From Methyloprofundus sedimenti (GTDB lineage Bacteria > Pseudomonadota > Gammaproteobacteria > Methylococcales > Methylomonadaceae): 64,000 nucleotides of DNA. Shown in pieces: positions 1 to 64,000 of this stretch (position 1 is its first letter; each line of letters starts with the position of its first letter). The notes under the pieces were generated by a model, which saw nothing but the letters and a program-made list of their open reading frames with translations, had not been told where the DNA came from and ran no database searches. The DNA lies in NCBI RefSeq assembly GCF_002072955.1, contig NZ_LPUF01000001.1, positions 1,076,896-1,140,895 of the forward strand, read 5' to 3'. The translations under genes and the position numbers were made by a program.

Positions 1-529
1 CGGCAGAAACTAATCTGGCGCAATATCCTGCTGCAGTACCGGTTAAACCCGTTATGCTATCACATTGAGCAACACTAGGAACTTGTATAACAATAGGACG
101 TCCCCAGGCATCCAAAACGACACTATCACCATCAGCAAATGCACGATGAACAAAAGTACCAGCAGCCGAAGTTAAATTTGTAGCCAAGGCCGCCTCTGAT
201 GCTAAAGTGATTCCATTCATTAAATAAGGCCCGCGCCAGCCTATCTGCGTATCGGGGTCAAAAGCTGCCCACCCACCCGCATCAAACAAATAATACAGGC
301 TAAAATCGCTGCCGCCTTTACTGGCAGGATATTTCCCCAACGTATCCAGATAATACCGCTCCATAATTGCCCGCTTAATATTCGTCATACTCACATCCGT
401 GACATCGCAGGTGGCTTTGCGACTGGTGCCGCTGAAATAGGGAATAATGAGCCCCGCCAGTGCAACCAGCACTAACAAGACTACCGTGAGTTCTATTAAC
501 GTCATACCCTGTTGCTTAATCTTATTCAT
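1..529 (-). CDS. Prepilin-like (pseudopilin) protein, 3' end outside window
   Basis: Open reading frame from ATG at 529 running off the left edge (at least 176 residues). The N terminus has a basic leader ending in Gly, then MTLIELTVV and a long hydrophobic helix, the class III signal cut and N-methylated by a prepilin peptidase, with the conserved Glu at +5. Sequence close to the cleavage site resembles the prepilin at 3677, so the two are probably paralogs. The mature part contains Trp/Gly-rich stretches such as GWRGPYL, as in GspG/H-like pseudopilins. Probable role: subunit of the pilus or pseudopilus assembled by the machinery encoded from 5 to 14.6 kb. No prepilin peptidase gene is in the window. 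Transcribed away from that operon. Confidence 0.8.
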   Translation of the reverse strand, partial: MNKIKQQGMTLIELTVVLLVLVALAGLIIPYFSGTSRKATCDVTDVSMTNIKRAIMERYYLDTLGKYPASKGGSDFSLYYLFDAGGWAAFDPDTQIGWRGPYLMNGITLASEAALATNLTSAAGTFVHRAFADGDSVVLDAWGRPIVIQVPSVAQCDSITGLTGTAAGYCARLVSA

Positions 530-580
530 TAGATCTCCTGTTTGTGGCCCGTATGCAGCTTGCGGAATACGGGGTTTTTT

Positions 581-632
581 CTCGTTCCCACGCTCTGCGT
601 GGGAATGCATACAGGAACGCTCAGCGTTCCGT
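581..632. repeat. REP-like palindromic repeat, half unit
   Basis: Inverted repeat GTTCCCACGCTCTGCGTGGG followed by a second hairpin GGAACGCTCAGCGTTCC. Same family as about nine other sites in the window. It lies just downstream of the RAYT transposase gene. Confidence 0.85.
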
Positions 633-646
633 TAGTACAGCATGCA

Positions 647-1180
647 TCACCAATCACGATAGACCTCAATTAGCCCCGATTGATCAGCATAATTCCGCGC
701 ACTGGAATAGCGCCAATGCTCGGCAAGATCCACATACCCACGCTTAACGGGATTCAAATGCATATACTCCAGCTTCTGGCGCAAAATGGCTGCATTCTGT
801 ATTAACTGCGGATGCGAACCTTCCTCCCAGACCTGATAATCACGGTCCTGCTTATGCGCTTTTTTATAAAAAGCCAGTTGCTGTAAAAGCGTCTGTTCGC
901 CCGTGGCTGATAAGTGATCAATCAAACCTCTTGCAGTAAAAGACTTAAACCGTTGTACATCTTTAATTAACTGATGCGATTGCGCGATCCAGTGTAAATG
1001 ATTTTCCATAATCACATAGCCATACAGTTTAAGGTCGGCATTCTGTTGTAAATAGCAAAATGAATCTAAAATAATTTGTACGGCAGCAGGGCGGGTAAAC
1101 ATAGGTATCCAGTTGACAATAGTATTGGTTAAAAAATGCGGACTACTCTGCTCAGTTATTGTGTAGCGACTTTTGCCCAT
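647..1180 (-). CDS. REP-associated tyrosine transposase (RAYT, Y1/IS200-like HUH domain)
   Basis: 177 residues, the usual size for this family. The HUH metal-binding pair is His61-x-His63 in MENHLHW, and the family motif YMHLNPVKRG starts at about Tyr139. RAYT proteins are single-copy domesticated relatives of IS200/IS605 transposases that nick and join single-stranded REP hairpins. REP-like repeats flank the gene: a half unit at 581-632 on the 3' side and two full units at 1231-1333 and 1431-1533 on the 5' side, which is the typical RAYT setting. This makes it the best candidate for the enzyme that spread the repeats seen between the pilus genes. The exact catalytic tyrosine was not assigned. 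Confidence 0.88.
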   Translation of the reverse strand: MGKSRYTITEQSSPHFLTNTIVNWIPMFTRPAAVQIILDSFCYLQQNADLKLYGYVIMENHLHWIAQSHQLIKDVQRFKSFTARGLIDHLSATGEQTLLQQLAFYKKAHKQDRDYQVWEEGSHPQLIQNAAILRQKLEYMHLNPVKRGYVDLAEHWRYSSARNYADQSGLIEVYRDW

Positions 1181-1230
1181 AAATTTACCTCATTACCCTT
1201 ATATTTAGTTCCCGAGCTCCATTTTTTCTA

Positions 1231-1333
1231 GTTCCCACGCTCCGCGTGGGAATTCATACGGGAACGCTCTGCGTTCCGTACTCATGACGCAGAGCGTCTG
1301 CCACTGCATTCCCACGCAGAGCGTGGGAACGAG
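1231..1333. repeat. REP-like repeat, full bipartite unit
   Basis: Left arm GTTCCCACGCTCCGCGTGGG plus hairpin GGAACGCTCTGCGTTCC, then GACGCAGAGCGTC, then right arm CCCACGCAGAGCGTGGGAAC. The outer arms are inverted copies, as in a BIME. Lies upstream of the RAYT gene. Confidence 0.88.
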
Positions 1334-1430
1334 AGAAACCTGCGTTTCATGTTGCCTGTTGTCAGGTTGTTATATCAGTTTATCTAGTACCAGCGCGCCA
1401 TTTTTTTCTAGCTCCCACGTTCCATTTCTA

Positions 1431-1533
1431 GTTCCCACGCTCCGCGTGGGAATTCATACGGGAACGCTCTGCGTTCCGTATTCATGACGCAGAGCGTCTA
1501 CCACTGTATTCCCACGCAGAGCGTGGGAACGAG
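1431..1533. repeat. REP-like repeat, full bipartite unit, second copy
   Basis: Nearly identical to the unit at 1231-1333 and exactly 200 bp away, so the pair probably arose by local duplication. Its right arm ends 18 bp before the 3' end of the next prepilin-like gene. Confidence 0.88.
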
Positions 1534-1550
1534 GGATACGGGCTACGTGA

Positions 1551-2759
1551 TTACCAGTTAATCACTGGAAGTAACGAGCCTTTAAAAACTGAAACTAAGA
1601 CTGCCGAGCCTGAATTATGAACTGTATCAGTACAGGAGGGTGAAGCGGATGCGTCAAATTCATTAACGGAAAGGCTAATTTGTCCGATAGGTATTGTTGA
1701 GTTAGGTCCTGAGGCATCATTAAAACCATCAAAAGAAAGCTGGTGTGTAAATCCATCTCTTGGTAATGTTTTGGGACCGCTTACAATTGGGTTATTTATT
1801 GTTATGATGTCTCCTGATGCTGCATCTGTTGATGAAACGTAATAAATTTTTACACAGATATCAATATCCGTGTTATCAGTTGCCCATGTGCCGCCTAGCC
1901 CCTCGCAACTAACTTTTGTGTCTGGTGTTACAAGTGTGCCTCCACAGTGGGATGTAGGAATCCAGTCTTCACCGTAGATGACTTCGCATTGGTATCGGGT
2001 TGTATACGTTGTTGTTGGATCGCAGGTTCCATCCCAATGTCCTCCTGCCATTTCACATGCGACTAAATCACTGTCAAATGGAAGTGCAGAACAAGTTCCA
2101 GCTCCAGAAAGTACTGCTGCTGAGGTATTGATTTGTATTCCAGTAACATCAACCTTCCAGCTGTTCGAATCAATCGCTAAATGATCTGTGCCAGGGTAGT
2201 CTTTATCAAAGGTATCGGTTCCTCCGGATACGCCATTTTTGCCATAGCTATTAAGTGTTATCGTGTCTGAGGTATTACTGAAATTCCAGCCGTGGTTAAC
2301 TGTAATTGTATCGCTTCCTGTTCCCCAGCCGTCCGCAAGGGCCTTAGGTGAATCAATATTAATATAAGGCCCATTCCAGCCATAACCCTGCGACGTAGCG
2401 GTGTGGGGTACATATGCAGTCTGGTTGCGCCAACTTGCTCCGCAAGTTGCCTGACTATCTTTGGTTGGATCAGTTAAACAATAATCCTCCTCTAATAAAT
2501 CATGAATTTTGAAAGGTAACCTGCCCATATCCTTCACAAACCCTGAAATATTCGGCTGGCCATTGATCAAGACATCGGGGCGGCCGATAATCGCGCGCCG
2601 GATCTTCTCGTAACGATCTTTGGTTACTTCATAGCGGCTCTGAAAGGCCAGTTCCGAGGTGGTTTCGATAGTGATCGACGCCATGGCGACCAGAACCATC
2701 ATAACGACCAGTAGCTCTACCAGGGTAAAGCCGGATTGTTTAATGCAAATTGAATTCAT
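1551..2759 (-). CDS. Large prepilin-like protein with type IV N-methylation signal
   Basis: 402 residues. A short leader MNSICIKQSG precedes FTLVELLVVMMVLVAMAS, a class III prepilin signal with Gly at -1, Phe at +1 and Glu at +5. Ordinary pseudopilins are 130-200 residues; the C-terminal part here is much longer and rich in Ser, Thr, Gly, Asp and Cys (several Cys between roughly residues 220 and 310). That composition suggests a folded, disulfide-linked domain displayed on the fibre, possibly a tip or adhesive subunit (inference). It is divergent from the + strand prepilin gene at 3677, with a 900-bp gap between them. No domain in the C-terminal part was recognised. Confidence 0.8.
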   Translation of the reverse strand: MNSICIKQSGFTLVELLVVMMVLVAMASITIETTSELAFQSRYEVTKDRYEKIRRAIIGRPDVLINGQPNISGFVKDMGRLPFKIHDLLEEDYCLTDPTKDSQATCGASWRNQTAYVPHTATSQGYGWNGPYINIDSPKALADGWGTGSDTITVNHGWNFSNTSDTITLNSYGKNGVSGGTDTFDKDYPGTDHLAIDSNSWKVDVTGIQINTSAAVLSGAGTCSALPFDSDLVACEMAGGHWDGTCDPTTTYTTRYQCEVIYGEDWIPTSHCGGTLVTPDTKVSCEGLGGTWATDNTDIDICVKIYYVSSTDAASGDIITINNPIVSGPKTLPRDGFTHQLSFDGFNDASGPNSTIPIGQISLSVNEFDASASPSCTDTVHNSGSAVLVSVFKGSLLPVINW

Positions 2760-3676
2760 AGTTAACTAAAAAATAAAACCTTGTGCCCACTGTCTGAGTC
2801 ACAGCCATTAAGTTCAAATATTATTGTATTTATAATCAATGTATTACAGTGTTAGTTGGGGTGTATTTTTGTTGCAAAGCAATGCCAACGTAACTCAACA
2901 CAGGCTCCAAACGAGGCAATGTTGGGTTACGTTATCTACGCTAGCGCTAGATAAGCTAACCCAACCTACGGTGTAATATTTTGTTGAATATATTTATTCC
3001 TTAACTTAATGGCAGTGACTATCGGTGTGGGAAATTATGCGCGGATGCCCGTGAGGCAAAGCAAACTGGCAGTGCTGCCCTTTGCTGCGCGTGAAAGTAT
3101 ATCAAGCAAAAATCAGTCCATATATAAAGCGTAAAGTGTTTTGCTGCGCTGCAACGGAGCGATCAGCTGATGCCTGGCATTGCGTAACACAGGGCGACCG
3201 GGTATGCAGCGCTCTGTTGCGCATGGCGGTGAGGTGGAGGGCTAGCTTAATTTTTGGTACTGCTGTCTAACGGACGAGTGTGGAGCGTGAAATTACGCGA
3301 TGAGGTGTGGCATATAACCTGCCTGCCCTGGTCATATAGCACTATTCTTTGTAGGGAAATACTGCGCATTGACAATATCTGAAATGGGCGCTGAAAAAAT
3401 ACACAAAATTAAGCGTAATAGAATCAGCAAAGTAGACAAATAAATAAACAAATCAGCGCAAAAAAAACAAAGCTGGCACAGAACTGGCCATAGGATTCAG
3501 GATCTAACAAGTTCATTCGATTCAAGGAAGAAATAGCCAGACGGTGAAAAACAGGAATAGTCGAATAAGGGGGGGAAGGATTCCTCCCCACTGCCAGACG
3601 CTCTAGACCAGCAAGGGGCAGTGCGCGTTAGTCTTCACTTTAAACACTAAACTAACGATATTGGGAGAAACCCTTC
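2760..3676. other. Divergent intergenic region between two prepilin genes
   Basis: About 900 bp with no convincing gene. It contains the inner module of repeat family A (2872-3018) and an A-rich stretch around 3400-3480. It should hold the promoters of both divergent prepilin genes, but no promoter could be placed with confidence. The 62-codon frame near 3082-3270 has no family resemblance. Confidence 0.5.
2872..3018. repeat. Repeat family A inner module, solitary copy
   Basis: Shares TTGCAAAGCAAT, the hairpin CGTAAC..CAACA/TGTTGGGTTACG and the TTATCTACGC/GCTAGATAA stem with copies inside 18814-19089 and 30494-30870, ending at CTTAACTTAATGGCAGTGA. The outer family A ends (CCTGATTAC..GTAATCAGG) are absent here, so the module can exist separately. 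Confidence 0.75.
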
Positions 3677-4609
3677 GTGAAATATTATAACTACAAAGCC
3701 CGTCAAGCGGGTATGACTTTAATCGAATTGACTGTTGTTTTGTTGATTTTAATCGGTTTGGCTGGATTAATGATCCCTTATGTATCGGGTTTTGTTTCTA
3801 AAACGCATGATGCCACCGGGGATAATAATATTGCTAACTTGAATAATACAATTCAGCGTTTTCAAGTGCAATCTATGAAATTTCCTAATAACCTGCAATC
3901 CCTGGCTGATGTTTCAGGTGCAACGTATACCGAACTGATGAATACCAATGCAGGGGTTTATGCACCAACAACCTACGTCGAAGGTGGTGCGGGTAACATG
4001 CAGATTATGTCCTTAAGATCTGCGGGTATTACCAGTGTTTTGGATCTAAATCAGGTTGCAGGTACATTCAACGGCACAAGTGCTACTTTTACAGCAGCAG
4101 GCGCACCTGTTGATCTTACTATGGGTAGTGGTTCTACGTTAGGTGTTTTAACGGTCGGTTTAGGTGCTGAAACTACAGTAGGTACAGATGACTACGCTTC
4201 GATCGAAGAGCATTTAGCGGATGCGACTGGTGCACAAATATCGCATTTCAATGCAACCTGTAACGACTATGTGCTTTTCGGTATTGGTCAGGAAAATGAA
4301 ATGATCGGTAAAGCTATGACCGATGCACCTATACATTTTGCACAACAAGGTGCAATGGGCCCGGATAACAACTACAACCGTTTTGTGGCTATCTTTGAAG
4401 TAGATAAAGCGAATGGGACTGGTGTTGTGCTAGCAGCTAACAGCCTACCAGAAGATGAACTTGGAAATGCATTAGCTACTGCAGACTGCGGAACGTCTAC
4501 TCATGCTGCTAAATTTATCGGTACAGCAATGTTAATGATGCCTCCACATTTATGGGGATTAGCGCATTCATTAAGCCATACTTATGAAAATATTGCGAAT
4601 GGCAACTAA
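3677..4609 (+). CDS. Prepilin-like protein, probable major pilin candidate
   Basis: 310 residues from a GTG start with GGGAGA about nine bases upstream. Leader MKYYNYKARQAG, then MTLIELTVVLLILIGLAG: prepilin peptidase site with Gly at -1, Met at +1 and Glu at +5. The helix and following residues resemble the protein encoded at 1-529. The globular part is Gly/Ala/Thr-rich with only two Cys and is twice the size of a standard pseudopilin. It is followed by two consecutive intrinsic terminators (4756-4780 and 4782-4830), which fits a separately transcribed and perhaps abundant subunit. The assignment as major subunit is inference. Confidence 0.82.
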   Translation: MKYYNYKARQAGMTLIELTVVLLILIGLAGLMIPYVSGFVSKTHDATGDNNIANLNNTIQRFQVQSMKFPNNLQSLADVSGATYTELMNTNAGVYAPTTYVEGGAGNMQIMSLRSAGITSVLDLNQVAGTFNGTSATFTAAGAPVDLTMGSGSTLGVLTVGLGAETTVGTDDYASIEEHLADATGAQISHFNATCNDYVLFGIGQENEMIGKAMTDAPIHFAQQGAMGPDNNYNRFVAIFEVDKANGTGVVLAANSLPEDELGNALATADCGTSTHAAKFIGTAMLMMPPHLWGLAHSLSHTYENIANGN

Positions 4610-4630
4610 TTAATAGCTAGCTATTTATGA

Positions 4631-4652
4631 TTCCCATGCTCTGCATGGGAAT
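4631..4652. repeat. REP-like repeat, single degenerate hairpin
   Basis: TTCCCATGCTCTGCATGGGAA, a compensated variant of the REP arm: both sides of the stem have changed so that pairing is kept. Confidence 0.7.
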
Positions 4653-4755
4653 TTCTAACCCGCCGAAGTACAAAACAGATTGTTTATCGTGCTTCGGTTT
4701 CGTTTAAAGGATACATAAAACGAAGCAGGAGTTTGATTGTTATGGATGATTGCTA

Positions 4756-4780
4756 AAGAAGGCCGGGAGGGCCTTCTTTT
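4756..4780 (+). terminator. Rho-independent terminator after the prepilin gene
   Basis: Stem AAGAAGGCC / GGCCTTCTT with loop GGGA followed by TT. It lies 150 bp downstream of the stop codon. Confidence 0.8.
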
Positions 4781-4781
4781 A

Positions 4782-4830
4782 CCCTAGCGGTGTGCTTTTA
4801 TACAGAGAGCATAGCGCTAGGGTTTTTTTT
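4782..4830 (+). terminator. Second rho-independent terminator
   Basis: Stem CCCTAGCG / CGCTAGGG closing a longer loop that contains a small inner TGCT/AGCA pair, followed by eight T. It backs up the terminator at 4756-4780 and separates the prepilin gene from the assembly operon. Confidence 0.78.
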
Positions 4831-4849
4831 GTGTTTATACCTGCTTGCC

Positions 4850-5068
4850 CTCGTTCCCACGCTCTGCGTGGGAATGCATGCTTAGACGCTCCGCGTCGTG
4901 TGTCAATGAGCTGAGAGGGTGGTTGTTTGATTCGCGACGCAGAGCGTCGCTTAATGCGTTCCCACGCAGAGCATGGGAACGAGAATATCCTGCATGGGAA
5001 CGAGAATGTCCTGTGCGGGAATGAGAATATCCTGTGTGGGAATGAGAAAGTTCCTGCGTGGAACGAGG
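4850..5068. repeat. REP-like repeat with degenerate tandem tail
   Basis: A full bipartite unit (about 4850-4983) followed by four imperfect copies of a roughly 21-bp tail related to the arm end GGGAACGAGAATATCCTGC. The last copy ends in GAACGAGG at 5061-5068, which serves as the ribosome binding site of the gene at 5075. Confidence 0.8.
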
Positions 5069-5074
5069 ACAAAT

Positions 5075-5650
5075 ATGTTAAATAAATTTTCCTGGCCTTA
5101 CCGGCTATTGGTGGTGCTGCTGGCGCTGGGAGTGTATGGCTTTATGCGTCAGCCGGTGGTGTTGCTGGATGAGTTAAAAACCACGCTGGATAATAAGGAT
5201 GAGGCGCAATGGCAGAGCTTAACAGGGACTGCGCAGGTGCAGCCGTATAGCAAGGCGATGCTTGAGAGCTTGCTGAAAATGAAGTATGCGGCGGACTGGG
5301 AGCAGGGCAATCGTGGCGATGCGATAAACAGTTATTATGCCGGACAAGAGCAACTGGATGTTATCAGCCGTCAATTAGCCGGTACCGAAGGTTTTCGACA
5401 TTTTATCTGTGGTGATTTAACCGGCTTTCTGCACACATCGGAGCAAAGCGCTGAGGGTTGTTGGCAACTGGATGGTGTGGTGCGCTGGGTATCGCCTGTG
5501 GAAGTGCGGGTGTTGTTTGTGAATCCGCAAACGGGTTGGCAGTCGTCGCTGTTATTGCAGCGCGATGGCTTGTTTAGCTGGAAAGTGGCGGCGGCGGATT
5601 TACCGGTAGATGAAATACTGGCCGCCTATCAGCAGCGCCTGGTGGAATAA
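5075..5650 (+). CDS. Small membrane-anchored protein at head of pilus operon (DUF2939-like?)
   Basis: 191 residues from ATG 5075. The frame stays open upstream to 4973, but that part is only translated repeat; GAGG at 5065-5068 with a six-base spacer supports the chosen start. One N-terminal membrane segment (about residues 10-25) is followed by a soluble periplasmic domain with a helical beginning (LLDELKTTLDNKDEAQWQSL). This arrangement recalls DUF2939 proteins, but the match is weak. It is the first gene of the + strand assembly run, so a role in the pilus or secretion machine is inferred from position only. Confidence 0.65.
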   Translation: MLNKFSWPYRLLVVLLALGVYGFMRQPVVLLDELKTTLDNKDEAQWQSLTGTAQVQPYSKAMLESLLKMKYAADWEQGNRGDAINSYYAGQEQLDVISRQLAGTEGFRHFICGDLTGFLHTSEQSAEGCWQLDGVVRWVSPVEVRVLFVNPQTGWQSSLLLQRDGLFSWKVAAADLPVDEILAAYQQRLVE

Positions 5651-5666
5651 AAAATTCTGGTTGCCA

Positions 5667-5804
5667 CGTTCCCACGCTCTGTGTGGGAATCCATACGGGA
5701 ACGCTCCGCGTTCCGTGACGCAGCGCGTCAGCTACTGCATTCCCACGCAGAGCGTGGGAACGAGGTGGAGAGCGTGAGAACGAGATGGAGAGTGTGGGAA
5801 CGAG
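5667..5804. repeat. REP-like repeat, full unit plus two tail copies
   Basis: GTTCCCACGCTCTGTGTGGG, hairpin GGAACGCTCCGCGTTCC, inverted right arm, then two extra degenerate half-arms ending at GTGGGAACGAG. It fills most of the gap between the genes at 5075 and 5883. Confidence 0.82.
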
Positions 5805-5882
5805 CTGGGTTGAGAGACTCGGAGTGTCAGACTCTGTATTTCTGCGCTAGCGCGGAAACAATAATAATTATAAATAGTTGTC

Positions 5883-7271
5883 ATGAAGTTACCTTTTGCA
5901 AATGCGCGTCCTGCGCATACTTTACTGTATATCACTGAGGCCAAGACCTTCCGTATAGATGTCGACAGACGCGGCGTGATGCAAGGCGAAGTCGAGGTGA
6001 TTGAATTGCGTTGTGATTCTTCGCGCAGCATTCCTGCTGTTCTTGAGCATATTATCGAAAATTCCCCGCCGTTAGGCAAAAAGCTGTGGATCCTGTATGT
6101 GCGCCTGGCGACTTATTTAATCGCTTTACCCTCGGTGCAGGTTGCCGGGGTTGAGGATGAGGTGCTGGAGCAGGCTTTGCTGTTTGAATATGAGAGTCTC
6201 AGCGGGCAGTCAGTGACCAACAGCCAGCTGGCTTATCAGTTTGTGGCTGATGCGGATGAGATGAGTTCCTACTGGATTATTCTGCTGGCCAAAGAGACCT
6301 TTACGAACATCAATGCAGTGTTAAAAACGGCGCATTGTAAACTGGGCGGAGTAGGGCATCCGGGCGGTCTGCCTTTTCAGTTTTCCGGTAAAGACGCGCC
6401 AAGCTGGTTGCGCGTAGAAACCTGGTCGGATAGCTGTTTTGCCTTGACTAAAAATCCGGATAGCGGCTTTTCACTGCAAATTTTTCACTCCGGACAAAAT
6501 TCGCGCTGGCAGGATGAGCTGGATCACTGGCTGGCTGAAACCGGGGAAGTGGATAAGTCGGAAGTGATTTTTAATAATAAAATCGAGTATTTGCCGGAGA
6601 TTGAGGAGCGTTATCATCTGACACTGGATGGCGCGCTGACTTACTGGATGGGCTTGTGGGCTGACTATCTGGTGAATAACAGAGCGTCTGCGGTGCCGTT
6701 GTTGAATACGCAGCGTAAAGTGAATATGGATCTGGTGTTTATGCTCGGCGGTGGCAGTCTGGCACTGGCTTTATGTCTGGGGCATTTTAGCTGGAATTTA
6801 TATCAGCGCAATGATTATGAATTTCAGATCGCGCAGTTACAGGAGACGGAGAAAAATATCAAGACAGCGCGTGACGGAATTAACAAGACTCGTAGTGAGG
6901 CGACTGTTATAGAACAAAAAGTCCAGTTATTGCGTAACAATGTCAAGGTGATTCCAGCGGCGATGGCGGCTTTGCAGCAGCGGCCGATGGCTTTATTACT
7001 GGGTTTGTCCAAACATGCGCCGGAGGATTTGCTGATTGAGTCGGTGAGTGTGGATGAAGAGCGGCAGATTGTGATTACCGGAGTGTCTTTGCAACCGCTG
7101 TTGATTAATGAGCTGGCGAGTAACGTGAAAGACGATTTTGCGGCGTTGGGCTGGCGGGTGAAAACGCCCTATAAAACGGATTTGCAGGCTTTTGCCGGTG
7201 GCGGGCCGTGGGAGTTTAAATTGGAATTGGTGGATGAGGGGTTGCAGGGGTTTGTGCCGCTTGAGCCATAG
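5883..7271 (+). CDS. PilM/PilN-type (GspL/MshI-like) inner-membrane assembly protein
   Basis: 462 residues. Residues 1 to about 275 form a cytoplasmic region likely to adopt the actin-like PilM/GspL fold. A single membrane helix follows at about 282-300 (VFMLGGGSLALALCLGHFSW), then a coiled coil (about 305-350) and a periplasmic ferredoxin-like PilN domain (about 365-450). A single polypeptide joining these parts is as in GspL or MshI, not the separate PilM and PilN of classical type IV pili. It should link the ATPase at 8304 to the periplasmic PilO-like protein encoded next. No strong ribosome binding site is visible before ATG 5883. Confidence 0.75.
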   Translation: MKLPFANARPAHTLLYITEAKTFRIDVDRRGVMQGEVEVIELRCDSSRSIPAVLEHIIENSPPLGKKLWILYVRLATYLIALPSVQVAGVEDEVLEQALLFEYESLSGQSVTNSQLAYQFVADADEMSSYWIILLAKETFTNINAVLKTAHCKLGGVGHPGGLPFQFSGKDAPSWLRVETWSDSCFALTKNPDSGFSLQIFHSGQNSRWQDELDHWLAETGEVDKSEVIFNNKIEYLPEIEERYHLTLDGALTYWMGLWADYLVNNRASAVPLLNTQRKVNMDLVFMLGGGSLALALCLGHFSWNLYQRNDYEFQIAQLQETEKNIKTARDGINKTRSEATVIEQKVQLLRNNVKVIPAAMAALQQRPMALLLGLSKHAPEDLLIESVSVDEERQIVITGVSLQPLLINELASNVKDDFAALGWRVKTPYKTDLQAFAGGGPWEFKLELVDEGLQGFVPLEP

Positions 7272-7298
7272 TTTGTTGTTGCCCGCGCTCCATCATGT

Positions 7299-7483
7299 TT
7301 TCTGGTATCCATGCCCTGTATTTTTTTTCGGGTTTCTCATGCGCTGTATTTTTTTCTGGTTCCCATGCTCTGCATTTTATTTCTGGTTCCCATGCTCTGC
7401 GTGGGAACCCATAGGGGAACGCTCTGCGTTGCATGACGCAGAGCGTCGGTTACTGCATGCCCACGCGGCGCGTGGGAACGAGA
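7299..7483. repeat. REP-like repeat preceded by degenerate tandem arms
   Basis: Three imperfect about 27-bp copies of TTCTGGTTCCCATGCTCTGC lie at roughly 7299-7384, then a full unit 7385-7483 ending GTGGGAACGAG. This is the mirror image of the tandem tail at 4981-5068. The end of the unit contributes to the AGAGG site of the gene at 7492. Confidence 0.8.
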
Positions 7484-7491
7484 GGTTATAA

Positions 7492-8103
7492 ATGACAGCA
7501 GAAAAAAAAAGAGAACAGATTTTAAAGCGGGCTTTGCCGGCGTTATTTATTACCATTATTTATTTTATTTTTGTCAGTAATATTATGGGTGAGCAGGCGA
7601 GCAAGGCGCTGGATGATTATACCCAGCTGACACGTCGTGGTATTTCACCTGCCTCATTGCCCGGAATGTATATGCAGCAGGATCAGGCGCGGCAGCAGTT
7701 GAGCGCTCTGCAGGCTGAACAGACCAAATATGTGCAGGAAATTAAAGGTATGGTGGGCTATTTATCGGGCGATATCGATGCGACTGCGACGGCGAGCACT
7801 TTGGCGCAGATTCTGGCGCAACATCATATACGAGTGGAGAAGGAGTTGAGCGAGCCTTTTGAAAGTAAAAACCTGCCCCCTTCGCTGGCCGAGGTAAAAG
7901 CGTTGTTGCAAGAGTCGATTAAGGCCGGTGATACGTTTGGTGTGCAGCACTTATGGTTACGCGGCAGTTATCAGGCGATGTATGCGGCATTGGCAGACAT
8001 GAATGCCGTGCAACTGGGGGCGATTCCGGTGGCTTTTAGTATGTCGGTGCCGGATGAAAGGGCCACGGGTGAGCTGGACTGGGAGCTGGTATTGTGGATG
8101 TGA
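7492..8103 (+). CDS. PilO/GspM/MshJ-like inner-membrane assembly protein
   Basis: 203 residues. A short cytoplasmic basic end is followed by a membrane helix at about 14-31, a Gln-rich coiled coil (about 60-95) and a small alpha/beta domain at the C terminus, the PilO/GspM plan. In related systems this protein pairs with the PilN/GspL periplasmic domain to form the alignment subcomplex between platform and secretin. ATG 7492 is preceded by AGAGG at 7481-7485 with a six-base spacer; the purines straddle the end of a REP-like repeat. Position after the PilM/N-like gene supports the call. Confidence 0.72.
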   Translation: MTAEKKREQILKRALPALFITIIYFIFVSNIMGEQASKALDDYTQLTRRGISPASLPGMYMQQDQARQQLSALQAEQTKYVQEIKGMVGYLSGDIDATATASTLAQILAQHHIRVEKELSEPFESKNLPPSLAEVKALLQESIKAGDTFGVQHLWLRGSYQAMYAALADMNAVQLGAIPVAFSMSVPDERATGELDWELVLWM

Positions 8104-8133
8104 TGATGACTACATTGTTCTGGGTGTGTTCTG

Positions 8134-8271
8134 GTTCCCACGCTCTGCGTGGGAATCCATACGGGAACGCTCAGCGTTCCGGTTGCATGACGCAGAGCGT
8201 CTGCCCCTGCATTCCCACGCAGAGCGTGGGAACGAGATGCTTAATGTTTAGTATTTGGCGTGGGAACGAGG
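8134..8271. repeat. REP-like repeat, full unit plus half arm
   Basis: Full unit 8134-8236, then a further GCGTGGGAACGAGG at 8258-8271. It fills the gap before the ATPase gene. Confidence 0.85.
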
Positions 8272-8303
8272 TGTTTGGTGTCTAGCGACAAGGTGAGGTG
8301 TTT

Positions 8304-10118
8304 ATGAGTAGCAATTCAAATTTTTCTTTAGCGAGCTGGAAGACGCAATCCAGAGAACATGAGCTGCGCGCGAATCAGCGCAGTGTGGTCAGCGGCTGGA
8401 GTGCGACTTTATTTACTGCGGCCGGAAGTTCAGTGTCTGGCACGGTGGTGGATAGCTCCTTGACAGGTGTCAGTCTGGTTATTGCTCAGGGCGGGATAGA
8501 TATTGATGTGGATGTTGAGCTGACGCTTAATCTGAATACCGGGCAGAGACGATTTACCCGTATAGCGCGGGTCTGCTGGCTGGATCGTAGTGCGGGTGAT
8601 GTGCATTTTGGCGTACAGTTTGTCGATCATACCGGCTTGACACCGGAGACGCATCAGCTGGATATCAGCGCTATCCGTATTGATCCGGCTTGTGCTTTAA
8701 GAATTCCAGCCGGTATTGCTGTGCGGCGTAAGCTGTTGCCTTTTCTGGATCTGCATGGCGTTATTCAAGTGGCGTGTGCCGATATTAAAAATATAACGGT
8801 GCTGAATAGCGTGAGCAGGATGTTAAAAGCGCCTATTCGCAGCTGGCCGGTGGATGCCAAAGCGCTAGAGCAGGTGTTAAAAGATGTTTACGGTAATACC
8901 GTGCATCAGGCTGCAGTTAAACCGGTTGCGAAACAAAAGGAGGATGCCGGTAATGCGGCGATTGATCTGGCAGAGGGACTGCTGTATTCGGCTTTTATAC
9001 GTCAGGCGTCGGATATTCATGTAGACCCGCATGTTAAAGGTGCGCGGATTCGCTTCAGGGTGGATGGCCAGCTGGAGGTGTTTGATGAAATCAAGACAGA
9101 TATTTATCAGGATTTAGCGAGTCGACTTAAGGTTATTTCCGGGCTGGATATTGCAGAGAAGCGTGCGCCACAGGACGGGCGCTTTACGCATAAATTTACC
9201 GGCAGCAATCAGCAGGTGGATATCCGTGCGGCGACTCTGCCGACCAAGTATGGCGAGCGGATTACCATGCGTTTGCTGGCGACGCAAAATGATTCTTTGA
9301 CGCTGGTTAATCTGGGGTTTATTGAATATCACCAGTTAATGATTGAGCAGTTTTTGAGTCGTATCCAGGGAATGATGGTGCTGACCGGCCCTACCGGAAG
9401 CGGTAAAACGACGACTTTATATGCGGCGATGACCAAATTGTTGCGTGAGCGTCAGGTGAATATCATGACGGTGGAAGATCCGATTGAATATGAAATCCCT
9501 GGTGCGGCGCAATGTGAGATTGATTCCAATTCGGATAAGGTGAGTTTTAATTCGGCGTTACGCAGTATTTTGCGCCATGACCCTGATGTGGTGATGGTGG
9601 GTGAGATCCGCGATAAGGAAACCGCGGATATTGCGATTAAGGCAGCGTTGACCGGGCATATGGTGTTGAGCACTTTGCATACTAATTCGGCGATTGCGAC
9701 GATTACGCGGTTGATTGACATGGGTGTGCCGGCATATCTGGTGGCGGCGGCGTTGCGCGTGGTCATTGCACAGCGTTTATTACGCCGCTTGTGCGGGCAT
9801 TGCAGTATTGCACGCCCCTTACTGGCGGTTGAGGCTATCGCGATTGATCGCAAGGATCTGGAAGGTACCCGTGTGTATGAGCCGGTGGGCTGTGTGTATT
9901 GTGGCAATAAAGGTTTTAAGGGGCGGATTGGTTTGTATGAGGTGGTGGAGTTGCGCACGGAGTGGGCGCGAGTCATTGCCGAAGGCGGCAGTGAGTCGGA
10001 TTTGCTGGCTATGATGCACGCGGAAGGGATTAATAGTTTGCTGGATGATGCGGTGGATAAGATGTTGCTGGGTAAAACTTCGTATTCAGAAGTTATGCAG
10101 GTGGCGTCGTCGTGGTAG
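8304..10118 (+). CDS. Assembly ATPase (GspE/PilB/MshE family) with N-terminal PilZ domain
   Basis: 604 residues from ATG 8304; AAGGTGAGG lies six bases upstream. A GTG two codons earlier is less likely because it falls inside that site. Residues 15 to about 115 form a PilZ domain with both cyclic-di-GMP signatures: RANQR (Arg22, Arg26) and DSSLTG (Asp50, Ser52, Gly55). A linker and the GspE N2 region follow, then the ATPase: Walker A GPTGSGKT at about 361, Walker B region DPDVVMVGEIRD, His box LTGHMVLSTLHTN, and a CxxC..CxxC zinc knuckle at about 495-535. It powers fibre assembly on the cytoplasmic side of the platform. The PilZ domain replaces the MshEN or GspE N1 domain, so cyclic-di-GMP may control it directly (inference). 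Confidence 0.9.
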   Translation: MSSNSNFSLASWKTQSREHELRANQRSVVSGWSATLFTAAGSSVSGTVVDSSLTGVSLVIAQGGIDIDVDVELTLNLNTGQRRFTRIARVCWLDRSAGDVHFGVQFVDHTGLTPETHQLDISAIRIDPACALRIPAGIAVRRKLLPFLDLHGVIQVACADIKNITVLNSVSRMLKAPIRSWPVDAKALEQVLKDVYGNTVHQAAVKPVAKQKEDAGNAAIDLAEGLLYSAFIRQASDIHVDPHVKGARIRFRVDGQLEVFDEIKTDIYQDLASRLKVISGLDIAEKRAPQDGRFTHKFTGSNQQVDIRAATLPTKYGERITMRLLATQNDSLTLVNLGFIEYHQLMIEQFLSRIQGMMVLTGPTGSGKTTTLYAAMTKLLRERQVNIMTVEDPIEYEIPGAAQCEIDSNSDKVSFNSALRSILRHDPDVVMVGEIRDKETADIAIKAALTGHMVLSTLHTNSAIATITRLIDMGVPAYLVAAALRVVIAQRLLRRLCGHCSIARPLLAVEAIAIDRKDLEGTRVYEPVGCVYCGNKGFKGRIGLYEVVELRTEWARVIAEGGSESDLLAMMHAEGINSLLDDAVDKMLLGKTSYSEVMQVASSW

Positions 10119-10328
10119 CCCGGAATTTAGGGTGGGTAGTGAGTGACGCTGTACGTCACGAAACGCAGAGCGTTTCTTCATGCATTCCCACGCAGAGCGT
10201 GGGAACGAGGGATGTAGGTGGCATTGTCGTGGTAGCCCGGAAATTGGGGTGGGTAGTGAGTGACGCTGTGCGTCACGAAACGCAGAGCGTTTCCTTATGC
10301 ATTCCCACGCAGAGCGTGGGAACGAGGG
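10098..10328. repeat. Tandem duplication of about 116 bp carrying a REP arm and the ATPase gene tail
   Basis: Two near-identical units, about 10098-10211 and 10214-10328. Each contains GTGGC..TCGTGGTAGCCCGGAA, the stem GACGCTGT.CGTCA, AAACGCAGAGCGTTT and a REP right arm ending GTGGGAACGAGGG. The first unit begins within the last codons and stop of the ATPase gene, so the second carries a silent copy of that gene end. Confidence 0.8.
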
Positions 10329-10389
10329 GTTTATAGCGCGTGGGAAGGAAGGGTTTATTTTGCGCAGGTGAGAGTGAGGGGGGTTCTCG

Positions 10390-11607
10390 ATGACAATTTT
10401 TAGCTATACCGCTCGGGATCGTAGCGGTCAGCAGACGAGTGATGTGGTGGACAGTGTTTCGCGGGATGCGGCGATTATGCAGTTGCGTGGTGAAGGTTTG
10501 CTGGTTTTACAGATTAATGAGCTGAAAAAAAATAAAGATGAGGAGTCTTATAGTTTAAATCCCCTGGATTACCGTTCAATCAGGTCTCTGGATATAGAGA
10601 ATGCCTTTCATCAGATTGCGGTGATGTTGCGCAGCGGTGTGAGTTTGATGGATGCCGTGGAGTTGATACGCAAACATTCACGTATAGGTGTGCGTAAGGT
10701 ATGGGTGAAGATTGCTGAGCGAATTCAGCAAGGCGGTGCGCTTACCGATGCCTTAATAGAACAGGATCTGTTTTCTAATTTGACCATTCAATTAGTCAAG
10801 GTGGGAGAGCAAACCGGGCATATGAGTACCGTTATGGATCAGGCGGCTAAAGAGATGGCTTCGACGCGGCGTTTAAAAAAACAGATTACTTCGGCTTTGA
10901 AGTATCCGGTGTTTACCTTGCTGTTTGCTATTGGTCTGGTGGTGTTTATGCTGACCAGTATCGTACCGGAGATCAAGAAGTTATTGTTGATTATGGGGAA
11001 ACCGATGCCACCCATTACTCAGGCATTGATCGATATATCCGACTGGTTTGTTCAGAATGCGATATTTATGGGTATTTTTGCCGTGGTGTTTGTCGTGGTT
11101 TTTGTACTGTTGTATCACTGGCCGCCTTCACGCTGGTGGGTGGACCGGTTTTCTTTGAGAATTCCATTGATCGGGCATGTTTTACGGCTATCAGGAACGG
11201 TGCTTTTCTGCCGGGCGATGGGGCTGTTACTCAGCAGTGGTGTATTGATTGTGGATGCTTTAAAGACCATGGAGCAGTTGCACGGTAATAAATTTATGGC
11301 CAGTCATGTCGCTTTTGCACATAGCCGGGTACTGCAGGGTTCTTCTTTGGCTGAGCCTTTAGCTGAGAAGGCTCGGTATACGGATCTGGTGTTGCAAATG
11401 ATTCGAGTTGGTGAGAACTCAGGAACTCTGGATGATATTTTAGTAGAAATGACAGAATATCATAATGAGTTGCTGGAACAGTCTATAGCGAAATTGACGG
11501 GAATGATTGCGCCTATGATGACTATATTTGTGGGAGGCATTATTGGCTTTGTCTATGCGGCCTTTTTGGTGGCGATGTTTTCAGCGGCAGGCGGGAGTCC
11601 TTCATGA
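10390..11607 (+). CDS. Inner-membrane platform protein, GspF/PilC/MshG family
   Basis: 405 residues with two T2SSF domains: about 70-190 and 270-395, each a helical bundle, with membrane segments near 170-195, 220-245 and 375-400. Motifs GVSLMDAVELIRKHSR, GEQTGHMSTVMDQAA and GENSGTLDDILVEM are characteristic. The protein is the polytopic base onto which prepilins are inserted and which the ATPase turns. It follows the ATPase gene after a repeat-filled gap, preceded by a GAGGGG stretch, and overlaps the next gene by four bases (ATGA). Confidence 0.92.
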   Translation: MTIFSYTARDRSGQQTSDVVDSVSRDAAIMQLRGEGLLVLQINELKKNKDEESYSLNPLDYRSIRSLDIENAFHQIAVMLRSGVSLMDAVELIRKHSRIGVRKVWVKIAERIQQGGALTDALIEQDLFSNLTIQLVKVGEQTGHMSTVMDQAAKEMASTRRLKKQITSALKYPVFTLLFAIGLVVFMLTSIVPEIKKLLLIMGKPMPPITQALIDISDWFVQNAIFMGIFAVVFVVVFVLLYHWPPSRWWVDRFSLRIPLIGHVLRLSGTVLFCRAMGLLLSSGVLIVDALKTMEQLHGNKFMASHVAFAHSRVLQGSSLAEPLAEKARYTDLVLQMIRVGENSGTLDDILVEMTEYHNELLEQSIAKLTGMIAPMMTIFVGGIIGFVYAAFLVAMFSAAGGSPS

Positions 11608-12179
11608 GGTGGTTGGTTTTTGGGTTATTGGGGTTTTGTTCACTGGTGTTTGCTGCACAAAAGCAAGTGCAAGAACAAGCTCCAGAACAAGTACAAGAGC
11701 AAGTAAAAAAACAAGTCCCAGGACAAGTACAAGAGGAAGTACAAAAGCAAGTCCCGGAAAAAGTACAGGAGGGCGCGCCAGGAAACAGGGTTTACAGAAA
11801 AAGCAGTGGTTTGAATGTAAATAATGTTAATAAGACGGTTAAAGTTTTGCGTGACCCTTCGGCGATGAGTGGCAATTTCAGGCAGGCACTGCGTGGTTTG
11901 CAGGGGAAAAGTCCACCTGTAATACAAGGTGTACCAACTGCGGTGGGTGCGAAAAAATTTGAGCTGCCTGAGATTGAGATTGTGGGGCGGGTTTATAGTG
12001 AGAATAAGCCTGCTACAGTGGTGCTTAAGGCAAATGGTAAATATCACCATTTTGTAGAAGGTGATCAATTAACCCGGGTGATTGATGATCAATTGGTCAC
12101 TTTTCATGTACAGGAAATCAACGAGCATAGAGTCCGCTTATTGGTTATGCCTTTTAATAAAATTCTGATTTTTAATTAA
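11604..12179 (+). CDS. PilP/GspC/MshK-like periplasmic protein with Gln-rich linker
   Basis: 191 residues. A signal peptide or membrane anchor (MRWLVFGLLGFCSLVFA) is followed by a low-complexity stretch of repeated QVQEQ/KQVPEKV units at about residues 19-57. The C-terminal domain (about 120-190, LPEIEIVGRVYSENKPATVV) resembles the homology region of GspC and PilP, small beta-domains that contact the secretin N0 domain. Its start overlaps the stop of the GspF-like gene and the secretin gene begins four bases after its end, so the three are surely co-translated. The repeat probably acts as a flexible spacer across the periplasm (inference). Confidence 0.72.
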   Translation: MRWLVFGLLGFCSLVFAAQKQVQEQAPEQVQEQVKKQVPGQVQEEVQKQVPEKVQEGAPGNRVYRKSSGLNVNNVNKTVKVLRDPSAMSGNFRQALRGLQGKSPPVIQGVPTAVGAKKFELPEIEIVGRVYSENKPATVVLKANGKYHHFVEGDQLTRVIDDQLVTFHVQEINEHRVRLLVMPFNKILIFN

Positions 12180-12182
12180 GCT

Positions 12183-14567
12183 ATGTGGTCTATGTTCCGT
12201 TTGCGTTGTGTCTTATTAATTGTGTGCCTGGCTGTTTTCGGTTCCGCATGGTCGGCTAAAAGAATTAGCAACAAGATTTCCGAGCTTGATTTTCAAGATA
12301 TTACGGTGGGTGATGCGCTGCGTATTTTGTCCAAGCAATCGGATATGAATATTATTTCCTCTAAGGCGGCAGCGGAAATACAGATGACCATGTATTTACG
12401 TAATATACAGCCGATGGCCGTGCTGGAGGCGATGGCGAAAACGTATAATCTATGGTATGAGAAAGATAAAAAATCCGGGGTTATTCGGGTTTATACCGTT
12501 AAAGAATTCCGTCTGGGTAATGTCGACTATCGAAACGAGCGTACCGAAGTGTTTACTTTTAAGCATCAGCGTACTTCGCTGGACTTCGGCTATATGATTC
12601 AGGATTTATTTGGCTACGGGCGGGTAATGCTAAGTCAGGGCGCTGATGAAAATGAAGTGATTAATGATCTGTATGAGCGCCTGGAGCGCTTCGATATTAT
12701 TGCCAGCAATACTTATAATCAAACTGATAATAGTAATTCTAATGGCTTTGGGATTAGTAGTTCGGGGGGGGGTAACAATAATAGCCAGAATGGCAATAAC
12801 AACAGCAATAATAATAGCCGGAATGGCAACAATAACAATAATAGCCAGAATGGAAATAATAATAACCGCAATGGCAACTATAATAACCGCAATAGCAATA
12901 ACCGCAATGGAAACGGGCAAAACAATGGCATGTTTTTAGGCCGTAATCAGGCATTTGATGCCTTGGAACAGTTGCCGAAAAATGAGACTGATGCGATGTT
13001 GACCGGCTCGCATATAGGCTCTACAGCGTCCATGAATGAGTTGATTGAGCATGTTTCGCCGATTTATGTAACCTTGATTCGTCGCCAAAACCGTGTGTTA
13101 GTGCGTACCCGTGATAAAGACGCCATGCAGGAAATTCAAATTTTATTCAAGAAATTGAATATTAATATGGCGACATTAATGCTTGAAGTGAAGGTGCTGG
13201 AGCTGATTTTAAATGATGGTTATGAATCAAGTTTTGATTTTACGATTAATTCAGGGGATTTTCAGGTAACCAAGGCATCCAGCGAGAATTTTATTACAGC
13301 AGCGAGTAATGTCTCTGATCTGGTCCGCACCGGACTGGGTGATCCCTCTATGGTTGCGGCGGTGGTCAGTAAAAACTTCAAGGCGCGTTTAAAACTGCTG
13401 GAGGAGGAAGGTCGGGTGACAGCGCTGGCGACTCCGATGATTACCACTTCCAATCAGGAGGTCAGCCGGATATTTATAGGTGAGGAACGGCCGATTACCA
13501 CGAGTCTCAGTGTGACTTGTCCTGCGATAGCAACGCAGTCTGGAGTGCTTGGCGGTGGCATTTCGCAGAGTGTTTGTATTCAAGCCCCTGATACTGAAAT
13601 TCGACCGATTGGTAAAACCTTGTTATTAACACCGAATATCAGTGCGGATGGTACGGTGGATATTCGCCTGTTGGTTGAAGACTCCAGGGTTTGTGAAGGT
13701 TGTGGCAATATCCCCAATGCTGATGGAAGAGGGACACTAACGAATTACAAGGTAGATACGGTACAGGCGCAGACTTTTTCTGGTGATATTGTCGCGGAAA
13801 ATGCACAGATGATTGCTGTCGGTGGTTTGATTAATGAGCGCTCTGAAGATATAGAGAAAAAAGTCCCGGTATTGGGCGATATTCCTTATTTAGGTTTTTT
13901 CTTTAACGATATTCAGAGGGTGCGCAGACGTACTGAAATGGTGATTTTGATTCGTCCTTATGTGATGAATAATAAAGAGGATGATATTGATGTGAATCAG
14001 GCCTGGCTGGAGGCGAATAGCATTCATCCCAGTGCGGATAATCTTAATCATCTGGATATGTACAAGAACAACCAGCATCTGGATAAAGGCTATGAGTTAC
14101 AACCGGATTATAAGGTGTACCCCCTGCAAGATGAATTTGACAGTTATCATGGCAAAGGTGCAGGTGCCAAGGTGCCTAAAGTTGCTGAGCCCGAGCAGGC
14201 TACTTTTATGCAGTTGACCGAATATGCGGCCAGAACAGTACGTCTGCCAGACTCAAAGCATGAGAAGGTTGCAGGAATTCAGGCGGTGCAAGTGCCTGGT
14301 GCGTATCAACTTGCTGAGGTGTTTTATGATTTGCGTCTTACAGCCGCTCCTGTTGCGAGTTGGCGGAAAGGAGGCGTTTATGTGACGGCTGTTGAGGTGC
14401 GTAATTTGTCAAATGAGACGGTTACGATTGATTATCAGCACCTGAAAGGCAACTGGCTGGCATCGACGATTGAAGAGGAGAAAGTCGCACCGCGGAAAGA
14501 TTTTGGCGATATGACATATTTGTATCTGCTTTCGTCCAAGCCTTTTGAGCAGGCGTTAGAGTACTAG
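12183..14567 (+). CDS. Secretin (MshL/GspD/PilQ family) with Asn-rich insertion
   Basis: 794 residues. Signal peptide about 1-24; STN/N0-type domain about 34-105 (ITVGDALRILSKQSDMNII); N-domains up to about 380, interrupted by an Asn/Gly/Ser-rich low-complexity tract at about 178-250. The secretin core is about 395-600, with VTALATPMITTSNQE, LTPNISADGTVDIRLLVE, VGGLINERSEDIEKKVPVLG and MVILIRPYVM. About 195 residues follow the core, more than in typical members, and may bind a pilotin or the outer membrane. It forms the outer-membrane channel for the fibre. Last gene of the assembly run. Confidence 0.9.
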   Translation: MWSMFRLRCVLLIVCLAVFGSAWSAKRISNKISELDFQDITVGDALRILSKQSDMNIISSKAAAEIQMTMYLRNIQPMAVLEAMAKTYNLWYEKDKKSGVIRVYTVKEFRLGNVDYRNERTEVFTFKHQRTSLDFGYMIQDLFGYGRVMLSQGADENEVINDLYERLERFDIIASNTYNQTDNSNSNGFGISSSGGGNNNSQNGNNNSNNNSRNGNNNNNSQNGNNNNRNGNYNNRNSNNRNGNGQNNGMFLGRNQAFDALEQLPKNETDAMLTGSHIGSTASMNELIEHVSPIYVTLIRRQNRVLVRTRDKDAMQEIQILFKKLNINMATLMLEVKVLELILNDGYESSFDFTINSGDFQVTKASSENFITAASNVSDLVRTGLGDPSMVAAVVSKNFKARLKLLEEEGRVTALATPMITTSNQEVSRIFIGEERPITTSLSVTCPAIATQSGVLGGGISQSVCIQAPDTEIRPIGKTLLLTPNISADGTVDIRLLVEDSRVCEGCGNIPNADGRGTLTNYKVDTVQAQTFSGDIVAENAQMIAVGGLINERSEDIEKKVPVLGDIPYLGFFFNDIQRVRRRTEMVILIRPYVMNNKEDDIDVNQAWLEANSIHPSADNLNHLDMYKNNQHLDKGYELQPDYKVYPLQDEFDSYHGKGAGAKVPKVAEPEQATFMQLTEYAARTVRLPDSKHEKVAGIQAVQVPGAYQLAEVFYDLRLTAAPVASWRKGGVYVTAVEVRNLSNETVTIDYQHLKGNWLASTIEEEKVAPRKDFGDMTYLYLLSSKPFEQALEY

Positions 14568-14695
14568 GGTAGGGCTCTCGTTGCGGTCTTGCATGCTGGG
14601 GCGAGTGTAAGAGTTTAACTTTAACGGAATGCGCTTGAGGGATGGCACAGCGAGCGCAAGAGACGCTAGCATGATAAAAAAGTCGCTAAGCCTGT

Positions 14696-14804
14696 AACCT
14701 GGAAACTTCAGTTGAGCACGGATTTTGTGGAAAATCTGAGTGTGAAAGACAAGGCACAGCTCGCAGGCAATGGCCGTAGTAGTCCTTGGCAAGAGTTGTA
14801 TCAC
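14696..14804 (-). repeat. Repeat family B, truncated inverted copy
   Basis: About 110 bp matching the reverse complement of 18600-18714 (AACCT.GAAAC..CAGTTGAG, then the stretch around GTGGAAAATCTGAGTGTGAAAG). Only one end is present. Confidence 0.75.
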
Positions 14805-15088
14805 AACCGACTTATAAAAGCCCTGATAGCAACAAAGTGCTATGCGGCGTAATTTTACCGGCTCCTGATGATCCATATAGCTGCCAATAAGCATGACCAT
14901 AGTCGCATGGGAATTTATATATGCTTGCTCAACGTTTCATAACCCAGCGTATTAGTTTTTAATGAATCAAGTTGAGGTGTTGATAAAAAGCCGGTGAGAT
15001 TCGGAAGGAAAGGTGACTAACTCAGGGTGAGCTTATTTCTAGCTTAGAAAATTTTTATGAAACTCTGTTTTAATCGGTGAATTAAAAG

Positions 15089-15122
15089 GTATTGGGGACA
15101 CTTTTTAAAGCGCCCCCAATAC
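15089..15122 (-). terminator. Possible terminator of the minus-strand gene
   Basis: GTATTGGGG / CCCCAATAC inverted repeat; read on the minus strand it is followed by CTTTTAA. It sits 33 bp beyond the stop of the gene at 15156-15719. Confidence 0.5.
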
Positions 15123-15155
15123 TCCATATTAATAAACTAAAGTATATTTAATAGA

Positions 15156-15719
15156 CTATTCTTCTTCGTCTTCGACTACCAGTTCATATCCTTTAGCTTC
15201 TAACTCTCTTACAGCAGTGGCAAAGCTATCTTCTGCAGCAGCATCATCAGCAGCAAAAGAATTAGGATGAAAAGGTAGAGGAACAACTCCGTGTGTAATC
15301 ATTGAGCAATATGCTACTGGTCTGTCGCTGTGACGAGGTATATAAGATCTTCCTGATGGTGAGACATTTAAGTAAACTTCTGCTCTGCACGCAGCACCAG
15401 TAACATTAAGATATTCTTCATCAACAGCAAGTAGTTTTACTAGAGTAACAAAGTGGTCACTACCAGGGAAACTAAAGGTGAATTTTTTATGATACTTTAA
15501 GCCGCAAAATTCGACTTTTCTAGCCCACACCTTCTTGTATTTAGCTCCATCAGGTTTGTCCCCTATTATAACCGCAAGATCATGACCATGATTCGGTATT
15601 AAGTAATATCCAACACCGTCAAGCTCGCAACCTTGATCAATTGATTGTGCCTGTGCTGCACTCATTACTGCAAACATTGAAATTGCTGCAATAACACTTA
15701 TAAAATAATTATTTTTCAT
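15156..15719 (-). CDS. Exported hypothetical protein
   Basis: 187 residues with a clear Sec signal peptide (MKNNYFISVIAAISMFAVMSAAQA, cut near residue 24). The mature part has five or so Cys, mixed beta-like sequence and an acidic C terminus (VVEDEEE). No family was recognised. It stands alone, with a convergent secretin gene on one side and a long AT-rich gap on the other. Probably periplasmic or secreted. Confidence 0.65.
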   Translation of the reverse strand: MKNNYFISVIAAISMFAVMSAAQAQSIDQGCELDGVGYYLIPNHGHDLAVIIGDKPDGAKYKKVWARKVEFCGLKYHKKFTFSFPGSDHFVTLVKLLAVDEEYLNVTGAACRAEVYLNVSPSGRSYIPRHSDRPVAYCSMITHGVVPLPFHPNSFAADDAAAEDSFATAVRELEAKGYELVVEDEEE

Positions 15720-16014
15720 AATTGTAGTCCTTGTTTATTTTGGAATGACTTCATCCTTAAAAAGAAATAACACTCGGAAGTCCTTAATTGTTTTCCGCTT
15801 TTAAATTATATACCTAACATCTAAAATGGGAAGTTTTTTTAGGGAATAATTGAAAAAATAATTAATAAATGGGTTATCTGGCCTATTTTTCTGCAAATTA
15901 TGAAAATAGCGCCAAGGCGAAGTGCGTTGTTTAAACCCTGAAATGAAGACGGCGAGATCATTCGTCAAATTGAAATACGCTAGCAATGCAAGAAAGAAGT
16001 GTGTTGTATTCTGT

Positions 16015-16042
16015 AGGTGCACGGGTCGTGCACCTATTTTTT
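16015..16042 (+). terminator. Hairpin with T run
   Basis: Perfect stem AGGTGCAC / GTGCACCT with loop GGGTC, followed by ATTTTTT on the + strand. No + strand gene is visible upstream, so its client is unknown; it could be a relic or the end of a small RNA. Confidence 0.5.
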
Positions 16043-16085
16043 CATTTCAGGGAATTAAATAGTGCTCTTAGTATTCTAATTCTAC

Positions 16086-16751
16086 CTAGGAATCGGCATC
16101 TTGCTTTACATGCGTAGTAAATAAAATACCCTGTAGTTTTATCAACATAATGCCAATAATAATACTGGAAATTAAAATAATCCAGGTGTAATGGGTGTTG
16201 TCAATAGGATACAGGTCAGGTGTCAAAGGTGCTGTCAAGCCTAAAATACTATCTAAGTTTCCAGACCCTTTTCCTACTTTTAGCTGGGCTTTCATGCCTT
16301 TTTCTGTATGTTGGGAGACTTCACAGTGGATGTAATAGGTATAGTCACGGCTGGGTACGATAAACGAGCCGGTTTTTTGACCTTTGCCGTAAAGTTCAAT
16401 GGTGAACATGCCTTTGGGGTACATGTACCCTGGCAGACCATGAATCATAAATTGATGGCGTATATCATCTTCGTTGATAAAAGTGACATTAACACGGGCA
16501 CAGGGGGGGACTTGCCAGTCGCGCTGATCATAAGTAAACATTTTGCCCGCAAAGTCCTGGGCAAATTTTTTCCCACCACGAATAGTGATATTGACATCCT
16601 CGGAGATTGCCGGGCAATCTTTGGGTAAGTTATCCGGGTTATTATTCATAATCATGCTTTTCTCATCCATGATCATGCCACCATGATTCATTGCAGCAAA
16701 AACAGGCATGGTTAAAACCAAAGAACATACCAGTAATGTTATCTTTTTCAT
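16086..16751 (-). CDS. Membrane-anchored cupredoxin
   Basis: 221 residues: signal peptide 1-20, Met/His-rich segment (about 21-37), a cupredoxin domain (about 50-160), and a C-terminal membrane helix at about 188-207. A type 1 copper site is visible: one His in RHQFMIHG (His99 or His104), Cys143, His148 and Met153 in IHCEVSQHTEKGM. It should be a periplasm-facing blue copper electron carrier. Its ATG overlaps the stop of the upstream multicopper oxidase gene by four bases, so the two are co-translated and probably form one redox complex (inference). Confidence 0.85.
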   Translation of the reverse strand: MKKITLLVCSLVLTMPVFAAMNHGGMIMDEKSMIMNNNPDNLPKDCPAISEDVNITIRGGKKFAQDFAGKMFTYDQRDWQVPPCARVNVTFINEDDIRHQFMIHGLPGYMYPKGMFTIELYGKGQKTGSFIVPSRDYTYYIHCEVSQHTEKGMKAQLKVGKGSGNLDSILGLTAPLTPDLYPIDNTHYTWIILISSIIIGIMLIKLQGILFTTHVKQDADS

Positions 16752-18403
16752 GAGTCAGCCCTGTTTAATCCACGAATAATAAATACCGTTAGCCCGATTG
16801 CAAGGCCCGCTAATAATCCAAATAAAATAATACGCAGGTAATCCGGAGCAAGTTCACCCGCTTCAAGTTTTCCCCAGAGTGGACGTTGTTTGGCATAATA
16901 GCTATTAGTCAGCACATCATCTAAAGCATCGTCGCGTAAAACGGATGGCATACCCTGCTTGTTGAGCAAGCTTTCATAAACCAGTAAGGCTATATTTCCG
17001 CCAGGGCTCATGCCATCATTGGCAACGCCCATTTCCACATGATCATGAAACAGCCAGACGCCTTCGCCATAGCTGTGCAAGCCATCATTAGTCGTTTGCA
17101 GGTTTAAGTCAATGCGCTGCGCAGCGGCTAAGTCATAAACATCACGGGTAATTTGAGCGGCAGGATTCTGTGCCACACCATCATAATCAGTAATGGTCGC
17201 TTTATGACCATGTATATGTACCGCAATATTGCTGTGCTGGGTATTAGCGATACGTAGTTTAATATTTTCGTCTGGTTTGGCAATGATCAGAGCATCACGC
17301 AAGGTGAAAGGGAAAGAGTGGCCATTGAGCATAAAGTAATTTTCTCTGGACTCACTCATATTATAAACGCGGTGCATTTGCTTGGAAATTACACGTATAT
17401 CATTAGATTCTTGTATGCTTTTTGCCAGGTTTTTATCTATTGACTGATAATGCAGATCGTATTCGCGGTCAAATTTTTGCTTAATTGCGACTGAAGAATG
17501 GCGCACATGTCCCGCGCCTACATTAAAGGTTTGTACCCAGTTGTTGGGCTTGTTTTCTTCAACCACAAACATGCCATTTAAGCCCATCATTAAATGTTTA
17601 TCAGTTTGCACATGGCAATGATAGAGCATGGTTCCCGCATGGCGCGGCTGTAGTTCATAGGTACGGGTAGAGCCAGGCATAACGGGCTTTTCGCCGGTAA
17701 CCGGTACGCCATCATTATCGCCTCCTGTGGGTGTTTTAAATGCATGATCGACACCATGAAAGTGCAGAGTATGCGGAAAATAATGCGTATTTTCCAGCGT
17801 GATGTATACCTTGTCGCCTTGTTCTACGCGTATCACTGGAGAGGGTGCGCGTAAAATCGCATTGGCTTGATTTGAGCGGAAATTTTTCACACTCATGCCG
17901 CGTAATTTAGGTGAAAATGCCCACATGCCTGGTTGAATACCAGGTGCAATTTCATAAGTGGGAAAAACGCCGGGACTGTCAGGCGTCGCGCCGTTTAATT
18001 CAATGACTTCGAGTTTTATGCGGATAATATCCGGGTCGCCATCGCCATCTAAATCATCACTTTTGGTTAAGGCATCTTCAGCAATACGACTATGCATGAT
18101 GGTAGGCATGGAAGCATTGTTCATTCCTTTGACAAAGGCTGCAATATTATACGGGTTGTCCGGTTCGCAAAGCAGGGATTCATCTATTTCAACACCATCA
18201 ATCACTTGTGCCGCGCGCCATTCGGGGTGCTCGTCTTCACATGCTTTGTAGACCTTCAGCGGCTGACTTAGCTGGGGTTGTTGTCCCGCTGGTAAGTCAA
18301 TGCCTGCTGCGCGCTGAAAAAAAGCAGGTCGCAGCCATGCACTTAAGACAATCAGAGCAACGACAACAGGAATAAGACGGTAATAGAAAATTTTGTTGTG
18401 CAT
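16748..18403 (-). CDS. Membrane-bound two-domain multicopper oxidase
   Basis: 551 residues. N-terminal anchor (about 9-25) and C-terminal membrane helix (about 523-543) enclose two cupredoxin-like domains. Domain 1 has HTLHFHG (His211, 214, 216) and YHCHVQTDKHLMMG (His262, Cys263, His264, His270, Met), giving a type 1 ligand set next to trinuclear ligands. Domain 2 has VHIHGHK (His395, 397, 399) and FHDHVEMG (His452, 454) without a Cys. Type 1 copper only in the first domain is unlike three-domain laccases or CueO. The substrate is not evident; the partner cupredoxin gene suggests an electron donor rather than simple copper detoxification. Confidence 0.85.
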   Translation of the reverse strand: MHNKIFYYRLIPVVVALIVLSAWLRPAFFQRAAGIDLPAGQQPQLSQPLKVYKACEDEHPEWRAAQVIDGVEIDESLLCEPDNPYNIAAFVKGMNNASMPTIMHSRIAEDALTKSDDLDGDGDPDIIRIKLEVIELNGATPDSPGVFPTYEIAPGIQPGMWAFSPKLRGMSVKNFRSNQANAILRAPSPVIRVEQGDKVYITLENTHYFPHTLHFHGVDHAFKTPTGGDNDGVPVTGEKPVMPGSTRTYELQPRHAGTMLYHCHVQTDKHLMMGLNGMFVVEENKPNNWVQTFNVGAGHVRHSSVAIKQKFDREYDLHYQSIDKNLAKSIQESNDIRVISKQMHRVYNMSESRENYFMLNGHSFPFTLRDALIIAKPDENIKLRIANTQHSNIAVHIHGHKATITDYDGVAQNPAAQITRDVYDLAAAQRIDLNLQTTNDGLHSYGEGVWLFHDHVEMGVANDGMSPGGNIALLVYESLLNKQGMPSVLRDDALDDVLTNSYYAKQRPLWGKLEAGELAPDYLRIILFGLLAGLAIGLTVFIIRGLNRADS

Positions 18404-18469
18404 ATAGTAAGGATGGCAGAAAAAATTTGGTGGTTAAAAAGCTGATATTGAAGCATCCTTGCCATTTAA

Positions 18470-18714
18470 CCTAGAAACCGCAGTTGACCGCTATAAAACA
18501 TTATAAGTGACTGAATATAAAATATAATGATCGTAAATGCTTGTCACCTGTTGGGTGACTATACTCCGCTTTACGGTTTTGTGGATAAATCTGAGCACGA
18601 AATACTGCGTTACAGCTCTTGCCAAGGGCTACGGCCATTGCCTGCGAGCTGTGCCTTGTCTTTCACACTCAGATTTTCCACAAAATCCGTACTCAACTGC
18701 GGTTTCTAGGTTCA
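18470..18714. mobile_element. MITE-like element, family B, complete
   Basis: About 245 bp bounded by a perfect 20-bp inverted repeat (AACCTAGAAACCGCAGTTGA). Inside, a second inverted pair around GATTTTGTGGAAAATCTGAG / CTCAGATTTATCCACAAAA lets much of the element fold. No transposase is encoded. Truncated relatives lie at 14696-14804 and 24233-24294. Confidence 0.75.
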
Positions 18715-18813
18715 ATGACTTTTCCAAGGCAATATAATCAAACGTTTATAATAGCATAATTTTATAGAGGGACGTTTTCTGGTTCGCTGAGTACATATCT
18801 ATATGAATTACCA

Positions 18814-19089
18814 TGCAAAGCAATAAAAAACGTAACCCAACATAGGCTCCAAACGAGGCATTGCTGGGTTACGTTATCTACGCTGCGCTAGATAAGCTAA
18901 CCCAGCCTAGAGTGTAACATTTTGTTTAATATGGATTTATTCCCTAACTTAATGGCAGTGATGTTTTTAGCAGGAATCTCGTGGGTTAAGCAAAGATTCC
19001 TGATAAAAAACTTCGGGAATGACGAGACGCTTAACAAACGGATATTTTAAAATTTATTTTAATATAGCTGTGAGTTGTACGTAATCAGG
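18814..19089. mobile_element. MITE-like element, family A, left end missing
   Basis: Matches 30568-30870: inner module, then GCAGGAATCTCGTGGG, and the right terminal repeat ending GTGAGTTGTACGTAATCAGG. The left CCTGATTAC end is not found. The right end stops 6 bp from the stop codon of the permease gene at 19095. Confidence 0.75.
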
Positions 19090-19094
19090 TGGGT

Positions 19095-19790
19095 TTATAT
19101 ATGCTTGCCCGGGTTAAGTTGCTGGAGTATGAAATTCACACTAAAAGCGATAATTAATAATACGATGCCCAAGGCCAGGCCGAGTTCAAAATCTCCTTTA
19201 CTGGTTTCTAGCGCTATTGCAGTAGTCATGGTTCGCGTCGTTCCTTGAATATTACCTCCCAGCATCATGGCGGCTCCCACTTCGCCTATTGCTCGCCCGA
19301 AGCCTGTAATAACCGCCGCCAGAATCACATAACGTAATTCTTTTATCAGCGGCAAAAATAACTGGCTTTGGCTGGCTCCCAGTGATTTTAGGGTAGGTAA
19401 TAAGCGACTATCGGCTGATTGTACTGCGACTACGCACATATTGATAATAATCGGCAATATTAAACTGGCTTGGCCAATAATAACGGCGGGTTCTGAATAC
19501 AGCAGACCATAATCACCCAATAAACCACGGCGACTGAGTAAACCATAGAAAATCAGGCCTATCATTACCGTTGGCATCGCCATTAAGGTATTCAGTAATT
19601 GCAATACCATGCGTTTGCCAATAAAGGTATTTATAGCAATTAATATGCCTACAGGAATTGCGATTAGTGCGGCGAGTGTTGTAGCTATCAGCGCTATTTT
19701 TAACGATGTCCAGACAATCAGGTAAATTTCAGGGTCAAACTGCAGCAACAGCTTGATTGCCGCAGTAATGGCATCGGTAAAATAATTCAT
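19095..19790 (-). CDS. tupB: ABC transporter permease, tungstate (TupB) type
   Basis: 231 residues with five or six membrane segments. The permease-ATPase contact loop is GRAIGEVGAAMMLGGNI, and TRTMTTAIALETSKGDF is characteristic of TupB rather than ModB. TupB imports tungstate together with a binding protein (TupA) and an ATPase (TupC), neither of which is nearby. It lies four bases after moaC on the same strand, which fits supply of the metal for pterin cofactors. A family A MITE abuts its 3' end and may have displaced a following gene (inference). ModB is the alternative. Confidence 0.78.
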   Translation of the reverse strand: MNYFTDAITAAIKLLLQFDPEIYLIVWTSLKIALIATTLAALIAIPVGILIAINTFIGKRMVLQLLNTLMAMPTVMIGLIFYGLLSRRGLLGDYGLLYSEPAVIIGQASLILPIIINMCVVAVQSADSRLLPTLKSLGASQSQLFLPLIKELRYVILAAVITGFGRAIGEVGAAMMLGGNIQGTTRTMTTAIALETSKGDFELGLALGIVLLIIAFSVNFILQQLNPGKHI

Positions 19791-19794
19791 TTGC

Positions 19795-20280
19795 TTATGC
19801 GGGATCTGAACGTTGCCAGTGCCCTGACTTTCCGCCTGATTTTTGTTGCAGTTGCACTTTGTTAATGCTCATGCCTCGATCAACTGCTTTACACATATCG
19901 TAGATGGTCAGTAACGCGATTTGCGTTGCTGTTAATGCTTCCATTTCAACACCGGTCTGGCCATTGGTTTTTACTGTGGCGTGGCAATGAATACGGTTTT
20001 TTGCTGTGTCAATTGTGAAATTTACTTCTACATGAGTAATAGGCAGGGGATGGCACAGGGGGATCAAGTCAGCGGTTTTTTTGCTGGCCATAATCCCTGC
20101 TATGCGGGCAATGGATAGCACGTCGCCTTTTTTATGTTGGCCGTTTTGAATAAGAGTCAGGGTACCTGGCAGCATTTCGATATAACCAGTGGTGACTGCG
20201 CTTCGCTGGGTAATCGCTTTTTGGCCAACATCGACCATATGCGCTTCACCTGATAGGTTGAAATGGGTTAGTTTTGTCAT
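19795..20280 (-). CDS. moaC: Cyclic pyranopterin monophosphate synthase MoaC
   Basis: 161 residues, full length. Motifs [23 protein letters not shown] and [13 protein letters not shown] are the MoaC active-site regions (conserved Lys, Asp and His). It converts the MoaA product to cyclic pyranopterin monophosphate in molybdopterin synthesis. Divergent from moaD across 68 bp; followed by the tungstate-type permease gene. Confidence 0.95.
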
Positions 20281-20348
20281 GTTACTTTAGATTTCGATTA
20301 ATGGCATGTATCATCCGTCTATTATCTATTTTTTTAGTCAATGAGTGA

Positions 20349-20588
20349 ATGGCTGTGAGCATTAAAGTTCGTTATTTTGCAAGTTTAAAAGAAAGTTTAG
20401 GTCGCGATAGTGATAATCTGGAATTTGAACAGACTATTAGTGTAGCTGAAGTGTGGGCAAGGGCCGTTCCAGCAAAGGAAATGCCCGTCAATATACTTGC
20501 AGCCGTTAATATGCAATATGTGGGTTTAGATCAGCAAGTGGCTGATGAGGACGAAGTTGCATTTTTCCCGCCTGTGACGGGAGGTTAG
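20349..20588 (+). CDS. moaD: Molybdopterin synthase small subunit MoaD
   Basis: 79 residues with a ubiquitin-like fold and the C-terminal Gly-Gly (FFPPVTGG) that is converted to a thiocarboxylate sulfur donor. One base separates it from moaE. Divergent from moaC, so a shared control region is likely between 20281 and 20348. Confidence 0.95.
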   Translation: MAVSIKVRYFASLKESLGRDSDNLEFEQTISVAEVWARAVPAKEMPVNILAAVNMQYVGLDQQVADEDEVAFFPPVTGG

Positions 20589-20589
20589 C

Positions 20590-21030
20590 ATGATTAAGAT
20601 AGTGTCTGCTGAATTTGATCCTTTTGCCGAGGCTCAAAGCCATCAGAAAAAAAGTGCCTTAACGGGAAAATACGGTGCGACCAGTCTATTTATTGGCACG
20701 ATGCGTGATTTTAATCAAGGCGACAAGGTGCAGGGTATGACTCTGGAACACTACCCCGGTATGACTGAAAAACAATTGGCTATGGTTGTAGCAGACGCTG
20801 AAGAAAAATGGTCATTACTGGATTCACTGGTCATTCATCGTGTTGGTGATGTGTTTACTGATGATGTACTGGTGCTTGTTGTCATCTGGTCTGTGCATCG
20901 AGGTGATGCGTTTGATGCCAGTCGGTATATTATGGAACAATTAAAATCGAAAGTGCCTTTCTGGAAAAAAGAGATACTAACCGATGACCAGCATCGCTGG
21001 GTGGTAAAAAATACGGATGGGTATTTGTAA
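20590..21030 (+). CDS. moaE: Molybdopterin synthase catalytic subunit MoaE
   Basis: 146 residues. The region around HRGDAFDASRYIMEQLKSKV and PFWKKE carries the conserved basic residues of the MoaE active site. With MoaD it inserts two sulfurs into cyclic pyranopterin to make molybdopterin. The start codon lies one base past the moaD stop, so the pair is co-translated. Confidence 0.95.
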   Translation: MIKIVSAEFDPFAEAQSHQKKSALTGKYGATSLFIGTMRDFNQGDKVQGMTLEHYPGMTEKQLAMVVADAEEKWSLLDSLVIHRVGDVFTDDVLVLVVIWSVHRGDAFDASRYIMEQLKSKVPFWKKEILTDDQHRWVVKNTDGYL

Positions 21031-21051
21031 GCGATTTTATTTCGGGATTTA

Positions 21052-21152
21052 CTCGTTCACCGGTTCTGCGTGGGAATGCATCCGTAAACGCTCGGCGTTC
21101 TGTGATGTAGAACGTCTGCTCATTCATTCCCACGCTGGGCGTGGGAATGAGG
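21052..21152. repeat. REP-like repeat, diverged full unit
   Basis: CGGTTCTGCGTGGGAATGCAT, a degenerate hairpin AACGCTCGGCGTT, then right arm CCCACGCTGGGCGTGGGAATG. It is the most diverged copy seen and the only one outside the pilus region, between convergent moaE and ppa. Confidence 0.75.
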
Positions 21153-21166
21153 TTTGCTGCTGTTAT

Positions 21167-21715
21167 TTAAAATGCAGGTTTTTGTGCTGTGTTGTTGTAA
21201 CGCTCAATACTTGACGTGATTTCAGCTTCGGCATCTGCAATGCCGAACCAGCCTTCAACCTTAACCCATTTGCCTTTTTCCAGATCTTTGTAATGCTCAA
21301 AGAAATGAGAAATTTTATTCAGATCCGCTTCCGGGAAGTCCAGATAGGTTTCAATTTTATTGTAATACTGAGTCAGTTTTTGTACAGGTACAGCCAAAAT
21401 TTTTGCATCTTCACCTGCTTCATCAGACATTTTCAGTACACCAATCGGGCGGCAACGAATAACACTGCCACTTAGAATAGGGTGTGGTGTTATAACCAAT
21501 ACGTCAACCGGATCACCGTCATCAGATAAAGTGTGTGGAACATAACCATAGTTTGCAGGGTATTGCATCGCTGTACCCATAAAACGGTCTACAGTTAATG
21601 CGCCAGTTGCTTTGTCTACTTCATATTTGACAGGGTCACTGTACGCTGGGATTTCAATAATAACATTGATGTCACTAGGGACATCTTTACCAGATTTGAC
21701 GTTTGTAAATGACAT
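21167..21715 (-). CDS. ppa: Inorganic pyrophosphatase, family I
   Basis: 182 residues, slightly longer than the E. coli enzyme. Contains [15 protein letters not shown], the [18 protein letters not shown] stretch and the signature DGDPVDVLV with its metal-binding Asp residues. Hydrolyses pyrophosphate in the cytosol. Single gene with its own upstream region; convergent with moaE. Confidence 0.95.
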
Positions 21716-21821
21716 ATTGCTTCTCTTAAATATGGAAAATTAATAACTATATAATTATACGCATATTCTTTATACTTTGAGCGTTGATATTTGTTTAATT
21801 TTTGATTTTAAGGTGAAGTGA

Positions 21822-22637
21822 GTGCAGGGAATATTACGTAAGATGAAAACTGAGTTACAACAGCCGGTAAAGTATCATTTGCCGTTGGGTGAGCAGTTAA
21901 TAGAATTAAACTCCTGTATCGGCAAAGCGATTAAACTGAACTACACAGGCAAGATTTTTTGTGTGCATTGTCAGCGTGCGATAAAAAAAAGTTTTAATCA
22001 GGGATTTTGTTACCCGTGTTTTATTACATTGGCACAATGCGATATATGCATAATGAAACCTGAGTTGTGTCATTTCGATGCCGGTACCTGCCGGGAGCCA
22101 GAATGGGCGAAGAAGTTTTGTTTTCAACCACATTTTGTTTATTTGGCTAATTCATCAGGCATTAAAGTTGGGATTACTCGACATACCCAGGTGCCAACGC
22201 GCTGGATAGATCAGGGAGCGGTGCAAGCACTGCCTATTTTAAGGGTGCAATCACGATATGTTTCAGGCCTGGCGGAGATCATCATTGCTGAGCATGTCAG
22301 TGATAAAACCAGTTGGCAACGCATGTTGAAAAATCTGCAAGACCCTGTTGATCTACTGGCAAAGCGTGATGAATTATTGTCTGTTTGTCAGCAGCAACTC
22401 GCGGCGATAAAAGAGAAATTTGGTGATCAGGCGATTGAGTTATTGCCTGAAGAAAAAGTCACAGATATTGTATATCCTGTTGAGCAGTATCCCGTTAAAG
22501 TAAAATCATTTAATTTAGATAAAGCGCCTGAGGTGGCTGGAGTCTTACTAGGGATTAAAGGGCAGTATTTACTGTTTGATACCGGCGTGATTAATATCCG
22601 TAAATTTGCCGGCTATGAAGTGGAGTTTGAGGTATGA
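21822..22637 (+). CDS. DUF2797 zinc-knuckle protein
   Basis: 271 residues from GTG 21822 (purine-rich AAGGTGAAG upstream; ATG 21843 is the alternative). Two CxxC-type clusters at about 45-75 (CVHCQ, CYPC, CDIC) probably bind zinc. The following FVYLANSSGIKVGITRHTQ is reminiscent of a GIY-YIG core. This is the DUF2797 family of unknown function. The last codons overlap the start of def by four bases, so co-expression with the deformylase is expected. Confidence 0.8.
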   Translation: MQGILRKMKTELQQPVKYHLPLGEQLIELNSCIGKAIKLNYTGKIFCVHCQRAIKKSFNQGFCYPCFITLAQCDICIMKPELCHFDAGTCREPEWAKKFCFQPHFVYLANSSGIKVGITRHTQVPTRWIDQGAVQALPILRVQSRYVSGLAEIIIAEHVSDKTSWQRMLKNLQDPVDLLAKRDELLSVCQQQLAAIKEKFGDQAIELLPEEKVTDIVYPVEQYPVKVKSFNLDKAPEVAGVLLGIKGQYLLFDTGVINIRKFAGYEVEFEV

Positions 22638-23167
22638 CCCAGGTAAGAGAAATTGCGCAATTAGGTGCAGGGATTTTGCGTCTGCGTGCAGCAGAAGTGC
22701 AGGATGTTAAATCAGCTGAAATGCAGTTTATCGTAAGCGATATGTTTACTACTTTGGCGAGCACTAATGGCGTGGGGATAGCTGCACCACAAATATCCGA
22801 GTCATGGCGTATGATGATTATTGCATCCAGACCGTCGGAACGGTATCCCTATGCGCCTGAGATGCAGGCAACGTTAATGGTTAATCCGTGTTTTGAATGT
22901 ATTAGTGAGCAACAGGAAAAAGATTGGGAAGGTTGTTTAAGTATCCCTGGTGTTCGGGCAAAAGTACCCAGATATACCAATATAAAAGCGACTTATACAA
23001 ATGCAGAAGGGGAATCGGTTACGCAGATTTTAGACGGTTTTATAGCACGCGTTTTTCAGCATGAATATGATCATCTTGATGGTCTGGTTTATCTGGACAG
23101 GGTTGAAAGTAATCGAGATATAATTTCAGAAACGGAATTTGCCAAGTTAATGCAAAAGCAGAATTAG
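22634..23167 (+). CDS. def: Peptide deformylase
   Basis: 177 residues. All three motifs are present in slightly altered form: GVGIAAPQI (motif 1), EGCLSIPG with the metal-binding Cys (motif 2) and HEYDHLDG with two His and the catalytic Glu (motif 3). Removes the formyl group from nascent proteins. Not beside fmt as in many genomes; instead it follows the DUF2797 gene with an ATGA overlap, so it may be a second, specialised deformylase (inference). Confidence 0.93.
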   Translation: MTQVREIAQLGAGILRLRAAEVQDVKSAEMQFIVSDMFTTLASTNGVGIAAPQISESWRMMIIASRPSERYPYAPEMQATLMVNPCFECISEQQEKDWEGCLSIPGVRAKVPRYTNIKATYTNAEGESVTQILDGFIARVFQHEYDHLDGLVYLDRVESNRDIISETEFAKLMQKQN

Positions 23168-23597
23168 ACTAGCTTATTAAGCATTACTTTTTAACTTATT
23201 GTTTATGGACATGATAATAAGAGGGTAAAAGGCATGGCAAAAAATATAAACAAGGCCCAGTCTGCCAGAAAATAGAGTCCCGATAACGCACACAAATATT
23301 GTTCAAATGCTGTCTGCTTTGCTGATGCCCAGTTTTCGCCAGGTGCGCATACGGTAGCTGTTATTTCTGTTCTACATTCAAGACGAGGAGAGTGATCAGC
23401 CAAGATAACGAATCCAGGATCTTGCAAAATATCTGGTTCAGGTATCAATGTCTTCTGTGAGTGATGCTTTTCCCTAACAGCATAACAACCAATTAGACTC
23501 AGAAAGGTATTGGTTTTGTTATGCTTCGTTAAAGAATTACAGACGCTCATCCATGATGAGTTTGGTCGGGACGGAATGCATATCCATCTTGAGTGAT

Positions 23598-23972
23598 TTA
23601 CTGGTATTCACCTGTAATTATCCATTTTTCTGCTGCATCTAACTTATTAAAGGCAAAACGTTTAATATCTGCACTGACAAAGTGACTTGCGATATTTTCA
23701 GCAAAACTGCCGATAGCAGAATCTGTTACCAAAGCAATGTGGGACACTTGTTTATGATGTTCCTTGATAAATTTAAAATGGCTTATCAAGGCCGCGAATG
23801 AATCCCAACCTGGAAATGACTGCACATGAATTATGATACCTTTTAATTTCCCTGCACTTTCAATATACGGGTCAATAATTTTACTGGCGGCTTTAAAGTC
23901 TGCTATAGATAGCTCTCCATCTGGCTGAAGTATTGCAATTCCAGCTACCGCATTTAAGTTTACAGTCAACAT
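23598..23972 (-). CDS. STAS/SpoIIAA-like protein
   Basis: 124 residues matching the SpoIIAA-like (STAS/SEC14) family: a beta-alpha repeat with LKGIIIHVQSFPGWDSFAAL and the ending AEKWI. Such proteins are small, soluble and of unclear role, sometimes lipid-binding. A single gene with empty flanks on both sides. Confidence 0.75.
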   Translation of the reverse strand: MLTVNLNAVAGIAILQPDGELSIADFKAASKIIDPYIESAGKLKGIIIHVQSFPGWDSFAALISHFKFIKEHHKQVSHIALVTDSAIGSFAENIASHFVSADIKRFAFNKLDAAEKWIITGEYQ

Positions 23973-24392
23973 TGTTATTCTCCTATATTTAGATCCGAAA
24001 ATTGAAAATGCTGCGGATCTGGTTACTTTTTGCTAATAAAACTTTCTGATAAGTTACCAAGTTTAACCGTGTTTTTATACCTTATTTTCAAGGTTATGAC
24101 AGCCAGGGTCGAGGGATTCAATTATACGAATGGGATGCAAAGAAGCATACCGCTTTTCTGGTTCCTGGGTTTCGGTGTCCATGTTGAAATAATACAGTAT
24201 TTTAAATGCTATTTAATGTCTTGCATGATTTAAACCTAGAAACCGCAGTTGGCTGCTATAAGGCATTTTAAGTGACTGAATATAAAATATAATTTTCGAT
24301 TTTGGGTGCAGGTCTTCAGCCCGTTTTATAAATTGCAGGTTAAAGAGCTGCGCCCATATTAATGATGATGTAACTGTGTGTCGTGTATTTTC
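23973..24392. other. Intergenic region with family B fragment
   Basis: No supported gene. It carries the left about 60 bp of a family B element (24233-24294). Confidence 0.55.
24233..24294. repeat. Repeat family B, left-end fragment
   Basis: AACCTAGAAACCGCAGTTGG followed by AAGTGACTGAATATAAAATA as at 18470-18530; the rest is missing. Confidence 0.7.
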
Positions 24393-25688
24393 TTATGCCG
24401 TTCGAGTTCTATTATTTCTGCCTCTGGGATTGTTACCCTCAGCACTTGCGCCAGAACGTTGACCATCTCTATGACCTACTCTGGGTTTTTTCGGTCTGCT
24501 GGGTTTAATAGGGCGGCTGTCTAAACGCGATTCGGGCAAGCTATGAACAGGCTCAAAACCCTCTACCATTTCACGGCCAAGCAGTGATTTAATGAGTCGC
24601 TCAATATCAACAAGCTGTTGAAATTCATCGGCACTCACTAATGATACCGCATGCCCCGATGCACCTGCGCGCCCTGTACGACCAATACGATGGACATAGT
24701 CTTCGGGTACATTGGGCAAATCAAAATTAACCACTTGTGGTAATTGATCTATATCCAGACCTCGTGCAGCGATATCGGTTGCTACCAGAATCCGGATAAG
24801 GCCACTTTTAAAATCGGCCAGGGCTTTGGTTCGTGCGCCCTGGCTTTTATTTCCATGAATCGCCGAGGACTGAATTCCTTCTGTTTCCAGATGGCGGGCT
24901 AATTGATTCGCGCCGCGTTTGGTTCGGGTAAAAACCAGCACTTGTTGCCATTGGTTTTGCTTGATCAGCTGAGTGAGTAATTCAGGTTTCTTTTTCTTAT
25001 CAACTGGATAAATACACTGCTTTACATTTTCTGCAGTGGTAATCAGTGGGCTAACCGAAATTTCAACAGGATTATGTACGATAGTTTTAGCTAACTGACG
25101 AATTTCATCAGAAAAAGTAGCCGAAAAGAGCAGGTTTTGGCGTTTTTTAGGCAGTGTCGCTAATATTTTGCGTATATCATGAATAAAGCCCATATCCAGC
25201 ATACGATCGGCCTCATCCAGTACCAGAATTTCTAATTGCGAAAATCTAACGGCATTTTGGTTATACAGGTCTAATAAGCGTCCTGGTGTCGCGACTAGAA
25301 TATCCACACCCTGACGCAGGCGCATCATTTGCGGATTAATTTTTACACCGCCAAACACCACCGTAGAACGTAAGGGTAAATGCTTGCCATAGCTATTAAT
25401 GCTGGCCTCGATTTGCGCGGCTAATTCACGTGTAGGCGTTAATATTAATGCACGTACCTGATTGGCGTTAACGTGTTCACCTGTAGAAAGTAACTCTAGT
25501 AAAGGAAGTGTGAATCCTGCTGTTTTACCTGTGCCTGTTTGTGCGGCAGCCATTACATCACGTCCTGCAAGTACTGCAGGTATTGCTTCAAGCTGTATGG
25601 GGGAAGGGGTTTGATAGCCTTTTTCGGAAATGGCTTTAAGAATATCTGGGGATAGGTTTAGTGCAGCAAAACTCATGTGTTGTCTCAT
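24393..25688 (-). CDS. rhlE: DEAD-box RNA helicase, RhlE type
   Basis: 431 residues. Q motif ([13 protein letters not shown]), motif I AQTGTGKT, Ia [20 protein letters not shown], and [12 protein letters not shown] are all present; the C-terminal tail is basic and Arg/Gly-rich ([16 protein letters not shown]). ATP-dependent RNA unwinding, in related bacteria connected with ribosome maturation and RNA decay. The chosen start is the first ATG; an internal ATG (MSFAAL, four codons later) is equally possible. Confidence 0.92.
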
Positions 25689-26108
25689 TTAAGATTGGAA
25701 TCACTTTTCAGTGTGACAGCTAGTCTACAGGAACTTGCTTATAAGTATGTAATAAATTACACACAGCCAGCTAATTGTATTGCGGCTGCGGGGCACAGGC
25801 TTTAGCGAAGTAGAAAGGATTTCTGAAAATAGCGATACTTCGAGCGGTGATGGTTGCGGATTATATAGTGAATAGATTGAGGCGATTGTTATAGCTAAGG
25901 CAGCGCGCAATAAATATGCTACCCCATATTGCGCAGGATTTTTGTTTGTCTTCAAGGCTTAGAAATAGGCACATAGTTGGCTACGTAACTATTTCTACAA
26001 AGCAGAAGACGGACAAAAAGACTAGCAAGATGGGTGGGGTATTTGTTGCGAGTTTCCTAAGCTGTTGTGCTTTGTTACTTGACCACTACACTACGAATAT
26101 TTAGTTAA
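25689..26108. other. Intergenic region, nothing recognised
   Basis: About 420 bp between rhlE and the dodecin gene. Short open frames occur on both strands but none has a ribosome site or family resemblance. Confidence 0.5.
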
Positions 26109-26318
26109 TTATGCGCCCAGGGTAAATCCGACCTTAATTGTCACTTGCCAGTGGGCGACTTTGCCATCTTCAATATGGCCGCGGGTTTCGACAACTTCGA
26201 ACCAGCGCATATTATGAATAGTTTCCGAAGCTTTGGCGACAGCTGTTTCTATTGCTTGTTGAATGCCAACCGTTGATGAGCCCGTTAATTCGATTTTTTT
26301 ATAAGTATGATCAGTCAT
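26109..26318 (-). CDS. Dodecin (flavin-binding)
   Basis: 69 residues, typical of dodecins: [11 protein letters not shown] at the start, a single helix with [13 protein letters not shown], then [24 protein letters not shown]. The Trp in RWFEV stacks on the flavin in known dodecamers. Likely a cytosolic flavin store or buffer. AGGATAT precedes the ATG. Single gene. Confidence 0.93.
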
Positions 26319-26467
26319 GGAGATATCCTTTTAAAGAGTAGCATTTTTTAAGTATATAGGCGCTCAGATTGTTTACCTATATATTAAGCAGCAAGGCTTA
26401 ATTATTGAAACGACAGTGTAACTTCAAATGAAATAATTTTCCTGTAAAATTTTCGTCTCAAAGTTGA

Positions 26468-26778
26468 CTAATTAGCTGGATAAATGACAATCCAGTCTTG
26501 CTGCATATCGAGCACTGTCCAGCCGTTTTTCTGAGCTGCATCAAGTGCCTTGTCCAGTTTGTCTATATGAGAGTCCCTGTCATAGGTATATTTTCGTTGT
26601 GCATCGGTATGTTGATTGATCCTCACTGGTTTGTTGGCTTTATCATCAATATAATTGATTTCTGGCAATCTTACCAATACGGGAATCCCATCACGCATTT
26701 CCAGTCTGGTTTTGATACTACTTCCGATTACCTGCTCCGGTGGAATAGCATAAACCTCCTCTTTATTTCTTAACAGTG
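26468..26778 (-). pseudogene. HAD-superfamily phosphatase remnant
   Basis: Frame without an initiation codon upstream of residue EEVYAIPPEQVIGSSIKTR, continuing LVRLPEINYIDDKANKPVRINQH and then directly TDAQRKYTYDRDSHIDKLDKAL and GWTVLDMQQDWIVIYP. From memory of the family, intact proteins are over 300 residues and have a GNSDGD-containing catalytic segment between these two blocks. Here both the N-terminal half and that segment are absent, so this is read as a doubly deleted gene relic. A short ORF from an internal ATG (26698) could still be translated. Confidence 0.65.
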
Positions 26779-26848
26779 GGATGCGGCTTTAGCCCGCCTT
26801 AATAAGGCTTACACGCTAATAATGGCAGGCGAAAGTCCTGCAATGGCC

Positions 26849-29077
26849 TTAACGCTTATACTGCATAACACTTTCTGCTTTATTACGATATTCAGTGGCT
26901 TTAGCCTGATCACCTAACTGCTGATTATAACTAGCTAGAGCCATCAGTATTTCTATATTTCCAGTGTGTTTTTGTAGTGCGCTTTGCAGTATTTTGATCG
27001 CCTGTTCAGGATGCTTTTCAGCTGTGGCAACCGCATATACATATTGATAACTCGCGGTATCAGGCTCTAGTTCAGCGGCTTTTTGTAATGCCTGCAGGGC
27101 TTTTTCTTTTTCGCCATGTCGCACATACCAAAGCCCTAGCGAGTGATACAAAGCAGCATCTGGAATAACTTTTAAGCCCTGCTGTAATATTGCAAAGGCG
27201 GCTTGCTCCTGATTCTGTTGCTGCAAAAAATTAGCATAATTAACATACGCGGGAATAAACTGTACTTGCAAAATCAATGCTTGCTTAAAAGCAGCCTCAG
27301 CCTTGGCAAACTGTCCCAACTGGCTGTAAAGTTGCGCTAAGGACAATTGTGCCTCGGGCCGGTCGGCTGCAAATAACAGACTTTGCCGATATTCTTCGCT
27401 GACTTTATCAATTAATTCTTGTTGTTGTTTTTCCAGTGAACCGCGTGGTACAGCTGCTAAAATGCGTGCCGCTTCCATACGCACAATTTTAACAGGATCA
27501 TTTAATGCCGCGAAAATCTGCGCAACTGTATGCTCTAAAGGAAATAATTCCAGTGCCAGTAAAGCCTGTCTACGCACATCCGTATCTTGTGAGCGTAGCA
27601 TTTGCATAGCTGTCATCAGGGTCTGTCTTGAAGGGTATTCTCCTAGGTGTCCTACGACGGTAGCTTTAGCAATATTTGGCGTCACATTTAACAGTGTTCC
27701 GTAAGCCAGCTGTAAAGCATCTGCCTGTTGTTGCTCTAATGCATGGAGTGTCGGGCCAAATTGCTGATAACCTTGCGGTGTTTTTCCATACCATTTTTTA
27801 ATTGCCTCTGCTGCCCACGGGCTATTTTTATGCTGATGGCAGTTAGTGCAGGCATCAGGTGTTGCTAATTGAGTTGCCAGGTCCGGGCGCGGTATCCGGA
27901 AACTATGATCATTACGTGCATCTACCCCCATATATACGGTTGCAGGCATATGACAGGCAATGCAACTAGCTCCGGCAGACTTATCCTGATGAAAATGATG
28001 TTTTGAGGTTGCATAATCAGTAGCCAGATGACATTGCAGACAAACCTTATCACTTTCGGCTTTACGTGCCAGTGTATGTGGATTATGACAATCGCTACAG
28101 ATCACTCCTGCCTGATACATCTTGCTCTGCAAAAATGAAGCATAGACATAGACCTCATCTTTGATTTGACCATCGGGATAATACAGTGGCGCGGTTAATA
28201 ATGCAGGTAAATAATGATCGCGGAAATTATCTCCCGGAACAAAGTTATCATCCAGTTGTGCGCGGCGCGAATGGCATTTAGCACAGACCTGTATTTCTGC
28301 CTGATTTGTAGATGAGCTACCTGATAGTTCTGGTTTACCCGTTTTAGTATTGATTGTCCAGTTTCTGTTTGCGGGTTTGGGCAGATGAACTGTTAATCCA
28401 TTTACTTGCCTGTCACGTTTGTCTGCTGGCTTTTCTGCCCAGATGATATGTTCAGAGGCTGGGCCATGGCAGGCTTCACAGGAAACATTGATTTCATCCC
28501 ATGTTGTCGCGTAGCTTTTATCCTGCTCGGAATAATTTTTCTGCAGATGGGTACTGTGACAATCGGCACACATAAAATTCCAGTTTAAATTCGGTCCTGT
28601 CCAGTGCAATACATCGCCAGCTTTAATAGCCTCATCAGGATGCAGGCTAAACCAGCGTTGCCCGCCCTGTTCTTTGCTACGACTGTCCCAGGCTATATCA
28701 AGCACCTGAATTTTGCCCTTAGGAAATTTAACCATATATTGCTGCAAAGGGTAGATGCCAAAAACGTAGCTAATTTGATAGTCGTGCAGCTTGCCATCCG
28801 GGCCATCGGTATTGACCATAAACTGATCCTGATTTTTATAAAAACGACTGCTGATACCTGACTTGCTAAAGGTCGCATTATTAAAATTGCCCAGGACATT
28901 TTGTGCATTTGCTTCCTGCATCGCCAGATCATGGTGCGAGTCTTGCCATTGATTATGTTCTTCAAGATGGCAGGACTTGCAAGTTTGCTCCCCGACATAC
29001 TCCGGGGCCGCAATTACGGCTAAAGGATAAAGAAAACAAAGCGTTATAAGGTAACGTAACAGGGATATTAATTTCAT
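26849..29077 (-). CDS. Octaheme cytochrome c with HEAT and TPR repeats
   Basis: 742 residues from ATG 29077, chosen because a good signal peptide (MKLISLLRYLITLCFLYPLAVIAA) starts there; the frame is open to 29188. Eight CxxCH heme sites follow: CKSCH, CADCH, CEACH, CAKCH, CSDCH, CLQCH, CIACH and CTNCH. After the hemes come HEAT-like helices (about residues 470-560) and at least four TPR units (about 575-735). The first part resembles cytochrome c554-like doubled-CxxCH proteins. Periplasmic electron transfer or assembly of a redox complex is likely; the partner is unknown. The signal peptide and heme lysine-free motifs indicate standard c-type maturation. Confidence 0.88.
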   Translation of the reverse strand: MKLISLLRYLITLCFLYPLAVIAAPEYVGEQTCKSCHLEEHNQWQDSHHDLAMQEANAQNVLGNFNNATFSKSGISSRFYKNQDQFMVNTDGPDGKLHDYQISYVFGIYPLQQYMVKFPKGKIQVLDIAWDSRSKEQGGQRWFSLHPDEAIKAGDVLHWTGPNLNWNFMCADCHSTHLQKNYSEQDKSYATTWDEINVSCEACHGPASEHIIWAEKPADKRDRQVNGLTVHLPKPANRNWTINTKTGKPELSGSSSTNQAEIQVCAKCHSRRAQLDDNFVPGDNFRDHYLPALLTAPLYYPDGQIKDEVYVYASFLQSKMYQAGVICSDCHNPHTLARKAESDKVCLQCHLATDYATSKHHFHQDKSAGASCIACHMPATVYMGVDARNDHSFRIPRPDLATQLATPDACTNCHQHKNSPWAAEAIKKWYGKTPQGYQQFGPTLHALEQQQADALQLAYGTLLNVTPNIAKATVVGHLGEYPSRQTLMTAMQMLRSQDTDVRRQALLALELFPLEHTVAQIFAALNDPVKIVRMEAARILAAVPRGSLEKQQQELIDKVSEEYRQSLLFAADRPEAQLSLAQLYSQLGQFAKAEAAFKQALILQVQFIPAYVNYANFLQQQNQEQAAFAILQQGLKVIPDAALYHSLGLWYVRHGEKEKALQALQKAAELEPDTASYQYVYAVATAEKHPEQAIKILQSALQKHTGNIEILMALASYNQQLGDQAKATEYRNKAESVMQYKR

Positions 29078-29240
29078 TTTTACCGGTTTAGAAGGATGGT
29101 TTTGGCAACAGTCATTTACTAAGGGGTGTGCATTAACTAACTTGAGCAACCTGATTTTTGTAGGTGGGCGCGGCCCGTTGTCATTCACAGGATGAAAAGA
29201 TTAATTTGCATAGGCCTCAGCGAGAAGAGTGTTATTTATT

Positions 29241-30248
29241 TTATACCGTCAAGATAATTTTACCTATATGTAGGCTGGTTTCCATTAACGCATGTGCTTT
29301 TTCTGCTTCTGCTAAAGGGAAAGTTTGATAAATAACCGGTTTAATCTGACCATTTGTCAATAAAGGCCAGACATTTCTTTTTAATTGCTTAGCAATGTGT
29401 GCTTTAAATTCGATACTTCGTGAACGCAGGGTCGAGCCTGTAAGCGTCAGGCGTTTAAGCATAACTGGCAATAAATTAAGCTCAGCTTTGATACCCTTTT
29501 GTAGTGCAATCTGTACCAGTCGTGCATCAAAATCCATGCATTTTATATTGCGCGCCAAATAATCCCCGCCGACCATATCCAGAATAACATTAACGCCTTT
29601 ACCTTGTGTATAGCATTTTATTTCTTCAACAAAATCTTGCTGCTGGTAATTTATCGCTAAATCCGCACCGAGTTCAGTGCAAAACAGGCACTTTTCTTCG
29701 CTACCTGCGGTGACTATAACCTTTGCTCCAAAGGCTTTAGCCAATTGAATTGCTGTCGTACCAATGCCACTACTACCGCCATGAACTAACAGCGTTTCGC
29801 CAACCTGCAGCTGCAGGCTGGCGCGATCAAAAACATTACTCCAGACAGTAAAATAGGTTTCCGGCAATGCAGCGGCTTGTACAAAGCTCAATGCATCCGG
29901 AATGGCTAAACACAGTTGAGCCGAAGCAGTGCAGTATTCTGCATACCCACCGCCGGTGATTAATGCACACACTTTATCGCCAATATTTAAATGGGTAATA
30001 TTGCTGCCTAATGCGGCAATGGTTCCGGCCACTTCCAAACCTAAAATATCAACAGCACCAGCTGGTGGCGGGTAAAGTCCCTGGCGTTGCATAATGTCGG
30101 GACGATTGACACCGGCGGCATGCACTTTAATTAAAACCTCATCGGCTTTTGCGATTGGGATAGGGCGCTGGTCTATTTGCAGGCTGCTACTTATTCCTGA
30201 ATTAATGATATTTATGGCACGCATTTTTGTTGTGGAAGAGTGAGGCAT
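29241..30248 (-). CDS. Zinc-independent NAD(P)H quinone oxidoreductase, PIG3-like
   Basis: 335 residues of the medium-chain dehydrogenase fold. GVNRPDIMQRQGLYPPP and LGLEVAGTI mark the PIG3 group; the cofactor motif is VHGGSSGIGTTAIQLAKAFGA. Zinc ligands of alcohol dehydrogenases are lacking. The start may instead be the Met eight codons later (30224, MRAINI), which fits the family better; neither has a good ribosome site. It is transcribed toward the cytochrome gene. Confidence 0.88.
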   Translation of the reverse strand: MPHSSTTKMRAINIINSGISSSLQIDQRPIPIAKADEVLIKVHAAGVNRPDIMQRQGLYPPPAGAVDILGLEVAGTIAALGSNITHLNIGDKVCALITGGGYAEYCTASAQLCLAIPDALSFVQAAALPETYFTVWSNVFDRASLQLQVGETLLVHGGSSGIGTTAIQLAKAFGAKVIVTAGSEEKCLFCTELGADLAINYQQQDFVEEIKCYTQGKGVNVILDMVGGDYLARNIKCMDFDARLVQIALQKGIKAELNLLPVMLKRLTLTGSTLRSRSIEFKAHIAKQLKRNVWPLLTNGQIKPVIYQTFPLAEAEKAHALMETSLHIGKIILTV

Positions 30249-30493
30249 TAACTTCGAAATTTAGCAGGCTTAATACGATAATTATAAGGATGATCAATAT
30301 GACCGCATTAAATTCTATAGCAAACTCGACTTCGGGTCGACATGGAGGCGTGGCTGAACTTAAGATTTATGCCAGGAGTGTCATAACAGAAGTATTCAAT
30401 CATCACGTCCATTCGCTTATTGGCGAGTGGCAATTAGTCTGCCGATCTAAGGTTTAGCTAGCACAAAAAATTACTGTTACCGACAAATCCTTT

Positions 30494-30870
30494 CCTGATT
30501 ACCCATAACTCTCAGCTATATTCGCCATCCGATGCTTATAGCGCACTACCTTAAGTTAAGAGATTTTTATTGCAAAGCAATAAAAACGTAACCCAACATA
30601 GGCTCCAAACGAGGCATTGTTGGGTTACGTTATCTACGCTTCGCTAGATAAGCTAACCCAACCTACAGTGTAACATTTTGTTTAATATGGATTTATTCCT
30701 TAACTTAATGGCGGTGATGCTTGCAGCAGGAATCTCGTGGGTTAAGCAAAGATTCTCGATAAAGCTTGTGCCCAAGCTTGACTGGGTAGACTGCGAAAAT
30801 GACGAGACGCTTAAATATACTGATATTTTAAAATTTAATTTAATAGGGCTGTGAGTTGTACGTAATCAGG
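30494..30870. mobile_element. MITE-like element, family A, with 8-bp target duplication
   Basis: 377 bp bounded by imperfect 29-bp terminal inverted repeats: CCTGATTACCCATAACTCTC at the left and the complement of GTTGTACGTAATCAGG at the right. The 8-mer AATCCTTT occurs directly on both sides (30486-30493 and 30871-30878), a clean target-site duplication. A module of roughly 190 bp (about 30531-30723) is present here but absent in the copy at 32708. Confidence 0.88.
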
Positions 30871-30983
30871 AATCCTTTTTATTTATTATATAGGTAAGAT
30901 CATTCTGATTAAAGGTGGTGTGATTTATTATGGCAGCGGCGTCTCGTTAAGGAATTTAAACAGGCTAGTACTGGACGCTTAAC

Positions 30984-31089
30984 GGTTGAACAACAGTCTG
31001 TTTTCTCCCCGGATTACAATCTACGTATCGGGTAATAGTAACTACGGGTTAGGTTGAACAACAGTCTGTTTTCTCCCCGGATTACAATC
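30984..31089. repeat. Two 38-bp direct repeats separated by 30 bp
   Basis: Copies at 30984-31021 and 31052-31089 are identical, start GGTTGAACAACAGTC and end CCCCGGATTACAATC; the 30-bp spacer is unique. Geometry resembles a single CRISPR unit but there is no cas gene nor third copy. Confidence 0.7.
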
Positions 31090-31127
31090 CTACTGAGAAA
31101 CTTAGCCTTAAATTTTCTTCAGCAAAA

Positions 31128-31175
31128 GTGCCCGGAGGCAGAATCGAATCTTCGACACGTGTATTTTCAGTCCAT
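31128..31175 (-). pseudogene. Degenerate tRNA-Phe 3' half
   Basis: On the minus strand the sequence reads GACTGAAAAT (Phe anticodon loop, GAA), CGTGTCG, ATTCGATTC (T loop) and CTCCGGGCAC (acceptor). The 5' half is not recognisable and the terminal CCA is lost, so it cannot be functional. Probably the scar of an element that once used tRNA-Phe as attachment site. Confidence 0.5.
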
Positions 31176-31238
31176 AGTGGTTGAGCTTTAGCAACGATCT
31201 TTAAATTTTTACAATAATAAGGATAGAGATAAGCTATC

Positions 31239-31316
31239 ATGAATACATTGAAAAGTTTAACAATCGGACAATATGCATCTTACAAAGACAGAGCGAATTC
31301 TTCGGATTTTCACTGA
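31239..31316 (+). other. Possible 25-codon upstream ORF overlapping the carrier gene start
   Basis: ATG at 31239 opens a frame ending TGA 31314-31316, overlapping the start (31273) of the carrier in another frame. AAGGATAGAGAT lies upstream, whereas the carrier ATG has only a weak site. It could couple translation, but may be chance. Confidence 0.25.
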
Positions 31317-32679
31317 AGTGCGAGCTGGGGAAGGTTCCACAGCACTTCTAATGCTCACCAATGTATTTCTTATTCTCTGTGCTTATTATTTCATTAAGCC
31401 ATTACGTGAAGGCTGGATCGCTATTTCAGATATTGAAGGCCTGTCGAAAATGGAAGTCAGGGCTTATTCAAGTTTTGCTCAGAGTATATTTCTATTATTT
31501 ATTGTCGGATGGTATGGTCGTCTATCCGAGCGTTGGAGTCGCATTACCTTAATTACACGAGCAACCCTGTTTTGCATATCTAATATGGTAATATTCTGGA
31601 TTCTTCAACCGGGTTTATTTATTGAAGGGTTACCGGCATCAGGAATTATTTTCTATCTTTGGGTGGGCATGTTCGGGGTATTTATTGTCGCTCAATTCTG
31701 GACTTTCAGCGCTGATATATACACTGATGAAAGCGGCAAACGTCTCTTGCCTCTAATAGCCATAGGGGGGACCTCTGGAGCTGCCGCAGGTTCATGGATG
31801 GTTGATCTGTTTGTCGAAACCGGAATCATTCATACAGAAGCCTTGTTGCTCATTGCAACCTTGCCACTTTTCGGTTCGGTTTTAATCACCCGTACTGTTG
31901 ATGCCCGCCTAAGAAATCAAGGTTCCTTGGGTAAGGTTAAATCTTCTGTAAGTATTCCTGCCTTAGTGACTGAAAATAAAGATATTAAACCTATTATTAT
32001 CGGTGCCAAACTAATATTTTACAGTCGTTTTATGCTGGCTGCTGCTCTAGTCACGCTTTTAACTAATTGGGTAAATACCAATGGTGAAAACCTTTTATTT
32101 CGGGTGATTCAGGATGCACTGGCTATGCAAGCGATAGAGCTGAATATAACCGGTTCTCAGCAGATACTCGGATTCATTCGGGATGGTACCACGGCATTTT
32201 ATGGGAACTTCTTTTTCTGGGTGAATATCACCGCCTTGTTTCTACAGTCTTTTATGGCCTCACGCTTGCTCAAACTAGGCGGTTTTGGAGTTATTCTTTT
32301 GACTCTGCCCGTTATCGCTCTGCTTTCCTATACGACTATGGCGTTATTGCCAATTCTGTTAGTTGTAAAAATAATGAAGATTGCAGAAAATGCCACAGAC
32401 TATTCGATCAACAATACCGCTCGTCATGTGCTTTGGCTACCGGTTGACACGAAGATGCGATTTCTCGGGAAACCTGCCATAGATACACTTTATGTTCGAT
32501 TTGGAGATGGATTAGCCGCCATTACAGTTCTAATAGGTGTTCAAGTGTTATCACTATCGACCAAACAATTTTTTATCTTCAATGTATCATTGGTTGTGCT
32601 TTGGTTGATATTCGGCATCATGCTGGTACGCGAGTACAATAAGGCTTTAGCTGCAAACCTGACGGAAAACAAGCGTTAA
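31273..32679 (+). CDS. ATP/ADP translocase-family (TLC) nucleotide carrier
   Basis: 468 residues, about 12 membrane helices, no signal peptide. AYYFIKPLREGWI near residues 38-50 and the GGTSGAAAGSWMVD region near 170-180 match the NTP/NDP exchange transporters (Npt/Tlc) of intracellular bacteria and plastids, which also occur in free-living bacteria. It would sit in the inner membrane and move nucleotides. It precedes a gene for a secreted ATP-grasp protein, which suggests nucleotide delivery to the periplasm (inference). Substrate and direction cannot be told from sequence. Confidence 0.75.
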   Translation: MHLTKTERILRIFTEVRAGEGSTALLMLTNVFLILCAYYFIKPLREGWIAISDIEGLSKMEVRAYSSFAQSIFLLFIVGWYGRLSERWSRITLITRATLFCISNMVIFWILQPGLFIEGLPASGIIFYLWVGMFGVFIVAQFWTFSADIYTDESGKRLLPLIAIGGTSGAAAGSWMVDLFVETGIIHTEALLLIATLPLFGSVLITRTVDARLRNQGSLGKVKSSVSIPALVTENKDIKPIIIGAKLIFYSRFMLAAALVTLLTNWVNTNGENLLFRVIQDALAMQAIELNITGSQQILGFIRDGTTAFYGNFFFWVNITALFLQSFMASRLLKLGGFGVILLTLPVIALLSYTTMALLPILLVVKIMKIAENATDYSINNTARHVLWLPVDTKMRFLGKPAIDTLYVRFGDGLAAITVLIGVQVLSLSTKQFFIFNVSLVVLWLIFGIMLVREYNKALAANLTENKR

Positions 32680-33047
32680 TTTGGTTTTGAGATAATACTT
32701 AGGTATACCTGATTACCCATAACTCTCAGCTATATTCGTCATTCCTGCACGCTTTTAGCAGGAATCTCGTGGGGTAAGCAAAGATTCCCGATAAAAGACT
32801 TCGGGAATGACGAGACTATTAACATACTGATATTTAAAATTTTTTTAATATGGCTGTGAGTTGTACGTAATCAGGTAGGCATATACAAGAATATCGTCAC
32901 CAGTCGTTTGCTAGGTAGAGGATTGAGTCCTGCATAAGTATGGCAAGGCTGTTTCGGACTGTTCTTAACCTATCAAAAAACAACAGTTGAAGCATGTTAT
33001 GATTTATTAACTCTGTTTCTATAGGTCATTTAAAGAAGTGTCTGGTT
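32680..33047. other. Gap holding a short family A MITE
   Basis: Apart from the element at 32708-32875 only about 170 bp of AT-rich sequence precede the gene at 33048; AAAGAAGTG there may be its ribosome site. Confidence 0.6.
32708..32875. mobile_element. MITE-like element, family A, short form
   Basis: 168 bp with the same terminal repeats as 30494-30870 (CCTGATTAC..GTAATCAGG). Flanks TAGGTATA (32700-32707) and TAGGCATA (32876-32883) match in seven of eight bases, a slightly decayed 8-bp target duplication. It lacks the inner module and folds through GGAATCTCG/CGGGAATGACGAG. Confidence 0.85.
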
Positions 33048-35969
33048 ATGCATATATATAATAAATATCTGATAGTCCTTACTTTAACCTCCCTCATCCC
33101 GGTGATATGCTCTGCAACCCCTGAGACAACCGAGTACAGAACATGGATTGCTGATATGAAAGAAAGTCCCAAAGGACCTTTTATCCGTGTTTTCTGGTTT
33201 TGTAACGATGGAGAAATTTTATTGCCAAAACCCTATGCATGCACTGAGCATGGTGGGGGGTATCAGCATGGAAAGCTGAACGACAGGGCCTTGATTCTAA
33301 GAAATAATGGCTACTGGATAGCAAATTTACTTGCTGGAATCGATACGAAAAACATCCTGGCTAGTGATGATTTTGTTGATTGGTATGGTCAGTTGCTAAT
33401 TGAAAAGTTTCTGATCAGAACAGATAATGGCTGGATTCTGAAAAAGGCCCTTTATTACCGCGGAGCCATTCAAGAAGAAGACGAAAGGTATGGAGCCAGA
33501 ATGCTGCTCACTGCTCTAGCTGAAAAAAATGAATGGATCAAGCGACGTTACTCTGCTCTGCGTACGGGAGTACAACTTCTTCCTCATGGCGAAGATAGCG
33601 CATCAATTCAGAAAGTTCGACAAATGTCAGTTTCTCTAGCAGAGCAGGATGAACAGTTTGTAAATTTACGTACCAAAATTCATGTATCGCCCGATGCAGG
33701 GGATGCCAGGCTGGTCCGTGAATATGCGGCAAAGATTAGCGATCCTCAGCAACAAGCCAAATACATGGAATTGGCTCAGGAAATCGATCGCGTTTTCCAA
33801 TCACATCCCTTGCATCAGTTACTGGAACGGAATGCAAAAATTTTTTCTGCTGAACCCTGGTTACAGCAGCTGCTTCTTGAAGCTGGCAAAGCCTATCATT
33901 CAGACAATAGTGCTGGAAACTATTATGCTGTTACATCACACCTTCTCGCTGACCTTCGCGATGCACTCCCTAAAATTCGAAAACCAGGTTCAAGGCTGCG
34001 CATTCTGGATTTGAGTCTTGCTGTTGAAGTTGAAAACTTCAGAGTCAGTACTCAACTCAAATCTACACTTACAAAAGTCAATCGACTGCAACGTATTTCC
34101 TGGTTACGAGATGCGGCTTTAGCTGCCTACGGCACTGGTCATATTAATCATCGAAGCCTGGAAGCACTACAGGCTTCTATCAGCCGAATGGAATATGCAC
34201 AACTTCCTTTAACTACTTATTTCAACGAATTGAAATATCTTTCCCGCGCTCCTGGCTGGAGTACACAGGAATTACGCTTTCAGTTTTATCAATCAATGAT
34301 AAAGTTGACAGAAATAGAACCTTTAGCCATATTTTTTATTCAAGATATTTTACGCGGAAGTCCCATGCTGTTTTTTTCGCAAATCCTGGATAGCTTAAGT
34401 CGTGATGCTAACCAATTGGCTGGGACTACGCATAAGATCTTTAATACACAAGTTGGCGTTGGGTTCCATGCTCTCAACCCAGGACTGGCCAGGGGAAAGT
34501 TATATACAAAAGTTGATATCAATAATTCTGCAAACTTTGACTCACAAGGTATCTATTTACTACCTGAAACTGTTGCCGACCTTCCCTCTATTGCTGGTAT
34601 TATCACTGTTGGGGAAGGCAATTCGCTTTCGCATATTCAATTACTGGCCAGGAATTTGGGTATTCCCAATATTACTGTTAATGAAAATCTTCTGCAGCAA
34701 CTCCAGGACCATGATGGTGAAACCATTGTTATGGCAGTCAGTCCAGATGGCCTGATAGAAATAAATGGCGATTCAGAATATTGGCAAAAATTCTTTAATT
34801 CAAACTCCAATCAACAACAAGCTGTTATTCGCCCCGACCTGGAAAAACTCGATCTGTCTATACAAGAAATTATAGGTCTGAACTCCCTTCGAGCCTCTGA
34901 TTCGGGCCGCATTGTTGGCCCTAAAGCTGCCAAACTGGGGGAGTTGTATTATCATTACCCTGGAAAGGTTGCAAAAGGTTTTGCTATTCCATTCGGGGTT
35001 TTTCGTAAAACAGTATTAGACGCGCCCTACAAAAAAACTGAACAAACTGTGTTTGAATGGATGGAAAGTCAGTATGCAATTATTCATGCCTTACCCATAG
35101 ATTCTGAACAGCGCAAGCAGATGACGGAGTCTTACCGGGCGGAAATATATGACATAATCATCAATACTGATATAGGGGATCAAAACCGAAATAACATACG
35201 CAAAGCAATGATCAATACCTTCGGCAGTACAGAGGCAGGCGTATTTATCCGTTCGGACACCAATGTAGAGGATTTACCCGGCTTTACTGGAGCGGGGTTA
35301 AACCTGACATTGTTTAATATTGTCAGTATAGAGAATATATTTAAAGGAATCACTAAAGTATGGGCCTCACCCTTTACTGCTCGCGCATTTTCCTGGCGAC
35401 AATCGCTTATGGAATCACCTCAACATGTTTATCCGTCAATACTGCTTATGCAAACCGTGGCAAATGATAAATCCGGCGTTATGATTACAGAGGACATTGA
35501 TACCAACAAAAAAGGTGTCCTGTATATTGCAACCAACGAAGGCGTTGGCGGTGCCGTCGATGGGCAATCTGCCGAATCTCTGCGTATAGATACAAGGGAT
35601 GGGAAGGTTCTATTATTAGCCACTGCATCTGCGCCCTTTCGGAAAGTTCCATTACCTGAAGGCGGCATTGCAAATGTACCGGTTAGTGATTCTGAAAGTG
35701 TATTAAAAGCAAATGAAATAAGCCAGTTAATACAGTTTGCCAAAGAATTACCGGATACATTTCCACCTATCACAGATGAAAATAACAACCCTGTTCCGGC
35801 TGATATTGAATTTGGATTTTTCAATGGCAAGCTACAATTATTTCAACTGCGTCCCTTTTTGCAAAGTAACAAGGTTCAAGCCAGCTCCTATTTAATGAAT
35901 ATGGATAAGGCGCTACAAAATAATATGAACAGGATGGTATTAATGAATGAGGTACCGGAAGAATTATGA
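33048..35969 (+). CDS. Secreted glucan-water-dikinase-like PEP/pyruvate-binding domain protein
   Basis: 973 residues. Signal peptide MHIYNKYLIVLTLTSLIPVICS, then a large N-terminal region of unknown fold (to about 480). A phosphohistidine-type segment follows (GEGNSLSHIQLLARNLGIPN, His about 528), then a C-terminal PPDK/PEP-synthase-type ATP-grasp domain (about 620-945) with GPKAAKLGEL, IRSDTNVEDLPGFTGAG, NEGVGGAVDG and LFQLRPF. This order, swivelling His domain before the nucleotide domain, is that of glucan water dikinases. Those are cytosolic or plastid enzymes; an exported form needs ATP outside the cytosol. The next gene overlaps by four bases. Catalytic residues look kept, but activity is not proven. 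Confidence 0.78.
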   Translation: MHIYNKYLIVLTLTSLIPVICSATPETTEYRTWIADMKESPKGPFIRVFWFCNDGEILLPKPYACTEHGGGYQHGKLNDRALILRNNGYWIANLLAGIDTKNILASDDFVDWYGQLLIEKFLIRTDNGWILKKALYYRGAIQEEDERYGARMLLTALAEKNEWIKRRYSALRTGVQLLPHGEDSASIQKVRQMSVSLAEQDEQFVNLRTKIHVSPDAGDARLVREYAAKISDPQQQAKYMELAQEIDRVFQSHPLHQLLERNAKIFSAEPWLQQLLLEAGKAYHSDNSAGNYYAVTSHLLADLRDALPKIRKPGSRLRILDLSLAVEVENFRVSTQLKSTLTKVNRLQRISWLRDAALAAYGTGHINHRSLEALQASISRMEYAQLPLTTYFNELKYLSRAPGWSTQELRFQFYQSMIKLTEIEPLAIFFIQDILRGSPMLFFSQILDSLSRDANQLAGTTHKIFNTQVGVGFHALNPGLARGKLYTKVDINNSANFDSQGIYLLPETVADLPSIAGIITVGEGNSLSHIQLLARNLGIPNITVNENLLQQLQDHDGETIVMAVSPDGLIEINGDSEYWQKFFNSNSNQQQAVIRPDLEKLDLSIQEIIGLNSLRASDSGRIVGPKAAKLGELYYHYPGKVAKGFAIPFGVFRKTVLDAPYKKTEQTVFEWMESQYAIIHALPIDSEQRKQMTESYRAEIYDIIINTDIGDQNRNNIRKAMINTFGSTEAGVFIRSDTNVEDLPGFTGAGLNLTLFNIVSIENIFKGITKVWASPFTARAFSWRQSLMESPQHVYPSILLMQTVANDKSGVMITEDIDTNKKGVLYIATNEGVGGAVDGQSAESLRIDTRDGKVLLLATASAPFRKVPLPEGGIANVPVSDSESVLKANEISQLIQFAKELPDTFPPITDENNNPVPADIEFGFFNGKLQLFQLRPFLQSNKVQASSYLMNMDKALQNNMNRMVLMNEVPEEL

Positions 35970-37492
35970 AAACCATGATACACATGCATATGTTGCTTGC
36001 TTTGTTGTTTTCTGCCGTACTGCAGGCATATCCTTTGGATGGATACAAGGAAACAGGTATAAGACGTGTCGAGGCTGACCGGCTTGCAGTGTTAGGAGAA
36101 ATTCGCGGACGCAAACAACCCCCGGGGGCTTTACTGCCTATTCAATATGTTAATCTGCGTTTACTGGATTACCCGGAACTAAATTTACCACCGCCAGACC
36201 CAAATTTTACAACCCAAATCACCAAATTGTTAGGCAACTCTAGTGAACATTATGGGATTTCTGTTTTAGACGTTTCTGATCCCCATCATCCTCTCTATGC
36301 AGAATATCGTGGTGATTTTCAGCAAAATGTAGGAAGTGTTGGAAAAATATTGGTAGGATTAGCATTATTTCAGGCACTTGCGGATATTTATCCGGATATT
36401 GAGTCGCGAAAAAAAATACTGCTTGAAACCATTATCACCGCCGATAATTTTATTTATACCGATCATCATAAGGTGCACATCTGGAACCCGGTTAGCAGAA
36501 AAAGCGTTACTAGAGAATTGAGAATAGGAGATCAGGGTAATTTATGGGAATGGCTAGACTGGATGTTCTCGGCAAGTTCAAATGCAGCAGCGGCGACGGT
36601 AATGAAACAGGCCATGTTATTAGTGCATTACGGTAAAAATTATCCGGTTGGCGATGATGAATCCAGCGAGTTTTTTAATATTACTCCCCGAAAAGAGCTT
36701 AGCCAGCTATTTACAAAGACTTTTATAGACCCGTTAAATCGAAGCGGCTTCGATCCGGAACGGTTTCGACAAGGTAGTTTTTTTACACACTATGGCAAGA
36801 AAAAAGTATCTGGGACTTCGAGTTTTGGTACAGCTCGGCAACTTATGCTGTTTTCCTTGAGAATGGAACAAGGTAGGCTTGTGGATATATTTTCCAGCCG
36901 TGAGATTAAACGTTTACTGTATATGACTGAGCGCAGAATTCGTTATGCCTCATCACCGGCATTGTCCGAATCGGCGGTATATTTCAAATCCGGCTCATTA
37001 TACCAATGTAAACCGGAGCCGGGTTTTGTATGTAAGAAATATCATGGTAATGTCAAAAATTATATGAATTCAGTAGCAATTGTTGAATCACCTGCAGGGG
37101 AACCCCGTCTTAATTATTTGGTGACGTTGCTTTCTAACGTGTTGTATAAAAATTCCGCAGTGGATCACCAGACACTAGGCACCCGTATTCACCGCGTTAT
37201 AGAAGCTATGCATCCGTATCAGGCACTAACACCAGAGGGTATTCCGATTGCTGCAAGTTTTGGAGATGAATTAATTGGTTACGAAGGAAAACGTTTGCAA
37301 CGCCTGCAGGTTGTTAATATACAGGTAGCATTGCAGAAATTAGGTTATTCAGTCGGTGGGGTCGATGGTAAAGTAGGCCCCAAGACGATCAGGGCCATAA
37401 AAGATTTTCAGTCAGCTTATAAACTCGAAGCGGACGGAAAACCGTCCGCAACCCTGCTAGAAAAGCTTAATGAAGTACTTGCTAGTTTTTAG
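35966..37492 (+). CDS. Exported serine hydrolase with peptidoglycan-binding domain
   Basis: 508 residues. Signal peptide about 1-21 (LLALLFSAVLQA). A penicillin-binding/beta-lactamase-type fold carries Ser124-Val-Gly-Lys127 (SxxK), Ser204-Ser-Asn206 (SxN) and Lys341-Ser-Gly343 (KTG equivalent). Residues about 440-505 form a PG_binding_1 domain (VALQKLGYSVGGVDGKVGPKT). It should act on or near peptidoglycan in the periplasm. It starts inside the stop codon of the dikinase-like gene, so the two products are made together. Substrate unknown; DD-peptidase, esterase or lactamase are possible. Confidence 0.8.
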   Translation: MKTMIHMHMLLALLFSAVLQAYPLDGYKETGIRRVEADRLAVLGEIRGRKQPPGALLPIQYVNLRLLDYPELNLPPPDPNFTTQITKLLGNSSEHYGISVLDVSDPHHPLYAEYRGDFQQNVGSVGKILVGLALFQALADIYPDIESRKKILLETIITADNFIYTDHHKVHIWNPVSRKSVTRELRIGDQGNLWEWLDWMFSASSNAAAATVMKQAMLLVHYGKNYPVGDDESSEFFNITPRKELSQLFTKTFIDPLNRSGFDPERFRQGSFFTHYGKKKVSGTSSFGTARQLMLFSLRMEQGRLVDIFSSREIKRLLYMTERRIRYASSPALSESAVYFKSGSLYQCKPEPGFVCKKYHGNVKNYMNSVAIVESPAGEPRLNYLVTLLSNVLYKNSAVDHQTLGTRIHRVIEAMHPYQALTPEGIPIAASFGDELIGYEGKRLQRLQVVNIQVALQKLGYSVGGVDGKVGPKTIRAIKDFQSAYKLEADGKPSATLLEKLNEVLASF

Positions 37493-38381
37493 AGGCGACC
37501 ATATGAGGAACAATTAGATCGTGCAGCGGTACAATCATTTTCTGTAGCCATTTACCACCGTCAGGATGTTTGGCAAGTGCGACTATTATAAATTTGTGTC
37601 CACCACTTTCGACAATGGCGCTATCAGCATGCCAGGTTCTCCATGAACCAGATTTTCGATAGATTTTAGCGTCTGGACGTTCTTTTTCAAGTCCTTTGAC
37701 AAATTTGTGATGAATCGCAGGTTTTGACAGAATTTCTTTCATTTGGCTGGCTAGTGGTTCTGGAACTAACTGCCCTGTTTCAAGCATATAATAAAAACGG
37801 GCGGTCTGCATTGCTGTAGCGCCATGGGAAATGTTATGTAATGGGTCACGTTTCCATGCCTTGGCTTTACCATATTCCTTTCCTACCCATAGGCCGCCAT
37901 TTTTATCCTGATCATAAAGTTTGAAACGATCAGACTGCAAAATTTCTGCTAGTCTCGCTTCACCAACACGATGATACATTTCAGTCGCAGCCTGATTCGA
38001 GGAATACCTGATCATATCAGTTAATGTCTTACTGGTATTTTGATCCAGTTGCATTTTTCCGCGCTCGATTTCTACGAATGCACCTAGAAGAATGGCAATT
38101 TTTGGAAGGCTGGCAGCATACACCATATTCTCACCATTAATCATTGCAACTTTTGGATGTTTAAGATCAGTAATATCAACCAAATTTAAGTTAAGCCATT
38201 TTTTTTCTGCTGCGTGACCTAATCCGATAGATTTTATCACCCTTTCCAATTTACGTTGGAGAACCGGGTCTTTTGAATTCGTCAAAGAGGGATAGTTACC
38301 GGCAAAACTTACTGAAGGCGCCAATAAGCTAATTAGCAGGGAAGTAAATAGAAAACAGATTGATGTTTTCAAAGAATTCAT
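37482..38381 (-). CDS. Exported class A beta-lactamase-like serine hydrolase
   Basis: 299 residues. Signal peptide about 1-27. Ser91-Leu-Pro-Lys94, Ser127-Ser-Asn129 and Lys243-Ser-Gly245 give the full active-site set. It converges on, and overlaps by 11 bp, the serine hydrolase gene at 35966. Both belong to the same superfamily, so they may have related substrates. True beta-lactamases keep a Glu166-type residue, which could not be assigned here; a DD-peptidase-like role is equally likely. Confidence 0.82.
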   Translation of the reverse strand: MNSLKTSICFLFTSLLISLLAPSVSFAGNYPSLTNSKDPVLQRKLERVIKSIGLGHAAEKKWLNLNLVDITDLKHPKVAMINGENMVYAASLPKIAILLGAFVEIERGKMQLDQNTSKTLTDMIRYSSNQAATEMYHRVGEARLAEILQSDRFKLYDQDKNGGLWVGKEYGKAKAWKRDPLHNISHGATAMQTARFYYMLETGQLVPEPLASQMKEILSKPAIHHKFVKGLEKERPDAKIYRKSGSWRTWHADSAIVESGGHKFIIVALAKHPDGGKWLQKMIVPLHDLIVPHMVASKN

Positions 38382-38575
38382 AAATGCACCTTATCAAGTG
38401 AAGGGTGAAAAGAATTGAACTATTTTTTTATTGTAAATCTATATTACTCAAGTAGACATAAAAAACGATATCTGTTTTTTATGAAGCCAGGTTAAAGTAT
38501 AAATATACGTAAAATATATGATTGTCTCTCAATTCCATTACTTAAAGCAAGTTAATTATTATTTGGGACAGTAGT

Positions 38576-38683
38576 TTATACTTCGCACGGCCACATATGC
38601 GGTTTTCTAACGGCCGATATTAGCCGATAGCCGCATTGCTGAAACAGTTGCGTAGCTTGCTATGCGCCAGTTTCAGTGCCTAC
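38576..38683. repeat. Repeat family C, right end missing
   Basis: TTATACTTCGCACGGCC, then ATATGCGGTTTTCTA.CGGCC and TAGCTTGCTATGC as in the complete copy at 43692-43859. Confidence 0.7.
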
Positions 38684-39049
38684 ACTATTGGCAGTGAGGG
38701 AGGAAGGGAATCAAAGAAATCAAAGTGTGTCCCGATTACTATTCAAAACTATTATTGTTAAATCTACAGTCCTCTGTGTCAGGATAAATGTCGTTTATGC
38801 TCTCAAATTTCTTTTTAAATCCCTGGCGCTTATCTGAGGTTCCGCTCTAAATACAATTCAGTAGTTATTAGCATTGAAAGGTTTTGACGCGCTTCTGAAT
38901 AAGTAAATACTTGCATTTTTGTTTACTCCAATACTTTTCTGTTTTTTTTTTTTTTCATTTTAAAGAAGTACAGCGTTTAATCGCATTGATAAAGCAGAAT
39001 AACACAACAATCACCCGTCTTAATCGGTTGAATTTTAAAGATGGTAATA

Positions 39050-39170
39050 TCAACCGAGTTTGACCCTATTGGTTCCTAAAAGCATCCCTTTTTGCACCAC
39101 ACTCCCTTGTGCAACAGGCAATGCCACTACGACATCATTTATCGTCGCCGTATGAGCAATGCGATTTCGC
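39050..39170 (-). pseudogene. Possible HlyD/membrane-fusion protein fragment
   Basis: Minus-strand frame reading NRIAHTATINDVVVALPV, then AQGSVVQKGMLLGTN and a stop. The pattern LPV..G..V.KG..L is that of the lipoyl-like half-motif in periplasmic adaptor proteins. Only about 40 codons remain with no start region. Confidence 0.3.
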
Positions 39171-39293
39171 TAGTTTTCATTTTACTGTCTCCACCCGGAG
39201 CTCTAAGTTCTGCGGTTCTTGCTTGGCAACTGATGTTTTTTTAAACTAAAGCGGTAATACGCCTGCAGAGGGGGCTTGAAAAGCTGTCATTTT

Positions 39294-39989
39294 CTATTCC
39301 CCAGCCATAATCTGTTTTAAAAAAGGCACGGTAAGTTTGCGTTTGGCTATTAGTGTGGCTTGCTCCAGCCTGGGTAACAGATCCCATAAGGCGGGCAGGT
39401 CGCGCGCATAATGTTTGTTTAGAAACTGTCCGACTTGAGGCGAAATATCAAACCCGAGATGTCTGGCTTTGCAGGTGAATGCTGCGATTCGTTCTGTATC
39501 AGAAAGTTCCTGTAGTTTTAGGGTCAGGCCCCAGCTCATACGGGTTTTTAAATCAGCCAATTCGATTGCGAGATAATTCGGCGGGCAATGCGCAGAAATA
39601 ATCAGTTGATGATTATTTTCCCGGTGTTGATTATAGAAATTGAACAGCGCAAGTTCCCAGGCGTTATTTCCTGCACAATATTCAATATTGTCTATACAGA
39701 TAAGATCAAACGTCTCCAGGCCTTCAAGAATATCAGGGGAGGGGAGTTCGCCCTTTTTTAAAGGCAGGTAAAAGGCGGTCAGTTGAAGTTGGTGGGCTTG
39801 CTGGCAGCATGCCTGCAATAAATGAGATTTACCCTGGCCGTGATCACCCCAGAGATATATTTGTTGATCGCCTTTACCACTCGCAGTATCCGTTAGATAT
39901 TGAACGACCTGTTGATTACTCGCCGTATAAAAACTGGCAAAAGATTGTTCGGCCTTAAGGTCAAACTGTACCGGGATTTGCTCTGACAT
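39294..39989 (-). CDS. hda: DnaA regulatory inactivator Hda
   Basis: 231 residues from ATG 39989 (MSEQIPVQFDL); the open frame upstream only overlaps the preceding gene. AAA+ protein related to DnaA domain III: Walker A-like WGDHGQGKSHLLQA, Walker B-like FDLICIDNIE. An N-terminal QFDL sequence resembles the clamp-binding motif. With the DNA clamp it stimulates ATP hydrolysis by DnaA and prevents over-initiation. The gene order wrbA-DUF2069-hda is seen in related gammaproteobacteria. Confidence 0.92.
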   Translation of the reverse strand: MSEQIPVQFDLKAEQSFASFYTASNQQVVQYLTDTASGKGDQQIYLWGDHGQGKSHLLQACCQQAHQLQLTAFYLPLKKGELPSPDILEGLETFDLICIDNIEYCAGNNAWELALFNFYNQHRENNHQLIISAHCPPNYLAIELADLKTRMSWGLTLKLQELSDTERIAAFTCKARHLGFDISPQVGQFLNKHYARDLPALWDLLPRLEQATLIAKRKLTVPFLKQIMAGE

Positions 39990-39991
39990 TA

Positions 39992-40926
<935 letters not shown>

Positions 40927-41051
40927 TTAAACTGTAAAATGCTTGCAAGGATAGGTGCCTATTATAAATAAATGTTGGGCGTGGCTTCAGTCCGCCTTAA
41001 TAAATAGTTGCGGGCTAAAGCCACGTCCTACGACAGGAAGGGTAAACGAGT

Positions 41052-41399
41052 TTATAAAATCGCTAAAACACTTTCAGGTGGACGACCAACAGCGGCTTTA
41101 CCATTCGCTAATACAATAGGCCGTTCTATTAATTTAGGCGTGTTAACCATCCCGGCAATTAAAGCATCTCGATCCAGATCGGGATTGTCCATTCCGGTTG
41201 CTTTATATTCAGCTTCATTTTTACGCATTAATTCACGCGGTTGCATATCAAGCAACTGCAAAATGGCATCTAATTCTTCCGCTGTTGGTGGCGTTTTTAA
41301 ATATTCAATGACTTCAGCTTGTACGCCGTTTTCTTCCAATAATTGTAGTGTTTGACGTGATTTACTGCATCTTGGGTTATGGTAAATTTTTACGCTCAT
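41052..41399 (-). CDS. arsC: Arsenate reductase ArsC, glutaredoxin-dependent type
   Basis: 115 residues from ATG 41399 (MSVKIYHNPRCSKS); the frame is open 14 codons further without a ribosome site. Catalytic Cys in NPRCSKSR, then LKTPPTAEEL and RPIVLANGKAAVGRPPE, containing the conserved Arg residues. Usual size. No arsR or arsenite pump gene is adjacent. Confidence 0.92.
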   Translation of the reverse strand: MSVKIYHNPRCSKSRQTLQLLEENGVQAEVIEYLKTPPTAEELDAILQLLDMQPRELMRKNEAEYKATGMDNPDLDRDALIAGMVNTPKLIERPIVLANGKAAVGRPPESVLAIL

Positions 41400-41549
41400 G
41401 GTTTTATCCAGACAAAAATTAAAAAACCTATAATAGCACACACAGGGGGAGTTTAGCCCTTATAAACAATGTGTAGAATGGCATGAAATTTTTACAGAAA
41501 CCTGGTGTCCGGCAGACCTTAATGGACTGGAAAAATTATTGTTGATCGG

Positions 41550-42887
41550 TTAATCCGGTTTACTGCGCATGCTAGTTATCAGTGCCTGTTGGTAAAATAA
41601 ATAATAGCTCAGCATCATCAGGCTACGAATAAGCATAAACACGCTTAATGCCAGCCACAATCCATGGTTGCCCAAAGCTTGAGTGCAATACCAGGTAGGT
41701 AGAAAAACCAAAAACAGCGCAAGTAAAATACAATCACGCATTTGCCTGGATAAAGTTGCTCCGATAAAGACGCCATCCATTAGAAAACTGCTAAAAGATA
41801 TTAGCGGTAAGACGATCAGCCAGGGTAAATACTCATAGGCTGGTTCACGTACTTCGGTTAAATGAGTCAAAGCATTGATAATGTCTTTCCCTGCGTAACT
41901 AAATATGAGTGTAAATAGCAGCGCAATAAGCAAAGACCATAAGCCTGTGGTCTTTAGCGATTGTTGAAACAGGCGCTTATTGTTTGCCCCTAAAGCACGA
42001 CCAATCAAGGCTTCTGCTGCATGAGCAAAGCCATCTAAAGCATATGCCATAAACGTCTGAAAATTCATTAAAACAGCATTGGCCGCTAAAATAGCACTCC
42101 CAAATTTTTCACCTTGTACGGTAAAAAAACTAAAGGTAAAAATTAAACACAGAGTACGCACAAACAAATGACTATTCATCAAGAGCATGGGTTTAATCTT
42201 GTCGAGTTGAAACAGATAAGACCATGACAGGGAACGAGAACACTGGGGAATACTCCGCGCGACCAGGATAATCCCAAGAATTAAGCCGGCATATTCAGCC
42301 AATACCGAGGCCAGTGCAACGCCTGCGGAATTCATGCCGTAGTGCACGACAAACAGCAGGTCTAAGCAAATATTACATAAATTAACCGTGACTACGATAA
42401 ATAAAGGACTCTTAGTATTTTGCCTGCCTAAAAACCAGCCTAAAATCACATACTGACATAACGTTGCAGGAGCGCTCCAGATACGTATATAAAAATATTG
42501 CTGTGCCAAAGGCTCGATACTATAGTCACAATTAATCAGGTAAAAGCTAAACGCAGCAATGGGCTGTTGAAATAAAAGAATCAGTAGGGAAATACTGAGA
42601 GCAAGAACAATAGCGCGAACTAGTATAGCTTTTAATGCGAGTGAATCATTAGCCCCAAAAGCTTGAGCACTAAGCCCTGAGGTGCCCATGCGTAAAAAGC
42701 CAAAACTCCAAAAAATAAAACTGAAAATCAGCCCGGCAAGCGCGACAGCGGCCAGGAAGTCGGCATTATCCAGATGCCCCATAACAGCGGTATCAACCAG
42801 GCCCAATAAGGGCGTAGAGATATTGGCAATTATCATTGGTAGAGCAAGTTGCCAGACCTGCCGATGATTAAAGTGCCGGTTATTCAA
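41550..42887 (-). CDS. MATE-family efflux transporter (DinF-like)
   Basis: 445 residues and about 12 membrane helices in two similar halves. MIIANISTPLLGLVDTAVMGHL at the start is typical of the DinF subgroup. Probably exchanges protons or sodium for organic cations or other compounds. Stands alone between arsC and a membrane protein gene. Confidence 0.9.
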   Translation of the reverse strand: MNNRHFNHRQVWQLALPMIIANISTPLLGLVDTAVMGHLDNADFLAAVALAGLIFSFIFWSFGFLRMGTSGLSAQAFGANDSLALKAILVRAIVLALSISLLILLFQQPIAAFSFYLINCDYSIEPLAQQYFYIRIWSAPATLCQYVILGWFLGRQNTKSPLFIVVTVNLCNICLDLLFVVHYGMNSAGVALASVLAEYAGLILGIILVARSIPQCSRSLSWSYLFQLDKIKPMLLMNSHLFVRTLCLIFTFSFFTVQGEKFGSAILAANAVLMNFQTFMAYALDGFAHAAEALIGRALGANNKRLFQQSLKTTGLWSLLIALLFTLIFSYAGKDIINALTHLTEVREPAYEYLPWLIVLPLISFSSFLMDGVFIGATLSRQMRDCILLALFLVFLPTWYCTQALGNHGLWLALSVFMLIRSLMMLSYYLFYQQALITSMRSKPD

Positions 42888-42919
42888 AAGTGATAAAGAA
42901 CGTTATGGAAAAGCCGCTG

Positions 42920-43624
42920 CTAAATAGCATCAATACCAAATATTCTGCGATATAAAACCCCATGTAAAGCAACAAAAAAAGGCACTGCCCAGATCAAACC
43001 GATGCCAAAAGGTATCAGGCTGATCAAGTAAATTATCCCTATCATGACATAAATGAAAAAAATCTTGAACCAGTGTTGATGTACCGCTTTGCGTGAAGTT
43101 TCCATTGCTTGCCAAAAATCCATGCCTTTTTCAATAATCAGTGGCAAAGTAAAAATATAAGCAATACAAAGATAAATACCAGGAATAACTAATAACATAA
43201 AGCCTAGCATAACCAACAGAGATGCAAAGCAGGCTGCAATAATAATAGGCAGGCTGTAACTGAAATAAGAAAAAGCCAAATTAAAATCAACAGCGGCATC
43301 TACCGCGCGATATAGACCCATCATTAAAACGCCTGCAAAAAGCGGATAGCTGGCCAATGATATAAGAAAGTTAAAAACACCCGTTAAGATAGATGCAAAA
43401 GCTGGATCTACCATGTTAAATAAGTTCATTAGCAAGATAGAGCCAACACTTATTGCGGTAAGTGCCAAAAAAATGATTAGAACAGCACCTAAAACAGGCG
43501 CTTTGAAACCAGAAGTTCGCTGCCAGGCTTCCTGAAAAACTTCCGAGACAGTAAAATCATAAGGAGCAGCAATGCCCTCTTGCAGACTACCTGATACTGG
43601 TTTCATATGTTGATTTGTTTGCAT
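42920..43624 (-). CDS. Polytopic membrane protein, DUF975/BPSS1780-like
   Basis: 234 residues with a soluble N terminus (about 45 residues) and six membrane segments, including FMLLVIPGIYLCIAYIFTLP, a stretch common to DUF975-like and GlpQ-membrane-domain proteins. Function unknown. The ATG lies 33 bases before the MATE gene end of the other side's flank, so it may share its transcript with that exporter. Confidence 0.7.
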   Translation of the reverse strand: MQTNQHMKPVSGSLQEGIAAPYDFTVSEVFQEAWQRTSGFKAPVLGAVLIIFLALTAISVGSILLMNLFNMVDPAFASILTGVFNFLISLASYPLFAGVLMMGLYRAVDAAVDFNLAFSYFSYSLPIIIAACFASLLVMLGFMLLVIPGIYLCIAYIFTLPLIIEKGMDFWQAMETSRKAVHQHWFKIFFIYVMIGIIYLISLIPFGIGLIWAVPFFVALHGVLYRRIFGIDAI

Positions 43625-43691
43625 AAATGACCCTCAAGCAATAACTATAAAGTATTGAGTGTAGTGCAAAATGATAAAAATAAAATGCAAG

Positions 43692-43859
43692 TTATACTTC
43701 GCACGGCCTCATATGCAGTTTTCTAGCGGCCAGTTATAGCCGATAGCTATATTACTGAAAATAGTTTCATAGCTTCTTGCTATGCATCTGTTTTAGCGCC
43801 TTTCTCTCGACTAAAATCAATTCGTTATACAACCGTATCCGTGACTGCGCGAAGTATAA
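43692..43859. mobile_element. MITE-like element, family C
   Basis: 168 bp with terminal inverted repeats TTATACTTCGCACGG and its near complement CTGCGCGAAGTATAA. No coding capacity. A second, truncated copy is at 38576-38683. No target duplication could be recognised. Confidence 0.7.
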
Positions 43860-43939
43860 TACCGATGGTGAAAAAGCAAACCTGGATGAGCCCGGCAATT
43901 TATTTTATCCGGTGAGAGATAAATAAATCATAAAAAAGG

Positions 43940-43967
43940 TTGCGGACTTAAAAAAAAATTGTATAAT
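43940..43967 (+). promoter_or_regulatory. Promoter of tRNA-Lys
   Basis: TTGCGG (43940-43945) and TATAAT (43962-43967) with a 16-bp spacer, about 16 bp before the tRNA. Confidence 0.75.
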
Positions 43968-43983
43968 ATTCGAATCATCTAAG

Positions 43984-44059
43984 GGGTCCTTAGCTCAGCT
44001 GGTAGAGCACCGCACTTTTAATGCGATGGTCGTGCGTTCGAATCGCACAGGACCCACCA
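43984..44059 (+). tRNA. tRNA-Lys (anticodon TTT)
   Basis: 76 bases including an encoded CCA. Acceptor GGGTCCT/AGGACCC, D loop AGCTCAGCTGGTAGAGC, anticodon arm CGCACTTTTAATGCG, T arm TGCGTTCGAATCGCA. Its 3' 45 bases are duplicated at 53785-53829, so it serves as attachment site of an integrative element. Confidence 0.97.
44015..44059 (+). other. attL of integrative element 1 (inside tRNA-Lys)
   Basis: 45 bp from the anticodon loop to the CCA end, identical to 53785-53829. The element keeps the tRNA intact on this side. Confidence 0.9.
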
Positions 44060-44129
44060 CTTAGAAACCTTGTATATCAAGGGACTCAAAGACATTGCCC
44101 GTCGAGTTGAAGCAGAACAAAAGTAGAAA

Positions 44130-44148
44130 GGCGTAAATTTAGGCGCAC
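44130..44148 (+). repeat. Candidate integrase arm-type site, left
   Basis: GGCGTAAATTTAGGCGCAC; similar copies at 47472-47490 and 53658-53676. The outer two lie inside the element close to each att site. Confidence 0.5.
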
Positions 44149-44179
44149 TTCTGCATAACTGCTCTAATGAGGTGGCGTA

Positions 44180-44755
44180 ATGAACCAACAAAAAAAATCA
44201 AACATAGTCCAATACTGGGCTGATAGTCATTTAGTTGTTTCTGGTAATCAATACCAATTAATCGACAACGAAACTCAAAAAATATTATTCAAATGTACTG
44301 CTAAGTCTGATCTTGAGGCTAGTAAAAAATGCTGTGCTTTTCTTCGTTATGGAAATGCTAAGCAGCCCAATAAATTCAAATTACATAAAGCACCATCTAA
44401 TGTAATGTCATTGCCATTTGTGACTAAAAGCAAAGCAGGCCGAGATTGGTTTAATATTCCTGTGACGGGTGATTATGCAATCGACTGCAGCACTGGAGTC
44501 GATTGTGCAGCAATGCTTATTAAAGCAATGCGTGATGACAAAGGTTATTGTGGCGGAAACCTGCAGCTCATCGTTTTATCACTTTTAAATCGTAAAGAAA
44601 CTAAACAAGAATTACACGGCATTATTGTTGGGTTCTTCTCTCAACTTGATGTGTGGCTTCAACTATCAGCAACTCATGGTGGTAAAGGACTAGATAATAT
44701 TTCTTATGAGCAATTCATAGAAAAAGTATCATCATGCTTAAAAGAGGTCGCGTAA
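44180..44755 (+). CDS. Hypothetical protein of element 1
   Basis: 191 residues; GAGGTGG five bases before ATG 44180. No recognised domain, signal or membrane segment; mixed alpha/beta composition with a Cys-containing middle (AIDCSTGVDCAAMLIKAM). Its stop TAA shares one base with the integrase ATG, so it is translated together with the integrase. Product possibly regulates or assists integration (position only). Confidence 0.6.
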   Translation: MNQQKKSNIVQYWADSHLVVSGNQYQLIDNETQKILFKCTAKSDLEASKKCCAFLRYGNAKQPNKFKLHKAPSNVMSLPFVTKSKAGRDWFNIPVTGDYAIDCSTGVDCAAMLIKAMRDDKGYCGGNLQLIVLSLLNRKETKQELHGIIVGFFSQLDVWLQLSATHGGKGLDNISYEQFIEKVSSCLKEVA

Positions 44756-46008
44756 TGGCTTACATCAGACCTTTAAAAAATGGTAACTTCCGTGCTGACA
44801 TACGCATGAAAGGCATTACCAAAAATAAAACATTCCCTTCAAAACTACTTGCAGAAGCCTGGGCATCGGCTACCGAGTCTAATATTAAATCTATACCTGC
44901 TTTAAGCGTTGAACAGTTGATTAGCTTATCTGATGCTGATATAGATGCTATGGGCGGTATTGAGTTATTCAATCAATTAAGTGTGGATTTATTCAGTACC
45001 CGCAATGCGGCAAAGCTGGGAGTCATTAATCAACTTAGTAAAAAAGAACTGCTACAGCTGTCACCACATGAAATAGAAAACATGGGTGGTGCTGAATTAT
45101 TTACCCAGGCAGGTAAACGCATTCGTTATAAAACTTTTCGTGAAGTCTGTACGGAATATTTAGCGCAGTGGAAAAAGAAGGATTATCAAAACCAGATGTT
45201 AAGGGTTAATTACTGGTGCAGTATTTTTGGTGAACGGATAATCACTGACATTGATATTTTCGATATTCGAGATCAAGTTGATCTTATGCTTAATGAAAAA
45301 CAAAGGCCTGTCACGATAAACCGCAAAAAAGCCGTTTTAAGCAGCGTATTCAAATACGCCTTATCACGCGGTTATATTGATGAGAACGTGGTTACGAGTG
45401 TAGTTGTTGATAACGATAGCAAGAAGCGCGATAGAGTTCTGAATAAAGACGAGAGAGCCAGATTATTGACCGCTTGCCAGTCAGCGAAATGGAATAAGCT
45501 TCATTTACTTGTGCTAAGTGCATTGACCACAGGCGCGAGAAAATCTGAGTTATTAGGTTTGCACTGGAATGATATTAACTTCAAAGATAGTACCGCGAAG
45601 CTAGGCGATACTAAGAACGGTAGCAGTAGAATACTCACATTTCCGCCAATAGTTATGACTGAGTTCAAGCGCTTTCAAGAAGTGGGTAATGGCTTGATAT
45701 TCGAATCTGACCGTAAGTCTGGTACACCTAAAGATATTCGTAAATCATGGACAGCCGCGCTCAAGGAGGCAAACATATCTGATAAAGACACTCTTAACAA
45801 TGATGGTAGTGTTAAGGTCGAAAAGTTTACCTTTCATTGCTTGCGTCACGGTTTTTGTTCTGCTTTATCCGACGCAGGAAAGGAGTTAAGTCAGATTGCT
45901 GAGCTTGCAGGGCACAAGTCAATACAAACGACTATGCGGTATATTCATCAGGGTAACGAGCAGAAAAAGCAGATTGTTGATGAATTAGCCCAAGCTTTTA
46001 ATTTATAG
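44755..46008 (+). CDS. int: Tyrosine-type integrase of element 1
   Basis: 417 residues from ATG 44755 with AGAGGTCG upstream (the frame is open from 44734 but that start overlaps the previous gene). Catalytic set: Arg in TTGARKSELL (about 261), HCLRHGF (His and Arg about 360-364), LAGHKSIQTTMRYIHQ (His, Tyr about 396). The N-terminal arm-binding part is long and contains two copies of a motif ending MGGxELF (about residues 64-125), an unusual internal duplication. Catalyses recombination at tRNA-Lys. Confidence 0.95.
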   Translation: MAYIRPLKNGNFRADIRMKGITKNKTFPSKLLAEAWASATESNIKSIPALSVEQLISLSDADIDAMGGIELFNQLSVDLFSTRNAAKLGVINQLSKKELLQLSPHEIENMGGAELFTQAGKRIRYKTFREVCTEYLAQWKKKDYQNQMLRVNYWCSIFGERIITDIDIFDIRDQVDLMLNEKQRPVTINRKKAVLSSVFKYALSRGYIDENVVTSVVVDNDSKKRDRVLNKDERARLLTACQSAKWNKLHLLVLSALTTGARKSELLGLHWNDINFKDSTAKLGDTKNGSSRILTFPPIVMTEFKRFQEVGNGLIFESDRKSGTPKDIRKSWTAALKEANISDKDTLNNDGSVKVEKFTFHCLRHGFCSALSDAGKELSQIAELAGHKSIQTTMRYIHQGNEQKKQIVDELAQAFNL

Positions 46009-46114
46009 GATAATCCAGTTTAACCAGCATAGCTCGACGGAGCGAAAAGCAGAGTCATTACCTGCCTGGCTGGTTTCTTATCGTAATGGTTTACACTTTA
46101 ATGAGGTGTGTTTT

Positions 46115-47116
46115 ATGAATAAGCTTTTTGAGCTCAAAGACTGGTTAACATTGGAAGACACTGCAAAGGAACTTTCACAAGCCCTTTCTGAACCAGTAAA
46201 CAAAGCTGATATATTACATTTAGCGATAGATGGGAAGATAACTTTGTCAGTAAATTTATTAAAAACTATACCTGTAAATTTTGGAAAAATTATTGTTCTT
46301 AATGATGCCGAAAGGGAAGAAACTCCTTTAGAAAATATAGAAGAAGGCGATATCTACTCTTTAGAAAATGAATGGATATTCATGGAAACAACACAAGATA
46401 TTGAGCGAATCAAAGGTGTGTGGGATTTACCAATGGGGGATTGCAATAAACAATATATTGAGTTTCAATTGCAGAAGCTAAATGAAAACATCGGAGGTGA
46501 AAAAGAATTTATCCCGGAAGACACAAGTGGACTTTTTTTAGTTAGCTCTAATAAGGAAATGGTCAAAGTTCTAATAGGAATAGAAGATATTGAGATTATG
46601 AGTGGTTCCATAGCTAATGGAAAAAAACTAAGACAACGTATAAAAGATGAAAAATTTAGTGAATGGCAAGCAAATGAGTTACTGAAAAAATATTCTGAAG
46701 ATAGAAGGAGGTTTATTGAAAGAAGTTCTAAAACTCCAATTTATCAAACTTATTACCATGACTATCAACTCCGTGACTCTAGCTTTTTAGTTGTTCGGCC
46801 CAGAGCGATTAGTGATTTTATAAATACACTTGATTCAGAAGTTCTACCGGAAGAAAAAAACGTTACAGTAAATGACTTATTTACAAACCCACCCCAAAAT
46901 CATTCTGAACCATTTGAAGCTTTAAAGAAACAAGCTTGTAATTTTATTAATGAATACCACAGATTACCTAAAAATAAAAAAGAACTGTGGGATTATTTGA
47001 CTGATCAGCTTGAGTACGACACAAGAAAAAACGCTATTCTTTATCCATATTCTAAAAAATGGACTGATTTTGATGCTTTTAGTTCAATGTACAAGAACCG
47101 GACAACTATCCGATAA
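46115..47116 (+). CDS. Hypothetical protein of element 1
   Basis: 333 residues from ATG 46115 with GAGG seven bases upstream. Starts with a helix-rich segment (LKDWLTLEDTAKELSQALSEPVNKADILHLAIDGKI) that looks like the HTH-type N terminus of proteins found beside integrases in gammaproteobacterial islands. The rest is unknown. Might be a DNA-binding accessory protein. Confidence 0.55.
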   Translation: MNKLFELKDWLTLEDTAKELSQALSEPVNKADILHLAIDGKITLSVNLLKTIPVNFGKIIVLNDAEREETPLENIEEGDIYSLENEWIFMETTQDIERIKGVWDLPMGDCNKQYIEFQLQKLNENIGGEKEFIPEDTSGLFLVSSNKEMVKVLIGIEDIEIMSGSIANGKKLRQRIKDEKFSEWQANELLKKYSEDRRRFIERSSKTPIYQTYYHDYQLRDSSFLVVRPRAISDFINTLDSEVLPEEKNVTVNDLFTNPPQNHSEPFEALKKQACNFINEYHRLPKNKKELWDYLTDQLEYDTRKNAILYPYSKKWTDFDAFSSMYKNRTTIR

Positions 47117-47164
47117 ATCCGATAAATCCCACAAAAACTACAATCACCTATAACACACTGAAAT

Positions 47165-47200
47165 AATACAATCTCTTTTTAAACAACATGAGATTGTATT
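47165..47200 (+). promoter_or_regulatory. Perfect 11-bp inverted repeat before the AlpA-like gene
   Basis: AATACAATCTC (47165-47175) and GAGATTGTATT (47190-47200), ending one base before ATG 47202. In DNA it could be an operator; in RNA it would hide the start region. Confidence 0.55.
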
Positions 47201-47201
47201 A

Positions 47202-47417
47202 ATGACTACTCAAACACAGGTCACACTAAATGACCTAACCCCCTCCAAAAAAATCCCCGAAAAATATCCTGAACTGTTCCCTGAGAAAAAATGGAAATGG
47301 AAAGTTGCTCAACGGCAGCATAACGGATTAGCTAGAGCGTTTCGTAAAATTGGACGTGACCTCTATGTCAATGAGCTTGTTCTTGCTGAGTGCATAAATG
47401 AGCAGTTAACAGCCTGA
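47202..47417 (+). CDS. Small AlpA/excisionase-like DNA-binding protein (putative)
   Basis: 71 residues. The core FPEKKWKWKVAQRQHNGLAR followed by AFRKIGRDLYVNE resembles the short helix-turn-helix proteins that precede P4-type primases in islands; a counterpart in element 2 is at 56040. Likely regulator or recombination directionality factor (inference). The only start context is the inverted repeat at 47165-47200. Confidence 0.55.
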   Translation: MTTQTQVTLNDLTPSKKIPEKYPELFPEKKWKWKVAQRQHNGLARAFRKIGRDLYVNELVLAECINEQLTA

Positions 47418-47471
47418 TTCGCATAATAAATGCGATTCAAACCATCTAATTACCAGAGCTGTTACTGCAAA

Positions 47472-47490
47472 GGCGCGTTTTTAGGCGCAA
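47472..47490 (+). repeat. Candidate integrase arm-type site, internal copy
   Basis: GGCGCGTTTTTAGGCGCAA, third member of the family described at 44130 and 53658. Confidence 0.4.
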
Positions 47491-47512
47491 ATTCCAGAGT
47501 ATTTTTAACAAA

Positions 47513-47740
47513 ATGCTTCAATTCGACGGGCAAAATCGAGAGGAATATAGCAGGAACAGCAATGGAGTTTTTATAAACAATATTATTAACACCAAAATGT
47601 ATTTATTAAACGTCACCCGCAATAACGAGCCGTTTGTTTTGTGCGAATATGAAACAGAGGAACAGGCAGTTACGGCACTTGAAGCGTTGCTGGATCAGTA
47701 CGGTGATGAAATTACCTACACGCTTGATGAGCAGGCATAA
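47513..47740 (+). CDS. Small hypothetical protein of element 1
   Basis: 75 residues; the conserved-looking part is MYLLNVTRNNEPFVLCEYE and the acidic tail that follows, so the true start may be the internal ATG at 47597. Neither start has a clear ribosome site. Acidic, no known domain. Confidence 0.4.
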   Translation: MLQFDGQNREEYSRNSNGVFINNIINTKMYLLNVTRNNEPFVLCEYETEEQAVTALEALLDQYGDEITYTLDEQA

Positions 47741-47922
47741 AAAAACCCGTAACTCAATGAATTAACGGGCTAATAATCAAACGCTATACTTTTCAAAATC
47801 GATTTTAAGTATAGCAAACTTCGATTATTTTGCCCAAGGATTTTGGCAAAAAATAATGAAAAAATTACTAAACAAATTAAATTCACAAAGCACTATACAA
47901 AATTATTTGTTGGGAGAGGCTA

Positions 47923-48351
47923 ATGGCTGACATTAACGCGCTTCTCTCGGGTCTGGAAAAAGTGAGGCCTAATGGACAGGGTAAATGGATGGCATGTTGC
48001 CCCGCACACGAGGATCGCTCACCATCATTAGGTATAAAAATTACTGATGATGACAGGATTTTAATCCATTGTTTTGCTGGATGTGAAGTCGGCGCCATTG
48101 TTTCGGCGATAGGATTAACGCTAGCTGATTTAATGCCTGATATCCCTAAAGACCAACTTTATAAAAAAGGCAGTAGACCGCCTAAATTCAATAAATTTGA
48201 GCTGTTCGACAAAATACTTAACGAGTCGCGAATATTGTCTATCGCAATGCGACAAATTCTTGAAGGCAAGTCTCTTGATAATGATGATCTACGCCGTGTT
48301 ATTCAGGCAGAAAACACGATTAATGATTTAGCTATGGAGATATTACGATGA
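47923..48351 (+). CDS. CHC2-type zinc-finger (primase-like) protein
   Basis: 142 residues. CHC2 zinc finger at about 25-52: CCPAHEDRSPSLGI and HCFAGC. In P4-like elements this finger belongs to the replicative primase; here it is a separate polypeptide lacking a Toprim domain, with a helical C terminus. GGGAGAGG lies upstream. The stop overlaps the start of the helicase gene by four bases, so the two probably act as a split primase-helicase. Confidence 0.85.
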   Translation: MADINALLSGLEKVRPNGQGKWMACCPAHEDRSPSLGIKITDDDRILIHCFAGCEVGAIVSAIGLTLADLMPDIPKDQLYKKGSRPPKFNKFELFDKILNESRILSIAMRQILEGKSLDNDDLRRVIQAENTINDLAMEILR

Positions 48352-49871
48352 GCCTTGAGGACACGCTTCAAGCCCAAAATGAAGCTATAGTAGCTAAAAA
48401 AAGACGTAATTCATCTTCTGTTGCTCCTATTAAGCCAAATGTGGAAATATTAAATGCAGAATCAATCACTGAAATTAAACGGAATACCTTAAACAAACTA
48501 CTGTCAAAAATAAATCCAGTAGATTTTTTAGCGGTGTGTGAAGCTTTAGGATGGGAGCCGTCAAAAAATAAAATGGGAGGGGATAACCCGCCTACGCAAA
48601 GCAATTATAAAGTAGCCATTGTTGACGAACTTATGAAATCAGCAAAAAGCAATAACTGGCACTTGGCATTAGACTCAGGGCTTTTCTATATTTATACAGG
48701 CAGCATGTGGATTAGCCTGGATAAGGATGAGTTAAAAAACTTTTTAAAAGATGTTGCCATTAAACAAAGTTACCCGCCTATCAAAGCAAAGGACAGTAAA
48801 TTTATAGTCCAGCTCTATGACCAAGCGATACAGGATGGATTTTTTACTGATAAACATTATGCTCAGCAATCAATGATTAATCTGAGTAATTGCACATTAG
48901 TTTTAAATAGTGATGGTGTAAAAATTAAAGAATTTGATTACCGTGATTTCTTAACTCACCAGCTTCCATTTAATTACGACCCTGAAGCTCATAACGCTAT
49001 TTTTCAAAAGTATCTGGATGATGTATTACCCGATAAAGATACGCAACGCACATTGCAGGAGACCTGCGGTTATTTATTCATTAAAGGCTTAAAGCTGGAA
49101 AAAATATTTTTCTTGTACGGAACAGGTGCTAACGGTAAAAGCGTTTTATTTGAAGTGATAAACGGCCTAATCGGCGATGAAAATACCAGTCATTATTCAC
49201 TAGAAAGCCTGACTGACAACAGCGGCTATTATCGAGCAAAAATAAAAGACAAGATTGTTAATTATGGCACTGATATAAAACTTACAAATATTGACGCAGG
49301 ACTATTTAAAACTCTGGCGAGTGGCGAACCAATTGAGGCAAGATTGCCATACTGCGAACCGTTTACAATGTCAGATTATGCAAAGCTTATCTTTAATGTT
49401 AATCGACTGGATAACGCAAATATTGAGCATACTCATGGCTTCTATAGGCGCATATTGATTATCCCGTTTGATAAAACAATTGCCGATGACAAGCAGGATA
49501 AATCTCTGCATAAGAAGATATTAAGCAACAAGGCAGGCGTACTTAACTGGATTATTGCAGGAGCCAAGCGTGTTATTGCTAACGAAGATATTTTTGTATC
49601 GGAAGAATGTCAAAAATTTAAAGCTAAATTCATCAAGGAGACGGATAGTGTAGCTTTATTTTTAGATGATTCAGGATATGAACCTAGCAATACAGGAACA
49701 AGCTTTTTGTCAAACGTTTATGCTGAATACAAGGAGTATTGTATTGATGACGGATATAGATCTTTAGGAAAAAATAATTTCAGCAAACGGATGTGCGCAC
49801 TTGGTATTAACCGGGTAAAAAACAATCACAACAAAGATTGTTTCAATGTGATTAAAAATTATAACCCCTAA
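48348..49871 (+). CDS. P4/D5-type replicative helicase (phage/plasmid primase C-terminal family)
   Basis: 507 residues. D5_N region about 140-240; superfamily 3 helicase about 245-430 with Walker A FLYGTGANGKSVLFEV (about 258-265), and FNVNRL (sensor Asn) and FYRRILIIPF (Arg finger) downstream; C-terminal winged-helix region. Melts and unwinds the element origin. The candidate origin lies immediately downstream (49880-50138). Confidence 0.9.
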   Translation: MSLEDTLQAQNEAIVAKKRRNSSSVAPIKPNVEILNAESITEIKRNTLNKLLSKINPVDFLAVCEALGWEPSKNKMGGDNPPTQSNYKVAIVDELMKSAKSNNWHLALDSGLFYIYTGSMWISLDKDELKNFLKDVAIKQSYPPIKAKDSKFIVQLYDQAIQDGFFTDKHYAQQSMINLSNCTLVLNSDGVKIKEFDYRDFLTHQLPFNYDPEAHNAIFQKYLDDVLPDKDTQRTLQETCGYLFIKGLKLEKIFFLYGTGANGKSVLFEVINGLIGDENTSHYSLESLTDNSGYYRAKIKDKIVNYGTDIKLTNIDAGLFKTLASGEPIEARLPYCEPFTMSDYAKLIFNVNRLDNANIEHTHGFYRRILIIPFDKTIADDKQDKSLHKKILSNKAGVLNWIIAGAKRVIANEDIFVSEECQKFKAKFIKETDSVALFLDDSGYEPSNTGTSFLSNVYAEYKEYCIDDGYRSLGKNNFSKRMCALGINRVKNNHNKDCFNVIKNYNP

Positions 49872-49879
49872 AAAACACA

Positions 49880-50138
49880 CCCTGTGTGGAAAAGGTTATA
49901 AAGTAAGTTTAGGATTTTAGGATTAAGTCTACAGCCCTTTAATATAAAGGGTTTCACGTCCTAACTTTTGATTTTAAAACTTAGTCAAAACTTAGTTATT
50001 TTTTAGGAATCCTAAAAACATCCTAAAAAAAAACTAAGTCTTGAAATCACTTTTTAGGATGCTGACGCCTTGATACATAAGGCTTACAGAGCAAATCCTA
50101 AAATCCTAAGTTTACTTGATAACCTTTTTCACACAGGG
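49880..50138. other. Candidate replication origin of element 1
   Basis: 259 bp flanked by 45-bp inverted repeats (49880-49924 and 50094-50138) matching at 41 positions, each containing CCCTGTGTG, AAAAGGTTAT and TTAGGATTTTAGGATT. In between lie further TTAGGA/TCCTAA copies (about nine in all), a direct AAAACTTAGT pair and several AT-rich runs. Position right after the helicase gene recalls the iteron origins of P4-like elements. Confidence 0.55.
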
Positions 50139-50174
50139 CATGATTTTAAATCCATACAAAATATATAAAACATT

Positions 50175-50486
50175 ATGAAAATCACGCTAGCAAACAAAAT
50201 CGAAATTAAAACCACACCCGATAACGAAAAGCTAGGCGGTAACAAGGAATTAGCCAGGCTGCAAAATGATAACGATTACCTGAAATCAGAACTTAAATTA
50301 ATTAAGAAGCAGGTAAAGGACGCTAGTGGTGATCGTGAAGCTAAGCAAGCACTCCAAAAGGAACGTGATGCACTGCTACTGCATGTAGCTGAACTTGAAC
50401 GAGTGGCCGGCATAACTGATGCAATATTGAATGATAAGGATACGGAAATTGCTAGATTAAAGGGCAATCAAAAGCCAGTCAATTAA
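50175..50486 (+). CDS. Small coiled-coil protein of element 1
   Basis: 103 residues, mostly heptad-like (NKELARLQNDNDYLKSEL, KERDALLLHVAELERV). No known domain. It begins 36 bp after the candidate origin, so it might be an origin or scaffold accessory factor (position only). Confidence 0.55.
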   Translation: MKITLANKIEIKTTPDNEKLGGNKELARLQNDNDYLKSELKLIKKQVKDASGDREAKQALQKERDALLLHVAELERVAGITDAILNDKDTEIARLKGNQKPVN

Positions 50487-50592
50487 AAATAGAGCTTAGT
50501 TTTGTTCGGTGACACTAATACGAGATCTGACGGCTGAAAATTCAGCCATCAAAATATATTGATTATCGATGCAAAATTCAGATAAGCACAAA

Positions 50593-50638
50593 TTCCCCCA
50601 TTGGGGGAAACCAAGAATACCAGTCAACTGGGATTCTT
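50593..50638 (+). promoter_or_regulatory. Two adjacent hairpins upstream of the distal operon
   Basis: TTCCCCCATTGGGGGAA (50593-50609) and AAGAATACCAGTCAACTGGGATTCTT read as stem AAGAATaCCAGT/ACTGGgATTCTT (50613-50638). They lie in a 340-bp gene-free gap before the run starting at 50828. Could be operator, attenuator or packaging site. Confidence 0.45.
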
Positions 50639-50827
50639 CAAACAATAGAGCACTGTAAAAAAAAAGCTAAGTCATTGATTCATAAGCCCTGAATTGAAGT
50701 TAGGGCAATATAATCAACAGGTTACGGCTACCCATATTCAATGGGATTATTCAGTTAAACACGGAAAAACCGCTAAATAACCCTTTATAACGGCATAAAA
50801 TTAAGTTTTTAATGTTGAGTAAAACTA

Positions 50828-50998
50828 ATGACAGACACTAAAAAACAAGGCCGTCCATTTGGCACAACAAAATCAACGCTGGTTCGAAATCGAGCCACCA
50901 AATTTTTAGAGAAAACTCTTAAAAATGAAACCGCTGATACTCTCTCGAGAACGCTATCAGCAATTGAATTATTAAAAATTAATCAGGAAAAAAAATAA
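50828..50998 (+). CDS. Small basic protein of element 1
   Basis: 56 residues; starts MTDTKKQGRPFGTTKSTLVR, with an AT-hook-like GRP near the start, and continues with a helical segment (ETADTLSRTLSAIELLKI). Its stop is directly before the next ATG. Possibly DNA-binding; too short for family assignment. Confidence 0.55.
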   Translation: MTDTKKQGRPFGTTKSTLVRNRATKFLEKTLKNETADTLSRTLSAIELLKINQEKK

Positions 50999-51592
50999 AT
51001 GAAAACAATCGATTCAACAAAAATCTTATTAGCTAAAAGTTCTGTAGAGGCATTAAAACCGGTTTCAGATTTAATCAGTAAAATAAAACACTCTGATCTT
51101 GCATACAATGAGTCGGCAATCCAAAAGGTCAGTAAATTTTCAGAGTTTCTTGAGTCGCTATTATCTGAACAACAGGCAATTTTAAATCAAGCTGATGCCC
51201 TTCAAGATAACCGCGACGAGGTGTTAATTAACCTTGCATTTCAGTATGTTAATAAAATACCCGATCGAGTTGAGGGCCTTAAAAAATCGCGTCCAGGGAT
51301 TGAGAAATACCACAAGGAAAAGCGCGATGAGCTTCAACAAAAGGGGTTTTCAGCGGATGAAATTAATAAAATTATTCCAGAGAATCAGTTACTTGAAAAA
51401 CTCAGCTCTTTGGAACAGAAGGTGGCTGAACTAAAACAAGAGGAGGCTAAGCTTAAAAAATTTATCCATGACAAGCCATTTTTTGATACCGCGATCATCG
51501 AGGGTACTTATTTCTATAATCACTTCACTGAGAATGAGGCAGATTTTAGAAACAACCCGACATGCCAAATTCAATACTTAGACATGATTTAA
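50999..51592 (+). CDS. Hypothetical helical protein of element 1
   Basis: 197 residues, largely helical with a coiled coil at about 130-155 (LEKLSSLEQKVAELKQEEAKL). No known domain. First and last codons abut the neighbouring genes, so it is part of a tightly packed four-gene run (50828-52959). Confidence 0.6.
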   Translation: MKTIDSTKILLAKSSVEALKPVSDLISKIKHSDLAYNESAIQKVSKFSEFLESLLSEQQAILNQADALQDNRDEVLINLAFQYVNKIPDRVEGLKKSRPGIEKYHKEKRDELQQKGFSADEINKIIPENQLLEKLSSLEQKVAELKQEEAKLKKFIHDKPFFDTAIIEGTYFYNHFTENEADFRNNPTCQIQYLDMI

Positions 51593-52243
51593 ATGCAAAG
51601 CATCATCAATGCACAGCTAAAAAAAGCTGAGAGTAAGCCCGAACCTGCGGAAATTGAGCCAATAAGGCCTTACAACAAGGCCGAAATTGCTATGCTGACG
51701 ATCGTGGGCTCACGATTAATGGAGGCTCGTAAATTGTGCAAACTAAACAGAAAACAAGCCGCTGACTTGCTTGGCGTTGAGGAATTTTATCTTGGCCGGC
51801 TTGAAAACGGTCTTGATGTTGATTGCGTTCCGCTGGAATTAATTAAGCGGGCCGCAGAAGTTTTTGATGTTTCAATTGATTATCTGTTTGGCATAACTGA
51901 CGACTGGGAAAGAGATCCGGTTGTTTGCTATGAACGGGTGGTGGGGCAATGGATGTATGAGGAATTTAAAAATCAACTTCTTAGCCAAGCTGTGCAGCAA
52001 CAAAAGCTCTTAAGAAAAATTGACTCAATCGATTATTTGGTGAAAAAGTCGATTATTTCACTGGAAAACATTTTTAAATCACTTGATCGGTTTAGGGAGC
52101 TTAATCCTGAGTTTGATACTGATATGAGAGGCGGTGCGAGCCTGGTTCATGCAGTAGAAAAATTCAAAAAATCCATTAATATCATCGAATCGAAATTATT
52201 AAGATCAAAAGTTTTAAAACTAAAATTAGAGAAATTACCTTGA
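51593..52243 (+). CDS. XRE-family transcriptional regulator
   Basis: 216 residues. HTH_3 domain at about 35-85: GSRLMEARKLCKLNRKQAAD and LLGVEEFYLGRLENG, ending with SIDYLFGITDDWERDP. The C-terminal half is helical and may oligomerise. A repressor-like regulator inside, rather than opposite to, the distal operon is not the classic lysogeny arrangement. Confidence 0.85.
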   Translation: MQSIINAQLKKAESKPEPAEIEPIRPYNKAEIAMLTIVGSRLMEARKLCKLNRKQAADLLGVEEFYLGRLENGLDVDCVPLELIKRAAEVFDVSIDYLFGITDDWERDPVVCYERVVGQWMYEEFKNQLLSQAVQQQKLLRKIDSIDYLVKKSIISLENIFKSLDRFRELNPEFDTDMRGGASLVHAVEKFKKSINIIESKLLRSKVLKLKLEKLP

Positions 52244-52959
52244 AATTAAATGCAGAACAATGGGAAGAGATACGCTACCAATGGGAATCGGACGATAGCT
52301 TAAGTTTTGAAGAGCTATCAAAAAAATTACCAGTTACCCGACAAACCATAAGCAAAAGAGCACATAAGCATGGCTGGTGCAAGAATTCTGGAAAGGAGTT
52401 AAAAAAAATTACTCGCAAAGAAATTGATAATGAACATGATATGAAGAATGGCGTTGGCAGGCCAGCAATAAAGTTTAAGCCTGAATATTCGGAGCAAGCA
52501 AAAAAGCTGGCTCTTCTTGGCTTGGTTGATAAAGAGATTGCACCTGTATTTGGGATATCATTGCGAACATTGAACAAATGGAAAATCAAATATCCTGAAT
52601 TTATGCAGTCCATAAAGGATGGAAAGCTTCAGGCTGATTCAGAAGTGGCACTCTCTCTCTATAAATCAGCAATAGGCGGCCATACTATTTCAGAAGAAAA
52701 AGTTATTCCTGATGGCGATGGTGGAACAACTATCATCGAAATAAAAAGGCAGATACCACCTGATTACCGTGCTCAATCATTATGGCTAAGAAATAGGCAG
52801 CCTGCAAAATGGCGCGATAAAGTAGAGATTGATGCAGCTATTGATGTAAATGAAACTTCAATAGAATTCATTATGGAAAACTTTATTAAAGTTATGGATA
52901 AAGCCCATGAGCGAAGTCGGTTAATGCGTATTGAGCGCGGCCTTGACCCAAAGGACTGA
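52240..52959 (+). CDS. Terminase small subunit-like protein with HTH
   Basis: 239 residues from a TTG start overlapping the preceding TGA. An N-terminal HTH (DSLSFEELSKKLPVTRQTIS) precedes a block typical of phage small terminase relatives: GRPAIKFKPEYSEQAKKLAL, FGISLRTLNKWKIKYPEF, ADSEVALSLYKSAIGG and the end IPPDYRAQSLWLRNRQPAKW. Small terminases choose the DNA to be packaged. A small-terminase gene without a large subunit is a hallmark of packaging-redirecting satellites. Confidence 0.75.
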   Translation: MKLNAEQWEEIRYQWESDDSLSFEELSKKLPVTRQTISKRAHKHGWCKNSGKELKKITRKEIDNEHDMKNGVGRPAIKFKPEYSEQAKKLALLGLVDKEIAPVFGISLRTLNKWKIKYPEFMQSIKDGKLQADSEVALSLYKSAIGGHTISEEKVIPDGDGGTTIIEIKRQIPPDYRAQSLWLRNRQPAKWRDKVEIDAAIDVNETSIEFIMENFIKVMDKAHERSRLMRIERGLDPKD

Positions 52960-52964
52960 TTAAA

Positions 52965-53075
52965 ATGATTGGCATAGGAATAGGGATCTTGACCGCTGCA
53001 CTTAAAAAGGTTGTTGCACCACCTGCTCCAGTTCAGGATGCTACACCACCGGTTAAAGATGATCCGCCTGCGTAA
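52965..53075 (+). CDS. 36-residue hydrophobic/proline-rich peptide
   Basis: ATG 52965 to TAA 53073-53075, five bases after the terminase-like gene. Hydrophobic start (MIGIGIGILTAALKKVV) and tail rich in Pro and Asp (APPAPVQDATPPVKDDPPA). Such tiny proteins occur among phage morphogenesis genes. No further evidence. Confidence 0.4.
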   Translation: MIGIGIGILTAALKKVVAPPAPVQDATPPVKDDPPA

Positions 53076-53489
53076 TTGGTATTACAGAGATTGCGGCTAA
53101 TGTGCCTGTGCTTAATGAGAATGGTGGTGATCGTAAATCAGTATTACAAAATGAAAAATGTAATACTGAAATATTAGATAGAGGCAACTCCAAAGAATAC
53201 AGCAATGATGCTAATATCTCAGCATCTTAGAAACGTTAACGCTGCCGAATTCTCGGCAACGCAAATTATCTTGAGAGCGCACTAAGATAGGCTAGGCTTT
53301 TGTCAAATGTGCACCCGGGTGCATATTTGGATATATAACTAAAAAATGAGCTTGAAGCCTGTATGTCAAAAGCGACTTGAAAGTCGTATTTGATTATGCA
53401 ATCAACCGTCCGCCTGGAAGGACACAAATTAATTTAGTGTGGGAAATGCCACCAAACAAAAGCCACATGGTAAGTTTATTGAGATGGTC

Positions 53490-53513
53490 AAAACGGACCT
53501 ACAGGTCCGTTTT
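53490..53513 (+). terminator. Hairpin, probable terminator of element 1 operon
   Basis: AAAACGGACC-TACA-GGTCCGTTTT, a perfect stem with flanking A and T runs, active in either direction. Confidence 0.65.
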
Positions 53514-53657
53514 GGATTGCGTCAAGCAAGAAATTTAGCGTACAACATTTTAATACACAAAACATAGCTGCTAATTTCAATGCGGTTTTTTTGTGTCTTA
53601 AATATCACCAGAATTTCTGGAGTCAATAAGCTTCCTAATTATTAAGGCGCAATCTAA

Positions 53658-53676
53658 GGCGTAATTTTAGGCGCAG
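53658..53676 (+). repeat. Candidate integrase arm-type site, right
   Basis: GGCGTAATTTTAGGCGCAG, preceded by a further partial copy AAGGCGCAATCTAAGGCG (53644-53660). Confidence 0.5.
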
Positions 53677-53784
53677 TTGTCAAACAAAACCACTTAAATT
53701 AAAACAATTACGAAACAACTTGAAACTAGGTGTATATAAGGAGTAGACTACAGTCTCACTCTGTTTCAATAAGTCTAGCAAGCT

Positions 53785-53829
53785 CTTTTAATGCGATGGT
53801 CGTGCGTTCGAATCGCACAGGACCCACCA
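53785..53829 (+). other. attR of element 1 / left att of element 2
   Basis: 45 bp identical to the 3' half of tRNA-Lys including CCA. There is no 5' half here, so this is not a second tRNA gene. Confidence 0.9.
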
Positions 53830-53952
53830 TAGAACTTAAATGAAAACAAGGGCTTAGAAAGGATTTTAAGTTTCAGTAACTGTGTACTAAACGAGCGACT
53901 ACAGTGATAACTACAGTAGTTTGGTTTATTTCTCTCTCAAGAGGAAACACAG

Positions 53953-54993
53953 ATGCTAAATTTTCATATCCGCAAAGTAACACTCCAAAATGGCGATACT
54001 CGTTATCGCACCATAATTACCAAATCTGGTAAAAGTACAAAATCAAAAACATTTAGACGTAAATCCGATGCTAAAACATGGGGAAGTCGTACCGTTTTAG
54101 AATCTCAAGAAAATGAAGCCAAAGGTATTAAGCCTTGCACTATTACGTTTAGCCGTTTGACTGATGAATATATGCACTGGTGGACTGGCAAAGACCATGA
54201 TCGAGTTAGACTCGTTTTATGGTGGGAAAATCAATTAGGTAAAATTCTCTTATCTGAAATCACCCCTGAACTGATCCGTGAAAAACTCAAAGTAAAAAAA
54301 TCAAAAGCCCCTGCCACATACAATAAGCATTTAGCTGTTATTTCTGCAATTCTCGACTATGCTACATTACAGCAGGAAGAAGATGATATTACAGAGCAGT
54401 ATATCGATGAAAACCCCTGCAAGCGTGTTCGTTCTCTCAAAGTAAGCAATAAACGTGTGCGTTATTTATCCGACGAGGAAAAACCGCGTCTATTGAAATC
54501 TGCTAAAATCATTGGCGGTAGGTTTTATCTAAAAGTATTAATGGCATTAACCACCGGCATGCGCAAAGGTGAGTTGGAAAAACTGCGCTGGAATGATATT
54601 GATTTTGAGCGTGGTTTAGCTTTATTACATGATACTAAAAACGGTACATCAAGACATACGCCTGTTCCCGATGTTATTATGGGCGAAGTGAAAAAATATC
54701 GTGAAATTGGTAATAGCCTATTATTTCCTTCGACTGTGAATCCTGAAAAACCTTTCGATTATAAAAAACAGTGGGCTAATTGTCTTAAATCAGCCAATAT
54801 TCAGGATTTCAGATGGCATGATATGCGGCATGATACCGCCAGTACCTTGGCGCGTGATGGAAAAACCTTAAAAGAGATATCTGAGGTGTTAGGACATAAA
54901 TCCCTGGCTAGTACTGACCGCTATACGCATCTTTGTACAGAACACAAAAGCCAATTGCTGAATGATACGATGAATAAGGCGATTAGTTTGTAA
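53953..54993 (+). CDS. int: Tyrosine-type integrase of element 2
   Basis: 346 residues. Arg in TTGMRKGELEKL (about 203), WHDMRHDTAS (His, Arg about 290), LGHKSLASTDRYTHL (His, Tyr about 323). AAGAGGAAAC precedes the ATG. Shorter than, and clearly different from, the element 1 integrase, yet both lie next to the same tRNA-Lys 3' sequence. Confidence 0.95.
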   Translation: MLNFHIRKVTLQNGDTRYRTIITKSGKSTKSKTFRRKSDAKTWGSRTVLESQENEAKGIKPCTITFSRLTDEYMHWWTGKDHDRVRLVLWWENQLGKILLSEITPELIREKLKVKKSKAPATYNKHLAVISAILDYATLQQEEDDITEQYIDENPCKRVRSLKVSNKRVRYLSDEEKPRLLKSAKIIGGRFYLKVLMALTTGMRKGELEKLRWNDIDFERGLALLHDTKNGTSRHTPVPDVIMGEVKKYREIGNSLLFPSTVNPEKPFDYKKQWANCLKSANIQDFRWHDMRHDTASTLARDGKTLKEISEVLGHKSLASTDRYTHLCTEHKSQLLNDTMNKAISL

Positions 54994-55076
54994 ATTAAAT
55001 TCAATGATTAGTTGTAAGCTATCTTATTGGCAGCTTGCTTATTTTCAGTTAGTAATTATTCATTTATGGAGTAATA

Positions 55077-55916
55077 GTGATAGTTACATGTGATGTTATT
55101 GATCAAAACGCCACCATTCATCCTATATATGAAGAGGTTTTATCATTTAAGAAATCTAAAAATAATGATAAAAACAAGCATCCTTGGGTAAAAAAATGCT
55201 TATTACTCAATGAGACGAAAGAGTGGATTAGTGAGAATTCAAGAGGTGAATTAATTGGACAAAATACTTTTTGTATTGTTGTTGCAGATGCTTTTGATTT
55301 ATATTTTTCTGAATATCCCAATACTCGAACTAAAGTTCAAGCGGAAGAGATTAAACGAAATTCAAAATCATTGAAGTACGCCATGCATAACTGCTTACTT
55401 CCAAAAGCAGCTAGCTCTGAGAAGTTTAATGAAGGATTAAATTCTTTAATTAACCTTGAAGCTAAATGCCCGGGCCCTGTCACCTCACAAAGAGGCAATC
55501 CAAAGCGTAGGACTCTAATAGTAAATATTGCTACAGGTCTTTATGACTCATTTAATACTTTACCAAGCCTGATCATTCTTACCAATTTGATTTTAATGGT
55601 TGAGTTTATTGATGCTGATAACTTAAAGAGAAGTATTAGGAACACTTATACTGAGGAGTTAAAGGCTGAAATCAAAGATGGAGCGATACGAAGGCGTGAT
55701 AAAACTAATAGAAACATATTTGACTCAGAGTTACTCACGCAGAATGCTATCAATAAACTCCAAAAAAGTGCAGTACCTCAAAAACAACCGGTCAATATAT
55801 TTGAAAATCAAATACAGTTAACTGACGCATTCATGAATGAAGTGCAAGTAAAAGATGATTCTGAGTTAATTAGACAATTAGCATTATTAAAAAATATGCT
55901 TTATGAGAGGCTATAA
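55077..55916 (+). CDS. Hypothetical protein of element 2
   Basis: 279 residues from GTG 55077 with TGGAG upstream. Mostly helical and charged, with no recognised domain. The stretch VTSQRGNPKRRTLIVNIATG suggests contact with nucleic acid but is not a known motif. Confidence 0.55.
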   Translation: MIVTCDVIDQNATIHPIYEEVLSFKKSKNNDKNKHPWVKKCLLLNETKEWISENSRGELIGQNTFCIVVADAFDLYFSEYPNTRTKVQAEEIKRNSKSLKYAMHNCLLPKAASSEKFNEGLNSLINLEAKCPGPVTSQRGNPKRRTLIVNIATGLYDSFNTLPSLIILTNLILMVEFIDADNLKRSIRNTYTEELKAEIKDGAIRRRDKTNRNIFDSELLTQNAINKLQKSAVPQKQPVNIFENQIQLTDAFMNEVQVKDDSELIRQLALLKNMLYERL

Positions 55917-56039
55917 ACAAAGGAAGTCCTACTTTAGGAAACAAAAAAAGAAATTCTTGAGTTTTGTTTCCTAATTTTATAACGTACTTAAGCAAACTAT
56001 TATTATACCTACTCTATGTTAAACAACGAGTAAGGCTAT

Positions 56040-56276
56040 ATGACTTCAGCTATTTTACCAAAGATAAGCAATAATCCATCACTCAGCGAATATATCCCAA
56101 AAAATAAATTCGCCGTATCTCCTAACTGTCCTGTAACAGAACCAGAATTTAACTGGTTATTTAAACAACGTGAGCAAAACGGTTTTGCACTGGCTTTCGT
56201 CAAAGTCAGTGCAAGAAGTTTTCTTGTGCATATTCCTTCATTTATTGAATGTCTAAACGCTAAACGAGGTCTATAA
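56040..56276 (+). CDS. Small AlpA-like protein of element 2 (putative)
   Basis: 78 residues. NCPVTEPEFNWLFKQREQNG and FALAFVKVSARSFLVHI recall the core of small helix-turn-helix proteins preceding satellite primases, similar in size and position to the product at 47202. Putative regulator or excisionase. Confidence 0.5.
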   Translation: MTSAILPKISNNPSLSEYIPKNKFAVSPNCPVTEPEFNWLFKQREQNGFALAFVKVSARSFLVHIPSFIECLNAKRGL

Positions 56277-56423
56277 AACTGCTCATTATCCGCGCCACGC
56301 AAACGGCTACCAATTAGGATAATTGGGCACAGATAGGCGTTATCGCATGTCGTATGCGGATAGTTACCAGAGTTTATAAGGCTTCCCGATGAAAACTACA
56401 GTGATTTTACTTGTTGAGGGAAT

Positions 56424-56528
56424 ATGAACAGACAAAAAGAAGCCCGCACAGATACGGGCAACAGAAATATAGCACAACTATTTTACCACTCAGAAAATAA
56501 GGGAGGTAAAAAACCTTATGTCAGATAA
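56424..56528 (+). CDS. 34-codon ORF overlapping the DUF927 gene start
   Basis: ATG 56424 (GAGGG four bases upstream) to TAA 56526-56528, overlapping the next start by 11 bases. Encodes MNRQKEARTDTGNRNIAQLF plus a basic tail. May couple translation of the large protein; could be chance. Confidence 0.35.
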   Translation: MNRQKEARTDTGNRNIAQLFYHSENKGGKKPYVR

Positions 56529-59292
56529 CTTATTATGTTTGCAGCAAGAAATGCAGTCAGCGGGACTTAATATTAATTCAGGCCAGGAGATTATTTTAGA
56601 TGGAAAATTCAAAAACATTGGCACGACAGATAAACCAGGTAAAAAATGCGCTTGGTATATTGGCCAACAATATCATCTGGGTGGACACGAATACACTCTG
56701 TGTACTTTTGGTGATTTTTCCCTAGATTTAAGACAATCCTATAAAAGTTGGGGCGACAAAGATCAATTATCTAAAGTTGATTACGCTTTATTAGCAGATA
56801 AGCAAAAACAGCAGCAAAAGCTGGTTGAGCAACAACTCAAGCGTAAACGTAAACAAGCCGCTGTTGATGCGGTTAAGGAATGGGCTGCATTATTACCAAC
56901 TGGAGACAGTCAATATCTAACTAAAAAATGTATAGGTGGTGTTGGTGTTAGATATGGCGAAGCCGATAACAATCCATTTATTGCAATTCCGGTTAATGGT
57001 ATTGATGGCAGATTACGAGGACTGCAAAAAATATTTGATCACAATATTCCGAATCAGGAGCGTAATAAAACCTTTACCACAGGCACAGAAAAACAAGGCG
57101 GACATTATTTAATGGGTGAGGTCTTAACCTTTCACCCGCTTTGTTTTGCTGAAGGCTATGCAACCTCCGCAAGTATACATGAAGCAACAACTTATCCAGT
57201 CGTTGTATGCTTTGATGCTGGAAACATTAAATCAGTTGTAGCAGCCTATCGCTCAAAATACCCCACACAGCAATTCATCATCTGTGCAGATAATGATCAA
57301 TGGAAAGATGAAATTAAAAATCCAGGAGTAGATAAAGCAACTGATACTGCAAAAGAGTCAGGGTGTTTTATTGCAATACCTGACTTTTCTGATTTAGACA
57401 TTAGCACTAAGCCCACTGACTTTAATGACCTGCAATTATTGGCAGGCAAAGAAGCTGTATTAAAACAAATTCAACATCCAGAATTTGACTATAGAAAAAC
57501 ACAAGTTACCGAGGTTACTCAAGTTACCCTCAATGAGAATAAGGGCTTGGAAGGTAACCCTGAACAAACAAAAGATGATACAAAGGTTGCTGAACAATGG
57601 CCGGGTGAATCCTCACGGCCTTGTTATGGAGTGTATGAAAAATGGCACAAGATTAATAGTACTCAACGTAAACCGGGCGTATATCATCATGGCATTAAAG
57701 ATGGTGGAGACAATGCACCACCTGTATTGTTAGAAACCTGGATATGCAGTCCACTGTATGTTCGTGCAATTACCCGAGATAACAATAACTTTAATTTTGG
57801 GCGGATTATTGAATTTAAAACGAGTACTAAAACCAGACGGCAATGGTGTATGCCCATGTCAATGTTGGCCGGTAATGGTGATGAGTTAAGACGCGAACTG
57901 TTATCAATGGGCTGTGAAATTGACCCGAAAAACCGTAATCAATTGCCATTGTATTTACAATCCATTCCACCTAAAACCGTTTTAAAAAGTGCTTTAAATA
58001 TAGGTTGGCATGATAACGCTTTTGTTTTACCTGATAGAACCATAGGCAGTGCTGAAGTGTTTTACCAATCTTCTCACCTTGAACAGCGCGAATATACTCA
58101 AAATGCACAACTTGAGGATTGGCAACAACATATTGCCCGATTATGTATTGGTAATCCATTATTGGTACTGTCAATGAGTATTGCCTTCTCAGGCCCATTA
58201 CTAAGAAAATTACATACCGATGGTGGAGGATTTCATATTTATGGTGATTCGTCAAAAGGAAAAAGTACCGGATTACGCGTAGCCTGTTCTGTTTGGGGCG
58301 GTGATGATTACCGTAAAACCTGGAAAGCAACAGGTAATGGTATGGAAGGTGTTGCAGCTATTTTTAATGATTCACTACTGGCTATTGATGAAATATCCGA
58401 AGCGGAAGGCAAAGAAATTGGCGGTATTATTTATGCGCTAGGTAACGGTGTTGGTAAAACCCGGGCCATGCGTGATGGAACAGCAAAACCTTCACATCGC
58501 TGGGTTGTTGCGGTGATATCCAATGGAGAGCGAACTGTTGCGTCACACATGGCAGAGAAAGGCTTGCAGATCAAAGCAGGTCAGGAAATCAGATTACTGA
58601 ATATTCCGCTGTTTGGGCAATATGGTGCGTTTGATGACTTACATGAATTGGAAAATGGACGACAATTTTCCGATACCCTGCAAGCTAATAGTAAAAAGTA
58701 TTACGGCACCGCAGGTATTGCCTTCTTAGAACAACTTTGTTCGGATCAGCAAGACTTAGGTGAATTATTAGAGCAATTCCGCAAAGTATTTGATGATGGC
58801 ACACTCAGTAGTCAGGAAGGTCGTGCTGCAAATCGCTTTGCCATTACAGCAATGGCTGGTGAGTTAGCAAGCAGTTACGGTATCACAGGATGGGAACCGC
58901 AGACAGCACTCACAGCTACTTTGCAATGCTTTCAACAATGGCGCGAAAACTTTGGTTCAGGTGATCACGAAGAAAGGCAAATCATAAATGCTATTCATGA
59001 TTTTATTGATTGTCACGGAGATAGCCGATTCAGTGAGCCAAATAGCTCGCTAACGATCAATAATCGAGTAGGTTATTTTCGGCAATCAGGTGATGGCAAT
59101 CGAGAATACATGTTTACCGCTAGTGGCTTTAAAGAAGCACTGTCAGGGCATGATGTTAAACGAGGTCGACAGGCGCTTAAGAAAGCAGGTTATTTAATCC
59201 CTGGTAATAAGATAGATCAACAGCAATTAAAGGTCAGTGGGCGTAATACTAAAGTCTATGTACTTAGATTGTCAGGGAGTAACCATGTATGA
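56518..59292 (+). CDS. Toprim-DUF927 primase/helicase of element 2
   Basis: 924 residues; GGGAGG upstream. Zinc-finger-free N terminus, a Toprim-type primase segment at about 160-310 (FAEGYATSASIHEA, CFDAGN, ICADNDQWKDE), then the DUF927 ATPase at about 400-780 with Walker A GDSSKGKSTGLRVA and Walker B-like SLLAIDEISE. This replaces the split CHC2/D5 pair of element 1: the two elements replicate with unrelated machines. Confidence 0.85.
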   Translation: MSDNLLCLQQEMQSAGLNINSGQEIILDGKFKNIGTTDKPGKKCAWYIGQQYHLGGHEYTLCTFGDFSLDLRQSYKSWGDKDQLSKVDYALLADKQKQQQKLVEQQLKRKRKQAAVDAVKEWAALLPTGDSQYLTKKCIGGVGVRYGEADNNPFIAIPVNGIDGRLRGLQKIFDHNIPNQERNKTFTTGTEKQGGHYLMGEVLTFHPLCFAEGYATSASIHEATTYPVVVCFDAGNIKSVVAAYRSKYPTQQFIICADNDQWKDEIKNPGVDKATDTAKESGCFIAIPDFSDLDISTKPTDFNDLQLLAGKEAVLKQIQHPEFDYRKTQVTEVTQVTLNENKGLEGNPEQTKDDTKVAEQWPGESSRPCYGVYEKWHKINSTQRKPGVYHHGIKDGGDNAPPVLLETWICSPLYVRAITRDNNNFNFGRIIEFKTSTKTRRQWCMPMSMLAGNGDELRRELLSMGCEIDPKNRNQLPLYLQSIPPKTVLKSALNIGWHDNAFVLPDRTIGSAEVFYQSSHLEQREYTQNAQLEDWQQHIARLCIGNPLLVLSMSIAFSGPLLRKLHTDGGGFHIYGDSSKGKSTGLRVACSVWGGDDYRKTWKATGNGMEGVAAIFNDSLLAIDEISEAEGKEIGGIIYALGNGVGKTRAMRDGTAKPSHRWVVAVISNGERTVASHMAEKGLQIKAGQEIRLLNIPLFGQYGAFDDLHELENGRQFSDTLQANSKKYYGTAGIAFLEQLCSDQQDLGELLEQFRKVFDDGTLSSQEGRAANRFAITAMAGELASSYGITGWEPQTALTATLQCFQQWRENFGSGDHEERQIINAIHDFIDCHGDSRFSEPNSSLTINNRVGYFRQSGDGNREYMFTASGFKEALSGHDVKRGRQALKKAGYLIPGNKIDQQQLKVSGRNTKVYVLRLSGSNHV

Positions 59293-59818
59293 CATGACGG
59301 TTATGATTACTGATTTTCTGCAACAAAATAAGACGGAAGGTAACTTTAGTAACCCCAAAGATAATGCTCAAGTTACCCCGCAAGACACTGATGATAAAAA
59401 GGGTAACCGTAGTAACTTGGGTAACCAGGAAAAATTAAGTAATGAAGTAGTCAATCAAATGTTTATTCATGCGGCACAAGCTTCAGGACTGATGGCTGAA
59501 CAACTTTGGTCTTTTTTGGATGATTCAGATATTGATGACTTACTGCATCATTTGATAGACCAAGAGACATTAACGGTCTATGCAAAATCATGGGCACGTT
59601 ATCCTGAAACCGTGCCAGAAGGAAATACTCAACCTTTCCCTACGCATGAACTTAAACCTAAAACAGTAGCATGCAAACAATGCCAGAACTTTATGCCTGA
59701 CAAGATAGGCGATGGTACCGGAATTGGGCATTGTTCTGTTAATGCTCCGGCAAGTAAAAAAGGCTCACTTTGGCTTAATACAGAAGTTATTTGTAATAAA
59801 TATAAAACCACAGCATAG
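59285..59818 (+). CDS. Hypothetical protein with C-terminal Cys cluster
   Basis: 177 residues from ATG 59285 (GGGAG upstream), overlapping the DUF927 gene by eight bases; the frame is open from 59237. C-terminal CKQCQNF, HCS and CNKY may bind a metal. The N-terminal half is acidic and Asn-rich. Function unknown. Confidence 0.6.
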   Translation: MYDMTVMITDFLQQNKTEGNFSNPKDNAQVTPQDTDDKKGNRSNLGNQEKLSNEVVNQMFIHAAQASGLMAEQLWSFLDDSDIDDLLHHLIDQETLTVYAKSWARYPETVPEGNTQPFPTHELKPKTVACKQCQNFMPDKIGDGTGIGHCSVNAPASKKGSLWLNTEVICNKYKTTA

Positions 59819-59828
59819 GAGATTAACG

Positions 59829-60677
59829 ATGAATAATACGCTCGCTCAACTTAAGGCAAACCAAACTAATGCTCAGAAATCTACTGGCCCGGTAACAGAA
59901 GAGGGTAAGAAAACTGTTGCAAATAATGCCCTCAAGCATGGATTATTTTCCAAACAGCTTATTCTGAAAAATGAAAATGAAACAGACTATCAGTTATTGC
60001 ATAATGGCTTGCAGTGTGAATTAAAACCGGTGGGTACATTAGAACAATCATTGGTAGAACGGATCGCTGTAACTTTGTGGAGGCAACGGCGTCTAGTAAA
60101 CTCCGAAACTGCACACATTAACTTAAGCAACCAGGAACCCAAGATACTTAAACTGGTTAATAGTGAATTGGATTTAAGCTATACAAGTAAAGAACTAAAA
60201 GCAGAAGATTTGACTAATTTTGATCAGGAGCAGTTAAAAATATACAAGGCTGTTGTAGAGGAATTTGAAAAAATAGATGATGATAAAGTAAATGTATTAA
60301 CGGAAGTAAAAGCATACGCCCCACTAATTTACCAAACCCTGGCAGAGGAAGCCGAAACAGATGAAGAAAGTTTCAATGATTACATTAAAAATTTTGCAAG
60401 TCTCAGAGAATGGATTGAAGACTTGGTTGATTTTTATCAGTCACAAATAAAAATAGCTCAACAACGCCCTCTAATTCTTGAAATAGCGAGTTCTGTGCAA
60501 AATAAACAATCCATACTTCAGGGCAAGCTACGAGACGCATTAGCCAAGTATCAGTTGATGTTAGATAACGAACTCTATAAAGCCATTAAAACCCTAAGAG
60601 AGACCCAAACCTGGCGCTTAGACATACTGGAACCCATGACTGAAAAAAATGGCTTTGTTTTGGAAAATAAGTCATAA
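59829..60677 (+). CDS. Hypothetical protein, KSTGPxTEEGK family
   Basis: 282 residues from ATG 59829 with TAGGAGATT upstream. The N-terminal signature NQTNAQKSTGPVTEEGKKTV plus NALKHGLFS is widespread in uncharacterised proteins of islands and of Gram-negative chromosomes. The remainder is helical. Role unknown. Confidence 0.7.
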   Translation: MNNTLAQLKANQTNAQKSTGPVTEEGKKTVANNALKHGLFSKQLILKNENETDYQLLHNGLQCELKPVGTLEQSLVERIAVTLWRQRRLVNSETAHINLSNQEPKILKLVNSELDLSYTSKELKAEDLTNFDQEQLKIYKAVVEEFEKIDDDKVNVLTEVKAYAPLIYQTLAEEAETDEESFNDYIKNFASLREWIEDLVDFYQSQIKIAQQRPLILEIASSVQNKQSILQGKLRDALAKYQLMLDNELYKAIKTLRETQTWRLDILEPMTEKNGFVLENKS

Positions 60678-60764
60678 ATTAAAGTGTTAGCTGCGCTTAC
60701 AGCAATGTTGCGCAACATAATTTAACTAATGATTTCGGAAAAAACAGAGAGTGGGGGGGAATAA

Positions 60765-61340
60765 ATGGGCGGATATGGCAGTGGTAGAAAAACCAACATT
60801 AAAAGCACTGAGGATACTTTATCAATTGATATTCGGCGTTGGCAGCGTGATAGCTTTTTAGATAATGGCACAAGCTTTACATGTAGGTGGTCAAAGCGAG
60901 GCAAAGTGATAGGAAGGGTTAATGTAAAAACAGAGGCAAATTTAGTAAGACTGAACTATTCCACTAGAGTCCACGGTGGTTCATGGGAAAATCAAAATTA
61001 TCCAGTTCAATTACAAACGACGCACTGCAATTATGGCGGTAAACGCTATTGGTTTATCTGTCCTGCAAGCGGCTGCAATAAGCGTGTTGCTCTCCTATAT
61101 TTACACAATAGCCACTACTTTGCTTGTCGGCATTGTCATAAACTTGCCTACCCTAGCCAAAGGGAACGTGATTGGGATAGCGCTGCAAGGCAAGTCGATA
61201 AAATCAGAGAAAAGCTGGATTGGGAGCCTGGCTTTCTTAATGGAAACGGCTGTAAACCAAAAGATATGCACTGGAAAACCTTTTGGCGCTTACAAAAAGA
61301 ACATGATGTTTACGTAAAAAAAGTGACAAGTGCTATCTAA
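60765..61340 (+). CDS. Zinc-ribbon protein, GGYGSGR family
   Basis: 191 residues. MGGYGSGRKT start, beta-rich middle and a four-Cys region CPASGCNKRV...FACRHCHKLAYPSQ typical of a small family found in mobile elements. Function unknown; zinc binding is likely from the Cys pattern. Confidence 0.75.
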   Translation: MGGYGSGRKTNIKSTEDTLSIDIRRWQRDSFLDNGTSFTCRWSKRGKVIGRVNVKTEANLVRLNYSTRVHGGSWENQNYPVQLQTTHCNYGGKRYWFICPASGCNKRVALLYLHNSHYFACRHCHKLAYPSQRERDWDSAARQVDKIREKLDWEPGFLNGNGCKPKDMHWKTFWRLQKEHDVYVKKVTSAI

Positions 61341-61454
61341 GGTTATTTAAATTAAACTATAAGAAAATTACAAAAAACAACAGCAACATATCCATATAAA
61401 TGTAGAATGAATGGCTATTTGTACCAGATTAACGGATTGCTCTGCACCTATTCA

Positions 61455-62939
61455 ATGACCGAAAACAAACTATCCATCTCCCAACTTGAACAATACCTAT
61501 CCAAAGCCGCATGGATCTTAAAAGGCCCCGTCGATGCATCAGACTTCAAGGTCTACATATTTCCTCTGCTATTCTTTAAACGTATCTCTGATGTCTACGA
61601 TGAAGAGTTTCGTATCGCACTGGAAGAATCTGAGGGCGATGAAGAATATGCCGCTTTACCTGAATTCCATCGTTTTGAAATCCCTGAGGGCTGTCACTGG
61701 ATTGAGGTGCGGGAAACTGCAACTAATGTAGGTTTAGCGATTGAAAAAGCCTTACGAGGCATAGAGCAAGCGAACCAGGAATTCCTATACGGTATATTTG
61801 GTGATGCGCAGTGGAGTAATAAAAACAAACTCTCTGATAAATTGTTGATTGATTTAGTTGAACACTTTTCTCAATACACATTAGGTAATGAAAACGTCAA
61901 CCCTGATATGCTCGGTCAAGCCTATGAGTACCTGATTAAGCACTTTGCCGATCTCACCAATAAAAAAGCGGGGGAATTTTATACTCCGCGCTCAGTAGTG
62001 CATTTGCTAGGGTTGATTTTAGACCCACATGAAGGCGAAAGCATCTACGATCCTGCTTGCGGTACAGGTGGCATGCTATTGGAATGTGTAGATCATCTAA
62101 AACATAATCAAGAAGACTCCCGTACCTTAAAACTGTATGGCCAAGAGAAAAACCTGACTTCAAGCTCTATTGCTAGAATGAATATGTTTCTGCATGGTAT
62201 TGAAGATTTTGAAGTGCTAAGAGGCGACACTTTACGCAACCCTGCTTACTTTGAAGCGGATGGATTAAAAACCTTCGATTGTGTCATTGCCAACCCGCCA
62301 TTTTCTCTTAAAGACTGGGGCGCAGAAAATTGGGCTAATGATCCATTCGGCAGGAATATTGCTGGTGTACCCCCTAAAGGGAATGGTGACATGGCCTGGG
62401 TGCAACATATGGTTAAATCCATGAACAGCACTGGCCGCATGACCGTGGTTTTACCGCATGGCGCATTATTCCGTAAAGGGGCTGAAGGTAAAATTAGACA
62501 AGCGCTATTAGAGCAAGATTTATTAGAAGCCGTAATTGGCTTAGGCCCCAATGTTTTTTACGGTACGCAATTGGCTGCTTGTGTCATGGTATTTAAACAA
62601 AACAAAGCTGTAGAGAAAAAACAAAAAGTATTGTTTATCGATGCTTCTGATCAAATTCGTGTTGGCAGAGCGCAGAACTTTTTAGAGCCTGTCCATGTAA
62701 AGCAGATTTATGATTGGTATCACGACTATGCTGATGTAGAAAATTACGTCAAAGTAGCCAGTATTGATGAATTAAAAGAAAATGATTACAACCTGAATAT
62801 CCCACTGTACGTAGAAAAAATCATTGAAGATAACTTGCCCAGTGTAGAAGAAGCTCTGAGTGATTTAAAAGATGCCTTGCAAGACAGTTTAAAAGCTGAA
62901 GAAAAATTTAAATCGATTTTGCAGGACTTTATACAGTGA
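61455..62939 (+). CDS. hsdM: Type I restriction-modification methyltransferase HsdM
   Basis: 494 residues from ATG 61455 (MTENKLSIS); the 16 codons before it lack a ribosome site. HsdM_N helical domain to about 130, then the adenine N6-methyltransferase: DPACGTGG (SAM binding, about 199) and NPPF (catalytic, about 280). A C-terminal coiled coil (VEEALSDLKDALQDSLKAEE) would contact HsdS. Methylates adenine in the target read by HsdS. hsdS and hsdR are expected beyond the window. Confidence 0.95.
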   Translation: MTENKLSISQLEQYLSKAAWILKGPVDASDFKVYIFPLLFFKRISDVYDEEFRIALEESEGDEEYAALPEFHRFEIPEGCHWIEVRETATNVGLAIEKALRGIEQANQEFLYGIFGDAQWSNKNKLSDKLLIDLVEHFSQYTLGNENVNPDMLGQAYEYLIKHFADLTNKKAGEFYTPRSVVHLLGLILDPHEGESIYDPACGTGGMLLECVDHLKHNQEDSRTLKLYGQEKNLTSSSIARMNMFLHGIEDFEVLRGDTLRNPAYFEADGLKTFDCVIANPPFSLKDWGAENWANDPFGRNIAGVPPKGNGDMAWVQHMVKSMNSTGRMTVVLPHGALFRKGAEGKIRQALLEQDLLEAVIGLGPNVFYGTQLAACVMVFKQNKAVEKKQKVLFIDASDQIRVGRAQNFLEPVHVKQIYDWYHDYADVENYVKVASIDELKENDYNLNIPLYVEKIIEDNLPSVEEALSDLKDALQDSLKAEEKFKSILQDFIQ

Positions 62940-62944
62940 AGCAA

Positions 62945-64000
62945 ATGTTTGATTTTAACGAATTAACGACACTGTGTTTTTCAACGCATGAAAAAATGCA
63001 ACAGCGTGCCGTCTACACAGTGAATATATCCTTAGTGATTAGAAACTGGCTGTTTGGCTGCTATATTTCAGAATTTGAACAAAAAGGCGAGAATCGCGCT
63101 GGTTATGGCAAAAACCTGATAAAAAAATTATCAGATACACTACAGCAGCAAGGCATAAAAGGTGTATCAGCAACAAACCTTAAACAGTGCCGTTCATTTT
63201 ACCTATCCTATCAGACAATAAGTCAGACACTGTCTGACCAATCTTTATCAATACACTCTGAGCGCACGAATTTTTTAGAGCAAGCAAGTGACTTATTAAT
63301 GCCTGAATTCTCCTTGAGTTGGTCGCATTATATTACCTTGTTAATGCTTGATAACCCGAATGAACGACGCTTTTATGAACTGGAATCAAGCGCAAATAGT
63401 TGGAGTGTACGCGAATTAGAACGGCAAATTTCCAGCTCTTTATATGAACGATTAGTTTTAAGTCGTAGCAAGGAAGAAGTGATTAAACTCTCCGAACAGG
63501 GATTAATTGTAGAGAAAGCCGCCGATTTAATTAAAAACCCTTTTGTCCTCGAATTTTTAGGCCTAGAAGAAAAGCCAACCTATTCCGAAAATGACCTTGA
63601 ACAAGCCATTATCACTAAATTGGAAAGTTTTTTACTCGAATTAGGCAAAGGCTTTCTTTTTGAAGCACGGCAAAAACGCTTTACCTTTGATAATGACCAT
63701 TTTTATGTCGATTTGGTTTTTTATAATCGCTTGTTGCATTGCTATGTCTTGATTGATCTAAAGCGCGATAAACTCACGCATCAGGACTTAGGTCAGATGC
63801 AAATGTATGTTAATTATTTTGATCGTCATGTAAAAACCGCAGACGAAGCGCCGACCATCGGTATTGTCTTGTGCCACAGAAAAAATGATGCCTTAGTAGA
63901 ATTAACTTTACCTGAAGAAAACAATATTTATGCGTCTCGCTATCAGCTATACCTACCTTCAAAAGAAGAACTAAAAGCTGAATTACAAAAAATTGAATCT
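62945..64000 (+). CDS. DUF1016 (YhcG-type) PD-(D/E)XK nuclease, 3' end outside window
   Basis: At least 352 residues, open to the window edge, starting six bases after the hsdM stop (a GTG at 62936 overlaps it). An N-terminal DUF1016 helical domain (SWSHYITLLMLDNPNERRFY, SVRELERQISSSLYERL) precedes a PD-(D/E)XK nuclease: FYVDLVFYNRLLHCYVLIDLK with Asp, Asp and Lys of the core, then the GQMQMYVNYFD helix. Such proteins are often embedded in type I restriction loci and have been linked to defence, but their action is not settled. Confidence 0.9.
   Translation, partial: MFDFNELTTLCFSTHEKMQQRAVYTVNISLVIRNWLFGCYISEFEQKGENRAGYGKNLIKKLSDTLQQQGIKGVSATNLKQCRSFYLSYQTISQTLSDQSLSIHSERTNFLEQASDLLMPEFSLSWSHYITLLMLDNPNERRFYELESSANSWSVRELERQISSSLYERLVLSRSKEEVIKLSEQGLIVEKAADLIKNPFVLEFLGLEEKPTYSENDLEQAIITKLESFLLELGKGFLFEARQKRFTFDNDHFYVDLVFYNRLLHCYVLIDLKRDKLTHQDLGQMQMYVNYFDRHVKTADEAPTIGIVLCHRKNDALVELTLPEENNIYASRYQLYLPSKEELKAELQKIES

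Follow-up and report, generated by a model that had tools for sequence, protein, structure and literature searches.

Plastids pair the ATP/ADP carrier NTT1 with alpha-glucan water dikinase (GWD), in which a phosphohistidine domain is followed by a C-terminal ATP-grasp domain. PEP synthase and PPDK have the order PPDK_N, PEP-utilizers and pyruvate-binding barrel. In the eukaryotic secretory pathway, ATP is carried into the ER and Golgi for Fam20C kinases. Textbook accounts hold that the periplasm contains no ATP. According to excerpts of PMC5381601, all functionally characterised NTTs come from parasites or organelles and have roles in uptake.

The window analysed here is a stretch of 64,000 nucleotides from Methyloprofundus sedimenti. 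It contains an NTT/TLC-family carrier gene with a PF03219 match (468 aa; 31273..32679, + strand) and a gene for a predicted exported dikinase-like protein with PPDK_N and PEP-utilizers domains (973 aa; 33048..35969, + strand). Two predicted exported SxxK enzymes follow: SerPG (serine enzyme 1; conserved motifs; 508 aa; 35966..37492, + strand) and Ser2 (serine enzyme 2; Beta-lactamase2 family; 299 aa; 37482..38381, − strand). The start of SerPG overlaps the end of the dikinase-like gene by 4 bp (ATGA), and Ser2 converges on SerPG with an 11-bp overlap. The initial annotation had named a TLC-type carrier, a 973-residue protein and two serine enzymes, the first PG-binding with a 4-bp overlap and the second exported and convergent. 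The gene set is real, and all four genes were confirmed at the coordinates it gave. No description of this four-gene system was found in the open-access literature.

Like the plastid pair, the module combines an NTT-family carrier with a phosphohistidine-before-ATP-grasp enzyme in a compartment that would need imported ATP. Unlike that pair, it is placed in the bacterial envelope and includes two SxxK serine enzymes. Pfam scans found no carbohydrate-binding domain in the dikinase-like protein, the GWD1_pHisD model scored below its cut-off (13.5 versus 27 bits), and the window carrier lacks the NTT1 lysines. The earlier proposals of GWD as the family and of a glycan substrate were not borne out. 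PEP synthase, PPDK and rifampin phosphotransferase (RPH) share ATP-grasp and phosphohistidine domains with the dikinase-like protein, which differs in its reversed order, predicted export, N-terminal region and lack of a barrel match in Pfam. Eukaryotic secretory phosphorylation resembles the reading proposed below in moving ATP across a membrane for phosphorylation outside the cytosol, but its proteins are unrelated to those of the module. NTT carriers of free-living bacteria, including NTT-HEAT fusions, belong to the same family as the module carrier, and the excerpts of PMC5381601 describe no dikinase or serine-enzyme neighbours for them.

Dikinase-like protein and its predicted export

Pfam matched PEP-utilizers to residues 504–556 (25.5 bits, cut-off 23.1) and PPDK_N to residues 622–945 (34911..35882, + strand; 102.1 bits, cut-off 27), giving the order phosphohistidine then ATP-grasp. 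Residues 524–536 are GNSLSHIQLLARN, the His of which is H529, the presumed phosphohistidine (codon 34632..34634, + strand). H529 and the ATP-grasp residues K626, R735, E921, Q933 and R935 were invariant in 34/34 aligned rows, an alignment of rows longer than 900 aa. The GWD-type order of a phosphohistidine-like segment and a C-terminal ATP-grasp domain was therefore confirmed, and a loss of ATP-binding residues, checked by sequence rather than in a structural model, was not seen. Judged from this alignment, none of the residues expected for ATP-grasp and phosphohistidine function has been lost. Such invariance would not be needed by a pseudoenzyme, whether nucleotide-binding or structural, acting as a regulator of SerPG and Ser2; this explanation is very unlikely, although it would fit a protein in which no acceptor domain is recognised.

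An ordinary PEP synthase was rejected on the reversed domain order, the export signal and a separate PPDK_N gene. The PEP_synth model gave 90.7 bits against a cut-off of 739.75. The same genome encodes a separate 807-aa PPDK_N protein (407 bits), so the dikinase-like protein is not the housekeeping PEP synthase of this genome.

Residues 1–22 (33048..33113, + strand) resemble a signal peptide, with the cleavage site a guess. In a crude test, the claimed signal peptide reappeared as a hydrophobic N-terminal core in 43/43 family rows; the distant L082 and L085 (about 30%) were omitted, and some rows failing the test, kept in the denominators, were contig-end pieces or wrong frames. A cysteine pair, C52/C65 (33201..33242, + strand), was conserved in 34/34 and 32/34 rows, respectively, and is a presumed disulfide. 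From residue 44 on, 26/34 rows contained just two Cys, whereas six ordinary PEP-synthase-type control rows contained 7–11 (hydrophobicity in these controls was measured over a slightly different stretch). That the signal peptide was misread and the dikinase is cytosolic is extremely unlikely given the hydrophobic cores and the single Cys pair. Like SerPG and Ser2, the dikinase-like protein thus carries a predicted export signal.

The N-terminal region, residues 24–480 (33117..34487, + strand), is the presumed acceptor side. Its AlphaFold 2 model (pLDDT 69.6, moderate) has a small alpha/beta part followed by helices. It had no Foldseek match at E ≤ 0.001 and no recognisable glycan-binding fold. 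The glycan-binding fold that was to be sought in residues 1–480 was thus not found, and Pfam scans, model and Foldseek alike left a glycan-binding N-terminus unsupported. The full-length model, built from 4 rows, was poor (pLDDT 47.3), and its fold matches beyond the ATP-grasp domain were disregarded for this reason. The top match of this low-confidence model was the RPH ATP domain (5hv6, E 4.5e-7).

Serine enzymes and conservation of the gene set

In SerPG, S124-x-x-K127, S204-x-N206, K341-S-G343 and C348/C356 were invariant in 19/19 rows. SerPG alone scored 16.4 bits against Beta-lactamase2, below the cut-off of 22; 18/19 SerPG family members matched at E ≤ 0.01. PG_binding_1 was found at residues 448–501 (37307..37468, + strand; 52.9 bits), as the initial annotation had claimed. 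Among 21 SerPG rows, only the window protein and L049 had this domain; one row, L061, was in a wrong frame in alignment A4 and was omitted from A9. Ser2 belongs to Beta-lactamase2 (68.2 bits, cut-off 22), with PF13354 at E ≤ 0.01 and S91, K94, S127-S128-N129, K243 and G245 invariant in 21/21 rows. Both proteins, by these invariant residues, have the SxxK, SxN and K[ST]G motifs of the PBP/beta-lactamase superfamily. Against NCBIfam bla_class_A (class A beta-lactamase), Ser2 scored 11.8 bits with a cut-off of 200, and SerPG was not listed.

A search with the single dikinase-like protein matched 36/369 genomes of the class. The partners were sought with profiles built from module members. SerPG matched in 36/36 dikinase genomes, plus one genome with a remnant, and Ser2 in 35/36 and in no other genome. 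An NTT-family carrier was found in 34/36 dikinase genomes and in 63/333 of the rest. The grouping greatly exceeds what chance would give, with Fisher p values from 5e-20 to 3e-49 that are only indicative, since the genomes are related; the co-occurrence extends over 25 family codes. Following an initial screen, the searches scored no more than 2 dikinase, 4 carrier, 4 SerPG and 6 Ser2 candidates per genome, so absence of a match is not proof. L071 (wrong frame) was dropped before counting.

The dikinase and SerPG genes were neighbours on the same strand in 39/41 loci holding both, and carrier and Ser2 lay less than 1 kb apart in 34/39 loci holding both; some loci in these counts are pieces of one genome, and L082 and L085 were again left out. 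In G198, G066, G174 and G091, the set was clearly scattered, yet carrier and Ser2 stayed together (L126, L125, L127 and L129). Genome G205 had no dikinase match; its window-type carrier lies beside SerPG and Ser2 remnants of 95 and 46 residues, which points to a module in decay. Apparent splits in G163, G302 and G366 are contig ends and were not counted as evidence. Co-occurrence in other genomes had been set as a test beforehand, and it was near-perfect among the 369 genomes. Sequence and genome comparisons show that the four genes make up one conserved functional module.

There were exceptions. In G332, a window-like carrier lies away from the rest of the set (L058, L131). No partner gene accompanies the dikinase relative of G647 in 18 kb of sequence, and G483 has SerPG alone beside a dikinase relative. 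G009 has no Ser2 match, and the Ser2 match of G153 covers 60 residues only. These five genomes count against an envelope phosphotransfer system, as do the PG-binding domain in just 2/21 SerPG rows, the NTTs of the 63 module-free genomes and the missing NTT1 lysines of the window carrier.

Other origins and roles were tried and rejected. No plasmid matched among 72,556 records (E limit 1e-30) and no phage among 50,697 phage records (E limit 1e-10); there was one weak viral-contig match. A foreign origin did not fit the GC content (0.40–0.42 in the module, 0.418 in the surroundings). As an anti-phage defence system the set found no support either, since none of the four proteins matched a PADLOC model at E ≤ 0.001.

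NTT-family carrier

The window carrier scored 23.3 bits against PF03219 (cut-off 21) in a whole-genome search, which taken alone is borderline, and hmmscan gave no family at E ≤ 0.1. PF03219 matched 18/19 carrier family members at E ≤ 0.01, the exception being the window protein itself; TIGR00769 matched 16/19, the window protein not among them. The family profile, which includes the window protein, matched solved ATP/ADP carriers end to end (PDB 9j3n, E 1.3e-33) and also matched PDB 9j3j (E 3.5e-24). On these profile matches, the window carrier is a member of the NTT family, in agreement with the TLC-type assignment made initially.

In excerpts of PMC3306366, Arabidopsis NTT1 needs K155 for ADP binding and K527 for ATP binding. 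At the positions of NTT1 K155, E245, E385 and K527, the window carrier type has S, G, E and D, and the main carrier type W, D, E/D and K/R. W and D at the first two positions, with a residue at K527, occurred in 28/49 carrier rows (K in 25, R in 3). K stood at the K155 position in 0/46 rows having a residue there, and within four residues of it in 12/46. Since K155, E245 and K527 are not kept, we assign the window carrier to the NTT family and do not claim an ATP/ADP exchanger. Sequence does not reveal in which direction the carrier works or what it moves.

The carrier might instead move non-ATP cargo, such as a phosphorylated product or another nucleotide, with the dikinase drawing its nucleotide from lysed neighbours or vesicles. 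The missing ADP-binding lysine in all 46 rows and the missing ATP-binding lysine of the window type fit this. So do two reports, in partial text, that NTT sequence cannot predict substrate range (PMC4256464) and that the family includes an NAD carrier (PMC5381601). It is nonetheless unlikely: the tight link to an ATP-grasp enzyme is best explained by a carrier of ATP or AMP, the main carrier type keeps a basic residue at K527, and Trachipleistophora hominis ThNTT1 and ThNTT3, which retain K527, still carry ATP although they differ from NTT1 at the other three positions (excerpts of PMC4256464).

The carriers found in modules belong to two or more NTT lineages, yet their partner enzymes are the same. 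A single clade, named after the tree was seen, was rejected (p-AU 8e-6) in a tree that leaves out L070, L132, L060_1525, L061_573, L065, L075 and partial carriers. Longer NTT-type carriers were found in some modules (L056, L057, L059 and L060).

Proposed reaction in the envelope

The linked gene set suggests that many free-living bacteria use ATP to drive a reaction beyond the cell membrane. Co-occurrence, adjacency, export signals and catalytic residues support reading it as a four-part envelope system for nucleotide-driven phosphotransfer outside the cytoplasmic membrane, and we put the chance of this at about even. The best reading is that the system is presumably linked to peptidoglycan. 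The periplasmic phosphorylation system of the initial annotation is partly supported: the gene set is real and conserved, with export signals and an NTT-family carrier. GWD membership and a glycan substrate are not supported, and ATP export by the carrier is a possibility.

In such a phosphotransfer system, the carrier would provide the periplasm with a nucleotide, in all likelihood ATP, and might take back the AMP made by the dikinase. The dikinase would take phosphate from ATP onto H529 and pass it to an acceptor bound by the helical N-terminal half, for which peptidoglycan or a molecule joined to it is the likeliest candidate. SerPG and Ser2 may cut or form bonds related to peptidoglycan, either ahead of phosphotransfer or following it. 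A fuller version is tentative and somewhat doubtful: an NTT carrier moving ATP out and AMP in, a new family of exported dikinase phosphorylating peptidoglycan or a linked molecule, and the SxxK pair preparing or finishing the site. The lack of the ADP-binding lysine in all 46 carrier rows would suit an exchange of ATP for AMP better than one for ADP.

The same parts list, together with the uptake roles of characterised NTTs, would also suit scavenging, in which extracellular ATP is split by the periplasmic dikinase, leaving a nucleotide for the carrier to import. Scavenging is distinctly unlikely, as ordinary nucleotidases would suffice and the SxxK pair, so constant in module genomes, would be unexplained.

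If envelope phosphotransfer is the right reading, free-living bacteria would gain a route to ATP-dependent reactions in the periplasm, and the module would point to a novel envelope modification. The many NTT carriers of free-living bacteria that are still uncharacterised, and whose role the excerpts of PMC5381601 left open, would then have a first function.

The four-gene module and its conservation

The initial annotation described a TLC-type nucleotide carrier, a secreted dikinase-like protein and two cell-wall serine hydrolases. All four genes lie exactly at the places given: the NTT/TLC carrier (31273-32679, plus strand), the dikinase-like protein (33048-35969, plus strand) and two exported SxxK serine enzymes, SerPG (35966-37492, plus strand) and Ser2 (37482-38381, minus strand). 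The start codon of SerPG overlaps the dikinase stop codon (ATGA), and Ser2 is convergent on SerPG with an 11-bp overlap.

The dikinase was matched in 36 of 369 genomes of the window's class, from 25 family codes (protein search, E<=1e-20). The SerPG profile matched 37 class genomes, namely all 36 dikinase genomes and G205. The Ser2 profile matched 35, every one within the 36; G009 gave no match to this profile despite its dikinase, and the G153 match was only a 60-residue piece. The carrier profile (E<=1e-10) matched 97 of the 369, comprising 34/36 genomes with the dikinase and 63/333 without. Two dikinase genomes were missed by it. In G343 a longer NTT-type carrier adjoins the dikinase (locus L057, 107 bits), and in G233 a distant carrier-like protein of 891 aa lies inside the same 12-kb stretch (L070, 64 bits). 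Fisher p values for co-occurrence were 5e-20 to 3e-49, uncorrected for kinship of the genomes. Only a few candidates per genome were scored, so absence is not proof. Judging from sequence, the four genes are a module.

Gene arrangement was compared in 47 dikinase loci (L082 and L085 excluded), some of which are pieces of one genome. SerPG was present in 41, and in 39 of these it was adjacent to the dikinase on the same strand. The most frequent complete order was dikinase, SerPG, reversed Ser2 and carrier. In the window the carrier comes first instead. The module was clearly scattered in four genomes. A single contig in G198 carries the two gene pairs with about 30 kb between them, the gap is about 7 kb in G091, and G066 and G174 have the pairs on separate contigs, with spare room on at least one side. 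Carrier and Ser2 still adjoined in all four. The dikinase-SerPG distance was 3-4 kb in G198 and G066 and the two genes were on separate contigs in G174. In G332 the carrier was away from the other three genes; in G163, G302 and G366 contig ends masked the arrangement.

In the window the carrier gene lies between two copies (30494-30870 and 32708-32875) of a MITE-like repeat that has inverted ends (CCTGATTAC...GTAATCAGG); genome-wide, its 23-base end is present 8 times. Also upstream of the carrier gene is a perfect direct repeat of 38 bases (30984-31021 and 31052-31089, 68 bases apart). Upstream of the module, one minus-strand protein (26849-29188) combines cytochrome c7/c554-type haem domains with HEAT and TPR repeats.

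Export signals and catalytic residues

In the 973-residue dikinase-like protein, PEP-utilizers (504-556) precedes PPDK_N (622-945), both above the Pfam cut-off, and residues 524-536 read GNSLSHIQLLARN. H529, K626, R735, E741, D742, E921, Q933 and R935 were invariant in 34/34 rows. On a PEP-synthase alignment, we take these to correspond to the ATP-site residues of PPDK. By a crude Kyte-Doolittle test, a hydrophobic core of signal-peptide strength was found in each of the 43 dikinase rows whose upstream sequence was long enough, and a signal-like core in 37/42 SerPG and 30/35 Ser2 rows. From residue 44 on, 26 of 34 dikinases contain exactly two cysteines, five contain three, one contains four and two contain five; C52 was conserved in 34/34 and C65 in 32/34. 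Six ordinary PEP-synthase-type rows, used for comparison, had 7-11 cysteines and lacked a signal-like core (0.88-1.25). The SerPG pair C348/C356 was invariant (19/19), and SxxK, SxN and KSG were retained in both serine enzymes. The model of the dikinase's N-terminal half (pLDDT 69.6) shows a small alpha/beta part followed by a long stretch of helices, with no PDB match at E<=0.001.

At the sequence level, the dikinase and both serine enzymes carry export signals and keep their catalytic residues. The system of the initial annotation proved real; its glucan label did not hold. A dikinase gene of a close relative (L049:4083-7088) has one in-frame stop in a metagenome contig, which may be real decay or an assembly error.

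Carrier residues and lineages

The carrier family profile aligned with PDB 9j3n and 9j3j end to end, and the module carrier is, by this homology, an NTT by descent. The four charged residues of Arabidopsis NTT1 (K155, E245, E385 and K527) were mapped by hand onto the profile alignment, and an offset of 84 fitted all four. Main-type carriers have W, D, E/D, and K or R at these positions; the window type has S, G, E and D. None of the 46 carrier rows with a residue at the K155 position has K there, and 12 have K at most 4 residues away. The mapping can recognise a nearly classical NTT, as shown by L152, a carrier from outside the module, in which the four positions read K, E, D and K.

In the mutant results of PMC3306366, binding of both ADP and ATP was lost or weakened in NTT1 K155 mutants, whereas in K527 mutants it was ATP binding that was lost or nearly so. 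As described in PMC4256464, microsporidian ThNTT1 and ThNTT3 differ from NTT1 at three of these four positions, with K527 kept and substitutes nearby, and still transport ATP and GTP, which cautions against over-reading the lost residues. ATP may be the cargo, least securely so for the window type. The certainty with which ATP export had been proposed was not retained; the window's carrier lacks both NTT1 lysines.

A tree of 60 carriers placed the 26 main-type rows together in a single clade (SH-aLRT 100); the window type forms a second clade with L116, L117 and L131 (support 99), next to non-module carriers. A single clade for both types was rejected (p-AU 8.45e-6; quick tree, group named post hoc). 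That carriers of two lineages were recruited to the same enzymes points to a joint function of carrier and enzymes. In G205 (L120:6204-9061), an uninterrupted window-type carrier adjoins short SerPG (95 aa) and Ser2 (46 aa) remnants, and the dikinase was not found by protein search (E<=1e-20), as expected for a decaying module.

Inside or close to some modules are carrier-like proteins of greater length (715-891 aa), extended at the C-terminus (L056:15194-17341, L059:14930-17392, L060:565-2757, L057:1242-3500, L070:5223-7898). Those of L056, L059 and L060 are second carriers behind the first; that of L070 has weak HEAT repeats.

Spread and a second exported dikinase-like family

A phylum-wide draw gave dikinase matches in 24 of 398 genomes, 19 of them from one genus; the 24 include the window genome and one more class member (G647). 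Neighbourhoods were examined for seven (G432, G460, G483, G505, G518, G577 and G647), with SerPG in six, Ser2 in five and the carrier in four; in G647 the dikinase relative stood alone in the 18 kb examined. Of 60 genomes related to the window genome, one had a clear ortholog, namely G406, from another family of the same order. The base composition of the module is that of its surroundings, so recent transfer gains no support. A distant dikinase paralogue (~30%) was seen in L082:4713-8948 and L085:170-4415. In L085 a weakly Ser2-like stretch is its neighbour; in L082 such a stretch adjoins or overlaps the long reading frame of the paralogue. The sequence examined at these two loci contained no carrier.

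Weak matches in 11 other relatives were PEP synthases or a second dikinase-like family, found in the window's genus and order; the window genome itself showed no member of it. The proteins of this family are about 800 aa, with a C-terminal PPDK_N, and those with a clear start have a signal-like N-terminus; 5/8 rows contain the segment SHINLKARQ. In five of six neighbourhoods (L158:5202-9235, L159:5592-9626, L161:3961-8102, L162:6017-9957, L163:6190-10378) the dikinase-like gene of this family directly adjoins a common partner of about 530 aa, with FG-GAP repeats (Pfam) in 3/3 scanned; in L160:3361-5796 it does not. Exported dikinase-like enzymes thus extend beyond the four-gene module. For the module, the best-supported reading is a phosphotransfer system outside the cytoplasm, supplied by an NTT carrier and tied to peptidoglycan enzymes, for which we infer the nucleotide cargo, transport direction, phosphotransfer and acceptor.
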